DNA of 64,000 nt from Caldisericaceae bacterium (GTDB lineage: Bacteria; Caldisericota; Caldisericia; Caldisericales; Caldisericaceae), in NCBI GenBank assembly GCA_027023025.1, contig JALVXB010000021.1, positions 1 through 64,000 on the forward strand, given 5' to 3'. Position numbers and translations under genes: made by a program. This document shows, piece after piece, positions 1 through 64,000 of the stretch. The stretch's first letter is position 1, and every line of letters starts with the position of its first letter. The notes beneath the pieces are model-generated. The model worked only from the letters and a program-made list of their open reading frames with translations. It searched no databases and had not been told where the DNA came from.

Positions 1-11
1 GGAGGTAAGAT

Positions 12-2663
12 ATGGCGAAAAAATGGGTGTATGACTTTGAAGAAGGCAGCAAAGATATGAAAAACCTTCTTGGCGGTAAAGGTGCAGGCCTTGCAGAAAT
101 GACGAGGATAGGTCTTCCCGTTCCTCCTGGATTTACCATTACGACTGAGGCTTGTAAGGAATACTTAAAGCTCGGAAAATTGAGCGAGGAGATTAAAGAG
201 CAAACACTCGAGCACTTAAAAAAGTTAGAAGAGAAGACGGGCAAAAAGTTTGGCGATGTTAATAATCCTTTACTGGTTTCTGTTCGTTCTGGTGCACCGA
301 TATCAATGCCCGGTATGATGGACACGATTTTAAATCTTGGTTTAAATGACGAAACAGTGGAGGGTCTTAAAAATCTTACAAATAACGAGCGTTTTGCTTA
401 TGACAGTTACAGGCGTTTTATTCAAATGTTTGGAAATGTGGTCATGGGTATTCCACACGAAGAGTTTGAGAAAATACTTGATAAATATAAGGAGGAAAAT
501 GGTTTAAAGAGTGATACTGAGCTTACGCCTGAGATGCTAAAAAACATTATTGCAGATTATAAAGAACTCTACAAAAAACATACAGGAAAAGACTTCCCTC
601 AGGATCCTATGGAACAACTCTTTACTGCTATCGAAGCAGTATTTAAGTCCTGGAATAATGAAAGGGCTATTGCATATAGAAAGATAAACAAAATTAGTGA
701 CGACCTTGGGACAGCAGTTAACATCGTTATGATGGTGTTTGGTAATATGGGTGACGATTCTGCAACCGGCGTTGCCTTTACGAGAAACCCATCCACGGGT
801 GAAAAAGGAATATACGGTGAGTACCTCGTAAACGCTCAAGGGGAAGATGTCGTTGCAGGAATTAGGACACCAAAGCCAATACAGGAAATGAAAAACGACA
901 TCCCTTCTGCTTACGAAGAGCTTCTTAAAGTGGCAGATATACTCGAAAAACACTATAGAGACATGCAAGATATGGAATTTACTGTGGAAAAAGGTAAACT
1001 CTACATGTTGCAGACGAGGACTGGTAAGCGTACTGCACAGGCAGCAGTTAAAATAGCTGTAGATATGGTAAAGGAAGGATTGATTACTAAAGAAGAGGCA
1101 GTTCTTAGAGTTACTCCTACGCACATTGACCAGCTATTGCATAAAATGATAGATCCTTCAGTGAAAGTGAAGCCAATTGCAAAAGGATTGCCAGCATCAC
1201 CTGGCGCTGCATCTGGAAAAGTAGTTTTTGATGTGAAAGAAGCAGCTGAAAGAGGGAAAAAAGGTGAAGCAATAATTCTCGTAAGGCCAGAAACTACCCC
1301 TGAAGATATCGAAGGAATGGCACATTCAAAGGGTATTCTTACCTCAAGAGGTGGAATGACGGCACACGCTGCGGTAGTTGCAAGAGGTATGGGCATTCCT
1401 TGTATCGTGGGCGCTGAAGAAATAAAACTCGATCTTGATAAAAAGCAGTTTACTGTCGGAGATGTTACGGTAAAAGAAAACGATGTAATTACTATTGATG
1501 GTTCTAAAGGTATAGTAATTCTCGGGGAAGTTCCAATGGTTGAACCGGGCCTTACTGACGAACTTAAAGAACTTCTTAAGTATGCTGACGAACTTAGGGA
1601 ATTAGGAGTCCGTGCAAATGCGAATACGCCAACTGAGGCAGAAAGAGCAAGGAATTACGGTGCAGAGGGTGTAGGCCTTTGCAGAACTGAAAGAATGTTC
1701 CTGCAGAAAGATAGACTTCCCGTTATGCAGGATATGATTATTGCTGAAACACGAGAGGAGAGGATTAAGTATCTCGAAAAACTCAGAGAACCTCAGCAAA
1801 AAGATTTCTACGAAATTCTTAAAGCAATGGATAATCTGCCTGTTATTATAAGGTTGCTTGACCCGCCTCTTCACGAATTCCTTCCTCAGAGAGAAAGACT
1901 GGAAAAAGAAATTGCAGAACTTAAAGAAAGCGGAAAAGACCCGGAACTTCTTGCAAAGAAAGAGAAACAACTTAAGCGGTCTAAAGAACTTGCTGAGTTT
2001 AACCCAATGATTGGATTTAGGGGTTGCAGAGTTGGCATACTTTATCCCGAAATTTACGAAATGCAGGTTCGCGCAATTATCGAAGCAGCAATAAAACTAA
2101 AGAAAGAGGGTTATCATCCTAAGCCAAAAATAATGCTTCCTCTTATTGGACATGTAAATGAAATGAAGATTTTGCGTGAGAGGATAGAAAAAGTCGTAAA
2201 AGAAGTATTTGACCGCGAAGGTGATACTGTGGAGTATCAGATTGGTACTATGATTGAAGTTCCTCGTGCTGCACTTACCGCTGATCAAATTGCAGAATAC
2301 GCTGACTTCTTCTCGTTTGGTACGAATGACCTCACTCAGACGACATTTGCTTACAGTAGAGACGATGCCGAGGCAACATTCCTTCCGTATTACTTGAAAG
2401 AAAAAATTCTTCCCAAGGAACCATTTATCACTATAGACAGAGATGGTGTTGGTAAACTCGTAAGGATTGGAGTTGTACTTGGTAGGAAAACTAAACGGAG
2501 TCTCGAAATTGGTATTTGTGGTGAACACGGAGGAGATCCAGAGTCCATTGAATTTTTCCACTATGCAGGTCTTGACTATGTAAGCTGCTCTCCTTTCAGA
2601 GTGCCAATTGCACGACTTGCAGCAGCCCAGGTTGCCGTTAAGGAAAAACTGAATAAGAAGTAA
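12..2663 (+). CDS. ppdK: pyruvate, phosphate dikinase
   Basis: 883 aa ORF; N-term KWVYDFEEGSKDMKNLLGGKGAGLAEMTRIGLPVPPGFTITTEAC, swivelling His motif GILTSRGGMTAHAAVVARGMGIPCIVG, C-term GICGEHGGDPESIEFFHYAGLDYVSCSPFRVPIARLAAAQ; SD ggagg just upstream. Confidence 0.98.
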   Translation: MAKKWVYDFEEGSKDMKNLLGGKGAGLAEMTRIGLPVPPGFTITTEACKEYLKLGKLSEEIKEQTLEHLKKLEEKTGKKFGDVNNPLLVSVRSGAPISMPGMMDTILNLGLNDETVEGLKNLTNNERFAYDSYRRFIQMFGNVVMGIPHEEFEKILDKYKEENGLKSDTELTPEMLKNIIADYKELYKKHTGKDFPQDPMEQLFTAIEAVFKSWNNERAIAYRKINKISDDLGTAVNIVMMVFGNMGDDSATGVAFTRNPSTGEKGIYGEYLVNAQGEDVVAGIRTPKPIQEMKNDIPSAYEELLKVADILEKHYRDMQDMEFTVEKGKLYMLQTRTGKRTAQAAVKIAVDMVKEGLITKEEAVLRVTPTHIDQLLHKMIDPSVKVKPIAKGLPASPGAASGKVVFDVKEAAERGKKGEAIILVRPETTPEDIEGMAHSKGILTSRGGMTAHAAVVARGMGIPCIVGAEEIKLDLDKKQFTVGDVTVKENDVITIDGSKGIVILGEVPMVEPGLTDELKELLKYADELRELGVRANANTPTEAERARNYGAEGVGLCRTERMFLQKDRLPVMQDMIIAETREERIKYLEKLREPQQKDFYEILKAMDNLPVIIRLLDPPLHEFLPQRERLEKEIAELKESGKDPELLAKKEKQLKRSKELAEFNPMIGFRGCRVGILYPEIYEMQVRAIIEAAIKLKKEGYHPKPKIMLPLIGHVNEMKILRERIEKVVKEVFDREGDTVEYQIGTMIEVPRAALTADQIAEYADFFSFGTNDLTQTTFAYSRDDAEATFLPYYLKEKILPKEPFITIDRDGVGKLVRIGVVLGRKTKRSLEIGICGEHGGDPESIEFFHYAGLDYVSCSPFRVPIARLAAAQVAVKEKLNKK

Positions 2664-2664
2664 A

Positions 2665-3777
2665 TTGTTTAGAGAAGAGTACGAAAAATTAGAAAAAAGT
2701 TTGCTCTCCCCTCGTGCGACTTTAAGCTCTCACTCAAAGGGGAGAGCTTACCCAGAAAGTAAGGACCCTTATAGAACGCCTTTTCAAAGGGATGTAGATA
2801 GGATTCTTTACTCTAAATCTTTTAGAAGATTACAGTATAAAACTCAAGTATTTATTGCACCTCTTGGTGACCACTATAGAAATAGACTTACACATACACT
2901 TGAAGTGATGACTATCAGTAGGGCAATCGCTCGTGCACTTAGATTAAATCCTGACCTTACGGAAGCAATTGCATTGGGCCACGACCTGGGTCATTCCCCA
3001 TTTGGGCATGCAGGCGAGGCCGTGCTAAATGCAAAGTGCAAAGAATACGATTCTTCGCTGCACTTTTTCCACCCAGAGCAAAGCTTGAGAGTGGTTGATG
3101 TTTTGGAACGCAGGATTCGTTCAAATGGTGAAGTCGTTTTTGGGTTAAATCTAACATTTGAAGTTCGGGACGGAATACTGCACCATAGTAAGGGACTTGC
3201 TGATCTTTCTTCTTTAAAGAAAGCAATCCTTCCTGAAACACTTGAAGGTGAGGTTGTAAGAATTTCGGATAGAATCGCATATTTGCATCACGATACTGAC
3301 GATGCGATACGCGCTGGCTTAATAAAAGAAACAGATATTCCTGAGCAGGTGACGAAAGTGCTTGGAAAGTCGAATTCTAAGAGATTGTCGACACTTATTT
3401 TAAGTGTTATTGATTACAGCAAGAGCGAAGAACACATTGGAATGCCTGATCCCATCGTTTCTTCTATGGATTTGTGGAAGAATTTCTTAAAAGAGCGTGT
3501 TTACATAGGTTCTAAGCCAAAAGAGGAAGAGAAAAAAGTCAGAGAACTACTATCCTTCCTGTTTGATTACTTCTACGATAGGCCAGAAAAGATGGAGAAG
3601 TTTTTACAAAATCATCCAATATCGCTTAAAACAGATAATCCCGTGAAGTATTTAAGAGAGAACAAAAAGGAGAGGCTCGTCGTGATTTGTGATTACCTCT
3701 CCTCAATGACAGACCGCTTTGCTGTGGAAATTGCTAAATCTATTTTATTTCCAAATCCATTACCATTAAATTACTAA
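2665..3777 (+). CDS. dgt: deoxyguanosinetriphosphate triphosphohydrolase-like HD protein
   Basis: 370 aa, TTG start 1 nt after ppdK stop; SKSFRRLQYKTQVF, NRLTHTLEV, HDLGHSPFGHAGE HD motifs. Confidence 0.93.
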   Translation: MFREEYEKLEKSLLSPRATLSSHSKGRAYPESKDPYRTPFQRDVDRILYSKSFRRLQYKTQVFIAPLGDHYRNRLTHTLEVMTISRAIARALRLNPDLTEAIALGHDLGHSPFGHAGEAVLNAKCKEYDSSLHFFHPEQSLRVVDVLERRIRSNGEVVFGLNLTFEVRDGILHHSKGLADLSSLKKAILPETLEGEVVRISDRIAYLHHDTDDAIRAGLIKETDIPEQVTKVLGKSNSKRLSTLILSVIDYSKSEEHIGMPDPIVSSMDLWKNFLKERVYIGSKPKEEEKKVRELLSFLFDYFYDRPEKMEKFLQNHPISLKTDNPVKYLRENKKERLVVICDYLSSMTDRFAVEIAKSILFPNPLPLNY

Positions 3778-4514
3778 TCAAAGGTAAATATCACCTGTAC
3801 ATTGGCTTTTATCGTAAGGGACCCTCCTTCTACTGGAACATTTACATTGTTTTCCACTGACTTTCCTGCAAGATCTCTGTAGATTACGGGATAGTAATTG
3901 TGAGACTGAATAGATATAGTTTTTATCCCTGTTATTTTGTAGTTTGTATTCTTTAGCGAAGCTTCTGCTTTTTTCTTTGCGTTTTCCATTGCTTTAGTTA
4001 TTGCTTCGTTCTGTAAAGCGTCCTTCTTTGATACATCGAAAGAAATACCGTAAACTTTATTAGCACCGCTATTTACTGCAAGAGTTAACAAATTTCCTGC
4101 CTTTTTGATGGAGGAATCCACAGTAAAAGATTCAGATGCTTCGTACCCTATAAGGACATTTTTTCTTGAATCTTTATCCCATTGATAAACAGGCCTTAGG
4201 TTTATTGATGTAGTCTTAATGTCCTCTTTTTTTACTCCCGCGTTAGTTAGTGTTGCTATTACATTGGAAGCTTTTTCTGATAGTGTGTCCATTGCTTCAC
4301 TTGCAGTCTTTTTTTGCACACTTATGCCGAAATTTAATTTGGCAATATCTGGCACGACATTTATAGTACCACTACCGCTTACCGTGATAGTGTGATCTAA
4401 ACTAATACTTTCTGCTGCTACTTCACTGTTTTTTGGGAGACTTTTTACACTAAATACTGTAACTCCCAAAACGAGAATAATTGCGATAATTCCTACTAAT
4501 AACTTCTTTTTCAT
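3774..4514 (-). CDS. SIMPL domain (DUF541) secreted/periplasmic protein
   Basis: Signal-peptide N-term MKKKLLVGIIAIILVLG with SD ggaggtg before 4514; ITVSGSGTINVVPDIAKLNFGISVQ typical of SIMPL/DUF541. Confidence 0.88.
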   Translation of the reverse strand: MKKKLLVGIIAIILVLGVTVFSVKSLPKNSEVAAESISLDHTITVSGSGTINVVPDIAKLNFGISVQKKTASEAMDTLSEKASNVIATLTNAGVKKEDIKTTSINLRPVYQWDKDSRKNVLIGYEASESFTVDSSIKKAGNLLTLAVNSGANKVYGISFDVSKKDALQNEAITKAMENAKKKAEASLKNTNYKITGIKTISIQSHNYYPVIYRDLAGKSVENNVNVPVEGGSLTIKANVQVIFTFD

Positions 4515-4765
4515 TTTATCACCTCCATTAATTAGACACTCAATCTTAAAAAAGTTCCATTGCAATTAATTATAAGATTAAAATTTTAAAATACATACTT
4601 TAACGAATACATTTTCCACGCATGTCAAGTATTTATTGTTTGCAAAATTTATTTTTTTTCTTACAATATAATTATAAAGAGTTATTTAATTAATTTGTTA
4701 TTATTTTGTTTGCGAGTGGGATATGTATTTGTGCCCACTTTTTATTTTGATGGGAGATGATTTTT

Positions 4766-5212
4766 ATGGACCGAGTGGAAGAAATTGTAGCTCGAAGCGC
4801 AAGAAAATTGGGGCTTGTTTTGGTGGAGTTTGAGATTAAGAAAGGTAATATTGAAGCAGTTGTTTATAGCACAAAACATAATGTTACGATTAACGAACTT
4901 GAACTACTTACCGAGGAGATTCAACATGAATTGGCAGAAGTAGGATTGGATACTGTTTATGGAGTTAATCTTTCTTCTCCTGGTTTGGATAGGATTCTGA
5001 AGACTGATAAAGAACTGGATATCTTTCAGGGTAGGCTCGTAAAGGTTTCGTATTTTGACGAAGATAAAATTGTCGTAAGAAAGGGTATTTTAGAAGGAAA
5101 GAATGGAAGTGATATTTTATTGAATTGCGAAGAAGGTAAGCAAAGTATCCCTTTTAAAAAAGTCACTTCCGTTCAGTTGTGGGATAAAATATTTGAGAAG
5201 AGGAGGCGGTAA
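4766..5212 (+). CDS. rimP: ribosome maturation factor RimP
   Basis: MDRVEEIVARSARKLGLVLVEFEIKKGN...GVNLSSPGLDRILKTDKEL; directly before nusA (second ATG at 4766 preferred). Confidence 0.93.
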   Translation: MDRVEEIVARSARKLGLVLVEFEIKKGNIEAVVYSTKHNVTINELELLTEEIQHELAEVGLDTVYGVNLSSPGLDRILKTDKELDIFQGRLVKVSYFDEDKIVVRKGILEGKNGSDILLNCEEGKQSIPFKKVTSVQLWDKIFEKRRR

Positions 5213-5214
5213 TA

Positions 5215-6264
5215 GTGCTTGATATAGATGTTTTAAGGAATATGGAGAAAGAAGAGCACATTCCTAAAGAATACATTATAGATGTAATTAAAAGTACTTT
5301 GATTGCTGCATATAAGAAAACCTTTGGGGAATCAAATGCTGTGGTAAAGATTAATATGGCCAAAGGTCTGGTAAAGTTGTATGCAGAGAAGTTAGTGGTT
5401 GAAAAGGTGAAAAATAATGTCCTCGAGATTGGTCTGGAGGAGGCAAAAAAGTTTTCCAGTGACGCAAAAATTGGCGATAAGGTGCTTATTGAAATCCCGG
5501 TTAGTTCGCTTTCTTCTTCTGCGATTAGATTAGCCAAGCAGGTATTTAAGCAACGAATAACTGAGAAAAAGAGAGAAATCGCTTTTCAAGAATTTTCTGG
5601 CAAGGTGGGCGATATTATAAGCGGAAAGGTTACGCGAAGAAAATCTCACGGAGAAATAGGTGTAAATATTGACCCTTATAACATAGAAGGCATAATTCCT
5701 CCGGAAGAATCTATACCTAACGAACCTATGAGGCGTGGTAAATTGGTAAAAGCTTACATCAAAGAAACTAAAAAGACGGATAGAGGACCTCTCGTTATTC
5801 TTTCAAGGGCTTGTCCTGAATTTATGATAAAGTTAATGCACCTTGAAATTCCTGAAATTGAGCAAGGGATCGTGGAGATTAAAGGTGCCGTTAGAGAGCC
5901 TGGCGTTAGAGCAAAGGTTGCCGTTGCAACTAAAGATTTGCGCGTGGATCCGGTGGGTGCGTGTATAGGTGCAAAGGGTGTTAGAATTAATTCTGTTTCT
6001 AAAGAAATCAACCGTGAAAGGATAGATGTCATTCGCTATAGTTCAGATCCAGAGCTATACATTGAAAATGCTTTAAGTCCTGCCAAGGTTGATCGAGTGG
6101 AAATTATAGAAGGTACACACGAAGCAAATGTTTATGTAAACAGTAAAAATTATCCTACTGCTCTTGGTAGCAATGGTATAAATGTAATGCTTGCATCAAA
6201 GCTTACCGGATATAAAATTCACCTAATTGAGACATCAGAGGAAGGTGATGTAAATGAGTCATAA
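5215..6264 (+). CDS. nusA: transcription termination/antitermination protein NusA
   Basis: 349 aa; S1 and KH domains, RVDPVGACIGAKGVRINSVSKEINRERIDVI motif. Confidence 0.96.
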   Translation: MLDIDVLRNMEKEEHIPKEYIIDVIKSTLIAAYKKTFGESNAVVKINMAKGLVKLYAEKLVVEKVKNNVLEIGLEEAKKFSSDAKIGDKVLIEIPVSSLSSSAIRLAKQVFKQRITEKKREIAFQEFSGKVGDIISGKVTRRKSHGEIGVNIDPYNIEGIIPPEESIPNEPMRRGKLVKAYIKETKKTDRGPLVILSRACPEFMIKLMHLEIPEIEQGIVEIKGAVREPGVRAKVAVATKDLRVDPVGACIGAKGVRINSVSKEINRERIDVIRYSSDPELYIENALSPAKVDRVEIIEGTHEANVYVNSKNYPTALGSNGINVMLASKLTGYKIHLIETSEEGDVNES

Positions 6265-8155
6265 AATAAGAGTTTACCAGCTTGCAAAGAAGCTGGGTAT
6301 AAAGTCTACTAAACTTGTTTCTATCCTTGAAGAGTTAGGGATTAAAAACAAGGGGAATTTATCCATGGTTGACGAGGAAACATCTGCACTTGTAGAAGAG
6401 TACATAAGTGAGATGCAAAAGGAGCGTGTGAAGGAAGAGGAGAAAAATCAGAGAATTCAGGGCGACATCACGCTTGAAGAATTCGCAAAAAGATTTAACA
6501 TCCCGGAAAAGACGGTTCGTGAAAGAATAATGAAGTTAGGTTTACCGTATAAACCAGGCAGGAAGTATTCGAAAGACGAGATTCATTATCTTGCATACGA
6601 AATGGATCTGGATGTTCCAGAGTTTACGAATTCAGAATTTTTAAGTAGGTTTGAAAGTAGGGCGCCAGTAGTTACTGTTATGGGGCATGTAGATCATGGC
6701 AAAACTACCTTACTTGATTACATTAGAAGAACATCTGTTGCGGAACGAGAAAAGGGTAGAATTACTCAGGCAATTGGTGCATCGGTTGTTGAGGTGGACG
6801 GAAAAAAAATAATATTTATAGACACCCCAGGACACGAAGCGTTTACCGAGATGAGACTTCGTGGTTCTATCGTTACAGACATCGTAATTCTCGTAGTTGC
6901 TGCAGACGAAGGAATAAAGGAACAGACTATTGAATCAATTGACCATGCTCGTGCCGCAAATGTTCCTATTATCGTAGCCATTAATAAAATAGATCGACCC
7001 AATGCCGATCCAGAAAGGGTAAAACAACAACTTGCTGATAGAGGTCTGCTCCCAGAAGAATGGGGAGGTTCTACTATCTATGTACTCGTTTCTGCAAAAA
7101 CTGGTGAAGGAGTAAAGGAACTACTGGAAATGATCAACCTACAGGCGGAACTACTGGAGTTAAGGACAGATCCAAATACACTTTGTTCTGGCACCGTTAT
7201 TGAATCTAAGATGGATAAGAATAAAGGCCCTCTAGCTACTGTAATTGTCCAGACCGGGACATTGAAAGTTGGAAACTTTATAAGAGCAGGTGATGTGGTG
7301 GGTAAAATCAGGTTTCTGACTGACACCAACGGGCAGCGCGTAAAAGAGTCAAAAGCCGTTTCTGCAGTAGAAGTTGCAGGTCTCCCGGATGTACCCAAGG
7401 CAGGTGAAATTTTCTATGTAATTGAAAGTAGCAGCGAAGCGAAAGAAATTATAAAACAAATTGAAGAAGAGAAACGGTTGCAGAAAATGAAAGCACAGTC
7501 AGGACCTAAAACTATAGAGGATCTTTTCAGAGAAATGCAGGAAAAAGAAATTAAAAAGTTGTTTGTTATATTAAAGGCTGGCACTCAAGGTGCACTGGAA
7601 GCAGTAAAGCATGCAATAAGTGAAATTAAATCTCCTGTACCTATTGAAATAATTCACGAAGGTATTGGAGGTATCGTAAAGAGTGATGTACTTCTTGCAG
7701 ATGCAGCAAATGCATTAATTATAGGCTTTAATGTAAGGCCTACTACTGAAGCAAAGAAAGAATCCAAAGCCCGTGGAGTAACCATAAAAACTTACGACAT
7801 TATATTCGAACTTACTGATGCACTTGAAGCTATATTAAAGGGCATGGTTAAAGTTGAAAAGCAAGAAGTAGTTATAGGTAGAGCGTTGGTAAAGAAGACT
7901 TTTAAGGTGTCTGGCGTGGGTACGATTGCGGGTTGTCTGGTCACCGAGGGTAAAGTAATAAGAGGCTATAAAGCAAATGTATTGAGAAACAATGTCGTCG
8001 TGTATTCTACAGAAATATCGTCTTTGAAGAGATTTAAGCAGGATGTTAAAGAGGTATCAAAAGGCTACGAGTGTGGCATAGGACTTAAAAACTTTAACGA
8101 CATTAAAGTAGGTGACGAAATTGAGGTCGTAAGCACAGAAGATAAAAAGGAATAA
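6254..8155 (+). CDS. infB: translation initiation factor IF-2
   Basis: 633 aa; GTPase motifs [44 protein letters not shown]; overlaps nusA end. Confidence 0.98.
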
Positions 8156-8156
8156 G

Positions 8157-8834
8157 ATGCCTCTATATGTTTGTCCTACGCCAATTGGCAATTTAAGTGA
8201 CATTACGATACGGGTTATTCGTGTACTGCGCAATGTAGATCTTATTGCAGCTGAGGATACGCGGAAAACCCGTATTCTTTTAAATAAATATGCAATAAAC
8301 ACTAAAACGATTAGTTTTCACAGTTATTCGTCCGATAAAAAATTAAATTATCTAATTGAATTATTGGAACAAGGAAAGCACATTGCTCTCGTTACAGATG
8401 CAGGAACTCCAGGTATATCTGACCCTGGATACAATTTGATAAAGATGTGCATTGATAAAGGCATTCATGTGGAGGCTCTGCCTGGACCGACTTCTTTTGT
8501 CCCAGCGTTACTTCTGTCGGGATTTCCTCCAGCACACTTTCTATTTTATGGATTTTTGCCACGAAAACACGGTAAGCGTATCAAGATTCTGAAAAGCTTT
8601 GAAGAATTTCAGGGGCCAGTAATTTACTTTGAATCGCCGTATCGGATAAAAAACCTCGTTTCTGAAATATTAGAAGCTTTGGGTGATAGAGATATTGCAA
8701 TTGTTAGGGAGTTAACGAAAATACACGAAGAGGTTTTAAGAGGCAAAGCTACCAATCTTTTAGACGAATTAGACCATAGAAATCTCAAAGGAGAAATTAT
8801 TGTTATTATTGGGCCTGTCGAAGGTAAAAGATAA
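8157..8834 (+). CDS. rsmI: 16S rRNA (cytidine1402-2'-O)-methyltransferase
   Basis: LYVCPTPIGNLSDITIRVIRVLRNVDLIAAEDTRKTRILL...VTDAGTPGISDPGYNLI; AELPGPTS-type SAM motif. Confidence 0.96.
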   Translation: MPLYVCPTPIGNLSDITIRVIRVLRNVDLIAAEDTRKTRILLNKYAINTKTISFHSYSSDKKLNYLIELLEQGKHIALVTDAGTPGISDPGYNLIKMCIDKGIHVEALPGPTSFVPALLLSGFPPAHFLFYGFLPRKHGKRIKILKSFEEFQGPVIYFESPYRIKNLVSEILEALGDRDIAIVRELTKIHEEVLRGKATNLLDELDHRNLKGEIIVIIGPVEGKR

Positions 8835-8868
8835 ATTGCTGTTATCCTTTTGAAAACCAGGTCTTTAC

Positions 8869-8897
8869 TTGACACTTTTTTTTATAAATCGTATAAT
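8869..8897 (+). promoter_or_regulatory. sigma70-type promoter TTGACA-N17-TATAAT upstream of preT-like gene
   Basis: Exact consensus hexamers ttgaca (8869-8874) and tataat (8892-8897), 17 nt spacer. Confidence 0.85.
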
Positions 8898-8929
8898 AGA
8901 AATCAATAAAAATGAGAAAGGGGTGACTT

Positions 8930-10195
8930 ATGGAAGAGATCGAAAAAACTCTTACTAAGGAACAGGCACTAATTGAGGCTGAGCGTTGTTTGTATTGTTA
9001 CGATGCACCGTGCGAGAAAGCATGTCCTGCACATGTTCCTATTCCTGAATTTATCCAATCGATAAGAAGTGGCGACTTAAAGGGTGGTAGAGAAATAATC
9101 GAAGAAGCGCACCCTTTGATTGAATCATGTGGCAGGATTTGCCCAGAGGAAAGCTTCTGTCAAAGTGCTTGTACCAGAGCGCAGATTGATTCTCCAATTA
9201 AAATCCGTGAACTGCACCGCTACATAACAGATCATACTGATCCAGCAGAAAATCTTGACTTACTGCCTGCAGATAAAGGCAAGATTGCTATTATTGGTGG
9301 AGGGCCTGCAGGACTTGCCTGTGCAAGAGAATTGCGCAGAATGGGATATGAACCAGTCGTCTTCGAAAAAAAACAACTTGGAGGAGTTCCTGCACAAGAA
9401 ATTTCTCCTACTCGATTCCCTCGAGAGATTGAGCAAAAAGAAGTAAAATTTCTTCATCAATACTTTATAACTGATGTAAAAGACGGAAAGGTAAAAAGTC
9501 TTTCTGAGATCAAGGGTGATTATAAAGCTATCTTTATTGCAACTGGATTAATAAATGAGCTTGATTTGGACATTCCTGGTACTGACCTTAATGGCGTTCA
9601 TCACGCAAGGGAGATTTTGCGAAAAGTCAAAGCTGGCAATAACTCAGGATTAGGAAAACGCATTGGAGTTATTGGAGGAGGTAATGTTGCAGTAGAAGTT
9701 GCATCCGTTTTAATGCTTGAAGATCCAAAAAGGGATGTAGAGGTTATTTATAGGCGTGGATTGAAAGAATTAAAAGCATTCAAGAAGGAAATTGAAGAGG
9801 CAATTGATGTAGGCGTGACATTTCAGTTCCTTGCAATTCCAAAAGAGATTAAAGGCGAGAATGGTAAGGTAAGTGGAATTGTCGTAACGAGAGCGCATTT
9901 AGGTGAGCCCGATGAATCTGGTAGGAGGCATCCGGAGCCAATCCCAAATTCTGACTTTTTTATTCCTCTTTCCGATGTCGTAATTGCTATTGGGCAAAAG
10001 GCTTCTGATTTCTTCCCTGAAGTAGAAAAAGACAGGAAGGGACTAATAAAAGTTAACGACGATATGATGACTTCTGTAAAAGGCGTATTTGCAGGTGGTG
10101 ACATAGTTAGAGGAGCCAGTACAGTAGTTGAAAGTGTTGCAGATGGTAAAAAAGCCGCAAAGGCAATTGTTAAATTCTTGGAAGGAGGAGAATAA
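8930..10195 (+). CDS. preT: FAD/Fe-S NAD(P)-dependent oxidoreductase, PreT/GltD-like
   Basis: N-term cysteine cluster CLYCYDAPCEKACPAHVPIPEFIQ, IIGGGPAGLACARELRRMGYEPVVFEK; partner preA follows. Confidence 0.85.
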   Translation: MEEIEKTLTKEQALIEAERCLYCYDAPCEKACPAHVPIPEFIQSIRSGDLKGGREIIEEAHPLIESCGRICPEESFCQSACTRAQIDSPIKIRELHRYITDHTDPAENLDLLPADKGKIAIIGGGPAGLACARELRRMGYEPVVFEKKQLGGVPAQEISPTRFPREIEQKEVKFLHQYFITDVKDGKVKSLSEIKGDYKAIFIATGLINELDLDIPGTDLNGVHHAREILRKVKAGNNSGLGKRIGVIGGGNVAVEVASVLMLEDPKRDVEVIYRRGLKELKAFKKEIEEAIDVGVTFQFLAIPKEIKGENGKVSGIVVTRAHLGEPDESGRRHPEPIPNSDFFIPLSDVVIAIGQKASDFFPEVEKDRKGLIKVNDDMMTSVKGVFAGGDIVRGASTVVESVADGKKAAKAIVKFLEGGE

Positions 10196-11430
10196 TGTAT
10201 AAAAAGAAAGACCTTTCAATCGATTTTCTTGGCATCCATCTGGATAGTCCGTTTGTACTTTCTGCTGCACCGCCGACTGACGAGCTCGAAATTGCTTATA
10301 ACGGCTTAAAAGCTGGTTGGGCTGGCGTAATATTAAAAACGACTTCTGTAGATGGAAATCCTGTTAATTTAAAGTATCCAATGATGTCGTCTTTCGGGCC
10401 TATGCATAAGAAGGTAGTAGGGCTTGGAAATATAGACCTAATTTCTGCTTATCACATTGACGAAGTGGAAAGAAGAGTAAAAGCACTTAAAGAGGCCTTT
10501 CCAAATAAAATGATTGCAGCCTCCATTATGGGTGCAACGAAAGAGCAATGGCAAACGCTTGTTTGGAGACTTAAAAAGGCTGGTGCTGACCTTATAGAAT
10601 GCAGTTTTAGCTGCCCGCAGGGAAGTATGGGTGAAGAGCCTGGTAAAATGCTTGCTCAAAGTGTTGAAGCAACTGAAAAAGTAACTCGTTGGGTAAAAGA
10701 AGCAGCAGGTGATACACCTGTTCTTATTAAGATTACTCCACAGGTAACTGACATCGTTGAGGTTGCAAAGGCAGTAAAACGCGGTGGTGCAGACGGCATT
10801 ACGGCAAGTAACACGGTGCCATCGCTTTTAGGAATAGACATTAAAACTTTTGAACCGTATCCAAATGTATTCGGCAAGGGCGCTTATTCGGGATTATCTG
10901 GGCCTGCAATTAAGCCTCTTACTTTAAGGACAATTTCCGAAATTGCCAAAAATGTTGATATAGTAATTTCTGGTAATGGCGGTGCATTTAATTGGCGTGA
11001 TGCCGTTGAATTTATGGCAGTAGGTGCATCAAATGTTCAATTCTGCACTTTACCAATGCACTATGGATTCAGGACAATAAGGGACCTTAAAGACGGACTT
11101 GCCCATTACTTAATGGATATGGGATTTAACTCTCCAATGGACATAGTAGGAAAGGCATTACCTAACATAGAGTCTCAAGAAGAACTTCCTTCTCCAATCA
11201 CGAGGGCTGAGATTAATGAAGATAAGTGTATAGGTTGTGGACTTTGCTATGCAGCTTGCTCTGACGGAGGACACCTTGCAATTGAATGGGACTCAAATAA
11301 ACGAAGGCCACATGTTAACGAAGACAAGTGTGTTGGCTGTGCGATGTGTATGCAGGTCTGTCCTATTGACGCGATACGGATGAAAGAGAAGATTGACGGG
11401 CAATTACACTACTTCGTTGAGGAGAGATAA
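10195..11430 (+). CDS. preA: dihydropyrimidine dehydrogenase-like (PreA) with two 4Fe-4S motifs
   Basis: DHOD-like barrel (LSIDFLGIHLDSPFVLSAAPPTD..), C-term CIGCGLCYAACSDGG..CVGCAMCMQVCP. Confidence 0.88.
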   Translation: MYKKKDLSIDFLGIHLDSPFVLSAAPPTDELEIAYNGLKAGWAGVILKTTSVDGNPVNLKYPMMSSFGPMHKKVVGLGNIDLISAYHIDEVERRVKALKEAFPNKMIAASIMGATKEQWQTLVWRLKKAGADLIECSFSCPQGSMGEEPGKMLAQSVEATEKVTRWVKEAAGDTPVLIKITPQVTDIVEVAKAVKRGGADGITASNTVPSLLGIDIKTFEPYPNVFGKGAYSGLSGPAIKPLTLRTISEIAKNVDIVISGNGGAFNWRDAVEFMAVGASNVQFCTLPMHYGFRTIRDLKDGLAHYLMDMGFNSPMDIVGKALPNIESQEELPSPITRAEINEDKCIGCGLCYAACSDGGHLAIEWDSNKRRPHVNEDKCVGCAMCMQVCPIDAIRMKEKIDGQLHYFVEER

Positions 11431-11432
11431 AT

Positions 11433-11912
11433 ATGAAAGAAATAGAAATCAGCCTCACCGTAAATAATAAGCCTTATAAACTTTCTGTTCCAGCAAACAT
11501 AACTTTGCTTGATGTTTTACGAGAAAAGCTTAAACTCACTGGGACAAAGGAAGGGTGCGGTAAAGGAGAGTGTGGGGCTTGCACCGTAATGTTCAACGGG
11601 CGAAGTGCAAATTCCTGTTTAATACTTGCACCTCAAGCAGACGGTGCTGAGGTTATTACCATCGAGGGGCTTGGAAACTTAGAAAATATGCATCCTATAC
11701 AGGAAGCCTTTGTTGAAGAAGGTGCTATACAGTGCGGTTTCTGCACGCCTGGTATGGAAATGTCCTCTTTTTATTTGTTAACTAAAAATCCAAATCCTAC
11801 TGAAGAGGAAATAAGGGAAGGAATCTCGGGCAACCTATGTAGGTGCACTGGTTACATGAAGATAATAAAGGCGATTGAGAAGGCGAGTCAGAAACTAAAT
11901 GAAAAACATTAA
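11433..11912 (+). CDS. xanthine dehydrogenase-family 2Fe-2S small subunit
   Basis: GCGKGECGACTVMFNGRSANSCL and CGFCTPGMEMSS...GNLCRCTGY. Confidence 0.95.
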   Translation: MKEIEISLTVNNKPYKLSVPANITLLDVLREKLKLTGTKEGCGKGECGACTVMFNGRSANSCLILAPQADGAEVITIEGLGNLENMHPIQEAFVEEGAIQCGFCTPGMEMSSFYLLTKNPNPTEEEIREGISGNLCRCTGYMKIIKAIEKASQKLNEKH

Positions 11913-12513
11913 AGGAGTTTTATTATCTGCGGGGGAGTCCAGGAGAATGGGCTTCCCTAAGGCACTTTTGAAGCTGAATAATGAAACGGTCATTGAGATG
12001 CTGCTCAATGAATATAAGAACTCTAACTTGAACGATACTATCGTCGTATTGGGTGCCTATAGTAATAAGATTGAACCTTTGGTTAAAAAAAAGTTTCCGA
12101 ATGTAGAGATCACTATTAATCAAGACTATAAGAAAGAAATGTTTTCTTCAATCCAGGCTGGCATTTCGATAATTAACGAAGGCGATGCAGTCTTAATTGG
12201 ACTCGTAGATCATCCGTTTATCACAAAAGAAGTTATCAATCAACTAATATACGGATACGAAGACGGTTCTATTGTAATTCCCGCTTATAAGGGAAGAAAA
12301 GGCCATCCTATTATTATCCCTTTATCTCTCCGAGAGGAAATACTTTCCATGAAGGCTGAAGATCATTCGCTTCGAGGTGTGATAAGTAGCCATAAGGATG
12401 TGGTTAAAGTGATTGAGGTTAACACAGACGCAATTTTATTTGACATGGATACACCTGAAAAGTTTGAAGAGGCAAAAGAGATATGGAAAAAATTAAAACA
12501 GAAGATGCAATAG
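11899..12513 (+). CDS. MobA-like NTP transferase (molybdenum cofactor nucleotidyltransferase, MocA type)
   Basis: GVLLSAGESRRMGFPKALLKLNNETVIE; LVDHPFI; inside XDH operon. Confidence 0.88.
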   Translation: MKNIKGVLLSAGESRRMGFPKALLKLNNETVIEMLLNEYKNSNLNDTIVVLGAYSNKIEPLVKKKFPNVEITINQDYKKEMFSSIQAGISIINEGDAVLIGLVDHPFITKEVINQLIYGYEDGSIVIPAYKGRKGHPIIIPLSLREEILSMKAEDHSLRGVISSHKDVVKVIEVNTDAILFDMDTPEKFEEAKEIWKKLKQKMQ

Positions 12514-13475
12514 GAAAAATACTTGGTTCTGATGTGACTGAAATTGTACCAGGTGTAAAAAAAGGCCCTCTATTTAAGAGGGGGCACATAATAAAAAAGG
12601 AGGATGTAGAGAAGCTCTTATCTATTGGAAAACACTATGTTTGGGTATTCAGTGAAGACGAAGACTTCATACACGAAGATGATGCTGCCTTAACTATTAT
12701 GAAGGCTGTGTCCGGTAAAAACCTTAGGGTTTCAGAACCCAGCGAATCCAAAGTCAAGTTAATTGCGGAAAAAGACGGAGTCTTATTTATTAACGAAGCA
12801 GGTTTGTTGGAAGTAAATAGTCTTAAAGATGCCGTAATAGCGACAAAAAGATCTTATTCTTTTGTGCGTAAAGAGGAGCCTATAGCGATTGGAAAAGTAA
12901 TGCCGGTAGAAGTTCCTATTTCTGAGGTGGACGAAGTAAAAATGGTCGCCCAAAAATTTTATCCAATTATAAATTTAGTGCCTTTGAAAGCCAATAAGAT
13001 AGCAATCTATCCTGTAGGAAACGAATTTGTAGAAGGCAGGAGGAAGGAAGTATTGAGCTTTAGAGTAGCGGATTACTTATCTTCGCTTGGCCAGAGTGTA
13101 GAAAGAAAAGATCCTCTTCCTGACGACGAGAGTAAAATTAAAGAAGCAGGCATAAATGCGCTAAAAAGTGGATTTAACATCGTCATTTATATGGGCGGGC
13201 TTGCAGTTGACCCAGACGATAAAACCGTTAGTGGCATCCGTAAAATTGGGGTAACTGAAGTTACTTACGGCGTACCAATGTGGCCCGGAACGACATTTTT
13301 TATCTCTTATAAAGACGATAATCTGCTTCTTGGAATTCCTTCTGCTGCTGGATTAGCTAAATCTGGTACGAGTTTTCATAGATTGATGCCGATTTTATTA
13401 ACTGGCTTTAAGTTGAGCAGATTGGAACTTATGAAAATGGCGTGTGGAGGATTTATAAGTGCAAAAGGTTTATGA
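12483..13475 (+). CDS. molybdopterin-binding (MoeA-like) protein of molybdenum hydroxylase maturation
   Basis: 330 aa; KIAIYPVGNEFVEGRRKEVLSFRVADYLSSLG... VYMGGLAVDPDDKT; MoCF-binding-like region, operon context. Confidence 0.75.
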   Translation: MEKIKTEDAIGKILGSDVTEIVPGVKKGPLFKRGHIIKKEDVEKLLSIGKHYVWVFSEDEDFIHEDDAALTIMKAVSGKNLRVSEPSESKVKLIAEKDGVLFINEAGLLEVNSLKDAVIATKRSYSFVRKEEPIAIGKVMPVEVPISEVDEVKMVAQKFYPIINLVPLKANKIAIYPVGNEFVEGRRKEVLSFRVADYLSSLGQSVERKDPLPDDESKIKEAGINALKSGFNIVIYMGGLAVDPDDKTVSGIRKIGVTEVTYGVPMWPGTTFFISYKDDNLLLGIPSAAGLAKSGTSFHRLMPILLTGFKLSRLELMKMACGGFISAKGL

Positions 13476-14283
13476 GAAAATTGCTGAATTAATAAATAAC
13501 AAAAAGGAATTTGTTGTAGCTACTGTGGTGAATGCCGAGTCTTCTACATCAGGGAAGATAGGATTTAAGATGATTATATTGCCAGACGGAGAAACAATAG
13601 GGACAGTGGGCGGTGGTACACTAGAACAAGATGTAATTAACGAAGCTAAAAAGATGTTCACCACGCACAAAAATACTTTTAAAACATACATTCTCAAAGA
13701 AGGAGATAAGAGCTCTCTTGGAATGGTATGCGGAGGGATGGTACAGGTTTATATGGAATATGCGGGACAGAAACCTCAATTAGTAATCTTTGGTGCAGGG
13801 CACATCGGGAAAAAACTTCACGACATTTTATCTCTTGACGATACTTTTGAGTTGCTCGTTTGTGACGACAGGAAAGAGTTTGCAAATCGGGAGAATTTTC
13901 CAAATGCATCTGTATTTTCTGAAGAATTTTCCGAGTGTGTTTCCAAAATGCCCCTTAGGAAAGGTGCATACATAGTTATGGTTACTGCGGGGGGTAAAAA
14001 AGACCCCTTCATCCTAAAAGCACTTTACGATAAAAAATTAGAATACTCCTACATAGGAATGATTGGTAGTACAAATAGAAGAAATAAAAGTTTTGCGAAA
14101 GCAAGAGAATTAGGAGTAAGTGAGTCATTTCTAAAAAACATATTTGCCCCTATTGGCTTAGCAATAAACGGAGAAACACCGTTTGAAGTGGCAATAGCCA
14201 TAATAGGGGAAATTATTGCTTATAGGAAGGGCGCTCTTAAAAATGTAAAAACCGAGAAGGAGGTTCACGATGAAAGAGTTTAA
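13459..14283 (+). CDS. xdhC: XdhC/CoxI family maturation protein
   Basis: VVNAESSTSGKIGFKMIILPDGETIGTVGGGTLEQDVI; Rossmann VIFGAGHIGKKL; YIGMIGSTNRR. Confidence 0.92.
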   Translation: MQKVYEKIAELINNKKEFVVATVVNAESSTSGKIGFKMIILPDGETIGTVGGGTLEQDVINEAKKMFTTHKNTFKTYILKEGDKSSLGMVCGGMVQVYMEYAGQKPQLVIFGAGHIGKKLHDILSLDDTFELLVCDDRKEFANRENFPNASVFSEEFSECVSKMPLRKGAYIVMVTAGGKKDPFILKALYDKKLEYSYIGMIGSTNRRNKSFAKARELGVSESFLKNIFAPIGLAINGETPFEVAIAIIGEIIAYRKGALKNVKTEKEVHDERV

Positions 14284-15151
14284 TTACCTGAGGGCTGACA
14301 CTTTATCTGAGGCTCTGGAAATGCTTGAGGAGTTCCAGGGCAATGTAAAGGTTCTGGCTGCAGGGACTGACCTCGTAGTTCGTCTAAAAGGAGATATGGT
14401 TAAAGAGGAGAACATTCTTGACATTTCCCGAATAAAAGAATTGAAAGGAATTTTTACAGAGAACGGAATTATCCACATTCTTCCGTTAACTACGCATACC
14501 GAGATTCTAGAGTATCCAGACATGAAAACTGCTGCGCAAATCTTATACGACGCTTGTAAGTCTGTTGGTTCGCCACAAATAAGGAATAGGGGCACATTAG
14601 GCGGCAATGTTGCGAATGCTTCGCCTGCAGGGGATACTATTCCTGCATTATTTGTTCAGGAAGCAAAGTTAAAGTTGAAAAGTAAAAGCGGGGAACGCGT
14701 AATATCTGTAGAAGACTTTTTTACCGGTCCTGGAAGAACAGTGTTAAAGCCTGACGAACTATTAGTGGATATTTACTTTCCTGCAATGAGTGATGACGAA
14801 GTAGGTTTCTTTAAAAAATTAGGGCAGAGAAATGCATTGGCGATATCTGTTGTAAGTGTTGCTGCGAAACTCAAAAAATCAACTGAGCCGAATAAATTTG
14901 ATAAGGCATTTGTAGCCTTTGGATCTGTCGCGCCTACTGTAATTAGAGGTAACCGTGTGGAAAATGCTTTAATGGACTCGGTGGTGGATTCCCGTGAAAA
15001 AATTCGTTACATTGCGCAACTTGCCTGGAGGGAGGTCTCTCCTATATCTGATGTAAGAGCTTCGTTAAAGTATAGGCAGGATATGAGTATAAATCTTCTG
15101 TACGAAGGCTTACTCGAACTTTATAAAAACGGCTGGAATAGGAGGTCATAA
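14270..15151 (+). CDS. xanthine dehydrogenase-family FAD-binding subunit
   Basis: VLAAGTDLVVRLKGD, SPQIRNRGTLGGNVANASPAGDTIPALF. Confidence 0.95.
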   Translation: MKEFNYLRADTLSEALEMLEEFQGNVKVLAAGTDLVVRLKGDMVKEENILDISRIKELKGIFTENGIIHILPLTTHTEILEYPDMKTAAQILYDACKSVGSPQIRNRGTLGGNVANASPAGDTIPALFVQEAKLKLKSKSGERVISVEDFFTGPGRTVLKPDELLVDIYFPAMSDDEVGFFKKLGQRNALAISVVSVAAKLKKSTEPNKFDKAFVAFGSVAPTVIRGNRVENALMDSVVDSREKIRYIAQLAWREVSPISDVRASLKYRQDMSINLLYEGLLELYKNGWNRRS

Positions 15152-17427
15152 TGGGAGAGTATAAATACATTGGTAAGTCTGTTCCAAGAGTGGATGCTGC
15201 AGAGAAGGCAACGGGCCACATCAAGTATATGTCCGATCTTTCTTTCCCTAATATGTTATGGGGTAAGATCGTTCGATCCAAGTACCCACATGCAAAAATA
15301 TTGAAGATCGATACATCAAAGGCTGAGGCATTACCTGGAGTAGTTGCGGTAGTTACCTGGAAAGATGTCCCAGGCCTGAACGGTTTTGGTATTGTTGTTC
15401 CTGACCAACCTGTGCTTTGTGAAGATAAAGTGCGTTACATAGGTGACGCCGTTGCGGCAGTTGCTGCTGAGACGAAAGAAATAGCGGAAAAGGCTGCAAA
15501 TCTCGTTGAAGTAGAATACGAACCTTTGCCGTTGGTTGACGATCCGATAAAAGCAATTTCTGAAGATGCGCCAAAAGTTCACGAAGGAGGCAATGTACAC
15601 TTACACACAAAAATCGTTCGTGGAGATGTTGAAAAGGCTTTTGAAGAAGCAGACTTAATTGTTGAGCATACTTATTATACTGGCAGGCAGGAGCATGCAT
15701 TTCTTGAAACTGAGTCAGGAGTTGCTAAACTTGAAGAAGACGGCACACTATCCGTATATGCAGGCTCCCAATATCCGCAAAGGGACCAGATGCAGTTATC
15801 AAGGTGCCTTGCTTTAAATCCGCGAAAAATACATGTAGTGTCTTATCCAGTGGGTGGAGCATTCGGCGGAAAAGACGAACTTACTATTCAGCCTATTCTT
15901 GGCCTTCTTGCGCTTAAAACTAAACGGCCTGTTAAAATTGTATTGTCACGAGAAGAATCGATAATTTCCTACTGGAAAAGACATCCTATGATAATGAAGT
16001 ACAAAACAGGCGTAAAAAAGGACGGAACGCTCGTTGCAAACAAAGTAGAGATTTATGCTGATACGGGTGCTTATGCATCACTTGGCGGTCCTGTCCTGAA
16101 CCTTGCGGTGGAACATGCCTGCGGTCCATACAAACTTGATAATGTATACATTGACGGATATTGTGTATACACCAACAATGGCGTAGCAGGAGCGTTTAGG
16201 GGATTTGGCGTTCCACAGGTAACCTTTGCTATGGAAACACAAATGGACATAATTGCTGAAAAACTCGGGATAGATCCAATAGAACTTCGTAAGAAGAATG
16301 CGCTACGCCGCGGTGATGTTTCACCTATTGGAAATAAACTTACGACGAGTGTAGGCACGGTGGCTGTATTAGAAGGTGTAAAAGAAACAGATTTGTGGAA
16401 AAACAAAGATAAGATAGAAAAAGTTGACAAAGAACGCCCGTGGATTAAACGAGGTTTTGGTTTTGCACTGACTTACCAGGGTACGGGTCTTGGAATTGGC
16501 TTGCCTGACTACGGTGGTGCAGTATTGCGTTTTAGAGAAGATGGAGGGTTTATCGTTGGAGTAGGTATCGTCGACTATGGACAGGGCACGGGGACTTCCT
16601 ATGCTCAAATCGTTGCTGAGGCAATGAAGTGTCCAGTAAATAAGGTTAGCGTAATACTTGGGGATACAGACCTTACGGCGGATTCTGGACCGACGAGTGC
16701 ATCAAGAGGCGTATATACAGGCGGACGCGCAGCTATTATTGCGTCGAAGAGGATGATGAAAATCTTAAAGGAGAAAGCTGCTGAATTGTTAAGTGTTTCG
16801 CCTGAGGATCTGGAAGCAGAAGGTGGATACTTCTATGTAAAGAATCAGCCGGATGTAAGTATTTCTTACGACAAAATTGCTATGGAATTCTTAAAAACGA
16901 GTGGTCACTTACCTCAAACTGAAGGTTACTTTCTCATGCCAATTGCAGACATTAAGATAAAAGATGCTTTTGGTTTACCGCATCACATATTTGCATACTC
17001 TGGCCACCTGGCTCTCGTGGAGGTTAACACGCTTACAGGGCAGACGAAAGTACTTGAAGGTGCTGAGGTTGTGGATGGTGGAATTGTCGTAAATAGGCAG
17101 GGATTTGAAGCGCAGGTTGAAGGTGGCTATGTAATGGGTATGGGATACGGACTCATGGAAGATGTAAAGATAGAAAAGGGAATTTTCAAGACGGTGAATT
17201 TTTCTACTTATATAATTCCTACCGTAAAGGACGCACCAAAAAGAATTCAAACTGTACCTGTACACGATCCTGAGGAAACGGGTCCGTACCAGGCAAAAGG
17301 TATTGCAGAAACGGTTATGGTTGCAACAGCACCTGCAATTACAAATGCAATTCACAGTGCAACTGGTATAAGGATCTTTAAAATTCCAGCAACGAGCGAG
17401 CTTATTTACAATCTTTTAAAGGAGTAA
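15151..17427 (+). CDS. xanthine dehydrogenase-family molybdopterin-binding subunit
   Basis: 758 aa; GGAFGGKDE, GAFRGFGVPQ (XDH-type, not AYRCSFR of form I CO dehydrogenase), EETGPYQAKGIAE. Confidence 0.96.
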   Translation: MGEYKYIGKSVPRVDAAEKATGHIKYMSDLSFPNMLWGKIVRSKYPHAKILKIDTSKAEALPGVVAVVTWKDVPGLNGFGIVVPDQPVLCEDKVRYIGDAVAAVAAETKEIAEKAANLVEVEYEPLPLVDDPIKAISEDAPKVHEGGNVHLHTKIVRGDVEKAFEEADLIVEHTYYTGRQEHAFLETESGVAKLEEDGTLSVYAGSQYPQRDQMQLSRCLALNPRKIHVVSYPVGGAFGGKDELTIQPILGLLALKTKRPVKIVLSREESIISYWKRHPMIMKYKTGVKKDGTLVANKVEIYADTGAYASLGGPVLNLAVEHACGPYKLDNVYIDGYCVYTNNGVAGAFRGFGVPQVTFAMETQMDIIAEKLGIDPIELRKKNALRRGDVSPIGNKLTTSVGTVAVLEGVKETDLWKNKDKIEKVDKERPWIKRGFGFALTYQGTGLGIGLPDYGGAVLRFREDGGFIVGVGIVDYGQGTGTSYAQIVAEAMKCPVNKVSVILGDTDLTADSGPTSASRGVYTGGRAAIIASKRMMKILKEKAAELLSVSPEDLEAEGGYFYVKNQPDVSISYDKIAMEFLKTSGHLPQTEGYFLMPIADIKIKDAFGLPHHIFAYSGHLALVEVNTLTGQTKVLEGAEVVDGGIVVNRQGFEAQVEGGYVMGMGYGLMEDVKIEKGIFKTVNFSTYIIPTVKDAPKRIQTVPVHDPEETGPYQAKGIAETVMVATAPAITNAIHSATGIRIFKIPATSELIYNLLKE

Positions 17428-17434
17428 AAGAAGA

Positions 17435-18793
17435 ATGAAAGTACTAATTAAAAATGCGGATGTAATAGCGACATTTGACTCTAAAAATAGAGAAATTAAA
17501 AACGGATGGATGTATATCGTTGACAACATCATAAAAGACTTAGGAACGGGTGAACCGCCTGACCTTGAGAAGGATCGTGAAATTTCGGGCAAGGGCATGG
17601 TTTTTCTTCCAGGATTTGTTAATGTGCACCATCACTTTTATCAATCTCTGTTTCGCTCGGTTCCTGAAGTTGCGAGTGCTAAACTGTTTGACTGGTTAGT
17701 TTTTTTGTACGAAAAGTGGAAAAATGTCGATGAAGAAGCAATTATGATATCAACTGTCGTAGCTACTATGGAATTAATGAAGAGTGGTGTTACGACTACT
17801 ACCGACCACTTGTACTTATTCCCTAAGGGCCATCCGAATTTAATTGATGCAGAGATGGAAGGTGCTGATATTACGGGTGTTCGTTTCTATGCAACGAGAG
17901 GAAGTATGTCGCTGTCTAAGAAAGATGGTGGCCTTCCGCCTGATTCTGTAGTCCAAACTGAAGACGAAATTATAAAGGATTCAATCAGGGTTGTGGAGAA
18001 GTACCACGATCCTTCTCCATTCTCGATGCGAAAGGTTGCTCTTGCTCCATGTTCACCATTTTCGGTAACAGAAGACTTGATGAAAGAAACTGTAAAAATT
18101 GCTGAACGGTACGACCTGCTGATTCATACTCACCTTGCTGAAACAAAAGACGAAGAGGAATTTTGCCTCGAAAAATTTGGGTTAAGACCTGTAGACTACA
18201 TGGAGAAGTTAGGATGGCTAAATCCCAGGGCATGGTTTGCTCATCTCGTGCATCTTTCCGATAGTGATATCAAAAAACTTTCCGATAGTGATTCCGGAAT
18301 GTCGCATTGCCCTACTTCCAATATGAGGTTAGGTTCGGGTATTGCGAGAGTTACCGAGATGAAAGATACGAATATAAGAATAGGATTAGGGGTTGACGGA
18401 AGTTCCTCAAATGATACGGGCAACTTCCTTATGGAAATCAGGAATGCACTTTTATTACAGCGAGTTAAGTACGGAGCAGATGCATTAACTCCGAGAGAAG
18501 CATTGAAAATGGGTTCCTTTGGCGGGGCTAAGGTGCTAAAAATGGAGAAAGAAATCGGATCTATCGAAAAAGGAAAAGCAGCCGACATAATTGGTTTTAA
18601 AACTGACCGTCTCGAATTTGCAGGTGGTCTCGTTGATCCCATAGGCTCGCTCGTGCTGTGTGATGCAAAACAGGTTGACTTCTCTATGATAAACGGTAAT
18701 GTAGTAATCGAAGATGGACACTTCGTTAACTTAGACGAGGAGGACTTTATTCGTAAACAAAACGATATTTCAAAGAAATTATTGAATTATTAA
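17435..18793 (+). CDS. amidohydrolase, probable 8-oxoguanine deaminase
   Basis: HVHHHFYQSLFRSVP, KDGGLPPDSVVQTEDEI, VALAPCSPFSVTEDLM, LIHTHLAETKDEEEFCLEKFG, MSHCPTSNMRLGSGIA, GLGVDGSSSND match the COG0402 8-oxoguanine deaminase subgroup. Confidence 0.85.
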   Translation: MKVLIKNADVIATFDSKNREIKNGWMYIVDNIIKDLGTGEPPDLEKDREISGKGMVFLPGFVNVHHHFYQSLFRSVPEVASAKLFDWLVFLYEKWKNVDEEAIMISTVVATMELMKSGVTTTTDHLYLFPKGHPNLIDAEMEGADITGVRFYATRGSMSLSKKDGGLPPDSVVQTEDEIIKDSIRVVEKYHDPSPFSMRKVALAPCSPFSVTEDLMKETVKIAERYDLLIHTHLAETKDEEEFCLEKFGLRPVDYMEKLGWLNPRAWFAHLVHLSDSDIKKLSDSDSGMSHCPTSNMRLGSGIARVTEMKDTNIRIGLGVDGSSSNDTGNFLMEIRNALLLQRVKYGADALTPREALKMGSFGGAKVLKMEKEIGSIEKGKAADIIGFKTDRLEFAGGLVDPIGSLVLCDAKQVDFSMINGNVVIEDGHFVNLDEEDFIRKQNDISKKLLNY

Positions 18794-18816
18794 GGAAAGA
18801 ATTAGACTTTTATTAT

Positions 18817-18864
18817 AACAATTGGGGGCAAAAGTTACTAAAGTTATGCTCCCAATTGTTTTTT
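18817..18864 (+). terminator. Rho-independent terminator after the purine operon
   Basis: aacaattggg-g-gca ... tgc-t-cccaattgtt followed by tttttt. Confidence 0.8.
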
Positions 18865-19163
18865 CTTAAAGGATCAAAAAAGAAAAGAAAGCAAAAATCC
18901 AGGAGAGTTATAACTATATTGAGGATTTTCTTCTCATAACATAGTAACTAAAGTTATTGCCGCTATCAGTATGTAGAGTAAACTTACAATTACACCCACA
19001 TGTAGACTGGCCAATCTTTTGAAAAATTTTTTCCTTTTTAACTTTTAGCTAAAATGCATAGGATTTCGGGAAGAAAGAGAAGAAAAAGTTTAATTCGGCT
19101 AAAAATAATAAAAAGAAGCATTTTCTACAAAAACTTATTACACCAAAATCAGCCTAAACAAAC

Positions 19164-19301
19164 CCTGTATTTATCAGGTATCTTTCAAAATCGCTAATTT
19201 AAGGTACCTTAGAGCGCGATCTTGAGAAAAATCGGGTAAATATACCTGCAAAACGCTTAAAACGCCTTATTTTAGAAGGCAACAAAGCCTGTATTTATCA
19301 G
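19164..19301. repeat. dispersed intergenic repeat, copy A (bounded by two cctgtatttatcag 14-mers)
   Basis: 14-mer at 19164-19177 and 19288-19301; shares 17-mer acgcttaaaacgcctta (19253-19269) and further blocks with 60780-60922. Confidence 0.65.
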
Positions 19302-19835
19302 TGTTTCTTTGATTCTAGACCAAATTAAATGTGATTTGTCAGGTCATAATTTTCAGAAATCCTTTATTTATATGCATTCTTTAACGACCCAATTTTCCAC
19401 TTTTCGAACAAAAATTCGTTATTTACCGAGTAGTAATTGATAATGATTTTCAATTATAGTGGCAAAGTTTTCCAGACTTGCGGGAGTCTTGTAGTTTTTA
19501 GGTGCACAAATTTACTTTGCCGTACTTTGTATTGTGTTTCGTAAATTTAGACTTTTAAATAGATAAATAAGAATAATAGCTTTATGAGGTGTTGACCGAT
19601 TTTTAACTGGATTCATCATAGGCCTAAATTGGTTGGAATTCCATACTCTTGCTTCAATAATATAACCACAAACCCTAGAAAATAGTGGATATTCTATTTG
19701 TGCTGAATGATTTTTGATTTGTTTGTTACCGTATTTGTGCAGATGAAAACTTGATTTTTGATTTTCCATTTAATGTATACTAAGTATTTAAAAGGTTGAG
19801 TTTTAAGTGGAGTAAATATTAGTTTGTTTTTGAAG

Positions 19836-19911
19836 TGGTGGCGGCGGAAGGATTCGAACCTTCGACACTCCGGGTATGAGCCGGATGCTCTGACCTCTGG
19901 GCTACGCCGCC
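19836..19911 (-). tRNA. tRNA-Met (CAT), CCA encoded
   Basis: Minus strand GGCGGCG-TAGCCCAGAGGTCAGAGC-A-TCCGG CTCATAC CCGGA-GTGTC-GAAGG TTCGAAT CCTTC-CGCCGCC-A-CCA; G1-C72 pair argues against initiator; Ile-CAT not excluded. Confidence 0.93.
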
Positions 19912-19912
19912 G

Positions 19913-20263
19913 TTAAATTCGTTTAATTTTTCTTTTTAATCTTCTTTTATTTGCAGTAAGCGAATCTTGCGAGTCGCGAAGAAATTTTTTAATTTTCAAC
20001 TCAAACTCGTCTTTTCTTTCTTGCTCAATTTCTTCTTTACTTACTCTTCGGACAAAAGTAAGATTAAGCTTACCTTTCTTACCTTTTCCTATTATTCTTA
20101 CGAGGACCTTTTCGCCTACATTAATAAAAGCATGGGCATCTTCAACAAATTTATCGTCAAACTGTGATATGTGAATCAATCCAACGCCGCCTTCTTCTAA
20201 TTTCACGAATGCACCATAAGGCATTATCCTAACCACAGTTCCTAATTTCTCGTCTTTACCCAT
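19913..20263 (-). CDS. S1 RNA-binding domain protein
   Basis: 116 aa; LGTVVRIMPYGAFVKLEEGGVGLIHISQFDDKFVED..VGEKVLVRIIG; stop codon 1 nt from the tRNA-Met 5' end. Confidence 0.88.
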   Translation of the reverse strand: MGKDEKLGTVVRIMPYGAFVKLEEGGVGLIHISQFDDKFVEDAHAFINVGEKVLVRIIGKGKKGKLNLTFVRRVSKEEIEQERKDEFELKIKKFLRDSQDSLTANKRRLKRKIKRI

Positions 20264-20281
20264 ACACCTATATAATATTAT

Positions 20282-20644
20282 TTATTTTTTAAAAAGATGC
20301 AATACTTTAACGAAAGTTTTTTCTAAAAAACCATTGGTCGTAGGCTTGTTATTGGCAGGTTTATTCGTATTTGCAAAGTTGAAGTAAATTACTGTTTCTC
20401 CTTTTTTTGCAAGCATAAGATTTTCTCTTGCTACTTTCTCGATGAAATCGTCCGTTTTCTCATTTTTAATTTCTACACTTAAGTATTCGTTTTGAACTTT
20501 TAATGAGTTAATTCTTGACTCTAAATTCTGCAGTTTATTCTTGTCCTGAATAAAAGAAACAAAGTAAATCACATTAATGAGCGCTAAATAAAATACGAGA
20601 GAGAATAAAAAAATCTTTATTACTATGTTTCTCTTTTGCTTCAT
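20282..20644 (-). CDS. FtsB/DivIC-like septum formation initiator
   Basis: 120 aa; N-term TM then coiled coil QNLESRINSLKVQNEYLSVEIKNEKTDDFIEKVARENLMLAKKGETVIYF. Confidence 0.82.
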   Translation of the reverse strand: MKQKRNIVIKIFLFSLVFYLALINVIYFVSFIQDKNKLQNLESRINSLKVQNEYLSVEIKNEKTDDFIEKVARENLMLAKKGETVIYFNFANTNKPANNKPTTNGFLEKTFVKVLHLFKK

Positions 20645-20650
20645 ATCAGT

Positions 20651-20678
20651 ATATTAAGTGATAATTTTATTGTGTCAA
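20651..20678 (-). promoter_or_regulatory. promoter of ftsB-like/S1/tRNA-Met unit: TTGACA-N16-TAATAT
   Basis: Minus strand ttgaca caataaaattatcact taatat; -10 ends 6 nt before ATG at 20644. Confidence 0.6.
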
Positions 20679-20682
20679 CTGC

Positions 20683-21972
20683 CTATCTGTGAGATATGAA
20701 TGGTAGCATAATCAAATATAGTGATACATATCCTGCTGTTACTGCAGCGAGAGTAAAAGGTATTCCAATTTTTGAAAAATCCCAGAATGATGTTTCGTAA
20801 CCGTGTTTTCTTAATAATCCTGTTGCAGCAATATTTGTAGATGCTCCAATTGGAGTTAAGTTTCCACCGAGAGTGGCTCCTATCAAAAGACCAAACAGAA
20901 ATAATTCCACAGGAGCGTGTAATATTATTGCCATACCTCCTGCTATGGGCAACATAGTTGCGACATACGGCACATTGTCTATAAATGCAGAGAAGATAAC
21001 CGATCCCCAGACGATAATAGTATATCCTAAAAATATACTGCCTTTTGAAAGGCGTGCCAGAAAGTGCGCAAGATCTTTTACTATACCTACATTAATTAAG
21101 GCTTTAACTATAAGGAATAACCCAATTAGTAAAATTATCGTGTTCCAATCTACTTCTGCAAAAACTTTTTTGGTAAGTGTAAACTCTTTTTTGAATAGTT
21201 CGTAAATAATGCCTACTATCATAAATGAAATACAGACGATGCCGTTTATATTTTTGTACGGGAGAAAGGATACCAACACTAATGTGGCTACCATAGAGAG
21301 TGCTAATATTCCGGGAAACCAATCCTTCACTACGGTTTTTTCTTCCAAGTGGATAGGGGTTTTCTCTTTTCTGAATAAGTATAGAAGTACGAGTGCTGCT
21401 GCTATTGCGCCTATTTCAGTAGGAATAGCTATACTTAAGTGATGATTGTACCAGAAGAAGTCGAGGAAATTCATGTGTGCATATCCTGCAAGAAGCATTG
21501 ATGTCGGGTCGCCTACGAGTGTCGCTGCACCCTGAAGATTTGAGGAAACTGCAATTGCTATAATCACAGGTACAGGAGAGATCTTTATTCTTTTACAAAT
21601 TGAAAATGCAACGGGCGCAACGAGTAAAAGCGTTGAAACATTTTCTGCAAATGCAGAAATAACTCCAGTAAAAACGGCTAGTGCAAAAATTGCCATCTGA
21701 ACATTTGGCATCTTATCGATGATTTTATCTCCTAATAGTGCTGGAATTTTAGAATCGATTAGTAGAGTTACTACGCCCATCGTGCCGAACAGTATGCCAA
21801 GGACATTCCAATTAATTGCTGGTATTACATTCTTTATTGGGATTATTCCGACGATTACGAAGATAAGCGCAGAAATTAGTGCTATTAGGTGTCTTACTTT
21901 TGGCTTTAGGACAAGCAAAATATAGGTAATAACGAATATAATTGCCACAAGAATCTTTTTATCCATAAACAA
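20683..21972 (-). CDS. SLC13/ArsB/NhaD-superfamily membrane transporter
   Basis: 429 aa polytopic; FAENVSTLLLVAPVAFSICKR, GDPTSMLLAGYAHMNFLDFFWYN, FIDNVPYVATMLP, GATLGGNLTPIGASTNIAATGL. Confidence 0.88.
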   Translation of the reverse strand: MFMDKKILVAIIFVITYILLVLKPKVRHLIALISALIFVIVGIIPIKNVIPAINWNVLGILFGTMGVVTLLIDSKIPALLGDKIIDKMPNVQMAIFALAVFTGVISAFAENVSTLLLVAPVAFSICKRIKISPVPVIIAIAVSSNLQGAATLVGDPTSMLLAGYAHMNFLDFFWYNHHLSIAIPTEIGAIAAALVLLYLFRKEKTPIHLEEKTVVKDWFPGILALSMVATLVLVSFLPYKNINGIVCISFMIVGIIYELFKKEFTLTKKVFAEVDWNTIILLIGLFLIVKALINVGIVKDLAHFLARLSKGSIFLGYTIIVWGSVIFSAFIDNVPYVATMLPIAGGMAIILHAPVELFLFGLLIGATLGGNLTPIGASTNIAATGLLRKHGYETSFWDFSKIGIPFTLAAVTAGYVSLYLIMLPFISHR

Positions 21973-21979
21973 TCTCCTG

Positions 21980-23179
21980 CTAAGTATTTATTATCATCTT
22001 ATTAGTTGAAAATAGAGACTTTAGCAATATTGGTACGACGATTGCGGAAGTTACGACGTAAAGTACGGTGACGGATACCACTTGCTTTCCTACTATGTCA
22101 GGGAATATGTGCATTGAATACGCATAAGTTGCTATTACCAGGGCTACTTCCATCTCGGGCATCATTCCTACTCCAACGCGGATTGCGTCTTTTATCTTAA
22201 TTCGGCTTAAGAGGGAACCGCTGCTACAACCAACGAACTTTCCAATTGCTGCGAGTATTATTAAAAAGAATAATTTTGGGTCAACTGTGGTAAGCATTTT
22301 AAAGTCAAATAGAGAACCAACTTTAATAAAAAAGAATGGAACGAAAACTGCCCGTGCTATGAAATTTATCGGGCCGTCGATTACTTTTTTTTCGTGAGTT
22401 GTGCTTAACAAAAGGCCTGCAAAGTATGCACCTGTAATAGGTGCTAGTCCTACTTCTCTTGCAATTACCGCAAAAAACAAGCCAAAACCAATTGCAATAG
22501 AAACAATTGCATAAGGAGAGTGCATTTTCTCGTGTGCAAATCGCATAATCTTTTTGGTAGGCCCCATAGCGAATACAGCGATAATTGCTATAAAAATAAG
22601 AAATCCTCCTATTAGTCCCCCGATTGTTTGAGTGCCCAGTACAAAGGTAAGAACGAGGATGCCAATAATGTCGTCAATTACAGCAGCGGTAATGATCGTT
22701 GTGCCTGCAATTGAGCGAAGCTGCTTCAAGTCCATAAGAGACCGCACTGTGACACCTACGCTTGTTGCCGTAAATATTGCTCCAAGTACCAGAGATTGTC
22801 TGGTTGCAAAGTGCATTACCTTTAATCCAAAAACTGTACCAAGGATAAATGGCAGTGTGACTCCTAGGCTTGCCGTAGAAATACCTCTTTTCCCGCTCCG
22901 CTTCAAGTCTCCTATGTCTGTTTCTAGGCCTGCAACAAATAGTAGTAAAATAATACCCAGATCTGCGAAAAGGTCGAACGCCTCACCAGTCAGGTGAACT
23001 TTATAGGAGAAGGTGTGACCAAAGTAGTACAAGTGTATTGTGGGCACATAGTTCATTGCAAGGGCAAACAAAACTCCAGTGAAGAGTTCTCCAAGGACTG
23101 CCATTTGCTTAAGCCGAATCATTCCTTCGCCGAATAGTTTTGAAATAATAAGCGCAAGGGAAAGATCCAGTAAGTCCAT
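21980..23179 (-). CDS. cation:proton antiporter (CPA2/Kef-like)
   Basis: 399 aa; LADLGIILLLFVAGLETDIGDLKRSG, SLVLGAIFTATSVGVTVRSLMDL, AAVIDDIIGILVL. Confidence 0.9.
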   Translation of the reverse strand: MDLLDLSLALIISKLFGEGMIRLKQMAVLGELFTGVLFALAMNYVPTIHLYYFGHTFSYKVHLTGEAFDLFADLGIILLLFVAGLETDIGDLKRSGKRGISTASLGVTLPFILGTVFGLKVMHFATRQSLVLGAIFTATSVGVTVRSLMDLKQLRSIAGTTIITAAVIDDIIGILVLTFVLGTQTIGGLIGGFLIFIAIIAVFAMGPTKKIMRFAHEKMHSPYAIVSIAIGFGLFFAVIAREVGLAPITGAYFAGLLLSTTHEKKVIDGPINFIARAVFVPFFFIKVGSLFDFKMLTTVDPKLFFLIILAAIGKFVGCSSGSLLSRIKIKDAIRVGVGMMPEMEVALVIATYAYSMHIFPDIVGKQVVSVTVLYVVTSAIVVPILLKSLFSTNKMIINT

Positions 23180-23180
23180 A

Positions 23181-23621
23181 CTACTCCGTGTTTCTCCTGA
23201 TCCAGGCGATGATAATTTCCAGTATGTTTAAGTCACCTATAACATGCATCTCGTCGTCTACTACAGGAAGTTCTTTTAAGCCTTCTCTGTACATCTTTTG
23301 AAAAGCGATGTCAAGGGTATCAGTTTCTTTGACATAGACAGGTGGCAGCATAATGTCTTTTGCAGTTACGAGTTCAAGCGGTTTTACAGCCCTGTAATAA
23401 AGTAAGTCGTCAGGTATGTATTCGTAGAACAGATATTCGGCAAAGTTTGCAACTGGAATTATGCCAAGAAGTTTATTTTCTTTATTCACTACATATACAC
23501 TTCTTGTTTTTGGATCTTTGACGATTTCTTTTGCGATAGTCATTACATCGGCATCTTCTGATACACAGGAGGCTTCTTGCGTAATAAGTTTGTGAACGGA
23601 TCTTACTTCGAGTTTCTTCAT
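23181..23621 (-). CDS. CBS-domain pair protein
   Basis: 146 aa; two CBS repeats (VMTIAKEIVKDPKTRSVYVVNKENKLLGIIPVANF; DIMLPPVYVKETDTLDIAFQKMYREGLKELPVVDDEMHVIGDLNILEI). Confidence 0.88.
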   Translation of the reverse strand: MKKLEVRSVHKLITQEASCVSEDADVMTIAKEIVKDPKTRSVYVVNKENKLLGIIPVANFAEYLFYEYIPDDLLYYRAVKPLELVTAKDIMLPPVYVKETDTLDIAFQKMYREGLKELPVVDDEMHVIGDLNILEIIIAWIRRNTE

Positions 23622-24814
23622 CTCTTTATTGCCTTCCTCGTCTCTGGAATTTCACCTGCAAGTTTAAATGTTAGTTGTGTAATTGGTGGTCCTATTACTT
23701 CTAATACGAGGGTCGTTGCAACTATCACCGTCATGATGTAATTTCCTGCCTGCGGAAAGTATTCCTTTCCTAATATTGCCATACCAAGTGCAACTCCTGC
23801 CTGAGGTACGAGGCCTAAACCTACAAACTTCTTAACTGTTCTTGGTGCTTTGGAGAGTGTTGCTCCCAGTGTTGCACCAAGATACTTTCCGGTAAAGCGC
23901 ATCAATATGTATGTTGCGCCAATTGCACCAATCGTAAGTATTGCATTTAACTTGAATCCTGCACCGACGAGAACAAACAAGACGAGAAGCAATGGCTCTG
24001 CAAAGAATTCGATTCCTTCGAATAATTCTCCTTCTCCTTTTGCGAAGTTTACTGCCACCGTTCCGAGAGCCATGCAGGCAAGTAGCGGTGAATAGTGGAA
24101 GTACATTGCAATTCCAGCCGTTAAACTAATAAAACCGAGAGTGTAAATTAGTCTGTATCCTTTTGAACGCACAAATTTAGCAAAGTACGAGAAAACAATC
24201 CCGATAATTGCACCAATACCAAGCGTATATACGATTTCCATAACTGCGCCAAAAAGCATTTTTGCAGGAGATATGTTTGCACTTGCTCCAGATTTCATCT
24301 GTATTGCAATAATCATTGAAATTACAAAAATGATGAGTCCCCATGCGTCGTCTATTGCTACTGTCCCGAGCAAAACGCTCGTTACTGGCCCTTTTGTCTT
24401 ATATTGCCTTGAGACCATTAGTGTTGACGCAGGATCCGTTGCTGCGGCAAGGGCTCCAAACAATAATGCCTCGTATAGGGGTTTGTGCATAAATAAAAAT
24501 ACTCCCAGTGTAACAAAAAGCCAGGCACCCGTTGCTTCGGAAATTGAAACGAATAAAATGTGTTTGCCTGTTTTTTTAAAAACTGAGTAAGAAAAGTTTC
24601 TTGATATCATAAATGCAACAATGCTGAGCACGAAGTTTGCAATGATGTCGGTATGATTTAAAAAATTTTTAGGTACAAGGTTAAATACAAATGGTCCTAT
24701 AAGTATACCCATTATGATGTAGCCAGTTACATAAGGTAATTTTATCTTTTCGATAAGTATTGCTGCTATCAATCCGAGAATGAGCATTACACCAAGTGAA
24801 AATATTACATTCAT
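23618..24814 (-). CDS. cation:proton antiporter (CPA2-like)
   Basis: 398 aa; LPYVTGYIIMGILIGPFVFNLVP, LFGALAAATDPASTLMVSRQYKTKGPV, VAIDDAWGLIIF; overlaps the CBS gene start. Confidence 0.9.
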   Translation of the reverse strand: MNVIFSLGVMLILGLIAAILIEKIKLPYVTGYIIMGILIGPFVFNLVPKNFLNHTDIIANFVLSIVAFMISRNFSYSVFKKTGKHILFVSISEATGAWLFVTLGVFLFMHKPLYEALLFGALAAATDPASTLMVSRQYKTKGPVTSVLLGTVAIDDAWGLIIFVISMIIAIQMKSGASANISPAKMLFGAVMEIVYTLGIGAIIGIVFSYFAKFVRSKGYRLIYTLGFISLTAGIAMYFHYSPLLACMALGTVAVNFAKGEGELFEGIEFFAEPLLLVLFVLVGAGFKLNAILTIGAIGATYILMRFTGKYLGATLGATLSKAPRTVKKFVGLGLVPQAGVALGMAILGKEYFPQAGNYIMTVIVATTLVLEVIGPPITQLTFKLAGEIPETRKAIKR

Positions 24815-24865
24815 AACAATTCGCCTCCCGTAAACTAAAAATCAACGATTATAATATAGGATGTT

Positions 24866-24893
24866 TTGCAAAAAAATAAATACTTTGTATAAT
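24866..24893 (+). promoter_or_regulatory. promoter TTGCAA-N16-TATAAT, 8 nt upstream of GTG start
   Basis: ttgcaa 24866-24871, tataat 24888-24893; GTG at 24902; no SD. Confidence 0.6.
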
Positions 24894-24901
24894 ATACTTT
24901 C

Positions 24902-27508
24902 GTGAAAAAGATAAAAAAAATCGTCTCGCTTTTAGCATTTATAACTTTTATAATGACCTTCGTGTTTGTATTCAGCAGACCTGTTTTATCAAAAACTGAT
25001 CGTGCATCAAATAAGTACATTTTGAATGGCCTGATTATTTCCGGGATTCCTTCATCTGACCTTATTTCTAAGACTAACGGGCCTGTTTTTGTTGGCCTTG
25101 AAAAGGTTGATAATGCATACGACTTAAGATATTCCGAGAGCTTTGATAGTTCAAACTCGATACCTTTATTTTCGCAAGTAAACTTATTTTCTACTCAGTT
25201 TATCAGTAAAAATGCACTTACTGTGGAAGCACTTCAAAAAATGTACAAGAACCTTCCCGAAGGTGACGACTTTGATAAGGAAAAAATAATCGCCACTGTA
25301 AACTCTCTTTATGTGGATAGATACGGGAATCCTTTGGTTACATCCAAAAAAGTAGGCTCGGAAGTTCAAATTACATACAAAAAGATTAGTACCGGGAGAG
25401 GTAGCAGTCTTATTCCTATAAGAAATGTCAGAAAAAGCGATAAAGTAAAGACTTTCTTTCTTTTGAATCCTTATGCGACTCCCAGAAATGAAAGACTGAA
25501 CAAATTTGACTTCGAATACGCATACGACATTAATCCTGTTTTTTTCAACACGGTAGCTTTGAGAGAAAAAAGTGAAAGTTCTCGTATAGACTTCTCCGGA
25601 TTTTACATTGACATACCTAACACTACTAACGAAAAATTTACAAAAGTTATGGAGAACTCTCTTAAACGCTTCTATAAATTTGTTCATTCAAAGAAGAAAA
25701 TACTCATCGTTGAGAATTTAACTGAAAATAATTATCAACTTGGACGATATGCAGACATTGTTGGCATTCAGTATGACGGGAACCTGCAGTTTTTAGAAAG
25801 CGTTCGAAGAGAATTTCCTGATAAAGTAATTTTTGCGCTCATCAATAGTGACTTCTCACAATCCAATGTAAAAAATATTTTACAAAATCTATCTCTGTTC
25901 GGAATTTATCCAGAGTTTGGTAAAGATTCAAAAACGGGAGACTTTCTTTATTATGAACCACAGTTTCAGAAAGACTTAAGCATAATAAATTCTTACATTG
26001 AATGGATAACAGCAGAGAACGGATTAACTTTCAAACGATTTTACGCAAAAGACGGCTTTAAAATCTCTGAGTTCTCTAATGACAGAGCCCTTATGTACTT
26101 TGTTAAAGGCAAAGGAATCTGTACTTTGCATCCTGATGTATCTGGTATAACACGATATTCCGACTTAATAAGCGGTAAGCAATTTGTTTTAAAAACTGGA
26201 GAAATAAGTATACCAGTAAGTTCGGGCACTTTTATTATAGGATATAAACCTGATTCACCTATACAATTTCTGGGCGTATTGCCTGAATCTCAAAGTGGCG
26301 TCGTTAACATTTTATTCCAAAATTTCGCTAACAAAAAACAATCTGCAAATATTGCGATAACGACTGATGGCAAGACCGCTCTTAAGGAAAGTGAAAATTA
26401 TTTTCTTCCAGAAGCACAAAGAGTATTAAGTGTTAGATTTAAAAGTGGTGTTCTAAAAATTTTCGTTAACCGTAACGATGTTTTTACGATTAAAGTTAGA
26501 CAAAACTTTAATACTTCTCCTTACTTGTTTTTAACGCTTCTTCTGGCTCTTGCCCTTTTATGGTCGTATTCTGATAAAATTGCAAGATACATTAAAAGGG
26601 GTATTTCTGTCAAATTGTTTTTATTGTTAATCTTTGTTGTAGGTTCTAGTTTAATTATCTTAAATACATATCTTATTCACTATTCCCAGAGGGTGTTTCT
26701 TTTTATGTTGTTTGGAATTTATTTTATTTTTTTGGGACTGTACGACTATGCATTTATAAAGGATTCGTTGCGCTGGTCTGCTGTTTTCTTTGCATTTGGC
26801 TTTGCGGTTAATTTTTTGGAACACAAAACGCTTATGCCAAAGTTCTTTTACGGAATTATGCCATATCAGCGATTTGATTGGGTATTATTTATAGCACCGT
26901 GGGTTCTTCTACTGGCAGCGTTTGCCGTGTACGGAAACAAGCGATTCATAAAGTCGGAAGTTATTCTGATTATTCTTTCCCTTGCTGGCCCTGTGTTTTT
27001 CTTTACCCCGAAGATAAATCCTATGGTTCTAAAGTTAACGCTTGCTAATTCGTATCCGCTCGCCATCGTGGCTATTGGAGGTGGAGTTTTAGCAGTACTT
27101 CACAAAAAGAACTTTGCTCCGTATCTTGCTCTGCTTTTTGTAATAACGGGACTTTACTTTGGTTCGGTGTATGCAAGCAATGCTTTTTATTCTCAGTATG
27201 TATTCTCACACTCATCACTCGTGAAGTCTGTTATTTTAAAGGATTTTTTTATGCTTATATCGCCATTTTACTTTATAGCGTTGCTGCACCACAATATTGC
27301 AAAAACCAGTCCAAGAGTTTCTATAAATAAATTTGTTATAACTTTTCTATTTATCGTTATACTTGCAGCACTTTACTCTATGTGGGGATTTAATGTGCAC
27401 TGCAGCACTACGATAGAGCGTATATTTGCAATGCCTATATACATTTTGATTGAGTTTCTTTTATCAATGATACTAATTCAGCCTTTAAATAAACATACGG
27501 AAGTTTAA
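24902..27508 (+). CDS. large exported/membrane protein of unknown function (extracytoplasmic N-half, polytopic C-half)
   Basis: 868 aa; signal-peptide N-term KKIKKIVSLLAFITFIMTFVFVFS, soluble region to ~aa 540, then about 10 hydrophobic helices. Confidence 0.75.
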   Translation: MKKIKKIVSLLAFITFIMTFVFVFSRPVLSKTDRASNKYILNGLIISGIPSSDLISKTNGPVFVGLEKVDNAYDLRYSESFDSSNSIPLFSQVNLFSTQFISKNALTVEALQKMYKNLPEGDDFDKEKIIATVNSLYVDRYGNPLVTSKKVGSEVQITYKKISTGRGSSLIPIRNVRKSDKVKTFFLLNPYATPRNERLNKFDFEYAYDINPVFFNTVALREKSESSRIDFSGFYIDIPNTTNEKFTKVMENSLKRFYKFVHSKKKILIVENLTENNYQLGRYADIVGIQYDGNLQFLESVRREFPDKVIFALINSDFSQSNVKNILQNLSLFGIYPEFGKDSKTGDFLYYEPQFQKDLSIINSYIEWITAENGLTFKRFYAKDGFKISEFSNDRALMYFVKGKGICTLHPDVSGITRYSDLISGKQFVLKTGEISIPVSSGTFIIGYKPDSPIQFLGVLPESQSGVVNILFQNFANKKQSANIAITTDGKTALKESENYFLPEAQRVLSVRFKSGVLKIFVNRNDVFTIKVRQNFNTSPYLFLTLLLALALLWSYSDKIARYIKRGISVKLFLLLIFVVGSSLIILNTYLIHYSQRVFLFMLFGIYFIFLGLYDYAFIKDSLRWSAVFFAFGFAVNFLEHKTLMPKFFYGIMPYQRFDWVLFIAPWVLLLAAFAVYGNKRFIKSEVILIILSLAGPVFFFTPKINPMVLKLTLANSYPLAIVAIGGGVLAVLHKKNFAPYLALLFVITGLYFGSVYASNAFYSQYVFSHSSLVKSVILKDFFMLISPFYFIALLHHNIAKTSPRVSINKFVITFLFIVILAALYSMWGFNVHCSTTIERIFAMPIYILIEFLLSMILIQPLNKHTEV

Positions 27509-27557
27509 CGCTTTAGTTTAATACTTTATTTACACTCAAATATATAGAAAAAATATA

Positions 27558-27585
27558 TTGAAAATAAGTGAAAATTTTCTATAAT
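27558..27585 (+). promoter_or_regulatory. promoter TTGAAA-N16-TATAAT upstream of ferredoxin
   Basis: ttgaaa 27558-27563, tataat 27580-27585; SD cggaggtg before 27605. Confidence 0.65.
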
Positions 27586-27604
27586 TTGGATACGGAGGTG
27601 AAAG

Positions 27605-27802
27605 ATGGCGAAATATAAAATTACTCAAGACAGAGATGCATGTATTGGTTGCGGAGTTTGTGCATCCATTTGTCCAGAAAATTGGAAAATGGACGACGAT
27701 GGAAAAGCAAGTCCTATCTCTTTTGAGTCGGATGCGGATTGCAACAAGGATGCCGCAGAGAACTGCCCTGTTCAGTGCATCCATGTAGAGGAAGTAGGAT
27801 AG
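27605..27802 (+). CDS. ferredoxin (4Fe-4S)
   Basis: 65 aa; CIGCGVCASICPENW ... CPVQCIHVEE. Confidence 0.93.
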   Translation: MAKYKITQDRDACIGCGVCASICPENWKMDDDGKASPISFESDADCNKDAAENCPVQCIHVEEVG

Positions 27803-27810
27803 TTTGATAA

Positions 27811-27832
27811 GGGCGCGAAAGCGCCCATTTTT
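27811..27832 (+). terminator. intrinsic terminator/attenuator between ferredoxin and por genes
   Basis: GGGCGC-GAAA-GCGCCC followed by ATTTTT. Confidence 0.75.
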
Positions 27833-27859
27833 CAGAAAGAGAGTGGAAAGGAGGTTTTT

Positions 27860-28429
27860 ATGAAAGAAGTTTACGAAGTAAGAATGCATGCGCGTGCAGG
27901 TCAGGGTGCAAAATCTGGTTCCCAGTTGCTTGCAGAAGCAGCATTTAAAGAAGGTAAATGGATTCAGTCATTCCCGGAATACGGTTCGGAAAGGCGTGGT
28001 GCTCCTACTGTATCATATACGCGTATTTCTGATAAGAGGTTAAGAACACACGAGCCCATTGTAAATCCAGATGCAGTGCTTGTTTTCGACCCGGGTCTCG
28101 CAAGGACCATTGATGTAACGAGTGGACTATCGGAGGAAAGTGGCATACTAATTGTTAACACGACTGACTCAGTGGACGAAGTTAAAAAACAAACTGGATT
28201 TAACGGAAAGGTTTATACTCTTGATGCAACAGGCATATCACTTGACTTACTTCACATTGATGCGCCCAATGTACCTATGCTTGGCGCTTTAATCAAAGTT
28301 ACGGGTATTGTTAAACTTGAATCTCTCGAGGAAGTTATAAAGGAACACTTCCTTGAAAAACTAGGAGAAGAAAAAGTTAACAAAAATATTGAAGGGCTCA
28401 AAAGAGCTTACGAGGAGGTATCAAAATGA
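27860..28429 (+). CDS. porG: 2-oxoacid (pyruvate):ferredoxin oxidoreductase gamma subunit
   Basis: EVRMHARAGQGAKSGSQLLAEAAFKEGKWIQSFPEYGSERRGAPTVSYTRI. Confidence 0.92.
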   Translation: MKEVYEVRMHARAGQGAKSGSQLLAEAAFKEGKWIQSFPEYGSERRGAPTVSYTRISDKRLRTHEPIVNPDAVLVFDPGLARTIDVTSGLSEESGILIVNTTDSVDEVKKQTGFNGKVYTLDATGISLDLLHIDAPNVPMLGALIKVTGIVKLESLEEVIKEHFLEKLGEEKVNKNIEGLKRAYEEVSK

Positions 28430-28770
28430 GTGAGAAAAAGGGTTGGAAGGAATTGATGCGAGGCTCAGATCTTCCACCTGCATCGTCCCTTGAATATAAA
28501 ACTGGATCGTGGAGGACTCTCAGACCTGTATGGGATCCTGAAAAGTGTACGCATTGCATGTTCTGTGTTGCATATTGCCCTGATATGGCTATCCCGGTAA
28601 AAGTAACAGAAGAAGGCGTAAAGGGCTTTGGCGCAAGAATTTACAAAGGAACTGTTAGATTAGAAACAAATTTTGATTATTGTAAGGGGTGTGGAATTTG
28701 CGCGCAGGAATGCCCTACTCATGCAATCGAAATGATTAGAGAAGAAGAAGCCGTAAAGGGCTCGAAATAG
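28426..28770 (+). CDS. porD: 2-oxoacid (pyruvate):ferredoxin oxidoreductase delta subunit
   Basis: CTHCMFCVAYCPD...CKGCGICAQECPTHAIEM. Confidence 0.92.
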   Translation: MSEKKGWKELMRGSDLPPASSLEYKTGSWRTLRPVWDPEKCTHCMFCVAYCPDMAIPVKVTEEGVKGFGARIYKGTVRLETNFDYCKGCGICAQECPTHAIEMIREEEAVKGSK

Positions 28771-28780
28771 GAGGTGTAGG

Positions 28781-29950
28781 ATGAGTACTTGGAAAGCATT
28801 AACTGGAGCACAGGCTGTTGCTGAGGCGATGAGGCAGGCAAATCCTGATGTGGTAGCAGCATATCCCATTACACCTCAGACGCCAATTGTTGAGCAGTTT
28901 GCATCGTTTGTAGCAAATGGCATTGTAGATACAGAGATGATTCCTGTAGAATCTGAGCATTCTGCAATGTCCTGTACTGTGGGTGCAGCTGCTGCAGGTG
29001 CAAGAGCAATGTGTGCAACCGCGTCTCAGGGGCTCGCCCTTATGTGGGAAGTCGTTGCTGCAGTGCCTGGATTAAGATTACCTATCGTAATGCCTATTGT
29101 AAACAGAGCACTTTCTGCTCCTATTAACATTCATTGCGACCACTCAGACGCAATGGGTGCAACGACAATTGGTTGGATACAAATTTACTCTGAGAATGCT
29201 CAGGAAGCTTACGAAAACACGCTTCTTGCAATAAGGCTTGCAGAGCATAAAGATGTATTATTGCCAGTCATGGTTATGCAGGACGGTTTCATTATAAGTC
29301 ACGGTGTTGAGAATGTTGAAGTTTTTGACGATGAAGCAGTAAAGAACTTCGTTGGAGAAAGGAAACCTGACAGATACCTTCTTGATGTAGACCATCCTTA
29401 TACGATTGGCCCTCTTGCTTTACCTGACTACTACTTTGAAATTAAACGCCAGCAGGAAGCGGCAATGGAAAATGCTCTGAAAGTTTATCTAGAAGTGGGC
29501 AAAGAACTTTCAAAGATTTCAGGCCACGATTATCCATACTTTGAAGAATACAAGACAGAAGACGCGGAAGCCGTTATCGTAATACTTTCTTCTGCTGCAG
29601 GAACTGCCAAGGATGCTGTAGACGAGCTACGCAATGAAGGCAAAAAAGTTGGTCTTGTTAAGCCGAAATTGTTCAGGCCCTTCCCTTACAGAGAAATGCG
29701 AAAGGCTCTAGAAAAATTTAAGGCAATCGGCGTGCTTGACCGGTCAATGGCATTTGGGGCTTATGCACCGCTTTACACAGAAGTGAGAAATGCTTTGTTT
29801 GAATCTGAAAATAGGCCTAAACTCCAGAGTTACATATTTGGACTTGGTGGAAAAGACATCTTTAAGTCAGATATCAAAAAAGTATTTGACGAATTGCTTT
29901 CAGGCAATCTGAATCCTGAAGAGCAGAGATACATAAGGTTAAGGGGGTAA
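28781..29950 (+). CDS. porA: 2-oxoacid (pyruvate):ferredoxin oxidoreductase alpha subunit
   Basis: GAQAVAEAMRQANPDVVAAYPITPQTPIVEQFA...PVESEHSAMSCTVGAAAAGAR. Confidence 0.94.
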   Translation: MSTWKALTGAQAVAEAMRQANPDVVAAYPITPQTPIVEQFASFVANGIVDTEMIPVESEHSAMSCTVGAAAAGARAMCATASQGLALMWEVVAAVPGLRLPIVMPIVNRALSAPINIHCDHSDAMGATTIGWIQIYSENAQEAYENTLLAIRLAEHKDVLLPVMVMQDGFIISHGVENVEVFDDEAVKNFVGERKPDRYLLDVDHPYTIGPLALPDYYFEIKRQQEAAMENALKVYLEVGKELSKISGHDYPYFEEYKTEDAEAVIVILSSAAGTAKDAVDELRNEGKKVGLVKPKLFRPFPYREMRKALEKFKAIGVLDRSMAFGAYAPLYTEVRNALFESENRPKLQSYIFGLGGKDIFKSDIKKVFDELLSGNLNPEEQRYIRLRG

Positions 29951-29954
29951 CGAT

Positions 29955-30887
29955 ATGGCTACATTACAAGAGATAATGGCAAAACCGGTTGGCCTTGCAT
30001 CAGGGCACAGAATGTGTGCAGGGTGCGGCATTGGCGCGATTGTAAGGACTGTGCTTGCTGCCTCTGACAAACCGGTGATTGTTGCAAATGCGACGGGTTG
30101 CTTGGAAGTTGTAACGACGATTTATCCTTATTCAGCGTGGAAAGTGCCGTGGATCCATCTTACTTTCGAGAATGCGGCAGCAGTAGCAAGTGGAATTGAA
30201 ACGGCATATAGAGCGCTAAGAAAGAGAGGAAAAATTGATAAGGATGTTAATATTATCGCATTTGGTGGAGATGGTGGAACATATGACATAGGGTTCCAGG
30301 CACTTTCTGGTGCACTTGAACGAGGACACAGGTTTTTATATGTGGTATACGATAACGAAGGTTACATGAACACAGGTAACCAGAGAAGTAGTGCAACTCC
30401 GTTTGGTGCAAGCACTACGACAGTTCCTGCGGGTACTAAGAGTTTTGGTAAGCCTCAGTGGAGGAAAAATATCGTAGAGATTGCAGCTGCACATAGAATC
30501 CCTTACGCTGCAACTGCAGCAAATCACAACATAATTGATCTATACAATAAAGCGAAAAAAGCTCTTTCACAGGATGGGCCTTCTTTCCTTGCCGTTTTAC
30601 AGCCCTGCACGACTAACTGGAAGTACGACCCAGCGCTTACTATGACATACTCAAAACTTGCCGTAGAAACTAACTTCTGGCCTCTTTACGAGTTTGATCA
30701 CGGTAAACTTCACATTAACTATAAACCAAAAAACAGAAAACCAATTGAAGAATTCTTAAAAGGACAGGGTAGGTTTAGACACCTCTTTAAGCCGGAAAAC
30801 AGACCTATTATCGAAAAGATGCAGAAAATGATAGACGAAGAGTGGGAAAGGCTTTTAAAACTTGAAGAATCTGGAGCGGTTTTATAG
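29955..30887 (+). CDS. porB: 2-oxoacid (pyruvate):ferredoxin oxidoreductase beta subunit (TPP-binding)
   Basis: GHRMCAGCGIGAIVRTV, ATGCLEVVTTIYPYSAWKVPW, AFGGDGGTYDIGFQALSGALERGH, YDNEGYMNTGNQRSSATPFG. Confidence 0.95.
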   Translation: MATLQEIMAKPVGLASGHRMCAGCGIGAIVRTVLAASDKPVIVANATGCLEVVTTIYPYSAWKVPWIHLTFENAAAVASGIETAYRALRKRGKIDKDVNIIAFGGDGGTYDIGFQALSGALERGHRFLYVVYDNEGYMNTGNQRSSATPFGASTTTVPAGTKSFGKPQWRKNIVEIAAAHRIPYAATAANHNIIDLYNKAKKALSQDGPSFLAVLQPCTTNWKYDPALTMTYSKLAVETNFWPLYEFDHGKLHINYKPKNRKPIEEFLKGQGRFRHLFKPENRPIIEKMQKMIDEEWERLLKLEESGAVL

Positions 30888-30912
30888 GTTATTTTTATTT
30901 CGTCTCGTTTTT

Positions 30913-30945
30913 AGCCCCGCTTAAAAATCGTATGCGGGGCTTTTT
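30913..30945 (+). terminator. Rho-independent terminator after por operon
   Basis: agccccgc-N13-gcggggct then ttttt. Confidence 0.88.
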
Positions 30946-30990
30946 GATTTCTATTTAGTTTATGCTATTTTATAAGTGGAGGATAAATTT

Positions 30991-31389
30991 ATGAGTAAGA
31001 TCATTGCCGCGTTTGGTTTAAAAAACGATAATGAATTAACGGATAAGCACTTTGGAGACTCTATTTATTTCGATGTATACGAGTTGACGGAAAATAGCAT
31101 AAAGTATATAAAAAGAATTAACAATGTGAAGGTAAAGGAACGGATGCACGGTGATCCTAATAAAGCCGGCATAATTGGAGAGTTACTTAAAGAAGCAGAT
31201 ATTCTCGTCGCATTTAGGATGGGGTCCAATATTCTGCGAATGAAGAAAAGATTTGTTCCCGTAATTATAAATACTAAAGATATTAAAAAGGTTGAGAAAA
31301 CTTTGATATTAAACTTCGACAAAATTTCAAAAGAAGTGAGTAGAATAGGAGATAAAAATTACATAACTTTAAAAATTAAGGAGGATTAA
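30991..31389 (+). CDS. NifX/NifB-type dinitrogenase iron-molybdenum cofactor domain protein
   Basis: IIAAFGLKNDNELTDKHFGDSIYFDVYEL...LLKEADILVAFRMG; SD ggagg before ATG 30991. Confidence 0.72.
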   Translation: MSKIIAAFGLKNDNELTDKHFGDSIYFDVYELTENSIKYIKRINNVKVKERMHGDPNKAGIIGELLKEADILVAFRMGSNILRMKKRFVPVIINTKDIKKVEKTLILNFDKISKEVSRIGDKNYITLKIKED

Positions 31390-32196
31390 ATGGAAAAGAA
31401 GGCTGAAATTGGAGTTTTTGGAGGTTCTGGTTTTTACTCATTCCTGGATAATGTAAAGGAAGTAAAAGTAGAAACGCCGTACGGTGCACCTTCGGACCTC
31501 ATTGCAATTGGAGAGTACGCTGGAAGAAAAGTTGCATTCTTGCCAAGACACGGAAAGTTACATCAGTATCCACCCCATAAGATTCCCTACCGTGCAAATC
31601 TGTGGGCTATGAAGTCGTTAGGAGTAACTCGTATTATTGCGCCTACTGCTGTTGGAAGTTTGCAGTCTAACATTAAAGTAGGAGATTTTGTCGTAACAGA
31701 TCAATTTATTGATCGCACATCTGGTCGTGAATGCACATTTTACGACGGCCCAATTACCACGCATGTAAGCCTTGCCTATCCTTATTGTCCTGAGCTAAGA
31801 AGTATTGCAATCGATGTGCTTAGCGAAATGAAGTTGCCTTTTCATCCAAAAGGTACAGTGGTCGTAATACAGGGACCGCGTTTCTCTACAAAAGCAGAAA
31901 GCGAGTGGTTCACTAAAATGGGATGGGATATTATAAATATGACTCAGTACCCGGAAGCAGTACTTGCAAGAGAACTCGAAATGTGCTATGTGAACATTGC
32001 GGTCGTAACGGACTACGATGCGGGTATAGTTGCTGGTGGAGAAGTGGAGCCTGTGACTCAGGAAATGGTAGCACAAAAGTTTGTTGAAAATACAGAAAAA
32101 TTAAAACACATTATTAAACGGATGATTGAAATTATCCCTAAAGAACGGCACTGCAAGTGCGGTGAAGCATTAAAAGAGGCACGGGTTGGAGAGTAA
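31390..32196 (+). CDS. mtnP: S-methyl-5'-thioadenosine phosphorylase
   Basis: IGVFGGSGFYSF, TPYGAPSD, FLPRHGKLHQYPPHKIPYRANLWAMKSLG, NMTQYPEAVLARELEMCYVNIAVVTDYDAG. Confidence 0.95.
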   Translation: MEKKAEIGVFGGSGFYSFLDNVKEVKVETPYGAPSDLIAIGEYAGRKVAFLPRHGKLHQYPPHKIPYRANLWAMKSLGVTRIIAPTAVGSLQSNIKVGDFVVTDQFIDRTSGRECTFYDGPITTHVSLAYPYCPELRSIAIDVLSEMKLPFHPKGTVVVIQGPRFSTKAESEWFTKMGWDIINMTQYPEAVLARELEMCYVNIAVVTDYDAGIVAGGEVEPVTQEMVAQKFVENTEKLKHIIKRMIEIIPKERHCKCGEALKEARVGE

Positions 32197-32199
32197 GTA

Positions 32200-32901
32200 G
32201 TGTTACCATTAAGAGATACTCAGGAAATAAGCATTTTCCCGGTCGTTACCATTGGTATTATCGTAGTAAATACGCTTGTATTTATTGCAATGTACATACA
32301 TGCCTATTCTTCTCCTAATCCTACTTATGCTTTAAACTTAGTTTATGTGAGATATGGTCTCGTTCCTTACGAAATAACGACCGGGCACCTCATATATCCA
32401 ACTATTAGGCCTGTTTGGGCTACTTTTTTTACATCTATGTTTATACACGGCGGATTTATGCACATTTTAGGAAACATGTGGTTTTTCTGGATCTTTGGGA
32501 ACAATGTAGAAGATTACTTCGGCAGTTTTTTGTTCTTAATTTTTTACCTGCTAGGAGGGATTGTTGCAGCTATTACTCAGATAGTAATTGGTCCCCTCTC
32601 AAAGATTCCTGTAATTGGTGCAAGCGGAGCAATTGCTGCTGCAATGGGCGCTTATTTTTATTTGTTTCCTCGATCAAATATCAGAACACTTATTTTTGTA
32701 GTATACTTTATTACTTTTGTAGATATTCCTGCCTCAATCTTCCTCGTGTTGTGGTTTCTTATGCAGCTTATACCAGGACTTAGTTCTTTTGGTGCTTCTC
32801 AAGGCGTTGCCTTTTGGGCACACATTGGAGGCTTTATATTCGGAATTATATTTGCAGCAGTTGTTAAAAAGATGAAAGAAAGTGGTAGTTACGGATTTTG
32901 A
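32200..32901 (+). CDS. rhomboid family intramembrane serine protease
   Basis: FMHILGNMWFFWIFGNNVEDYFG, GASGAIAAAMGAYF catalytic Ser, FWAHIGGFIFGI catalytic His; GTG start. Confidence 0.93.
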   Translation: MLPLRDTQEISIFPVVTIGIIVVNTLVFIAMYIHAYSSPNPTYALNLVYVRYGLVPYEITTGHLIYPTIRPVWATFFTSMFIHGGFMHILGNMWFFWIFGNNVEDYFGSFLFLIFYLLGGIVAAITQIVIGPLSKIPVIGASGAIAAAMGAYFYLFPRSNIRTLIFVVYFITFVDIPASIFLVLWFLMQLIPGLSSFGASQGVAFWAHIGGFIFGIIFAAVVKKMKESGSYGF

Positions 32902-33706
32902 TGATATTAAAACAAAGATTGACATATTGGAAAGTAGGATATCCGAAATGGAGCACCTTCTGGATGCTTACTTTCCTTTTTCAATCGAGAAACTTTTGGA
33001 AATTAGAGGGTTGGAAGTTGTTCGTACTGCAGAAAAAAAGTACTTTTACCAAGAGAATTATTTGTTTGAGTTATTCAAAAGCTACTACTTCAGACGCATT
33101 CTTCACGATGTACTGACACTTGAAGTAATTGACGGCAAAGCAATTGAGAAACTTTCTAAAAAATGGGGCGATTCAGTCACTAAGGAACTCGAGTTAATTG
33201 CAGAATTTGGATTTGCTAAGAAAACTAAAGACAGTATTTTTATAAGTAATTATCCAGTTTCTTATCTTGGCGAATTACTGGAGTGGTTTATCGGAAAATT
33301 CTTGGGCGACATTCTACACCTTGAAGTTATGACTGGAGTAAGAATAGGTGGTCTGGACAGCGGAGGAGATGTAGATGTACTTAGCCGTATAGGAACAAAA
33401 CTCATTGCAATTGAGTGTAAAGAAAGCCCGCCAAATAATGTACCCGTTTCAGAAATGCAGGCAATGCTCTTTAGAAAGACTAAAATAAAACCCGACATTT
33501 TTATTTTTTTAATAGATACAACACTTTCTATAAATAGAAATATTCTGGATAATCTCAGGTGGATTACTAGGAGTAAATGTATAAGGGTGCACGAAGGTGT
33601 ATACAAATTTGACGATAATTTGTTTGTCGTGAGCGCAAAACGCAGTTTACTGCACAATTTAGAGATAACAATAAGAGAGGGTATTAATGGGCTATGGCTT
33701 CATTAA
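32882..33706 (+). CDS. uncharacterised protein with PD-(D/E)XK-nuclease-like motif
   Basis: GGLDSGGDVDVLSRIGTKLIAIECKESPPNNVPVSEMQ (D...ExK) followed by hydrophobic strand PDIFIFLIDTTL. Confidence 0.6.
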   Translation: MVVTDFDDIKTKIDILESRISEMEHLLDAYFPFSIEKLLEIRGLEVVRTAEKKYFYQENYLFELFKSYYFRRILHDVLTLEVIDGKAIEKLSKKWGDSVTKELELIAEFGFAKKTKDSIFISNYPVSYLGELLEWFIGKFLGDILHLEVMTGVRIGGLDSGGDVDVLSRIGTKLIAIECKESPPNNVPVSEMQAMLFRKTKIKPDIFIFLIDTTLSINRNILDNLRWITRSKCIRVHEGVYKFDDNLFVVSAKRSLLHNLEITIREGINGLWLH

Positions 33707-34490
33707 ATCTGCAGTGATGTGCTTTCCGGAGGAAGAATTCTTCTCTGTGCGAGATTTTACACTTCACAATTTTGCCTCGGTAGTTAATAGAGAAAAAGCA
33801 ATCAAGCAATTCGATAGATTGAAAGAAACTCTGCTTCAGATTGGGGTGGATGTACAGCAAGTAAAGGAGTTAGAAGGTCATCCCAATTCTGTATTTACGC
33901 GAGATACTGCAGTTATCCTAAAGGAAGGATTTATAAAGTTAAGAATGGGTTTACTTTCTCGAAGAGGCGAAGAAAGTTGGATGTCCAACTTTCTACATAG
34001 TCTTGGAATACCGGAAATTGCAGAGGTTAAAGCACCGCTTACCGTTGAAGGTGGAGATGTAATTGTAGGAGATAACTTTGCCTTTATCGGGGTTTCATCC
34101 CGAACGAACAGAAAAGGAGCACAATTTATTTCGTCAATTCTTGGAAAGTTAAACTATCAAACGGAGATTGTTAAGTTTTCTGGTCCTTACTTACACCTTG
34201 GTGGAGCAATGAGCCTTGTTGGTAGAGATTCTGTTTTGTACTGCAAAGGGGCAATTCCGGAAGGTATGATTGGAAAATACGAATTAAACTTAATACCTAT
34301 TGAATGCAATGAATTCATTGGAGGGAATGTAATTGGCGTTGACGAAAAAAATGTTATTGTGTCTGAGAATAACAATGTAGCGGCTGAAGCGCTTGCAATT
34401 CACGGCTTTGCAATTCATCTTATTGATCTCAGCGAATTTGTTAAAGGAAACGGAGGCCCAAGTTGCATGATTCTTCCCGTTAATCATTAA
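33687..34490 (+). CDS. dimethylarginine dimethylaminohydrolase/amidinotransferase superfamily protein
   Basis: NSVFTRDTAVI, TVEGGDVIVG, HLGGAMSLV, C-term GNGGPSCMILPV catalytic Cys. Confidence 0.85.
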   Translation: MGYGFIKSAVMCFPEEEFFSVRDFTLHNFASVVNREKAIKQFDRLKETLLQIGVDVQQVKELEGHPNSVFTRDTAVILKEGFIKLRMGLLSRRGEESWMSNFLHSLGIPEIAEVKAPLTVEGGDVIVGDNFAFIGVSSRTNRKGAQFISSILGKLNYQTEIVKFSGPYLHLGGAMSLVGRDSVLYCKGAIPEGMIGKYELNLIPIECNEFIGGNVIGVDEKNVIVSENNNVAAEALAIHGFAIHLIDLSEFVKGNGGPSCMILPVNH

Positions 34491-34534
34491 TTTGCAAAAA
34501 TTTATACAGCAGTTAAAATTGCTTGGAGGAAAAA

Positions 34535-35632
34535 ATGAAAAATATAATTCTTGATTACGACGATTACAAGGTGTTAATACCTAAAAAACCAGATCTCAAG
34601 AAGCTTTATGTGGAGATTACAAATCTGTGTAATTTGAATTGTAAGATGTGTTTCAGGCGGTTCTGGAAAGACAAATTAGGAGAGATGAGTTTTGAGAACT
34701 TTAAAAAAATTTTTGTACAATTGAATGACTTTCCAGATTTGAAAACGATTTATCTTGGCGGCATCGGAGAACCTACGATACATCCAGACTTCCTGAAGAT
34801 TGCAAGCATGGTTAAAAATGCAGGATACAGACTGGAATTTGGGAGTAACGGTACAAAACTTGCAGAAATGGCCGACGACTTAATTAATCTTGGAGTCGAC
34901 AAAGTTATGGTTTCTATCGATGCACCTGATCCTGCAATATATAGAGACATCAGAGGAACTGATTTTATGAGTGTTGAAGAAAATGTTATGCGCTTACAGG
35001 AGCGGAAAAAGGCGTTAGGAAAGTACCTCCCGGAGATAGGCATTGAGGTCGTCATAATGAAGAGCAATGTTCACCTGCTTCACGGTATTCTTCCGCTTGC
35101 ACACAAATTGGGCGTAAATCACATTTTATTTTCAAACTTAATGCCTTTCAGCAAGCAATTGTCAAAAGAAATTATATACGACGGTTCTGTAGATTACGAA
35201 TTGCTCGTAGATTCACTTAATGCAGATATCGGAAAGTATAAAGTAAAACTGCAATTTCCTAAATTTAATTTGCAAACAGATCGCGTGTGCCAGTTTATAG
35301 AAAACAAGTCTGCCGTAATCAGATGGGATGGAGAAGTTGCCCCCTGTTATAGATTTTTGCACAGCTACACCGAGTATATATACGGAAGAGAAAAAGATGT
35401 TAATTCGTATTCGTTTGGAAATGTTTTTGAAAAGAAATTGCTCGACATCTGGACGAGCAGGGAATACGAATCTTTCAGATATAGAGTGAAAAATGCAATT
35501 TACCCATCCTGTACGGATTGCTCTTTGAGAGATTACTGCGACTTCACAAAGAATACAGATCTGGATTGCTGGGGAAATAATCCTTCCTGTGGGGATTGTT
35601 TATGGGCAAGAGACCTTATTCAGTGCCCGTAA
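34535..35632 (+). CDS. radical SAM/SPASM protein, tungsten cofactor oxidoreductase maturase type
   Basis: YVEITNLCNLNCKMCFRRFWKDKLGEMS (CxxxCxxC), GGIGEPTIHPDF; C-term cysteine cluster CTDCSLRDYCDFTKNTDLDCWGNNPSCGDCLWARDLIQCP. Confidence 0.8.
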   Translation: MKNIILDYDDYKVLIPKKPDLKKLYVEITNLCNLNCKMCFRRFWKDKLGEMSFENFKKIFVQLNDFPDLKTIYLGGIGEPTIHPDFLKIASMVKNAGYRLEFGSNGTKLAEMADDLINLGVDKVMVSIDAPDPAIYRDIRGTDFMSVEENVMRLQERKKALGKYLPEIGIEVVIMKSNVHLLHGILPLAHKLGVNHILFSNLMPFSKQLSKEIIYDGSVDYELLVDSLNADIGKYKVKLQFPKFNLQTDRVCQFIENKSAVIRWDGEVAPCYRFLHSYTEYIYGREKDVNSYSFGNVFEKKLLDIWTSREYESFRYRVKNAIYPSCTDCSLRDYCDFTKNTDLDCWGNNPSCGDCLWARDLIQCP

Positions 35633-35642
35633 GTTGAGAAAC

Positions 35643-35927
35643 TTATCCGCCCCCGACTGGTGGAAAAATAGTAAGTTTGTCTCCTTCTTTTAAGGGTGTG
35701 TCTTTCTTTTGCAAAAAAACGATGTTGCGTCCATTTACGAGATATATGTAGTCGTCTTTTAATTCTCCATTCTCTCCGATTATTACATTGGATAATTCAG
35801 GATAAAGTTTTATAAGATTATCTATTGCTTCTTTTACGGTTTTTGCTTCTATGAAAACTGTGTCTTTACCAATTATTTCTTTCAGTGTTGCATACAATTT
35901 TACTTTTACTTTTCCCATTTTAACCAC
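35643..35927 (-). CDS. MoaD/ThiS-family ubiquitin-like sulfur carrier
   Basis: 94 aa; VKVKLYATLKEIIGKDTVFIEAKTVKEAIDNLIKLYPEL ... KEGDKLTIFPPVGGG (C-terminal GG). Confidence 0.88.
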   Translation of the reverse strand: MVKMGKVKVKLYATLKEIIGKDTVFIEAKTVKEAIDNLIKLYPELSNVIIGENGELKDDYIYLVNGRNIVFLQKKDTPLKEGDKLTIFPPVGGG

Positions 35928-37070
35928 CTATATCAACATTATAAGGATTCCAGAAAGAAGTGCAATTGCGCCCCCAAAGTAAAATGGTGCACTTGGAGCG
36001 ATATATTGATACAAAACGCCTGCTATTATAGAAGCAGGAAGCGCCATAATCCCTACTCCGAAACTGTAAATTCCATATGCAGTGCCTCTTGAACTTTGCT
36101 CAGGAACAAGGTCTGATACAAAAGCCTTTTGTGCACCTTCGGCAAAAGCATAATAGATTCCATACAGTGGATAAATTACAAAGAGTAAAGAGGGAGATTT
36201 TGTTAAAGCAAATCCTAAGTAACTTAAAGCATAGAGCATATATCCTATAACAATAGTTCTTTTTCTTCCGATTTTATCTGATAATGCCCCGAGGGGTGTA
36301 GAAAGTAGCCCATAAACAATGCTGTGGAGAAACCAGAGGAGAAGGATCGTCGTTGCAAGTAACCCTAATTTACCTGAATACATAGTAATGAATGCATCAG
36401 AACTGTTTCCTATCGTAAAGAGCATTATAATGATAATGTAAAAATAGAATCTCTTTCCAAGGCTAAATTTTGACTTTGCACGCTTCTTCTTTACAAAGCT
36501 CTTAAATTCTTTTTCCTTTACGAGCAGAATCAGAGTAACTGCAATAAATGCTGGAATAAGTGCTGCTTTAAACACGGCATTGTAGTTTGTTTTGCCAAAT
36601 TTGTCCAGTACCCATATACCGAGAAGAGGTCCTACTGCAGCACCCAGAGTATCCAGTGCGCGGTGAAAACCAAAGTATAGCCCTCTATTCTTTTCGTTCG
36701 TATACGAGGAAATAAGAGCATCTCTTGGGGCAGTCCTGATTCCTTTTCCTACTCGCTCGAGCGCGCGTATCCATAGAACTGCAACTGGCGTGCGGACGAA
36801 CGGCAAAAAACACTTCGTAACCGTCGACTCAAAGTAGCCCAGGAAAGCAAACCACTTTCTGCTGCCCATTCTGTCTGAAAAGTACCCAAAGAAAATTTTA
36901 AGAAGAGAAGCTGTACTCTCTGCTATACCTTCTATTACTCCTATAAATGCTCCGCCTGCACCTATGGATTCTAAAAATAGCGGGAGGACTTTAACGATCA
37001 TCTCAGAGGAAACATCGTTAAAGAAACTAACAAACCCAAGAATAATAACATTCCTATTGAGTTTTATCAT
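35928..37070 (-). CDS. MFS transporter
   Basis: 380 aa polytopic; GFVSFFNDVSSEMIVKVLPLFLESIGAGG, GYFSDRMGSRKWFAFLGY, PLGALSDKIGRKRTIVIGY. Confidence 0.9.
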   Translation of the reverse strand: MIKLNRNVIILGFVSFFNDVSSEMIVKVLPLFLESIGAGGAFIGVIEGIAESTASLLKIFFGYFSDRMGSRKWFAFLGYFESTVTKCFLPFVRTPVAVLWIRALERVGKGIRTAPRDALISSYTNEKNRGLYFGFHRALDTLGAAVGPLLGIWVLDKFGKTNYNAVFKAALIPAFIAVTLILLVKEKEFKSFVKKKRAKSKFSLGKRFYFYIIIIMLFTIGNSSDAFITMYSGKLGLLATTILLLWFLHSIVYGLLSTPLGALSDKIGRKRTIVIGYMLYALSYLGFALTKSPSLLFVIYPLYGIYYAFAEGAQKAFVSDLVPEQSSRGTAYGIYSFGVGIMALPASIIAGVLYQYIAPSAPFYFGGAIALLSGILIMLI

Positions 37071-38970
37071 CTACTACCCCTATGTACTTGTATCCTGAAA
37101 ATTCTTTTGCAATTTTAACGAATTCTGGATCTTGCAAGAAGTCTAAAACAAATCTTACTTCCTTTCTTTTTAAATCATTTTTTAAGATAACGAGATCGTA
37201 CTGCTCTTCTTTTACTGGAATAAAGTCAAGGCCGAGAGCATCTGCAACATACTTTATTCCAATCCCACAGTCTGCACCACCTAACTTTACATTGTTTGCT
37301 ACTGCAAGATGGGTAAACTCCTCGTGTTCGTATCCATTTATAGACTCAGGGCTAATACCGTTTTTTGGGAGCAGATAATCCGTAATCACTCTTGTGCCAG
37401 AACCCCTTTGCCTATTTACAAATGTAATGTCTGGACGGGCAATGTCGCAGATTGTGCGAATGTTTTTCGGGTTTCCTTTTTGAACGATAATACCCTGGCT
37501 TCTCAAAGAAAAGTGCACGAGAACAAACTCTTTTTTAAGATACTTATTAAGAAAAGGTATGTTGTACACCTCACTTTTTTCGTCAAATAAGTGTGCTGCT
37601 GTAATACTGCACTCGCTTCGCGACATAGCAAGTAAACCGCCTAGGCTTCCACTGTTAATAATTCCTATGTTGAATGAAGGCACTTTCTTTTTTATAAAGG
37701 AAAAGTATCTGATAAGCAGAGGATCATTGCTGCCTATAAAAAGAATCTGGTTTCTAATGTCTCTGCTATCCTTAAGCATTTCTATGTCTACCCTGCTATT
37801 TGTTTCTATACCCTCGCTGTCGAAAGGGATTTTTAGCAATCCGTCCGCATTTGAAACAGAGGATAAAACACCAGCACCTTTTTTGAGGGGGACGGCCACG
37901 ATTTTATTCTCTACATTGCCTAATTTTACGCGAATAAATTCTGTAACGCCTATCTTAGATGTGATAGGTCTGCGTACAACTGCTTTCATTTTTTTTGTTT
38001 GCGGCACATTTCTGCCCTGCATTTTGTAAAGCGCATATTTTAGAAATATGTGTGAGATAATAAAAGAAGAGACGGGGAAGCCAGGCATTCCAATTGCAGG
38101 CTTTCCGTTAATTGTGCCAAGAATTACAGGTTTTCCTGGTTGAACCGAAATTCCGTGGACGCGAATTTTTCCCATATCTTTTATTACACTTGCCGTTAAG
38201 TCTTTTGTTCCCTTAGCAGAGCCGCCTATAATAATAACGATATCTACATCGTTAATTTTACTTTCAATAAAAGCTTTGATTTTCTGCTCGTCGTTAGGAA
38301 GAATTTCAGAAATAAGTGGGATTGCGTTTGCTTCCTTTACAAATGATGCAATCATATACGAATTCGTATCTACGATGTTTCCTATCTTCAGTGCTTCTCC
38401 AGGTTTTTTAATTTCTTCTCCTGTGGGAACGATAAGCACTTTAAGTTTTCTGTGTACCTTTATTTTTGCGATCCCCCCTGCAAGCAGTACGCCTATGTGT
38501 GCATTTGTGATTACTTCGTTAGGATATATAAGCGGCTCTTTTATGCCGATGTCTTCACCGATAAGGCGGACATTTTTATACGGAGAAATAGACTCAAGAA
38601 TGCGAAATTTGTTATCTTTAATTTCTACATCTTCAATCATAATTACGGCATTAAAACCTTTTGGCATTGGGTCGCCGGTGTTTACGCATATTCCCTCTTT
38701 TCCTAATTCCAGAATTTTTGGCGTGCTCAGTGAAGCACCGTTTGTAATGCGGGCATCTACCGCAATGCCGTCAACTGCAGACGCCGTATAAAATGGGGAG
38801 GATTGTTTAGAATAAACCGTTTCAAAAGCGATTCTGCCGAGTGCGTCCTTAACAGGTATAACTTCTGGTTCAAGATTTAGCGGATAATTAGATTTGTCTA
38901 AAATGTTTTTCCAGATTCGTTTTGCCTGTGTAAGGTTCTTCTTGTTAAGGAATATTTCGCGTTTTACCAT
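37054..38970 (-). CDS. MoeA-like molybdopterin molybdenumtransferase fused to a periplasmic-binding/LysR-substrate-like domain
   Basis: 638 aa; MoeA core (SPFYTASAVDGIAV, VIIIGGSAKGTKDLTASVI, GISVQPGKPVILGTINGKPAIGMPGFPVSS) then PBP-like FVNRQRGSGTRVITDYLLPKNGISPESINGYEHEEFTHLAVANNVKLGGADCGIGI. Confidence 0.9.
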   Translation of the reverse strand: MVKREIFLNKKNLTQAKRIWKNILDKSNYPLNLEPEVIPVKDALGRIAFETVYSKQSSPFYTASAVDGIAVDARITNGASLSTPKILELGKEGICVNTGDPMPKGFNAVIMIEDVEIKDNKFRILESISPYKNVRLIGEDIGIKEPLIYPNEVITNAHIGVLLAGGIAKIKVHRKLKVLIVPTGEEIKKPGEALKIGNIVDTNSYMIASFVKEANAIPLISEILPNDEQKIKAFIESKINDVDIVIIIGGSAKGTKDLTASVIKDMGKIRVHGISVQPGKPVILGTINGKPAIGMPGFPVSSFIISHIFLKYALYKMQGRNVPQTKKMKAVVRRPITSKIGVTEFIRVKLGNVENKIVAVPLKKGAGVLSSVSNADGLLKIPFDSEGIETNSRVDIEMLKDSRDIRNQILFIGSNDPLLIRYFSFIKKKVPSFNIGIINSGSLGGLLAMSRSECSITAAHLFDEKSEVYNIPFLNKYLKKEFVLVHFSLRSQGIIVQKGNPKNIRTICDIARPDITFVNRQRGSGTRVITDYLLPKNGISPESINGYEHEEFTHLAVANNVKLGGADCGIGIKYVADALGLDFIPVKEEQYDLVILKNDLKRKEVRFVLDFLQDPEFVKIAKEFSGYKYIGVVDDKTQ

Positions 38971-40190
38971 AAGATTACCTCCACCTTCCCCCCTTTTGTT
39001 AATCCCTCGCTCATAAGCGGAATCATAATTATTCCTGAACCATCAATAAAAACACTAATAAATGCAGATTCTGAGAAAATAGGCTCTGCAAAAAATTCGT
39101 TATTTCTTTTTATTAACCTTACTACTATAAATTCCTCCCTGCCTTTCCTTGATGGTACATTCGCGTTAAGAGTAGCAAATACAGTGTACTTTTTGAGTTT
39201 TAAGCCAATTTTTTTTGCAATTAAAGGGACAACCACATACTTAAAAACGAGAAAAGAAGCCAGCGGGTTGCCCGACAGCCCCACGATTAACTTTTGATTT
39301 ACTACTCCAAAAACGGTAGGCTTTCCAGGTGAAAGGTGGAGTCCGTGAATGAGCACGCCAGGTTTTCCTGCTTTATTTATTACGCTAACCGTAAAGTCAA
39401 AACTGCCTTTACTCGTTCCTCCGCTCATAATCACGATATCATTTTCTGAAAGGGCTTTGTTCAGGGCTTTCTGGAGTTCGCCTTTGCTGTCTTTTACAAT
39501 ACCGTAGAATTTAGGAGAAAATATTGCAGAGTTGAGTGCTTCTGAAAAGACGGCATATCCATTAATGTCGTATATTTTGCCAGTTTTGAGCGGGCCACTA
39601 TCCACGAGTTCGTCTCCTGTTGAAATAATCCCAATCGATATTTTATTAAAGACTTCTACTTCCGTTAAGCCAAACCCTCTTAAAAGTACTACTTTTTGAG
39701 GCGTTATCCGGTCGCCTTTTTTCAGTATTACTGCGTCTTTTTTGATGTCTTCGCCCACTTCAATGAGATTTTCGTGTGGGGAAACGGAACGGAAAACAAA
39801 AACTTCGTTTTTTTGAACTTGTGTATGTTCGATCATTACGAGGCTGTCAGCGCCATCAGGCACCACTCCTCCGGTTGGAACATACACAGTTTCCCCTCTC
39901 TTTAGCTTCTCTTTGCAGGATTCTCCGATTTTTAGCGTAGAAATCAGGCGTAAAGGAACCGGGTTTGAGGGAGATGCGCCTAAGACATCTTTTGAGTGAA
40001 CCGCAAAACCGTCTACGAGCGATTTTCTAAAAGACGGTATGGAAAAAGCTGCTTTATAATCTATTGCGGAAAATTGATTTACTGCATCCTGAATTGAACA
40101 AGTTTCCTTACCAATATTAACTGAGAATTTATCTAATAGTATTTTTTCTAAGTCAGAGCGCTTTTTTACCTTGAGGTATTTTTTATCCAT
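38964..40190 (-). CDS. moeA: molybdopterin molybdenumtransferase MoeA
   Basis: 408 aa; FRKSLVDGFAVHSKDVLGAS, GISTGDELVDSGPLKTGKIYDINGYA, MSGGTSKGSFDFTVSVI, PGKPTVFGVVNQKLIVGLSGNPLAS. Confidence 0.93.
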   Translation of the reverse strand: MDKKYLKVKKRSDLEKILLDKFSVNIGKETCSIQDAVNQFSAIDYKAAFSIPSFRKSLVDGFAVHSKDVLGASPSNPVPLRLISTLKIGESCKEKLKRGETVYVPTGGVVPDGADSLVMIEHTQVQKNEVFVFRSVSPHENLIEVGEDIKKDAVILKKGDRITPQKVVLLRGFGLTEVEVFNKISIGIISTGDELVDSGPLKTGKIYDINGYAVFSEALNSAIFSPKFYGIVKDSKGELQKALNKALSENDIVIMSGGTSKGSFDFTVSVINKAGKPGVLIHGLHLSPGKPTVFGVVNQKLIVGLSGNPLASFLVFKYVVVPLIAKKIGLKLKKYTVFATLNANVPSRKGREEFIVVRLIKRNNEFFAEPIFSESAFISVFIDGSGIIMIPLMSEGLTKGGKVEVILW

Positions 40191-41029
40191 TGTTCAATTT
40201 CTGGCAGAGCATCCTCTACTTTTGCGTTTATGGGAAGCGTGCACTTTGCAAAAATCGGAGCTGATGGGTCTGAGTTTACAGCGATCACATACTTTGCATT
40301 TACGCCTGATAGGTGTTGTATTGCCCCAGAAATGCCCAGCGCTATGTAAATTTCCGGGCTGATAGATATGCCAGAATCGCCAATTACTCTATTCAGGGGC
40401 AATAGTCCCGTATCGGCAACAGGTCTCGTGCAGCCAATTTCTGCGTTTAACTCCTTTGCAAGGTGCTCTATTTTTGGTATTTGCGACTTTTTTACGCCCC
40501 TGCCTATGCCGATTACGATGCGCGCATTTTGAAGAGGATTTGTTTCTTTTTCACTTCTTTCAATTAAATGCACATCGTCTGAACGGCAAACTTCTATCAT
40601 TTTGGGTTCGGATTTACTACGATATTCAACGCTTTCATTGCTTTTTAAAATCATAAGTGCTGGCCTGGAAGTTGCGTAAACTTCTGCTTCTAAGTTTTCC
40701 CACCCAGGAACGAGTCCTATGATTTTATCGTCTTTTATGTATATTCTCGTGCTGTGTGAAATAAGGCCGAGTTGCTTTTTGCCTGCAAAGTATGCAGCAG
40801 ATTCTCTAATTAGTGTTTCGTCAGCAAATATTATAAGGTCTGCGTCTACTTCTTTTGATACATCATTTATAAATTTGTAGCCTTCAATTGGTGTCTGTAT
40901 GTCCAGTGACGGAATAAAATTTGCACAGTCTTCGCACTTCGAGAAAGAAGCAGTAACGACATCGTTAGAAATAGATTTTGCACTTTCTATTACGCCGTTA
41001 TTTTTATTAAAGAATACCAATATTTTCAT
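40166..41029 (-). CDS. etfA: electron transfer flavoprotein alpha subunit
   Basis: IVIGIGRGVKK, GCTRPVADTGLLPLNRVIGDSGISISPEIYIALGISGAIQHLSGVNAKYVIAVNSDPSAPIFAK. Confidence 0.93.
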   Translation of the reverse strand: MKILVFFNKNNGVIESAKSISNDVVTASFSKCEDCANFIPSLDIQTPIEGYKFINDVSKEVDADLIIFADETLIRESAAYFAGKKQLGLISHSTRIYIKDDKIIGLVPGWENLEAEVYATSRPALMILKSNESVEYRSKSEPKMIEVCRSDDVHLIERSEKETNPLQNARIVIGIGRGVKKSQIPKIEHLAKELNAEIGCTRPVADTGLLPLNRVIGDSGISISPEIYIALGISGAIQHLSGVNAKYVIAVNSDPSAPIFAKCTLPINAKVEDALPEIEQWIKNTSR

Positions 41030-41787
41030 AGCACACCTGCCTTTGAAAGAAGTTCCACAAAGTTCTTTCCTATTTCGGTTGTTACGAGTTTTTCGTTTTG
41101 TTTAATTTCGTTCTGTATTAAGGATAAAACTGCCGTGCGCGCACCTTTCAATCCGCAGAGGCTTTCGTCTAACTGCAATTCAGAATTTGAAAATACTTCG
41201 ACTTTCTTTTGTTCAAAGGTTTTTAACGAGAATAAATTTTCCGAAATCCCGAAGTTTGCAGAGTCACTTATTGAGGCAACAAATTTTCCCTGCATTTTAA
41301 ATGTTTCCTCATTCTGTTCTGTAATTCTTTTTACTTCGTCCTTTCTTATAGAAACAATGTGGCTTAAAAACGGAACGCCAAGGAATGCGGCAATCTCTGC
41401 AGAAGCCTGTCCTGTTGCACCATCCACAGAATAATCGCCAGTAAATACGATGTCGAAGTCTTTTTCGACTTTTTTAATTGCACTTGCAAGAACGAATGCC
41501 GTTGATAGTGTATCTGCCCCTGCAAAAACTTTATCAGAAATAAGGATTACTCTGTCAAACCCAAATTTAAAAAGCGACTTCAAAACAGTTTCTGTGTTTG
41601 GAGGACCCATAGAGATTGCAATAAGATTACTTCCAGGGTTTTCTTCTTTTAGTTTTCTTGCTTCTTCTGCAGCAATTAAATCGGTCGGATTTAGAATGAG
41701 CTTTACATTTGTCCTCTCTATCCTTTTAGTTTCTTTATTGAAAACAATTTTTTCAGGTACAACCTTTACTGTGACGACTAATTTCAT
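41026..41787 (-). CDS. etfB: electron transfer flavoprotein beta subunit
   Basis: LNPTDLIAAEEARKLKEENPGSNLIAISMGPPNTETVLKSLFKFGFDRVILISDKVFAGADTLSTAFVLASAI; DIVFTGDYSVDGATGQASAEIAAFLG. Confidence 0.93.
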   Translation of the reverse strand: MKLVVTVKVVPEKIVFNKETKRIERTNVKLILNPTDLIAAEEARKLKEENPGSNLIAISMGPPNTETVLKSLFKFGFDRVILISDKVFAGADTLSTAFVLASAIKKVEKDFDIVFTGDYSVDGATGQASAEIAAFLGVPFLSHIVSIRKDEVKRITEQNEETFKMQGKFVASISDSANFGISENLFSLKTFEQKKVEVFSNSELQLDESLCGLKGARTAVLSLIQNEIKQNEKLVTTEIGKNFVELLSKAGVL

Positions 41788-43235
41788 TTTCCCTCCTCAC
41801 TTTTAAATAACACTTTAAACGCAAACGAAACGATGTGGTGCAGGCGGGCAAAACGCGTTGGCTGGATAATCATCCTGTAGAGCCATTCAAGGCCAATGTT
41901 TTGCACGAACTTCGGAGCGCGTTTTACATGCCCGCTCCAAACATCGAAGGAACCTCCTACTCCAATTGCAACAGGCACATTAAGTTCGTTCTTATGCCTG
42001 GCAATCCATTTTTCCTGTTTTCCTCCGCCCATACCAACGAAAAGTATTTTCGTATGCGTTTCGTTTATTTTATTTATTATTGCAGACTCTTCGCTTTTTT
42101 CAAAATAGCCGCTGTGGCAACCGCTTATCTGTAATTGTGGAAAGCTTTTTTTAATTGTTTCTAATGCTCGTGCCAGAATGCTTTCTTTCGCCCCAAGAAA
42201 GTATACGGGTAGGCTTTTCTTTTCAGCAAGTTTTAACAAGTTCCAGGCAAACTCTATTCCTGGGATTCTGTGTACAATGCGCTTGCCACGCATTTTTGCC
42301 CCCCACACGATTCCAATTCCGTCGGGTATAATGAGGTCTGCGTTTTTCAGTACTGCAAAAAATTCTTTGTCCTGGAATGCTTTTGATGCCATTTCTCCGT
42401 TTAGTGTTACGATGAGGTGCAGTTTACCATCATCCAGAAATTTGTTTACAATTTTAAGATTTTCCTCAAGAGACCTATTAGAAATTCTTACTCCAAATAA
42501 GTCAACCTCTTCTTCAATTTTTTGAGGCATTCGCATCACGAGGAAAATAAATTTAGGAAGGGACATTACACGGGGTAACCTTCTTGGATCTAAAATAAAG
42601 CGGTAGAACCACTCAAGCCCTAATTTTTGGATAACCGAAGGCGCTCTGCTGTATTCGCCTGCAAGCACATTGAAACTGCCACCTACTCCCATTGCAAATT
42701 GCACATTCAAATTTGGAAGATTGTGACAGATAAACTTCTCCTGCTTTGGGCTGCCCATCCCTACAAATAGTAAATCCGCTTTGCTATTTTTTATTTGATT
42801 TACGATTTCTTTTTCGTCTTTAAAATAACCGTTGTGATATCCAGCAATTTTTAGTTTTGGATGGTCCTTTCTAAGGTTTTCAATAGCTTTTTTGAGCGTT
42901 TCTTCTTTTGAGCCAAGTAAAAAAACAGAGTAGCCTTTCCTTTCTGCAATGTTTAACAAATTTAAAAAGAGATCTATTCCCGGTATGCGGCCTTTAAAGC
43001 GTTCTTTATAAAAAATTTTTGACGCCCAGATAACACCTATCCCGTCAACGAAGTTTAAGTCACTTTTTTTGAGTATGGAAAGAAGTTCATCGTCTTTACA
43101 GGCTTTAAGAATTTTTTCGGGGTTAATTGCGACTGCAAAATGAGGTTCATCTTTACTCAGAAATTCTTCGATTCTGTGTAATGCTTCCTCCATAGACAGA
43201 TTGTCTACGGGAATATCTGCAACGAAAATCCTCAT
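41784..43235 (-). CDS. tandem-fused WecG/TagA/CpsF-family glycosyltransferase (two GT26 domains)
   Basis: 483 aa; two homologous halves: (IF)VADIPVDNLSMEEALHRIEEFL..VDGIGVIWASK..RIPGIDLFLNLL..VFLLGSKEE..GYHNGYF..LLFVGMGSPKQEKFI..GVGGSFNVLAG and VDLFGVRISNRSLEENLKIVNKFL..PDGIGIVWGAK..RIPGIEFAWNLL..VYFLGAKES..GCHSGYF..ILFVGMGGGKQEKWI..GVGGSFDVWSG. Confidence 0.93.
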   Translation of the reverse strand: MRIFVADIPVDNLSMEEALHRIEEFLSKDEPHFAVAINPEKILKACKDDELLSILKKSDLNFVDGIGVIWASKIFYKERFKGRIPGIDLFLNLLNIAERKGYSVFLLGSKEETLKKAIENLRKDHPKLKIAGYHNGYFKDEKEIVNQIKNSKADLLFVGMGSPKQEKFICHNLPNLNVQFAMGVGGSFNVLAGEYSRAPSVIQKLGLEWFYRFILDPRRLPRVMSLPKFIFLVMRMPQKIEEEVDLFGVRISNRSLEENLKIVNKFLDDGKLHLIVTLNGEMASKAFQDKEFFAVLKNADLIIPDGIGIVWGAKMRGKRIVHRIPGIEFAWNLLKLAEKKSLPVYFLGAKESILARALETIKKSFPQLQISGCHSGYFEKSEESAIINKINETHTKILFVGMGGGKQEKWIARHKNELNVPVAIGVGGSFDVWSGHVKRAPKFVQNIGLEWLYRMIIQPTRFARLHHIVSFAFKVLFKSEEGK

Positions 43236-44530
43236 ATCGTTAGATAAATCATGCCTTTTGATTCTACATCATCTCTATTTAAGATGCGTCTTGCATCAAA
43301 TACGATACATCCCTTTTTAGCATTATTCGCAATTACTTCTGCGGAAATATTTATATTATCCTGTTTTATAGGAATAATAACGACATCTGCATCTTTTAGC
43401 GCTTCATCAAGGTTGTTCTTTTTTAAAGGAAAATTTCCGCTTACATTGGGATCGAACCACTTAACATTGCCGCCTTTCTGCAGGATGTTGTCTTTCATTT
43501 TTATAGCAGGGCTTTCAGAAATGTCTGAAGAGTTGTCCTTCATCGCAATACCTATTAGTGTAAAAACTGAATTTTCTACTGTTTTCCCAAGATTGTTCAG
43601 CTTACTTTCTATAAGAGAAAGTATTTCTAAAGGCCTGTTGTCGTTAATTTCCCGCGCAGTGTGAAGTAACGGCATAGGTAATTTTATTTCGTCAGATTTA
43701 TCAAATATGTAAAGTGATGAGTAAGGAATACAGTGACCTCCAACGCCCACCCCAGGTGTTAAAAGGTGTACTCTTTTGTGTGTATTTGCGACTTTTATTA
43801 CTTCAAGTACGTCTACATTTAGCCGTTCCGTGAAAGAAGCAAGTTCGTTTGACAGAGCAATGTTTACATCCCTCGAACTGTTTTCAATCAGTTTTGAAAT
43901 TTCCACAACTTCTGGCTCAGACGCTTCGATAATTGGTTCTTTATTGATGATAGATAAAAGACTGACTGCTCGTTTTTTGCTTTTTTCACTTAATGCTCCA
44001 ACTGCAACGGGCATCGTCTGAAACTCCTCGAACGCTCTTCCTTCTGCAATACGCTCTGAAGAATAAGCAAGATAAAAATCTTTGCAGCAAATAAGTCCGC
44101 TTTCCTTCTCAAGAATAGGCTTTACCACATTCCTTGTTGTTCCGGGAGGGACAGTAGAGCGAATTAAAACGAGGTCACCCTTTTTGAGAAATTTTCCAAT
44201 AGAGTGAATTGCATTGCTGAATACTTCTTTTTTTAATGTACCATTCTCTATAGGTATCCCGACTGTTACTATAATGTCACGGGCATTTTTAAGTGCTGTT
44301 TCCGTTTTTGTTGTTGGGACAAACAATCCTTTTTCGATTGAGTCCTTCAATATATCTTCAATAGTTTTTCCTTTATAATTTTCCAATACATGTGTTTTGT
44401 AATGCTTTAAGTTTTCGATGTACTGCTCGTTTATATCTACCCCGTAGACTTTCACGCCGAAAAGTGTATAAGTTAAAGAAAGTGGCAGGCCTACAAATCC
44501 TAAACCAAAAACTGCTATGCTGTTTTCCAT
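43232..44530 (-). CDS. nucleotide sugar dehydrogenase (UDP-N-acetyl-D-mannosamine dehydrogenase-like)
   Basis: AVFGLGFVGLPLSLTYTLFGVKVYGVDINE, STVPPGTTRNVVKPILE, TPGVGVGGHCIPYSSLYIF. Confidence 0.9.
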   Translation of the reverse strand: MENSIAVFGLGFVGLPLSLTYTLFGVKVYGVDINEQYIENLKHYKTHVLENYKGKTIEDILKDSIEKGLFVPTTKTETALKNARDIIVTVGIPIENGTLKKEVFSNAIHSIGKFLKKGDLVLIRSTVPPGTTRNVVKPILEKESGLICCKDFYLAYSSERIAEGRAFEEFQTMPVAVGALSEKSKKRAVSLLSIINKEPIIEASEPEVVEISKLIENSSRDVNIALSNELASFTERLNVDVLEVIKVANTHKRVHLLTPGVGVGGHCIPYSSLYIFDKSDEIKLPMPLLHTAREINDNRPLEILSLIESKLNNLGKTVENSVFTLIGIAMKDNSSDISESPAIKMKDNILQKGGNVKWFDPNVSGNFPLKKNNLDEALKDADVVIIPIKQDNINISAEVIANNAKKGCIVFDARRILNRDDVESKGMIYLTI

Positions 44531-44594
44531 TTAAACCTCCTGTAAAGACTTTTCCAAATTTTAACATGCGAAAAGAAAAATTCAAAAATAAAAA

Positions 44595-44685
44595 TGGCGG
44601 AGAGAGTGGGATTCGAACCCACGGCAGGCTTTTGACCCGCACACGCTCTCCAGGCGTGCACCTTCAACCGCTCGGTCATCTCTCC
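44595..44685 (-). tRNA. tRNA-Ser (GGA), CCA encoded
   Basis: Minus strand GGAGAGA-TGACCGAGCGGTTGAAGGTG-CACGC CTGGAGA GCGTG-long variable arm-TGGGTTCGAATCCCA-TCTCTCC-G-CCA. Confidence 0.94.
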
Positions 44686-44701
44686 GCTAATTGCCAATGA
44701 A

Positions 44702-44729
44702 ATAATAGCAATTTTTGTAGAAAAATCAA
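44702..44729 (-). promoter_or_regulatory. promoter for tRNA-Ser: TTGATT-N16-TATTAT
   Basis: Minus strand ttgatt tttctacaaaaattgc tattat, 16 nt upstream of tRNA 5' end. Confidence 0.55.
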
Positions 44730-44766
44730 GCATTTACTTGGCAGGACAATTTGTTCTGACGCAGTG

Positions 44767-44795
44767 TTGATGAGAAAACTAAAAAATGATAAACT
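44767..44795 (+). promoter_or_regulatory. promoter TTGATG-N17-TAAACT, 6 nt upstream of ATG 44802
   Basis: Hexamer spacing 17; no SD before ATG. Confidence 0.45.
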
Positions 44796-44801
44796 AAGAA
44801 T

Positions 44802-45539
44802 ATGAAATGCGCAATAATATCAGATATACACGGTAATTTAGAAGCATTAGAAACGGCTCTGAAGGAAATTAAAAAAGAAGGTATAAAATATATCTTCAGC
44901 GCTGGCGACATCGTGGGCTACGGGGCAAATCCTGAAGAATGCATTAAACTGATCAGAACAAAAGGAATTTCTTCGGTGATGGGAAATCACGACTACGCAG
45001 TAAACAATGTATCAGAAGAAGAACTTTTTAACAGCTATGCAAGGCTTGCCATTCAATGGACTCGCAATACTCTTTCAGAAAACGCAAAAAGTTTTCTCAG
45101 CAGTTTGCCTTTTAGTATGGTTAACGATGATTTCACTCTGTTTCACGGCACACTGGACGAAGAGAGCCCGTTTAATTACATCTTAATGCCTATAGATTCC
45201 GAACTGAGTTTTCAAAATTTAACAACACGGGTTGGATTTTTTGGACATTCACATATTGCAGGCTGCTTCATAAAGAGTAAAAATGGAATTGTTAGTTATA
45301 GAAGTGGAATTATAGACTGCGAAATTTCTATTGAAGAGGGAAACAAATATTTAATAAATGTAGGAAGCGTAGGCCAACCAAGAGATGGAAATCCAAACGG
45401 TGCTTTTGCAATCTTTGACACTGACAGGCAAATCGTGCGTATCAAGAGATTTGCCTATGACATAGAAAAAGCATCGAAAAAGATAATAGATGCAGGGTTA
45501 CCGCGCTTTCTTGCAGAAAGATTGTTTGAAGGAGTTTAA
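44802..45539 (+). CDS. metallophosphoesterase (YfcE/calcineurin-like)
   Basis: CAIISDIHGNLEALETALKEI, SAGDIVGYGANPEECI, VMGNHDYA, GFFGHSHIAGC, INVGSVGQPRDGNP. Confidence 0.92.
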   Translation: MKCAIISDIHGNLEALETALKEIKKEGIKYIFSAGDIVGYGANPEECIKLIRTKGISSVMGNHDYAVNNVSEEELFNSYARLAIQWTRNTLSENAKSFLSSLPFSMVNDDFTLFHGTLDEESPFNYILMPIDSELSFQNLTTRVGFFGHSHIAGCFIKSKNGIVSYRSGIIDCEISIEEGNKYLINVGSVGQPRDGNPNGAFAIFDTDRQIVRIKRFAYDIEKASKKIIDAGLPRFLAERLFEGV

Positions 45540-45541
45540 AC

Positions 45542-46600
45542 TTATTCTTTCTTCTTTTTCTTGCGAAAATCTTTTAATGTGAGTATTCCGCCCAGGATAA
45601 TCAAAGAATAATGCGTGAAAACACGCCACATAATGATAAATACGCCGATCAGCGGCTGTGGAATTAAGCCTGCAAATAGGGCAAGAATCCCTACTTCTGC
45701 AGTGCCGCTTCCACCTGGAGTTGGTATGTATGCCGATGCGATGTAGAAAATTAAAGCAGTTATCACTATTTCTGGCCAGGGTGATTGAATACCCAGCCCC
45801 CTCATCAATAGAACAGGAGTAAATAAAACGAGTCCCCACGAAATAAAACTCAAAAGAAAAGTAAAGGCAACTTCGTCTTTATTTGCAGAAAATATTTTGT
45901 TTCTTGCGTTTTCAAAGTCTACAACTATCTTATGGATTTGCTGAATAGTAGTTTCCAATTTTTCTTTTGGCACAATTCTTCTAAAAAATCTCTTTCTCGT
46001 TATGCTGTCAATCCACTTTTCTACTACAAACGGTTTAAACATTGCAAAGACGAAGATACTAAAGAACAAAAAGGTTAACACGATACCACTGTTTATAAGA
46101 ATGTTTATTCCACGCGACAGGTGCCAGTTTGGTTTTGCAATCGCGAGCCATAAAGGAAGAAGTAAAAAGATCGTAATGCGTGTAAATGTACCAATAAATG
46201 TTTTAATTGCAACGATTGCCGTTGAATCCCCTGGTTTTATTTTACTGTCTCTCGAAAGAAGGTAAATCTGGAAAGGTTCGCCGCCACCGCCTGAAAACGG
46301 AGTAATTCTGGAAAAAAAGCCCCCAATCAGAAATACATTCAAGCATTCTTTAAAAGGAATTTCGTAATCCAACATCTGTGCGATAAGTTTTAATACATAG
46401 GCTTCTATTAGCCAATCGATGAACATTAATATAAATGCGAGAAGTAAAAGTACGGGGTTAAATGCCTTAATTAGCGCAATAAAGTTCCAGTTGTGCGTAA
46501 AGATTGAAACAAAAACAATACCAACAACACCCGCAAGAAGTGCATAAAATGTTTCTTTTGCTAAACTTTTTCCGTCAATCTTTTTGTTATAATTATTCAT
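45542..46600 (-). CDS. UPF0104/lysylphosphatidylglycerol synthase TM-region family membrane protein
   Basis: 352 aa; ITPFSGGGGEPFQIYLLSRD, YIPTPGGSGTAEVGILALFAGLIP. Confidence 0.88.
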   Translation of the reverse strand: MNNYNKKIDGKSLAKETFYALLAGVVGIVFVSIFTHNWNFIALIKAFNPVLLLLAFILMFIDWLIEAYVLKLIAQMLDYEIPFKECLNVFLIGGFFSRITPFSGGGGEPFQIYLLSRDSKIKPGDSTAIVAIKTFIGTFTRITIFLLLPLWLAIAKPNWHLSRGINILINSGIVLTFLFFSIFVFAMFKPFVVEKWIDSITRKRFFRRIVPKEKLETTIQQIHKIVVDFENARNKIFSANKDEVAFTFLLSFISWGLVLFTPVLLMRGLGIQSPWPEIVITALIFYIASAYIPTPGGSGTAEVGILALFAGLIPQPLIGVFIIMWRVFTHYSLIILGGILTLKDFRKKKKKE

Positions 46601-46648
46601 CGCTTACACCAATGAATAATATATCGTAATTTCTTAAAAAGCAAAGTA

Positions 46649-48229
46649 CTAATATTTGAATGAACTTCCTCCGATGAATTCCCGTAAAATAGAAGTAGGC
46701 GGAATTTCCTCCGTAAGTAGAGGTAAAAAGTGCGAAAGGAAATTCAAAAGCCTGAGGGATTCCCCGTATTCTGGTTCTCTATAGTCAATCGCTCGGAGCG
46801 CTACCTCTGCACGAATTCTAAGAACGGCAAGTTCGTATACGAGTGCTGAATTGAACATTATATCGGCGTTTTCCTGATATGGGAATATGTACTTTTCTTC
46901 TCCTCTTATGACCGTAGGCCATCGTCTTATCGTTTCGGCTGCGGAAATGCCACGGAAGTGTTTATCCCTAACAATTCGCCTGATAAGACGCGTATCCCGC
47001 GTGGGAATTCTATTGATTCTGTCAATGTTTAACTGCGTAAGAGCGCTAACATAGACTCTAAATTTTTCTCTTTCCGGAATTTTCTCTGTGAGAGCGGGAT
47101 TCAATCCGTGAATACCCTCAAGTACAATTATTCCGTTCTTTTTTAGTTTAAGTTTTCTTCCTTTTTCACTTTTTCCAGTAAAGAAGTTATATCGGGGAAG
47201 TTGTACTTCCTTTCCGTCGAGTAATTCCAAAAGTTGCTGCTGCAGCAAATCGTGGTTTATTGCATCAAAACAATCGTAATCTGGTTTTCCATCTTCTGAA
47301 AGAGGCGTCTTTTCCCTGTCAACGAAGTAATCGTCAGTTGAAATAACAACGGGTAAGAATCCATTTACGCGAAGCTGTATTCTTAGACGCTTTGCGCTGG
47401 TCGTTTTTCCAGAGGAACTTGGCCCTGCGATAAGTACAATCCTTGCACCTTTTGTTTTGATCATATCAGCAATGTCTGATATTTTCTTTTCGTGAAGGGC
47501 TTCCTGCACTTTAATTACTGTGGAGATGCTTCCATTAGTGATTGCGTCATTTAAGTCTCCTACATGGCTTATCTGTAAACTTTTTACCCACTGCTTCGAT
47601 TCCTGAAAAGTATCAAATAGTTTTCTTCTGTTTGCGATCTTGCTTACTTCGTCGACATTTTCTCTATCAGGAAGCAAGATAAGGAAACCTGGATCGAACG
47701 GTACTACATCAAAAACTTTTAGCATGCCCGTGAAAGGTAGGAGTGGGCCTGCAAAGTATACATAGTAACCGTCTATGAAGTACAGCGGAATTGTGTCTTT
47801 GGAAAGATACTTAAGGAGTTTTATATCGTCTTTCCTGTTTTCGCTTTCCAGTCTTCGCATTGCTTCTTCTTTCGTAAACATGAACTTCTGTATTTGCTTA
47901 TTTTCACGAGTAATTTTTTTAAGGCAGTTAGCGAGCGCGTAAACGATGTCTTTTCCGCTTTTACCTTCTACTTCTCCGTAAAGTGCGTCACCGTACGAAT
48001 GCATAATGTTTACTCTTAGAGCAGGATTAATTTTCCTAATGCAGTACGACGCAATAAATGCAAGCGTGCGCTCGTATGTACGCCTTCCCTCTCCCTCTTT
48101 CACTGTAAGTAGTTTTATTCTCGTAGTTTCTTCGACTTCGTCTAAAAAGCCCATGCGCTGATTATTCACGAGTGCACAGGTATATGGGTAATCAACCTTG
48201 CCTACGATGTCCAAAATTCTTTTTTTCAT
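46649..48229 (-). CDS. uridine kinase-like nucleoside kinase with N-terminal threonyl-tRNA-synthetase-like region
   Basis: 526 aa; RIVLIAGPSSSGKTTSAKRLRIQLRVNGFLPVVISTDDYFVDREKTPLSEDGKPDYDCFDAIN, IVLEGIHGLNP, RDTRLIRRIVRDKHFRG. Confidence 0.9.
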   Translation of the reverse strand: MKKRILDIVGKVDYPYTCALVNNQRMGFLDEVEETTRIKLLTVKEGEGRRTYERTLAFIASYCIRKINPALRVNIMHSYGDALYGEVEGKSGKDIVYALANCLKKITRENKQIQKFMFTKEEAMRRLESENRKDDIKLLKYLSKDTIPLYFIDGYYVYFAGPLLPFTGMLKVFDVVPFDPGFLILLPDRENVDEVSKIANRRKLFDTFQESKQWVKSLQISHVGDLNDAITNGSISTVIKVQEALHEKKISDIADMIKTKGARIVLIAGPSSSGKTTSAKRLRIQLRVNGFLPVVISTDDYFVDREKTPLSEDGKPDYDCFDAINHDLLQQQLLELLDGKEVQLPRYNFFTGKSEKGRKLKLKKNGIIVLEGIHGLNPALTEKIPEREKFRVYVSALTQLNIDRINRIPTRDTRLIRRIVRDKHFRGISAAETIRRWPTVIRGEEKYIFPYQENADIMFNSALVYELAVLRIRAEVALRAIDYREPEYGESLRLLNFLSHFLPLLTEEIPPTSILREFIGGSSFKY

Positions 48230-48356
48230 GCTCTATCACCTCTTATTCATTATGGGTTAAAATTATATAATCAATTTGGATTATTGCAAATAAAATTACT
48301 TAACGCATTAATAAAGCATTTACCATTTTCCTTCTCTTAATGATATAATAAACTAA

Positions 48357-49955
48357 ATGGAACATAGTGGGGTAGCCGTTGGTAAAGGATTGATAAATAA
48401 AACAGTAGATACAATTTCTTTGGTATACATCGCTTTTTTGATTGTACTTCTTATTATACGCTGGCACATTTTTCCCGTGTTTATAGATATTTACTACCAC
48501 CTTGCCGTTATGCAGGGATATAACCTTGCAGGAGGAATTACGAAAAACGCCTATTGGGAATTTGCCCCATTTGGAAGGCCTCAGCTTTATCCTCCTCTTC
48601 TGCACCTTTTGATGTTAATTTTGTATAAGTTTCGCGTAAGTTTGGTATTTCTTGCCAAGTTCACGAGTTTTATTATGTTTCCCTTAACGCTCCTTACGGA
48701 ATGGTGGGTTGCAAAGAAAGTTTTTAACTCGGAAATTGCATTATTCTCAATAGTTTCATTGGGAAGTATCTATCAGTTTTTCTGGCACTCAAGCGTCCTT
48801 TCTGCAGCAGCACTTACGCAGATTTTAGGGCTTCTTTCATTTTTAGCAATTGAAAAGGATAAAAAATTTGCTTCCCCAGTGCTCATTACGCTTATGCTCT
48901 ACTCTCACATAGCAATTCCGTATTTCTACTTTACTGCATTTCTTTTATATGCACTGCTGCGCAAGGAAAAAAGGAAACTTATTTTAGTTTCCCTTTTCAT
49001 CTCTGCAATTTTATTTTCTCCGTGGCTTATCCACCTTGTAAGTCATCTTTCTTTTATTCGTATAAGAAGTAGTGTAGGAAAAGGCACCCTCCCGTTAACG
49101 ATGCATTTGTACCTATGGATCTGGCTTTTTGGGATAATAGGGATAGTTGCAGCGATAAGGAAAAGAAAGGAATTTTTATTTCCACTTATTCTTTTTGTAG
49201 TGCTTATACCTATTGCATTTACTTACAAGCAAAGATTCTTTGAAATCCACGGGCTTATTCCTCTCTCTATTCTTGCAGGAATCGGAATCTCGTATCTGCT
49301 TCAAATTACTAAGAACAAAAAGATCATTTTGATATTTACAATTTTGCTGGCACTGTTTTTAGGCTTTACATCTCCTGTGGTAAATGTTGCCTATAGAAAT
49401 GTCCGTGCTGGGTGGGACCAGCCGCTTGCACTTGCACTGATTAAGAATATTAATCCAAGGCATAATGGTAACTTGCAACAGAAACCAGCCCAGAAGATTA
49501 ACATAAAGCCGCCAGTACTTTACCCTCGAAAAAGTATAATGACGAAAAGTAACATACAACTTGCACAGTTTCTTAGCAAAAACACTAAAGCGGGAAGTAC
49601 AACTTATGTGCCAGATGGCCCACTTGCAGATTTTATTTTTGCGTTTGGCAAACGCCCCGTAAGTAGCGGAATGCTTGGTGAAGTAAAACCGTATAAAAGG
49701 CCTTTTCCTCAGGATTGTGCGTATTTGCTTATCCCTGGAAATGTTTTGGGTGTGCCACCTCCGATGGATAAGACATTTAACAGAATTACATTTACGAATG
49801 GATTTACTATATTTAAGAACAAAAGGCCCGTAAATAAAGTATTCCCCGAAAAGTCCGTATTTCCAAATTGGCTGAGCTTTATTCTTATCGTTATAAGTGC
49901 TATAATAATAGCACTTGATTTTATGAAGAAACGGAGGGCAAATGGCAATATTTGA
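48357..49955 (+). CDS. polytopic membrane protein, GT-C/glycosyltransferase-39-like (uncertain)
   Basis: 532 aa; ~10 TM helices, extracytoplasmic PRLYPPLLHLL-like motif FGRPQLYPPLLHLLMLILY, soluble C-term before last TM. Confidence 0.6.
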   Translation: MEHSGVAVGKGLINKTVDTISLVYIAFLIVLLIIRWHIFPVFIDIYYHLAVMQGYNLAGGITKNAYWEFAPFGRPQLYPPLLHLLMLILYKFRVSLVFLAKFTSFIMFPLTLLTEWWVAKKVFNSEIALFSIVSLGSIYQFFWHSSVLSAAALTQILGLLSFLAIEKDKKFASPVLITLMLYSHIAIPYFYFTAFLLYALLRKEKRKLILVSLFISAILFSPWLIHLVSHLSFIRIRSSVGKGTLPLTMHLYLWIWLFGIIGIVAAIRKRKEFLFPLILFVVLIPIAFTYKQRFFEIHGLIPLSILAGIGISYLLQITKNKKIILIFTILLALFLGFTSPVVNVAYRNVRAGWDQPLALALIKNINPRHNGNLQQKPAQKINIKPPVLYPRKSIMTKSNIQLAQFLSKNTKAGSTTYVPDGPLADFIFAFGKRPVSSGMLGEVKPYKRPFPQDCAYLLIPGNVLGVPPPMDKTFNRITFTNGFTIFKNKRPVNKVFPEKSVFPNWLSFILIVISAIIIALDFMKKRRANGNI

Positions 49956-50610
49956 CATTATAGGGCCTATAATGATCGGGCCGTCAAGTTCGCATACGGC
50001 AGGTGCTGCACGCATAGGATACTTTGCAAGAGAAATTTTTGGGAACAGTTTTGACTTTGTTGAGGTGGATTTGTTTAATTCTTTTGCAGACACCGGCAAA
50101 GGGCACGGAACAGACATAGCTATTATTGGAGGTTTGCTTGGACTTGAGCCAGACGATCCCCGGATTTTGCATTCATTTGAGATAGCGTCAGAGCAAGGAA
50201 TGAAGTTCCACATAAATTGGAATAAAGAAGAAAACGAAGATTTGCCGCCTAATACTGCAAAGATTACTTTTTATAAAAACTCAATTCCATTTTACATTGT
50301 AGGCAATTCAATCGGAGGGGGAAAAGTTGAGATTATTAATATAAATGGATACGAGGTCAAACTATCAGGAAAGCACTTTGCACTTATTATAAGTGCTCTG
50401 GATGCTTTGGGCATTGCAGCATACATTACGAACATTATTGCAAAATCAGGGATTAACATTGCATCAATGGATATTAAAAGAGACTCATCTATAGGCGAAT
50501 CGCTTTCCGTTATAAAACTGGATAGTGAATTTCCCGATGAAGAGATTGCAGAATTTTATAAAAATCCTAACATTAAAAATGTAATAAAGATAAGGAAGCT
50601 TAGTGAATGA
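49942..50610 (+). CDS. sdaAB: L-serine dehydratase, iron-sulfur-dependent, beta subunit
   Basis: FDIIGPIMIGPSSSHTAGAARIGYFAREIFG, FADTGKGHGTDIAIIGGLLGLEPDD, ACT domain. Confidence 0.95.
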   Translation: MAIFDIIGPIMIGPSSSHTAGAARIGYFAREIFGNSFDFVEVDLFNSFADTGKGHGTDIAIIGGLLGLEPDDPRILHSFEIASEQGMKFHINWNKEENEDLPPNTAKITFYKNSIPFYIVGNSIGGGKVEIININGYEVKLSGKHFALIISALDALGIAAYITNIIAKSGINIASMDIKRDSSIGESLSVIKLDSEFPDEEIAEFYKNPNIKNVIKIRKLSE

Positions 50611-51497
50611 TTAAAAAAGTAAAATTTAAAACATTCAAAGATTTAAAAGCGCAGGTTTTGAGGAGCGGATTAACTCTGCCCGAATTTTTGAAAAACTACG
50701 AGGCGGTGAACCAGGGCATTACTGTAGAAGAAGCAGTAAAAAGAATGAAACTCAGGCTGGATGTAATGAAAAGGAACATAGAAAATGGATTAAAGCATCC
50801 GAATGTATCCCGCACAGGGCTTACAAACGGTGGCGCATATAAGGTAAAAGAATTTTTTAAAAATAGAGGCACACTATTACTTTCCCCGGAATTTACCGAG
50901 ATAATAATGAACACGCTTGCGGTTTCCGAAACGAATGCCTGTATGGGTCGAATTGTTGCAGCACCTACTGCAGGTGCCTGCGGTGTTCTGCCAGGTGCTT
51001 TGCTTACGATTGCAAAATACAAAAATACATCGGACGAAAAGCTCGTTGACGCCCTGTTTGTTTCTGGCGGTATAGGCGAGGTAATTGGAAACATAGCAAG
51101 TTTGTCTGGCGCAAAGCACGGGTGCCAGGCAGAAATAGGCTCTGCAACTTCTATGGCAGCAGGTGCAATCGTTTCTTTATTTACCACCGATATTGATGCA
51201 ATAGAAAGTGCTGCTGCGTTCGCAATGAAAAATCTTTTAGGACTTGTTTGCGATCCGATTGGCGGATATGTAGAAATACCGTGCATAAAAAGAAATGTAA
51301 GCGGTGCGTTTAATGCGATTTCTTCTGCTGAAATGGCACTTGCAGGTATCCGAACTGTTATTCCGTTCGACGAAGTCGTACTTGCGATGAAACGAATTGG
51401 TGAAAAAATGTCACCAACTTTAAAAGAAACAGCAGAAGGAGGGCTTGCTACAACTCCTACCGCGAAGAAACTCGTAAAGCGGATAAAGTCTGGATAA
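50607..51497 (+). CDS. sdaAA: L-serine dehydratase, iron-sulfur-dependent, alpha subunit
   Basis: MGRIVAAPTAGACGVLPGALLTI, SGAKHGCQAEIGSATSMAAGA, CDPIGGYVEIPCIKRN. Confidence 0.96.
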   Translation: MIKKVKFKTFKDLKAQVLRSGLTLPEFLKNYEAVNQGITVEEAVKRMKLRLDVMKRNIENGLKHPNVSRTGLTNGGAYKVKEFFKNRGTLLLSPEFTEIIMNTLAVSETNACMGRIVAAPTAGACGVLPGALLTIAKYKNTSDEKLVDALFVSGGIGEVIGNIASLSGAKHGCQAEIGSATSMAAGAIVSLFTTDIDAIESAAAFAMKNLLGLVCDPIGGYVEIPCIKRNVSGAFNAISSAEMALAGIRTVIPFDEVVLAMKRIGEKMSPTLKETAEGGLATTPTAKKLVKRIKSG

Positions 51498-51502
51498 TTG
51501 TG

Positions 51503-51922
51503 TTAAATTGCTGCGTACTCCTTTATTTTACTAAATACAGCAGGCAGTTCTTCTACGCTACGCACAATCATAATGAGTGAATTTTTAATCATAGGATTTA
51601 ATAGATCAAGAGTAGGCTTCCTCGTATCGTCTAGAATACCAAATGTGGGTTTGCCAATTGCGTAAGCGTAGCCGAGTTCCCATGCAGTTCCAGCATCTAC
51701 ATCTGTACCATTCAAAATTGCAAAAACTGCATCGCAGAGCTGCAATTTTTTCAGGTCATTCTTAAAGAAGAATTCGCTGCTGTTTTCTCCTCTTTTAAAC
51801 AACCCTGCGTCTCTGTGTGGAAGGAATGTCTCAAATCCTGCACTTTTAAATATAGAATCAATCTTCTCTCCGTACTGTCTTTCACCCTCAGTAAAAAGTG
51901 GCTCTGCAATGTATACGAGCAT
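51503..51922 (-). CDS. nucleoside 2-deoxyribosyltransferase family
   Basis: 139 aa; VYIAEPLFTEGERQYGEKI, CDAVFAILNGTDVDAGTAWELGYAYAIGKPTFGILDDTRK. Confidence 0.9.
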   Translation of the reverse strand: MLVYIAEPLFTEGERQYGEKIDSIFKSAGFETFLPHRDAGLFKRGENSSEFFFKNDLKKLQLCDAVFAILNGTDVDAGTAWELGYAYAIGKPTFGILDDTRKPTLDLLNPMIKNSLIMIVRSVEELPAVFSKIKEYAAI

Positions 51923-52504
51923 TTTTCACCTCCGTTTATTTACTGATATTGTATAACAAAATCTATTTTCGTAAAACTTTTTTCACGGTTTCCTAAAAGA
52001 TCTCTTCACCTCTCTTATAAAGATGTACACTGCTATTTTGTTTTTATATAGGAGCGCCGTGCAAGTAAATATACAAATCGTACATTGAGACTTTTAAGAG
52101 TAGAAATCGTGTAACCCTTTATTTTTTGAACTCCTTTATCTAATTAACTCTGGTTTTACTGAGTTTCATATCTATACTCTGCAAGAATACCCTTCAGAAA
52201 ATAAACCATATTTATTCCTCTGAGCAGTTTTCTACTTAATGTATTAGGTTGAAAAAATCCACAGAATATTTGGAGATTATATAATACCTATTTTTAAAAA
52301 TAGTTAATCTATATAAAACCAATCACCCAACTTTTGATAGTTTTCTTATCTCTTTGTAAAAGGAGAACAAACCCAATATAGATTATTGGTAAAGCTGGTT
52401 TACAAAGATTTTTCATTAATGTAGAAAATCTTTAAAAAATAATGAAGTGGAGATCGGCTATAAACATGAATAAAATTTCCACTAAAAATATCCTTATCTA
52501 TTAG

Positions 52505-53227
52505 TTATTTACTCATATAACAAAAGCGTTTTAGTCCTAAAAGATACGCTGTTCCCGCGATTGTCGTTCCATAGAAAATCTTGGGTTTATTAATGTCTAA
52601 GAATTGCTCTATGGTACTATTTATAATAGTAGTTCCTGTAATCCACAGTAAATCAGCCCAGGCTATGTTCCTGCTGGTGCTGCTTTCGCCTTCAACGGGA
52701 ACGCCGTTTACATTTTTACCGATTTGTTCGCTGTCTAAGTCTGTAATCCGAAGCTTAAAATTCTTTGAAAAAAACTCTGCAAAGCGCGGTTGCATGCCGA
52801 CGAGAAAAATCTTTGGCCTTCCATAATGATTTCGCACGAAGTTTACTGCCTCCATAGCACACTCCCGAGGTTCATTGTCTTTGCAGTGAACTGTATTCGA
52901 AATAATTCCCAAATAACTTAAAGTAGCGTTTAATGTTGATATAAAAATTGCTCGCTCGTAGTTCGTTTGTAGCCTAAGGGATAGGACATCTTGCATACTA
53001 CCCTCGAAGTCGCCATACAGATCCGTAAACGCTTGACCTTTATATCCTTTAAATGTAGCCTCCATAAGTCGTTCCCTGCCTTTTACAAGAGGATAGTCCA
53101 AATCGCCTGGATTGCCGATTGCTTCCTCTGGGGTCAATGGATGAGCTTTAATGGAAATTTTCTCGGTTTCGAGTTTGTTTTCCTTTATAATGTTTGCGAA
53201 ATTTTTCTTTAACTCCTCATAAATCAT
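52505..53227 (-). CDS. DUF4213/DUF364 (putative heavy-metal chelation) protein
   Basis: 240 aa; FKGYKGQAFTDLYGDFEGS, IGKNVNGVPVEG, DLLWITGTTIINSTIEQFLDINKPKIFYGTTIAGTAYLLGLKRFC. Confidence 0.75.
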   Translation of the reverse strand: MIYEELKKNFANIIKENKLETEKISIKAHPLTPEEAIGNPGDLDYPLVKGRERLMEATFKGYKGQAFTDLYGDFEGSMQDVLSLRLQTNYERAIFISTLNATLSYLGIISNTVHCKDNEPRECAMEAVNFVRNHYGRPKIFLVGMQPRFAEFFSKNFKLRITDLDSEQIGKNVNGVPVEGESSTSRNIAWADLLWITGTTIINSTIEQFLDINKPKIFYGTTIAGTAYLLGLKRFCYMSK

Positions 53228-54227
53228 TTTTTGCCTCCTTAAGATAAATATCTCTATACTTTATAGTAATGAACAATCTCGTACCTTCAATCTCGTCCCA
53301 AATATAAGCTGGGACATCAGCCACCACTTTTTTACCGCGCACATCCAGTGTGATAATCTTGCGCCGGTCTATGTCCTTATAAGAAATGACATTTGCTGAA
53401 ACCGTATTTAAAGTAGGGGTGGGGGGTTTATTACAGGAAATATGGATATCTTCCGCTCCGAATTCAATGTAATAGGAGTCACTATTTTTTTCTGGAGCAG
53501 GAGCAACAAGAGAAAAACCTCCCACATCAACCAATACTGTATTTTCACTAATTCTTTTTAAAGATGTAACGAGAATTCGATTTTTTATTTTCAGGTTTTC
53601 ATCTTTAATTTTTCCATTTTCGATGCGAAAGATCTTATCTCCTACTTCTTCCGCTTCGTAAGGATCGTGCGTTACAAAGAGTGTTGTGATTGAAAAGCTT
53701 TTAATAATTCTCATAAACTCATGTCTTATAAATCGTCTCATCTCAAAGTCTAGGCTTGAAAACGGCTCATCCATTAGAAGCAAACTGGGACTGGTAACGA
53801 GTGCTCTTGCAATTGCAACTCTTTGCTTTTCTCCGCCGCTAATCTTTAGTGGATACTTATATTTAATGTTTTCTATATCTAATTTTCTTAGAAACTTTTC
53901 AACTGTTTCGTTAATGTTTTTTTCTTTCTTAACCTTCAATGGGAAAGCAATGTTCTCAAATACTGTAAGATGCGGAAACAAAGCAAGATTTTGAAAAATA
54001 TAGCTTATATTTCTTTCTTCCGGAGGTAAATTTGTAATGTTTTCCCCGTTTAAAAAAATTTTACCACTTTCAGATTCGTATATTCCGCTAATTGTATTGA
54101 GCAGGGTCGTCTTACCTGCGCCGTTTGGTCCAAGGACTACTCCTATTTCTCCCTTATTCAAAGACATGGAAATATTTTTCAAAATTCTGCAGCTCAAATC
54201 CTCTATTCTAAGTCCTAGTTCTGCCAT
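53217..54227 (-). CDS. ABC transporter ATP-binding protein
   Basis: GVVLGPNGAGKTTLLNTISGIY, KISGGEKQRVAIARALVTSPSLLLMDEPFSSLDFEMR, C-terminal regulatory (TOBE-like) extension. Confidence 0.94.
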   Translation of the reverse strand: MAELGLRIEDLSCRILKNISMSLNKGEIGVVLGPNGAGKTTLLNTISGIYESESGKIFLNGENITNLPPEERNISYIFQNLALFPHLTVFENIAFPLKVKKEKNINETVEKFLRKLDIENIKYKYPLKISGGEKQRVAIARALVTSPSLLLMDEPFSSLDFEMRRFIRHEFMRIIKSFSITTLFVTHDPYEAEEVGDKIFRIENGKIKDENLKIKNRILVTSLKRISENTVLVDVGGFSLVAPAPEKNSDSYYIEFGAEDIHISCNKPPTPTLNTVSANVISYKDIDRRKIITLDVRGKKVVADVPAYIWDEIEGTRLFITIKYRDIYLKEAKNDL

Positions 54228-54958
54228 CTTAGCACTTTCCTTTCAATATACCTTATTACAAAATCAATAATGATTGAAAAAATAGCGATTACAAGTAGTA
54301 CCGAAAACATCAGTGGAACATCTATAAGTGATTCTCCTTTCATGAGCATAAAGCCAAGCCCGGAAGGAATAGCAAGCATCTCGGACACTATACCCGTTCT
54401 AAGAGACATACCACTCTCGAGCTTTAAACCCGTGAAGATGTTTGGCATAGCAAGGGGCAGAATGACTTTTTTTACCAAAACTGCTTTTTTAGCTCCCATT
54501 GTTTTTGCAGCATTAATTATACTATTGTCTATACTTCTTACGCCACGCACCGTATTTAAATAAATAGGGAAAAACGCACAGATTAGTACAGCAATAATAG
54601 GAACAGCATTCGATATGCCGAACCATATCATAAGGACGGGGATCCATCCAATAGCTGGAATTGGGTATATAAGAAATACGAGAGGCGATATTGCTTCATT
54701 GAATTTCTCGCTTATACCAGACAAAATACCAATGGTTATGCCGCTTATAGCGCCTAAAAAGTAGCCTACAGAAACTCTAAAAATTGTAAGTAGGGCGTTT
54801 TTCATAAGACTTCCCCTCAATATTTCAATATAAAGCCTTTTTAAAACAACAGAAAATGGTGGAAATAAATATTCGGGGACTGCGGGTAATCGAGCTATTA
54901 TTTCCCATGCTATAAAAAAAATAAGTATGGGAATAATAAATCTTAATTTTCTTGCCAT
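54215..54958 (-). CDS. ABC transporter permease (SsuC/TauC-like)
   Basis: 247 aa; AIGWIPVLMIWFGISNAVPIIAVLICAFFPIYLNTVRGVRSID; LESGMSLRTGIVSEMLAIPSGLGFML. Confidence 0.92.
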   Translation of the reverse strand: MARKLRFIIPILIFFIAWEIIARLPAVPEYLFPPFSVVLKRLYIEILRGSLMKNALLTIFRVSVGYFLGAISGITIGILSGISEKFNEAISPLVFLIYPIPAIGWIPVLMIWFGISNAVPIIAVLICAFFPIYLNTVRGVRSIDNSIINAAKTMGAKKAVLVKKVILPLAMPNIFTGLKLESGMSLRTGIVSEMLAIPSGLGFMLMKGESLIDVPLMFSVLLVIAIFSIIIDFVIRYIERKVLRWQN

Positions 54959-55845
54959 AAGATTTCGTCTACATTAAACTTTTTGATGTATCCCCACTTA
55001 GCTAATGTATCTATTTCTTTTTGTATGGCTGATTTATTAATTTTTGTGGTGTACAAAAGGTTGTTCATAGAATAGCGGATAGTACTATCGTCGCAATTTA
55101 AATGATTTGCAACAATTTCAACAGCCTTTGATCTATTTGAATTTACGAAGGCTGTTGCTATGTTAGTTACTTTAATAATATTTTTAACTAATTTAGGGTT
55201 TTTGCTAATTATATTATCTTTTACTACTACGCAGCTTCCCGGCATTTGAGGAAATACATCCTGAGACCGCAGCAAGAGTTTAAAACCTTTCGAATGAAGT
55301 ATGGATGCATAATGCTCTGGAACAAATGCGGCTTTAACAGCACCTTTTTCCATAAGCGTAATTTCTTCCATAGGTTTAGTTCTTAAAACTTTAAACTTTA
55401 CACCGTATTTCTCCTCTACTAATCTCATTACAAAGTTTGCTGCACTTCCTGCACCAGGACAGGTAACTTCAGCCCCATTTAAGTCCTCTACATTGGCAAT
55501 ATCCTTTGAGGTAACGAGCTCATAGCCATATTCATGAGTTAAGGATACGATTTTAATGGGTACTCCTCGTGAATATGCAATTATTGCAGGTATCACGCAG
55601 ACATATCCAACATTTATATCGCCTCGAGATAGAGCAGCTGCAAGCTCCATACCTGTTGCATATTGATAAAATGCGCCTACCTTTATTCCATATTTTCCGT
55701 ACAGTTTGTTTGCTTCAGCAACATACGCCGCTGCTGCATGATCGTTCATTTCAACTGCAAAGTTTAGAGAAGTCTTTTTAAAAGACCCACATCCACTGCT
55801 AAATAACACGGAAAGAATAATAAGGATAAAGAATAATTTTTTCAC
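54943..55845 (-). CDS. ABC transporter substrate-binding lipoprotein (NMT1/SsuA-like)
   Basis: Lipobox LSVLFSSGCGS; EANKLYGKYGIKVGAFYQYATGMELAAALSRGDINVGYVCVIPAIIA. Confidence 0.92.
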   Translation of the reverse strand: MKKLFFILIILSVLFSSGCGSFKKTSLNFAVEMNDHAAAAYVAEANKLYGKYGIKVGAFYQYATGMELAAALSRGDINVGYVCVIPAIIAYSRGVPIKIVSLTHEYGYELVTSKDIANVEDLNGAEVTCPGAGSAANFVMRLVEEKYGVKFKVLRTKPMEEITLMEKGAVKAAFVPEHYASILHSKGFKLLLRSQDVFPQMPGSCVVVKDNIISKNPKLVKNIIKVTNIATAFVNSNRSKAVEIVANHLNCDDSTIRYSMNNLLYTTKINKSAIQKEIDTLAKWGYIKKFNVDEILWQEN

Positions 55846-56208
55846 TTTTAGCCTCCCTATTCAGAATTTGATATTTTTACACTTGAGTGTTTTGTTCATA
55901 ACCATATAAGCAGTAATTTCCTATTTAATTATTTTCATAACCCTCATCTCTTAATGCTAAATTGCAGCAGTGTTAAAAAGCATGATAACTGTAATAATTA
56001 AGGCCAAGAGTGCCGTTTTAGTCTTAGATTTAATTATATGCAATTTTATTGGTATTATTATAACCATTAAATTGCACAAGTCAATAGTGTAATTTAAATT
56101 CTATGAAGGGATTGGAAACTCCCACGCTTATTGAAGTTAAGTATTTTGTTATCTCAGAACAATGTGATAAAATGCACTAAAAGCAATTACAAATTTAAGG
56201 AGGTTTGC

Positions 56209-56712
56209 ATGCTGAAATTAAATCCAGAAAGAGAAAAAAATATTTTATTGCAGGCCGCAGAGCAGATGTGCATTGCTGCAAGGACTGCACCCAAAGCAAA
56301 CGGAGAAGACATTATCGTAACGGGAATACTCGACGGAGAAGAACTGAAAAAGGTGCAGGAAGAAATGAGAAGGATAGGTAAGGAAAAAGGATGGCATTAT
56401 ATGGTGCGGGATGCAGAAAACATAGAAAATAAAGTAGTGGTGCTTATTGGTGCAAAGCCTAAAAGTTATCCTTCCGTGTTCTGCAATCCTCACGACGATA
56501 TAATTGGAAAGTGCATTGAGTCTGCTGTGGATATGGGCATTGCAATCGGCTCAGCAGCTTCCACCGCTATACAGTTAAAAGTCGACACTCGCATTATGTT
56601 GAGCATTGGGATTGCAGTGGTAAATCTCGGCCTGCTCGGAGAAGATGTAAGTATGGTGTACGGAATTCCGCTAAGCATTTCTGGTAAAAATCCTTTCTTT
56701 GACAGAAAGTAA
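56209..56712 (+). CDS. DUF2148 (ferredoxin-domain-like) protein
   Basis: AAEQMCIAARTAPKANGEDIIVTGILDGEELKKV..GAKPKSYPSVFCNPH...; SD aaggagg before ATG 56209. Confidence 0.82.
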   Translation: MLKLNPEREKNILLQAAEQMCIAARTAPKANGEDIIVTGILDGEELKKVQEEMRRIGKEKGWHYMVRDAENIENKVVVLIGAKPKSYPSVFCNPHDDIIGKCIESAVDMGIAIGSAASTAIQLKVDTRIMLSIGIAVVNLGLLGEDVSMVYGIPLSISGKNPFFDRK

Positions 56713-56744
56713 AAAAACAGCAGCAGTAAAATTTTCTTTAATTT

Positions 56745-56778
56745 GAATTTATAGGTAAGATATAAATTCCTTATTTTT
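56745..56778 (+). terminator. intrinsic terminator after DUF2148 gene
   Basis: gaatttata-ggtaaga-tataaattc then cttattttt. Confidence 0.55.
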
Positions 56779-57637
56779 CTTCGTTGAGAAATGCCGTTGC
56801 GCCAGATAAGGTGATAAACAGCAATCCTATAATTTGAAACAGAGTGACATGCTGCTTTAAAATAATTGCACTGAGAATTACTGCAAACGCAGGGTCTGCG
56901 TACGCAAGCACCGAAGCAGTAGAGACTTTAATGTAATTAAGGCTGTCGTACCACAGGTACAGAGCAAAGAATGTATGCACGACTCCTGTTATAATCAGAA
57001 ACACAATTATCTTTGCATTCAGAGAAAATCGCACAAGCAGGGCGAATGGCGCAGTGAAGACAAGCGCAATTAGAATCTGATATGCAGTTAGTTTAATTGA
57101 AGAGTGGTGTTTCATACTTATTTTAGAAAACAGGCCGAGCAGTCCGTAAAATATCCCCGAGAGTAAAGCAATAAGCAAACCCAAAAAATTAGTGTGTTGC
57201 GATGCGCTTGCAGAAGGCAGGAATATAGCAAGCATTCCTAAAATGGACAGCAAAACAGAAACAAACAGAAATTTGTTAAATGGCTCTTTTAAAAATATTA
57301 CGGCAAGGACTACGGTAAAGATTGGGCCAAGATAGTAAAGCACTATGGCATTTGCAACGCTCGTATAGTAAAAAGAAAGAAACAAGAATATCCAGTTTAG
57401 CGAAAGCGCTATGCCCGAAGCAATAACAAAGAAAAAATTATCGAAAGAAAATAATTCCTTAGCTCCAAGCTTTTTGTATGCATAGGCAAACACAAAAGGA
57501 GTTGCGAAAAGCACCCTGAAGAACACAAAAACGGCCGAAGGGAGTGCGCACCATATTGCAAATACGGGCACAGACCCCCAGATAAAAGTAGAGGTCAGCA
57601 TCTCTGCAAAGCCGAATTTTATCTTTTTACTTTCCAT
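56771..57637 (-). CDS. EamA/DMT-superfamily transporter
   Basis: ~10 TM; FVFFRVLFATPFVFAYAYKKLG, VYGPIF-type repeat GPIFTVVLAVIFLKEPF, AYADPAFAVILSAIILKQHVTLFQIIGLLFITLSG; start at MESKKIKF preferred. Confidence 0.88.
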   Translation of the reverse strand: MESKKIKFGFAEMLTSTFIWGSVPVFAIWCALPSAVFVFFRVLFATPFVFAYAYKKLGAKELFSFDNFFFVIASGIALSLNWIFLFLSFYYTSVANAIVLYYLGPIFTVVLAVIFLKEPFNKFLFVSVLLSILGMLAIFLPSASASQHTNFLGLLIALLSGIFYGLLGLFSKISMKHHSSIKLTAYQILIALVFTAPFALLVRFSLNAKIIVFLIITGVVHTFFALYLWYDSLNYIKVSTASVLAYADPAFAVILSAIILKQHVTLFQIIGLLFITLSGATAFLNEEK

Positions 57638-57898
57638 TTGGGATATTGTAATAAAAATAGAAGAAAATGAAAATTTGAGAAAAAATTTCAAATAAAGGAA
57701 ACAAGCTTTATCTGATTTAGAAGACCCTAAACCTTTGATGTGATGAAAAAACAGTTAAAGTATTTTAATATTCCAAATTTCTTAATAATCAATAACTAAA
57801 AACTACCCTTTCAAGTTACAAGCTACGACCCTAATCTACGACCTTAAAGTTGCATTTTTGATTATATTGCTTGTTTTGAGACTTTATTGCTTAAAGAA

Positions 57899-58837
57899 TT
57901 ATTTCAAAAAACCTGTTACCCTACTCCAGTACATCAAGTAAAATGCAGCATAACCCCTATATTTTCCCCATCTATTTTCGGTTACTTTAAGTGCATCTTC
58001 TTTTGATATTTTCCTGTCGCTGTAGTAATAGTGTGATATAAGCCGTTGCAAGGCTATGTCATCGGCAGGTACGGCATCTAATTTCCGCATTCCCCGCACC
58101 ATTACCATCTCTGCTGTCCATTTTCCCAGCCCTCTAAATTTGCTAAGTTTTTCCACTACTGTTTCTTTAGATTCGTGAACAAGTAATTCAAGGTTAACTT
58201 CCCCAGATGCCACTTTAGAAGCAATATTAATAATGTATTCTCCTTTTCTTCTGCTTAATTGTAGCATTCTAAGCTCTTCTGGTGTAGTTTGCGATAAATT
58301 TTGGGGTGTAGGAAAAGCATAGTAAGTCTCTCCGTTAACATTCATTACTTCACCAAATTTGTTAACTAAGCGACTCTTAATTTTTCCTGCAAAGTTAAAA
58401 GAAATTTGTTGCTCAATCAAAGCATGTATAACGGCTTCAAAAACTGTTGGTGTAGCAGGCGCACGAAGTCCTCTTAACTTTTGTGTAATTTGATACAGCA
58501 CTGGGTCAGATTTTTTCATTTGCTCATAAAACTTTTTTAATTCGTCATTCAGTCCTAACATCCACTTTATTTTCTGGCGTATATAAGTCAAATCTTTTCT
58601 GGTTAATTTTGATTCGGAATAGATCTTCAAGTTTAACAATGGAGAATCTACAGAACCAGATGAGGACGTTATCAATAAAACAGGAAGGTTGTTTTTTAAG
58701 TAAATTACCCTATAATATTTGTCGTCATTTACCACATCTACGAGTTCTTTAAATTTATAACTGGAATACAATCCTATAAAAAGATTGAAGTCGAAAGGCG
58801 GCAGAATTCCCTTTATACGCATGGAAGCAGTAAACAT
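57899..58837 (-). CDS. DNA-3-methyladenine glycosylase II-like (AlkA/HhH-GPD)
   Basis: FEAVIHALIEQQISFNFAGKIKSRLVNKFG, LSKFRGLGKWTAEMVMVRGMRKLDAVPADDIALQRLI; SD aaggagg before 58837. Confidence 0.9.
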   Translation of the reverse strand: MFTASMRIKGILPPFDFNLFIGLYSSYKFKELVDVVNDDKYYRVIYLKNNLPVLLITSSSGSVDSPLLNLKIYSESKLTRKDLTYIRQKIKWMLGLNDELKKFYEQMKKSDPVLYQITQKLRGLRAPATPTVFEAVIHALIEQQISFNFAGKIKSRLVNKFGEVMNVNGETYYAFPTPQNLSQTTPEELRMLQLSRRKGEYIINIASKVASGEVNLELLVHESKETVVEKLSKFRGLGKWTAEMVMVRGMRKLDAVPADDIALQRLISHYYYSDRKISKEDALKVTENRWGKYRGYAAFYLMYWSRVTGFLK

Positions 58838-59178
58838 AGTGTATTTCCTCCTTTTTAAAAAGATCAATAACTCTTTTGTGTACGCACAATTACAATCTTA
58901 CCAATTAAAATCATTTTGTCACCACATTGCCCTTAATTTCATTAAAATTATTTTTCTTGTTTTTATTTTAATACTTTCAAAAATATTTACAACTTACCAT
59001 AATTTTGTTAAGAAGTTAGAATTTGTTTGGTTGATAATAAATATTTAGAGGTTCTTTTAATAAACTTTTTTCAATAAACGAGTTTCAATGAATTTTTTTA
59101 TGTGAGACAATATTGTTATTGCAAATTCTCAAAAGTAAGAATCAGTAAATGGATAAATTTACCTTTTTGCGTATGACT

Positions 59179-59619
59179 TTACTTTTTACACTTTACTTCT
59201 TTTTGAATAGACCTGAGGATTTTTAGAATAAGGCCAGATTCGAAGGCAGCCACAAGAGATCCTTCGCAAAATCTGTCGTTTCTCACGATTGCCGTGATTA
59301 ATTTGCACTTTGTTACAAGATCGACAGAATCAAAATTGAAATCCGGATCGCTTGCTATTTTTCTCCCCTCGTTCCACGAACTCCAGTCAAAAGATATAAT
59401 AATAGGAATAGAATAGACAACTTTCAGAAAGCGTAAAACAATTGGTGCTGGCTCGCAATACGGAATTTGTATAGTGTGTTCATTACTCCCTTGCGTCCTT
59501 TTGCAGAAAGATGTCGTCTTCTCAATCTCGGGAATTAACTTGAATAGAGGTTGCCAATCCTCCTGTGTATATGAATTTATCCTCTCCGCACAGTTTTGCT
59601 CGTTTAATGTATCGTCCAT
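59179..59619 (-). CDS. DUF6508-like protein
   Basis: 146 aa; IPIIISFDWSSWNEGRKIASDPDFNFDSVDLVTKCKLITAIVRNDRFCEGSLVAAFESGLILKILRSI. Confidence 0.65.
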   Translation of the reverse strand: MDDTLNEQNCAERINSYTQEDWQPLFKLIPEIEKTTSFCKRTQGSNEHTIQIPYCEPAPIVLRFLKVVYSIPIIISFDWSSWNEGRKIASDPDFNFDSVDLVTKCKLITAIVRNDRFCEGSLVAAFESGLILKILRSIQKEVKCKK

Positions 59620-59715
59620 TTAGCTATTCTCTATACAGTATATCTTTATTTTTGTTTAGTGCTTCCAGCAATACCTTTATCCGCCTTTGTGGAATACTTA
59701 AGCATGAAGATTTTG

Positions 59716-60540
59716 CTAATTTTCATTATACCCAAATTCAATAGACTTTAAGACATCCTTCCAATACGATTCCCTTCTTATTATCTCTTCGTTATCTGTA
59801 ATACTTGACCTAATTTCTAAGATTGAAAATTGAAAATTCGATGCATACTCTAAACCATTTTTATCAATAATTCTTTTCAGTTCTTTGTTTCCACCGTGTC
59901 CATCTTTAGTATAGGAAGCCCATCTACTCCAAAAAGAAGATTCACCATAAGCAGAACCTACATAAATCTTGCCATTACTTTTATCGGTTATAATGTAAAC
60001 TCCTTTTACGGAAGAGAGAGCGGTTTTCCAGGATGGCTCCTCTTTTTCTATAATGGTTTTCAAAAGATCAAAGTCTATAATCACATTTTCGTATCCAGGA
60101 AATTCTTTTACAGAATACGGTTTTCTTTGTATCTCTATAACTTTTAACTGCTCTCCCCACTTTTCCAAGTAGAGATACGACTGCCTACCTGGTCTATGAA
60201 AATTTACGATTGCCCTACCTATTAAATCCTTCCCAATGTTAAGTAGTTCAGTATCATATTCAAAATGATCCCCTAACCATCTTACACCCTTTCTCTTGTA
60301 GATTCCCCCAAACATCCATTCGTCGCGTCCATAATAGATTACTGCAAGAATAAAATCTCGCTCAAAATTTTTCTTACTCTGCCATCCTTGCCAGGGTTCA
60401 AAAGTACCTTTAAACAACTCATAAAGAGGTTCCTTTTTGTTCTTTCTCCCAATCGCTAAATGCAGCTTATACTTAGACAACTCATCTCTTTTTATCTGGA
60501 GAATGTCGAGCAATTTTAGCACCTGGTTCACCTCCCGCAT
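59716..60540 (-). CDS. GIY-YIG nuclease-domain protein with ~180 aa N-terminal extension
   Basis: C-terminal VKGVYIITDKSNGKIYVGSAYGESSFWSRWASYTKDGHGGNKELKRIIDKNG...RRESYWKDVL. Confidence 0.82.
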   Translation of the reverse strand: MREVNQVLKLLDILQIKRDELSKYKLHLAIGRKNKKEPLYELFKGTFEPWQGWQSKKNFERDFILAVIYYGRDEWMFGGIYKRKGVRWLGDHFEYDTELLNIGKDLIGRAIVNFHRPGRQSYLYLEKWGEQLKVIEIQRKPYSVKEFPGYENVIIDFDLLKTIIEKEEPSWKTALSSVKGVYIITDKSNGKIYVGSAYGESSFWSRWASYTKDGHGGNKELKRIIDKNGLEYASNFQFSILEIRSSITDNEEIIRRESYWKDVLKSIEFGYNEN

Positions 60541-60692
60541 GTTTTTTTACTATTTTATTACTTTACTATGGATTTAAAAAGTAGATATATACCTCAAAAT
60601 TAACCATAGTTAATTTACAGATATGCGGATTTTGAACTTTTAGCAGAAAACAGCGATAAAGCCCATTATACAAAGCACATTTACCATTTTAG

Positions 60693-60724
60693 TAACTAAG
60701 CAATAGATACATATTGCTTAGTTA
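60693..60724. repeat. perfect 12-bp inverted repeat, 8-nt loop
   Basis: taactaagcaat-agatacat-attgcttagtta. Confidence 0.85.
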
Positions 60725-60779
60725 GAAATCACAGAGTATGCAAAATTGTGGAAAATCGTAAAAATTTGGGTCAAGGAAG

Positions 60780-60922
60780 CCTGTAATAATGCGGCCTATT
60801 TCAAACACGCTAAAATAAGGCCCGTAGACGCAAATCTTGGCCTCTCCACATATAAAAATACCTAAATGACGCTTAAAACGCCTTAAATTAGCTATTTTTT
60901 AACGAGCCATCTATTTATCAGG
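60780..60922. repeat. dispersed intergenic repeat, copy B
   Basis: cctgta..tatttcaaacacgctaaaataagg..aaatcttg..atacct..acgcttaaaacgcctta..ctatttatcagg collinear with copy A at 19164-19301. Confidence 0.6.
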
Positions 60923-62077
60923 ATTTTTAGTGGGTATAATGAGATAAAGCGACATTACAAACGCTACAAAACCAAAAGTTGAGACAATTACCATAGATGT
61001 AAGAAGCCCAATTCTATTTACGAAAGCGCTCAACGCAGAAAGCATTAAACTTGCAACTCCCCAGGAGATGCCCATACCTAAACTTGATGCAGTACCTTTC
61101 TGCTCCGGTAATAGGTCCTGCATATACACGACATTTGCTCCCATCGTAGCAAACAAGAATAAAAACGCAATTAAAAACCAGAGAAGCATAAAGTAGATAT
61201 TTTTTGCAGTAAAGAACAACCCGAGAAACAAAGTGCCAAACAAAAGCGAAAAATTGTTAACTACTTTTGGATCAAACTTATCGGAGAGTATTGCTCCAAA
61301 GTAAGTCCCAAGCATTCCGCTTATTCGCGAGCCTGTAAGGAAGTAGCCACCCCAGATTGGGGCGTATCCTATCTCTACGAGATATAACGGAATGAAAGTC
61401 GACAAACCAATAATGACAAAACTCCTTAAGATATTTACAGAGAGTAGTATTTTCACTCCCCGCTCTGTTAGTGCTTTCAGAAACGCAAAACTATTGGAAA
61501 CCTTTTCTAATTTCGCTTTCTTTTTATTGATATAGAAAAGGGAATATACAATCATTGCAATCGCTATTACTCCAAAAATAGAAAGGTAAGGCATTTTCTT
61601 CATACCAAAGCGTGCAACAAAGTAGAGAATCATTACGGGGGCAAGAGCGGAACCAAATGTTCCGCCTATAGAAAACACAGACATTGCAGTATGCGCTTTA
61701 TCGAAATTTGCATCGTGCACGAGCACTGCTGCATTGGGATGAAAAAGCGAATTGCCCAGCATTCCGATAGAAAGAAACACAATCAGCAAAAATACTGTGC
61801 TTGCTATACCTATAAGAGGAACAAAAATTACCGAAAGTAGGATGCTAACAATTACGAGTAAAGGCTCCCCGAATTTATATCCAAGGTACGCGCCAAACGG
61901 TTGCAAAAATGCCATGGCTACTCCCAAAAGCGAAGGAATGAGTGCAGCACCTCCCTGCGTTAGCGCAAACTCACTCATAAGAATTGGCAGAAGCGGTTTC
62001 AATACTCCTGCGTACCAATCAACCGTAAAGTGAGAAAATAGAAGCGATGCAAGTACGATGTCTTTATTCTTTTTCAT
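60911..62077 (-). CDS. MFS transporter (Fsr-like)
   Basis: 388 aa; LLFSHFTVDWYAGVLKPLLPILMSEFALTQGGAALIPSLLGVAMAFLQPFGAYLGYKFG; NSLFHPNAAVLVH. Confidence 0.9.
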   Translation of the reverse strand: MKKNKDIVLASLLFSHFTVDWYAGVLKPLLPILMSEFALTQGGAALIPSLLGVAMAFLQPFGAYLGYKFGEPLLVIVSILLSVIFVPLIGIASTVFLLIVFLSIGMLGNSLFHPNAAVLVHDANFDKAHTAMSVFSIGGTFGSALAPVMILYFVARFGMKKMPYLSIFGVIAIAMIVYSLFYINKKKAKLEKVSNSFAFLKALTERGVKILLSVNILRSFVIIGLSTFIPLYLVEIGYAPIWGGYFLTGSRISGMLGTYFGAILSDKFDPKVVNNFSLLFGTLFLGLFFTAKNIYFMLLWFLIAFLFLFATMGANVVYMQDLLPEQKGTASSLGMGISWGVASLMLSALSAFVNRIGLLTSMVIVSTFGFVAFVMSLYLIIPTKNPDK

Positions 62078-63260
62078 CGTCGTTCTTTAAGTATTGCAAG
62101 ACTATATCTGAAAAATTGTTTAACGAAACATCTTTATTTACGAGCACTTGAACGCCGTAATCGTCGAATACATACCTGGGGCCTGGAGATTTAATATCTC
62201 TTTTTAAGATCAATAAGTCGATTCCATTTTTTGCAAGGAACTCAGCTGTCTTAATGCCTTTGGCTTTTTCCAGACGGGCAAATGGGTTTTTAATTGTCTC
62301 CGCTTTCACGAGCTTTCCGTCTTCAAAGGTTGCAATGTAAAAGTATTCTGAGCCTCCAAACTCTTCGGATACTTCGTTAAAAGTAGAAAGTGGCAGCGCA
62401 ACAACAAAATCTTTCTTTTCTGCGGGCTCGTAGTGAATCATAACAGAATCCACATGTGGAATTTCTTTTTTAATTGCCTTCTCTATTTCCGAAACGATTT
62501 TGTGCGCTTTTTCAAGATCTCTCGTCTTTAACTCTACCACGACATCTATAAATTTATAGCTACCTGAATTTCTTCCAGAAATATCTTTAACGCTTTTAAC
62601 CATAGGAAAACTCAAGATAATTTGCTTTGCACTGTCTAAAGTACGGTAGTCCAGCGATGCGTCGAGCAACACTCTGATTGCATCCATTGCAACTTCATAA
62701 CCAGCCTTGAAAATAAAGACGGCTACGATTACCGCAGCAACTTTATCTGCGTAGTAAATTTTAAAAAACGAAGCACCAAGTCCTAAAACAATAACAAACG
62801 ACGAAAGCATATCAGAGCGAACATGCTGGGCATCTGCAATAAGCCCAGGAGATTCTTCATATTTTCCTACTTTCATTTCGTATGAAGAAAACAAAAAAGT
62901 GACGAGTATAGCGCAGAGTTCCACTGAAATTGCAACAAAAATGTGCTTTAGGTCGTATGGATTTTTCTCAAACAAAACTTTCCTGAGAATTTCATACCCG
63001 GCAAAGAAAATTGCAAACGATGTAAAAAGTTCGATAAGATTTTCGAGTTTATACATTCCAAAAGGAAACGCTTTTGATTTTTTATTCGATATCTTTACCC
63101 CTATAAGTAGTGCAACAGACGCAACGATGTCACTCGAGGAATGGATTGCGTCTGCAATAAGACCGACGCTGTTACTAAAAAAGCCTGCGGCAAACTTTGC
63201 TACCGCAAGCCCAATGTTCATTAAAAGACCAAGGCTAACTACTCGTTCTTTTCTATTCAT
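62064..63260 (-). CDS. cation diffusion facilitator transporter with C-terminal NifX-like domain
   Basis: SNSVGLIADAIHSSSDIVASVALLIGVKIS, PGLIADAQHVRSDMLSSFVIVLG; C-term VVALPLSTFNEVSEEFGGSEYFYIATFEDGKLVKAETIKNPFARLEKAKGIKTAEFLAKNGIDLLIL. Confidence 0.9.
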   Translation of the reverse strand: MNRKERVVSLGLLMNIGLAVAKFAAGFFSNSVGLIADAIHSSSDIVASVALLIGVKISNKKSKAFPFGMYKLENLIELFTSFAIFFAGYEILRKVLFEKNPYDLKHIFVAISVELCAILVTFLFSSYEMKVGKYEESPGLIADAQHVRSDMLSSFVIVLGLGASFFKIYYADKVAAVIVAVFIFKAGYEVAMDAIRVLLDASLDYRTLDSAKQIILSFPMVKSVKDISGRNSGSYKFIDVVVELKTRDLEKAHKIVSEIEKAIKKEIPHVDSVMIHYEPAEKKDFVVALPLSTFNEVSEEFGGSEYFYIATFEDGKLVKAETIKNPFARLEKAKGIKTAEFLAKNGIDLLILKRDIKSPGPRYVFDDYGVQVLVNKDVSLNNFSDIVLQYLKNDDEKE

Positions 63261-64000
63261 GCTCTTCTAAACAACTCCTTGTAGTTGTAGGCCGTTCTGT
63301 AAATCTCCATTATTTTTTCTTTGCTTAACGGCTCTCTTGCCATTATGTACCCGTTTTCCGTGTTTCCATCGTCTTCAATTGCCATATCGGCGAGTTTTTC
63401 TAGATCTTCGTACTTTACACCTAACTCTTTTAATGAAACAAAAGCATTTACTTTTTTCATCCAGTGAACTATCCGCTCAATTGTTTTTGTAGGTGAATTG
63501 GTTGATAAAACATTTTTTCCAAATGTCTTTAGCCTGTCTGCATGTATGTCTTTTGTATGGTAAAGAAATGCTGGCATAAGTGCAGCAAGCCCTCTGCCGT
63601 GTGCAATGCCGTAGACTCCAGAGATCGGGTGTTCAAGACGGTGCATTGGAAAAGGTCCTCGCCTGCCTGCAGACGGAAAACCCGATAGTGCCAGTGTAGA
63701 AATCCAGGAAAGCGATTCCCTTGCCTCAATATTCTTTAGATCGTTAAAAACTACTTCTCCCTGTTTCATTGCTTCTTTTATTAAAGATTCAGAAACTCTA
63801 TCGCTTACAGGTGCACTTGCATGAGAAGAAAGGTAACTTTCAAAGATGTGCGTTATCATATCTATCACGCCGTCAACAGTCTGTTTTTGCGGAACAGAAA
63901 GAGTGAGTAATGGGTCCACAATAGAAGTTTTAGGAAAAAGTGCTTTTCCGAATACTGCTCGCTTGCTTCTCGTTTTTGAATTTGTTATAACTCCTCCGGA
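63257..64000 (-). CDS. iron-containing alcohol dehydrogenase (5' end beyond window)
   Basis: Frame open to window edge (..SGGVITNSKTRSKRAVFGKALFPKTSIVDPLLTLSVPQKQTVDGVIDMITHIFESYLS...HRLEHPISGVYGIAHGRGLAALMPAFL). Confidence 0.92.
   Translation of the reverse strand, partial: SGGVITNSKTRSKRAVFGKALFPKTSIVDPLLTLSVPQKQTVDGVIDMITHIFESYLSSHASAPVSDRVSESLIKEAMKQGEVVFNDLKNIEARESLSWISTLALSGFPSAGRRGPFPMHRLEHPISGVYGIAHGRGLAALMPAFLYHTKDIHADRLKTFGKNVLSTNSPTKTIERIVHWMKKVNAFVSLKELGVKYEDLEKLADMAIEDDGNTENGYIMAREPLSKEKIMEIYRTAYNYKELFRRA

Follow-up and report, generated by a model that had tools for sequence, protein, structure and literature searches.

We found that an intergenic repeat lying at two places in a 64,000-nucleotide stretch of Caldisericaceae DNA (the window) belongs to a dispersed family, and on the sequences compared here we give about an even chance to the reading that its members are old, vertically inherited, interspersed DNA repeats acting as putative palindromic protein-binding sites and not as RNA. 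Three features, namely positions shared between species, gene conversion among copies, and a dif-like neighbor, point to old DNA sites rather than to an RNA gene or an active transposon.

A dispersed repeat family in Caldisericales

The window belongs to a Caldisericales genome of 1.66 Mb in 43 contigs (G000) and contains two members of the family, copy A and copy B. Searched against its own genome, copy A gives 26 full-length matches (E 6.7e-80 to 6.4e-27), and a search with copy B also retrieves family members (best E 1.6e-9). The family in G000 thus comprises 26 full copies and the degenerate copy B (~27), plus two fragments. Consensus searches divide the full copies into subfamily I, with 18 members of ~290 bp, and subfamily II, with 8 members of ~265 bp, including copy A; across the family as a whole the repeat unit measures ~150-290 bp, and almost every copy is full length with few indels. 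The same-genus relative G001 (MAG Caldisericales bacterium S143_107, WFZA01) has ~20 copies, and three further genera of the same family have fewer, diverged ones. A profile search found no element in the complete genome of a related genus (G007), and a literature search for repeats in Caldisericum returned nothing.

An earlier note on this DNA had proposed a dispersed intergenic repeat with more copies genome-wide, to be sought by BLASTN in the genome and its relatives, and had named a lack of further copies as the outcome that would speak against it. The searches bear the repeat out, with orthologous copies in G001, and replace the two copies described there by the far larger set counted above. 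Chance similarity between two intergenic stretches, to which the AT-richness of both A and B might lend some color, is ruled out for practical purposes by the number and strength of the full-length matches and by the orthologous copies in a second genome.

Anatomy of the repeat

A full copy consists of three quasi-palindromes of the CCTGTATTTATCAGG type and a fourth, central one (GGGTAAATATACC), arranged as unit 1, arm, center, second arm, unit 2, unit 3, and right-end motif. Unit 1 is CCTGTATTTATCAG, often followed by G, and unit 2 is likewise CCTGTATTTATCAG; the first arm contains GCTAATTTAAGGCC or GCCATTTAAATGCC, the center is GGGTAAATATACC or GGGTAATTATACC, and the second arm ends in CCTTATTTTAG.

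Copy A is a full-length subfamily II element on the forward strand at 19160-19424 (89.9% across 266 positions when aligned by BLAST with the consensus of subfamily II). On the same strand, its sequence places unit 1 (CCTGTATTTATCAGG), which is kept in nearly all copies, at 19164-19178, and the central quasi-palindrome GGGTAAATATACC, the most conserved block across genera, at 19234-19246; unit 2 (CCTGTATTTATCAG), seen in the sequence and in alignments, follows at 19288-19301. Subfamily II alignments add unit 3 (CCTTTATTTATAT) at 19361-19373, beyond the boundaries given earlier, and the right-end motif CGAACAAAAATTCG, common to subfamily II copies, at 19405-19418; similarity between copies of this subfamily stops just past that motif. 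The blocks described in the earlier note lie where it placed them: copy A has its two exact 14-mers, one at 19164-19177 and the other at 19288-19301, and A and B have the 17-mer acgcttaaaacgcctta in common. The two 14-mers do not both bound copy A, as had been thought, since on the right the copy runs on through the third palindromic unit to ~19424.

Copy B, at ~60773-60928 on the forward strand, is a degenerate core with units 1 and 2, a remnant center, and no third unit. It is identified by its family hits (E 1.6e-9) and by a match to profile R1, a model of which B itself is a member; its orthologue in G001, which lies outside the model, matches the family profile with E 3.6e-22, and a position-conserved relative is present in G002. 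As had been noted, copy B ends within the closing codons of the MFS gene, stop included: unit 2 of B (60911-60922) encodes the last MFS codons, N-P-D-K-stop, and the same is seen in G001.

The order of these parts is the same in G005 and G002, with letters much changed, and is looser in G008. In G005, about five copies (L249, L250, L251, L253, and L254) make up a separate subfamily with center AGGTAYMCCTAATTATACCT and the same outer palindromes. Another dispersed repeat, GTCACTCTGAGCGNAGCGAAGAGTCTCTGCCTTAACG, whose partner ends in GGCTCAGAACGAC, adjoins the left side of many subfamily I copies (for example, L203:6341-6371 and L207:9457-9487), with no occurrence in the window.

At many places profile R1 hits the two strands together, which shows dyad symmetry. 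Self-complementarity is above that of shuffled sequences in copy A (p 0.013), G005:C1, and G002:C35, and is not significant against shuffles in copy B, G005:C305, and one subfamily I copy. The repeat is most naturally read as several palindromic DNA sites arranged as an imperfect dyad, which would run from unit 1 through an arm, the central palindrome, and the other arm to unit 2, with unit 3 added in the full-length form.

Shared positions and the question of mobility

About 17 copies, copy B included, occupy the same site in the same orientation in G000 and G001, the criterion being that the flanks match on at least one side; these copies are therefore old and vertically inherited. Two sites are filled in one species only, one downstream of a tRNA-Leu gene in G001 and the other at G000:C36:81 kb, and neither offers a clean junction because the entire intergenic region differs. 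When L181:8500-10700 of G001 is set against C21:97372-98882 of G000, the interval from the tRNA-Leu gene to a gene likely to encode PEP carboxykinase is ~790 bp with a repeat copy in G001 and 109 bp of unrelated sequence in G000. Recent transposition was considered and rejected, as the one-species sites carry wholly different intergenic DNA and no clean empty site.

The check for flanking target-site duplications proposed in the earlier note found none, the sharing between left and right flanks not exceeding that of shuffled pairs (p 0.92 and 0.80). Nor are the ends inverted copies of each other, the left one being AAACCCTGTATTTATCAG and the right one CGAAAAATTGTTCG or CGAACAAAAATTCG. Targeting of tRNA genes was rejected as well, few copies being found less than 500 bp from one. 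A transposase search covering the Y1_Tnp family alone (RAYT/Y1 transposases) detected no such domain in G000, G001, or G005, while 5 of 14 control genomes were positive, and RAYT/IS200-type mobilization was rejected on this result. The MITE-like repeat suggested earlier is not supported as a MITE in the strict sense, with no target-site duplication, no clean empty site, and positions common to two species; a mobile origin is possible.

Concerted evolution of the copies

The flanks at shared sites are mostly 85-93% identical between G000 and G001. Within subfamily I, 8 of 9 positional orthologue pairs are less alike than one of their members and a paralogue in its own genome. Orthologues average 83.4% identity against 83.8% for random cross-species partners (p 0.80, with the pair L215/L176 left out), and the best in-genome paralogues average 91.0%; a tree of the copies has three species changes. 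Copy A is itself a mosaic of two other G000 copies, its first 134 aligned columns being 98.5% identical to the copy at G000:C43:64 kb (against 82.1% for the orthologue of A) and the stretch after them 96.7% identical to the copy at G000:C34:8 kb. Between species, few indels are found inside the elements, and the left flanks are full of them.

Shared sites and orientation together with mosaic copies argue for gene conversion, and repeated insertion fails as an explanation unless it was strictly site specific. By these sequence comparisons, the family is undergoing concerted evolution by gene conversion between copies, most clearly in G000. Homogenization is not visible in G001 (82.5% within G001 versus 83.4% between species), and AU tests of single orthologue pairs rejected orthologous pairing in one of the five tested, the mosaic sequences lessening the power of tree tests.

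Little sign of a conserved RNA structure

RNAalifold over 18 diverse members returned zero consensus pairs. The mean folding z-score against shuffles is -1.25 for one strand and -0.84 for the other, only slightly below zero, and single copies reach -4.1. In a pairing-permutation test whose pattern excluded 12 of 38 copies, stem A gave a weak signal in G000 (p 0.0035) and a negative result in G001 (p 0.57), and stem B showed no covariation. The stem of copy A, GGTATCTT/AAGGTACC, is found only in A and in the G000:C43 copy that shares its sequence by recent exchange, and copy A's orthologue in G001 is without it. Rfam at the gathering threshold identifies two tRNAs only in the window and leaves the repeat unmatched.

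The hairpins at equivalent places in A and B, taken earlier as a hint of structural conservation, lose that meaning with a stem so private, and neither RNAalifold nor the permutation test found the consistent compensatory pairing that the proposed covariation check sought. An RNA gene was accordingly rejected, and the idea of a structured ncRNA family did not hold up. That the repeats are a structured non-coding RNA family or a cis-regulatory RNA is very improbable: the 9-bp hairpin that copy A can form, the copies that fold better than their shuffles, and stem A beating shuffled partners in G000 speak for it, but they are set against a lack of consensus pairs, modest mean z-scores, stem B without covariation, stem A without covariation in G001, and no Rfam match.

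A dif-like site beside copy B

About 50 bp from copy B, at 60695-60722, lies the 28-bp palindrome ACTAAGCAATA-GATACA-TATTGCTTAGT (no strand assigned), a dyad of 11-6-11 that is single copy in G000. Most genomes of the family contain a single GCAATA-N6-TATTGC, G004 and G007 contain two each, and G001 has the dif-like pattern with one change. In the complete genome G007 (1,558,103 bp), the GC skew switches at 799.7 kb, between its sites at 789 and 835 kb; in G000, a local skew peak lies 25 kb from the site, on a short contig. In G004 and G008 such a site is directly upstream of a tyrosine-recombinase gene; tyrosine recombinases are present, with only one in G007. A literature search for dif in Caldiserica returned nothing. 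From its sequence and setting, 60695-60722 is probably a Xer/dif site and would mark the probable replication terminus. A second palindrome, TTAACCATAGTTAA, lies at 60600-60613, ~80 bp from the dif-like site, and similar palindromes (TTAACTATGGTTAA, TTAACTATAGTTA, and TTAACTAAAGTTAA) are found near the corresponding sites in G001, G005, G004, and G003.

The neighborhood of element and dif-like site recurs beyond the genus. In G002, which represents another genus and has an MFS protein 58% identical, the element also lies directly behind the MFS gene, and the extended pattern CTAWGCAATA-N6-TATTGCWTAG is ~40-60 bp from the element in G000, G002, and G005:C1, with the element on the same side relative to the central six bases of the palindrome. 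These are perhaps two independent observations and not three, because G000 and G002 share the region by descent. G004 has one weak element match (E 0.043 in a search of 64.7 kb) at a distance of ~110 bp from dif, and an element beside dif is not convincing in G003, G008, and G011.

Constraint, function, and alternative readings

Copy B can still be recognized between genera in which the MFS orthologues share 58% identity. Since unconstrained intergenic DNA would be expected to fade between genera with proteins less than 60% identical, at least this dif-adjacent copy is probably under constraint. For the dispersed copies, constraint is not proven, because the elements, at 81-92% identity between species, do not clearly exceed the right flanks (65-96%). 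The copies are over-dispersed, with no within-contig gap below 11.5 kb against an expected 4.1 such gaps (p 0.008), which fits an organizing role and also fits selection against close recombining repeats. The earlier suggestion of a chromosome-organization site thus gains circumstantial support from this spacing and from copy B being held beside a dif-like site in three genera.

We favor, with moderate confidence, putative protein-binding DNA sites, and inert mobile-element relics are a close rival. The relic reading holds that a non-autonomous mobile element (MITE or fold-back) spread in an ancestor and is now immobile, its copies homogenized by chance recombination and without host function. 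It is a substantial possibility, if short of an even chance, and draws on the dispersed, intergenic copies with discrete unit ends, the two sites occupied in one species only, the occurrence of separate subfamilies in several genera (five copies in the case of G005), and between-species identity close to that of other intergenic DNA. It sits less well with the lack of a target-site duplication, a Y1/RAYT transposase, or a clean empty site, and with copies that are nearly all full length and indel poor; moreover, copy B and its dif neighbor are kept at genus-level divergence, which is unexpected for unconstrained intergenic DNA. Mobilization of REP/BIME-type palindromes by a RAYT transposase would also produce intergenic, palindromic, interspersed repeats, often joined on the left by another dispersed repeat as here. 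We consider it highly unlikely, because Y1_Tnp is absent from the three genomes searched while control genomes score, and because a multi-palindrome unit of ~150-290 bp in ~27 copies is far from hundreds of 20-40 bp hairpins.

Under the favored reading of protein-binding sites, the ancestor was probably a non-autonomous mobile or fold-back element that became amplified. Its evenly built palindromes may bind a dimeric nucleoid or chromosome-organizing protein, and this binding would preserve the architecture and length of the element, which would act as double-stranded DNA and not as RNA, while RecA-type gene conversion would spread sequence variants among the copies. A more specific proposal is that the dif-adjacent copy is an accessory sequence for Xer/dif recombination and that one DNA-binding protein recognizes both it and the copies dispersed through the genome, as a chromosome-organizing system specific to this Caldisericales family whose sites gene conversion keeps alike; we put this forward as a speculative and rather unlikely extension.

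Comparison with known systems

The matS site of Escherichia coli, bound by MatP, is a single 13-bp site confined to the terminus region. As with matS and similar organizing palindromes, tens of palindromic sites are spaced along the chromosome here, but the unit contains several palindromes and its copies lie on unordered contigs. In plasmid cer and psi, an accessory block of more than 100 bp of palindromic protein sites adjoins a 28-bp Xer core. Copy B is similarly a palindromic block beside a 28-bp Xer-like core site; unlike cer and psi, the dif-like site is chromosomal, and most element copies have no Xer core beside them.

REP sequences are defined, in passages of two papers (PMC3733652, PMC2817692), as a 20-40 bp palindromic unit of high copy number. 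REPs and BIMEs are interspersed, intergenic, and palindromic like the repeats described here and can serve as protein-binding sites, a likeness that for our repeats would hold through their putative binding. In contrast to them, these repeats come with no detected RAYT/Y1, have a larger multi-palindrome unit and a low copy number, and keep their positions between species. A review (PMC2229807) covers MITEs of bacteria together with other small mobile repeats. The repeats resemble MITEs in being short, non-coding, and dispersed, with discrete ends and subfamilies, and differ from them in having no target-site duplication, plain terminal inverted repeats, or clean empty site.

These repeats show clearly that dispersed non-coding repeats of bacteria can stay in place in two species while their sequences are homogenized between places, and they would allow gene conversion to be measured over distances of tens of kilobases. 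The palindrome at 60695-60722 is a strong candidate for the dif site of Caldisericota. If the repeats bind protein, they would give a first entry to chromosome organization in a phylum with almost no genetics.
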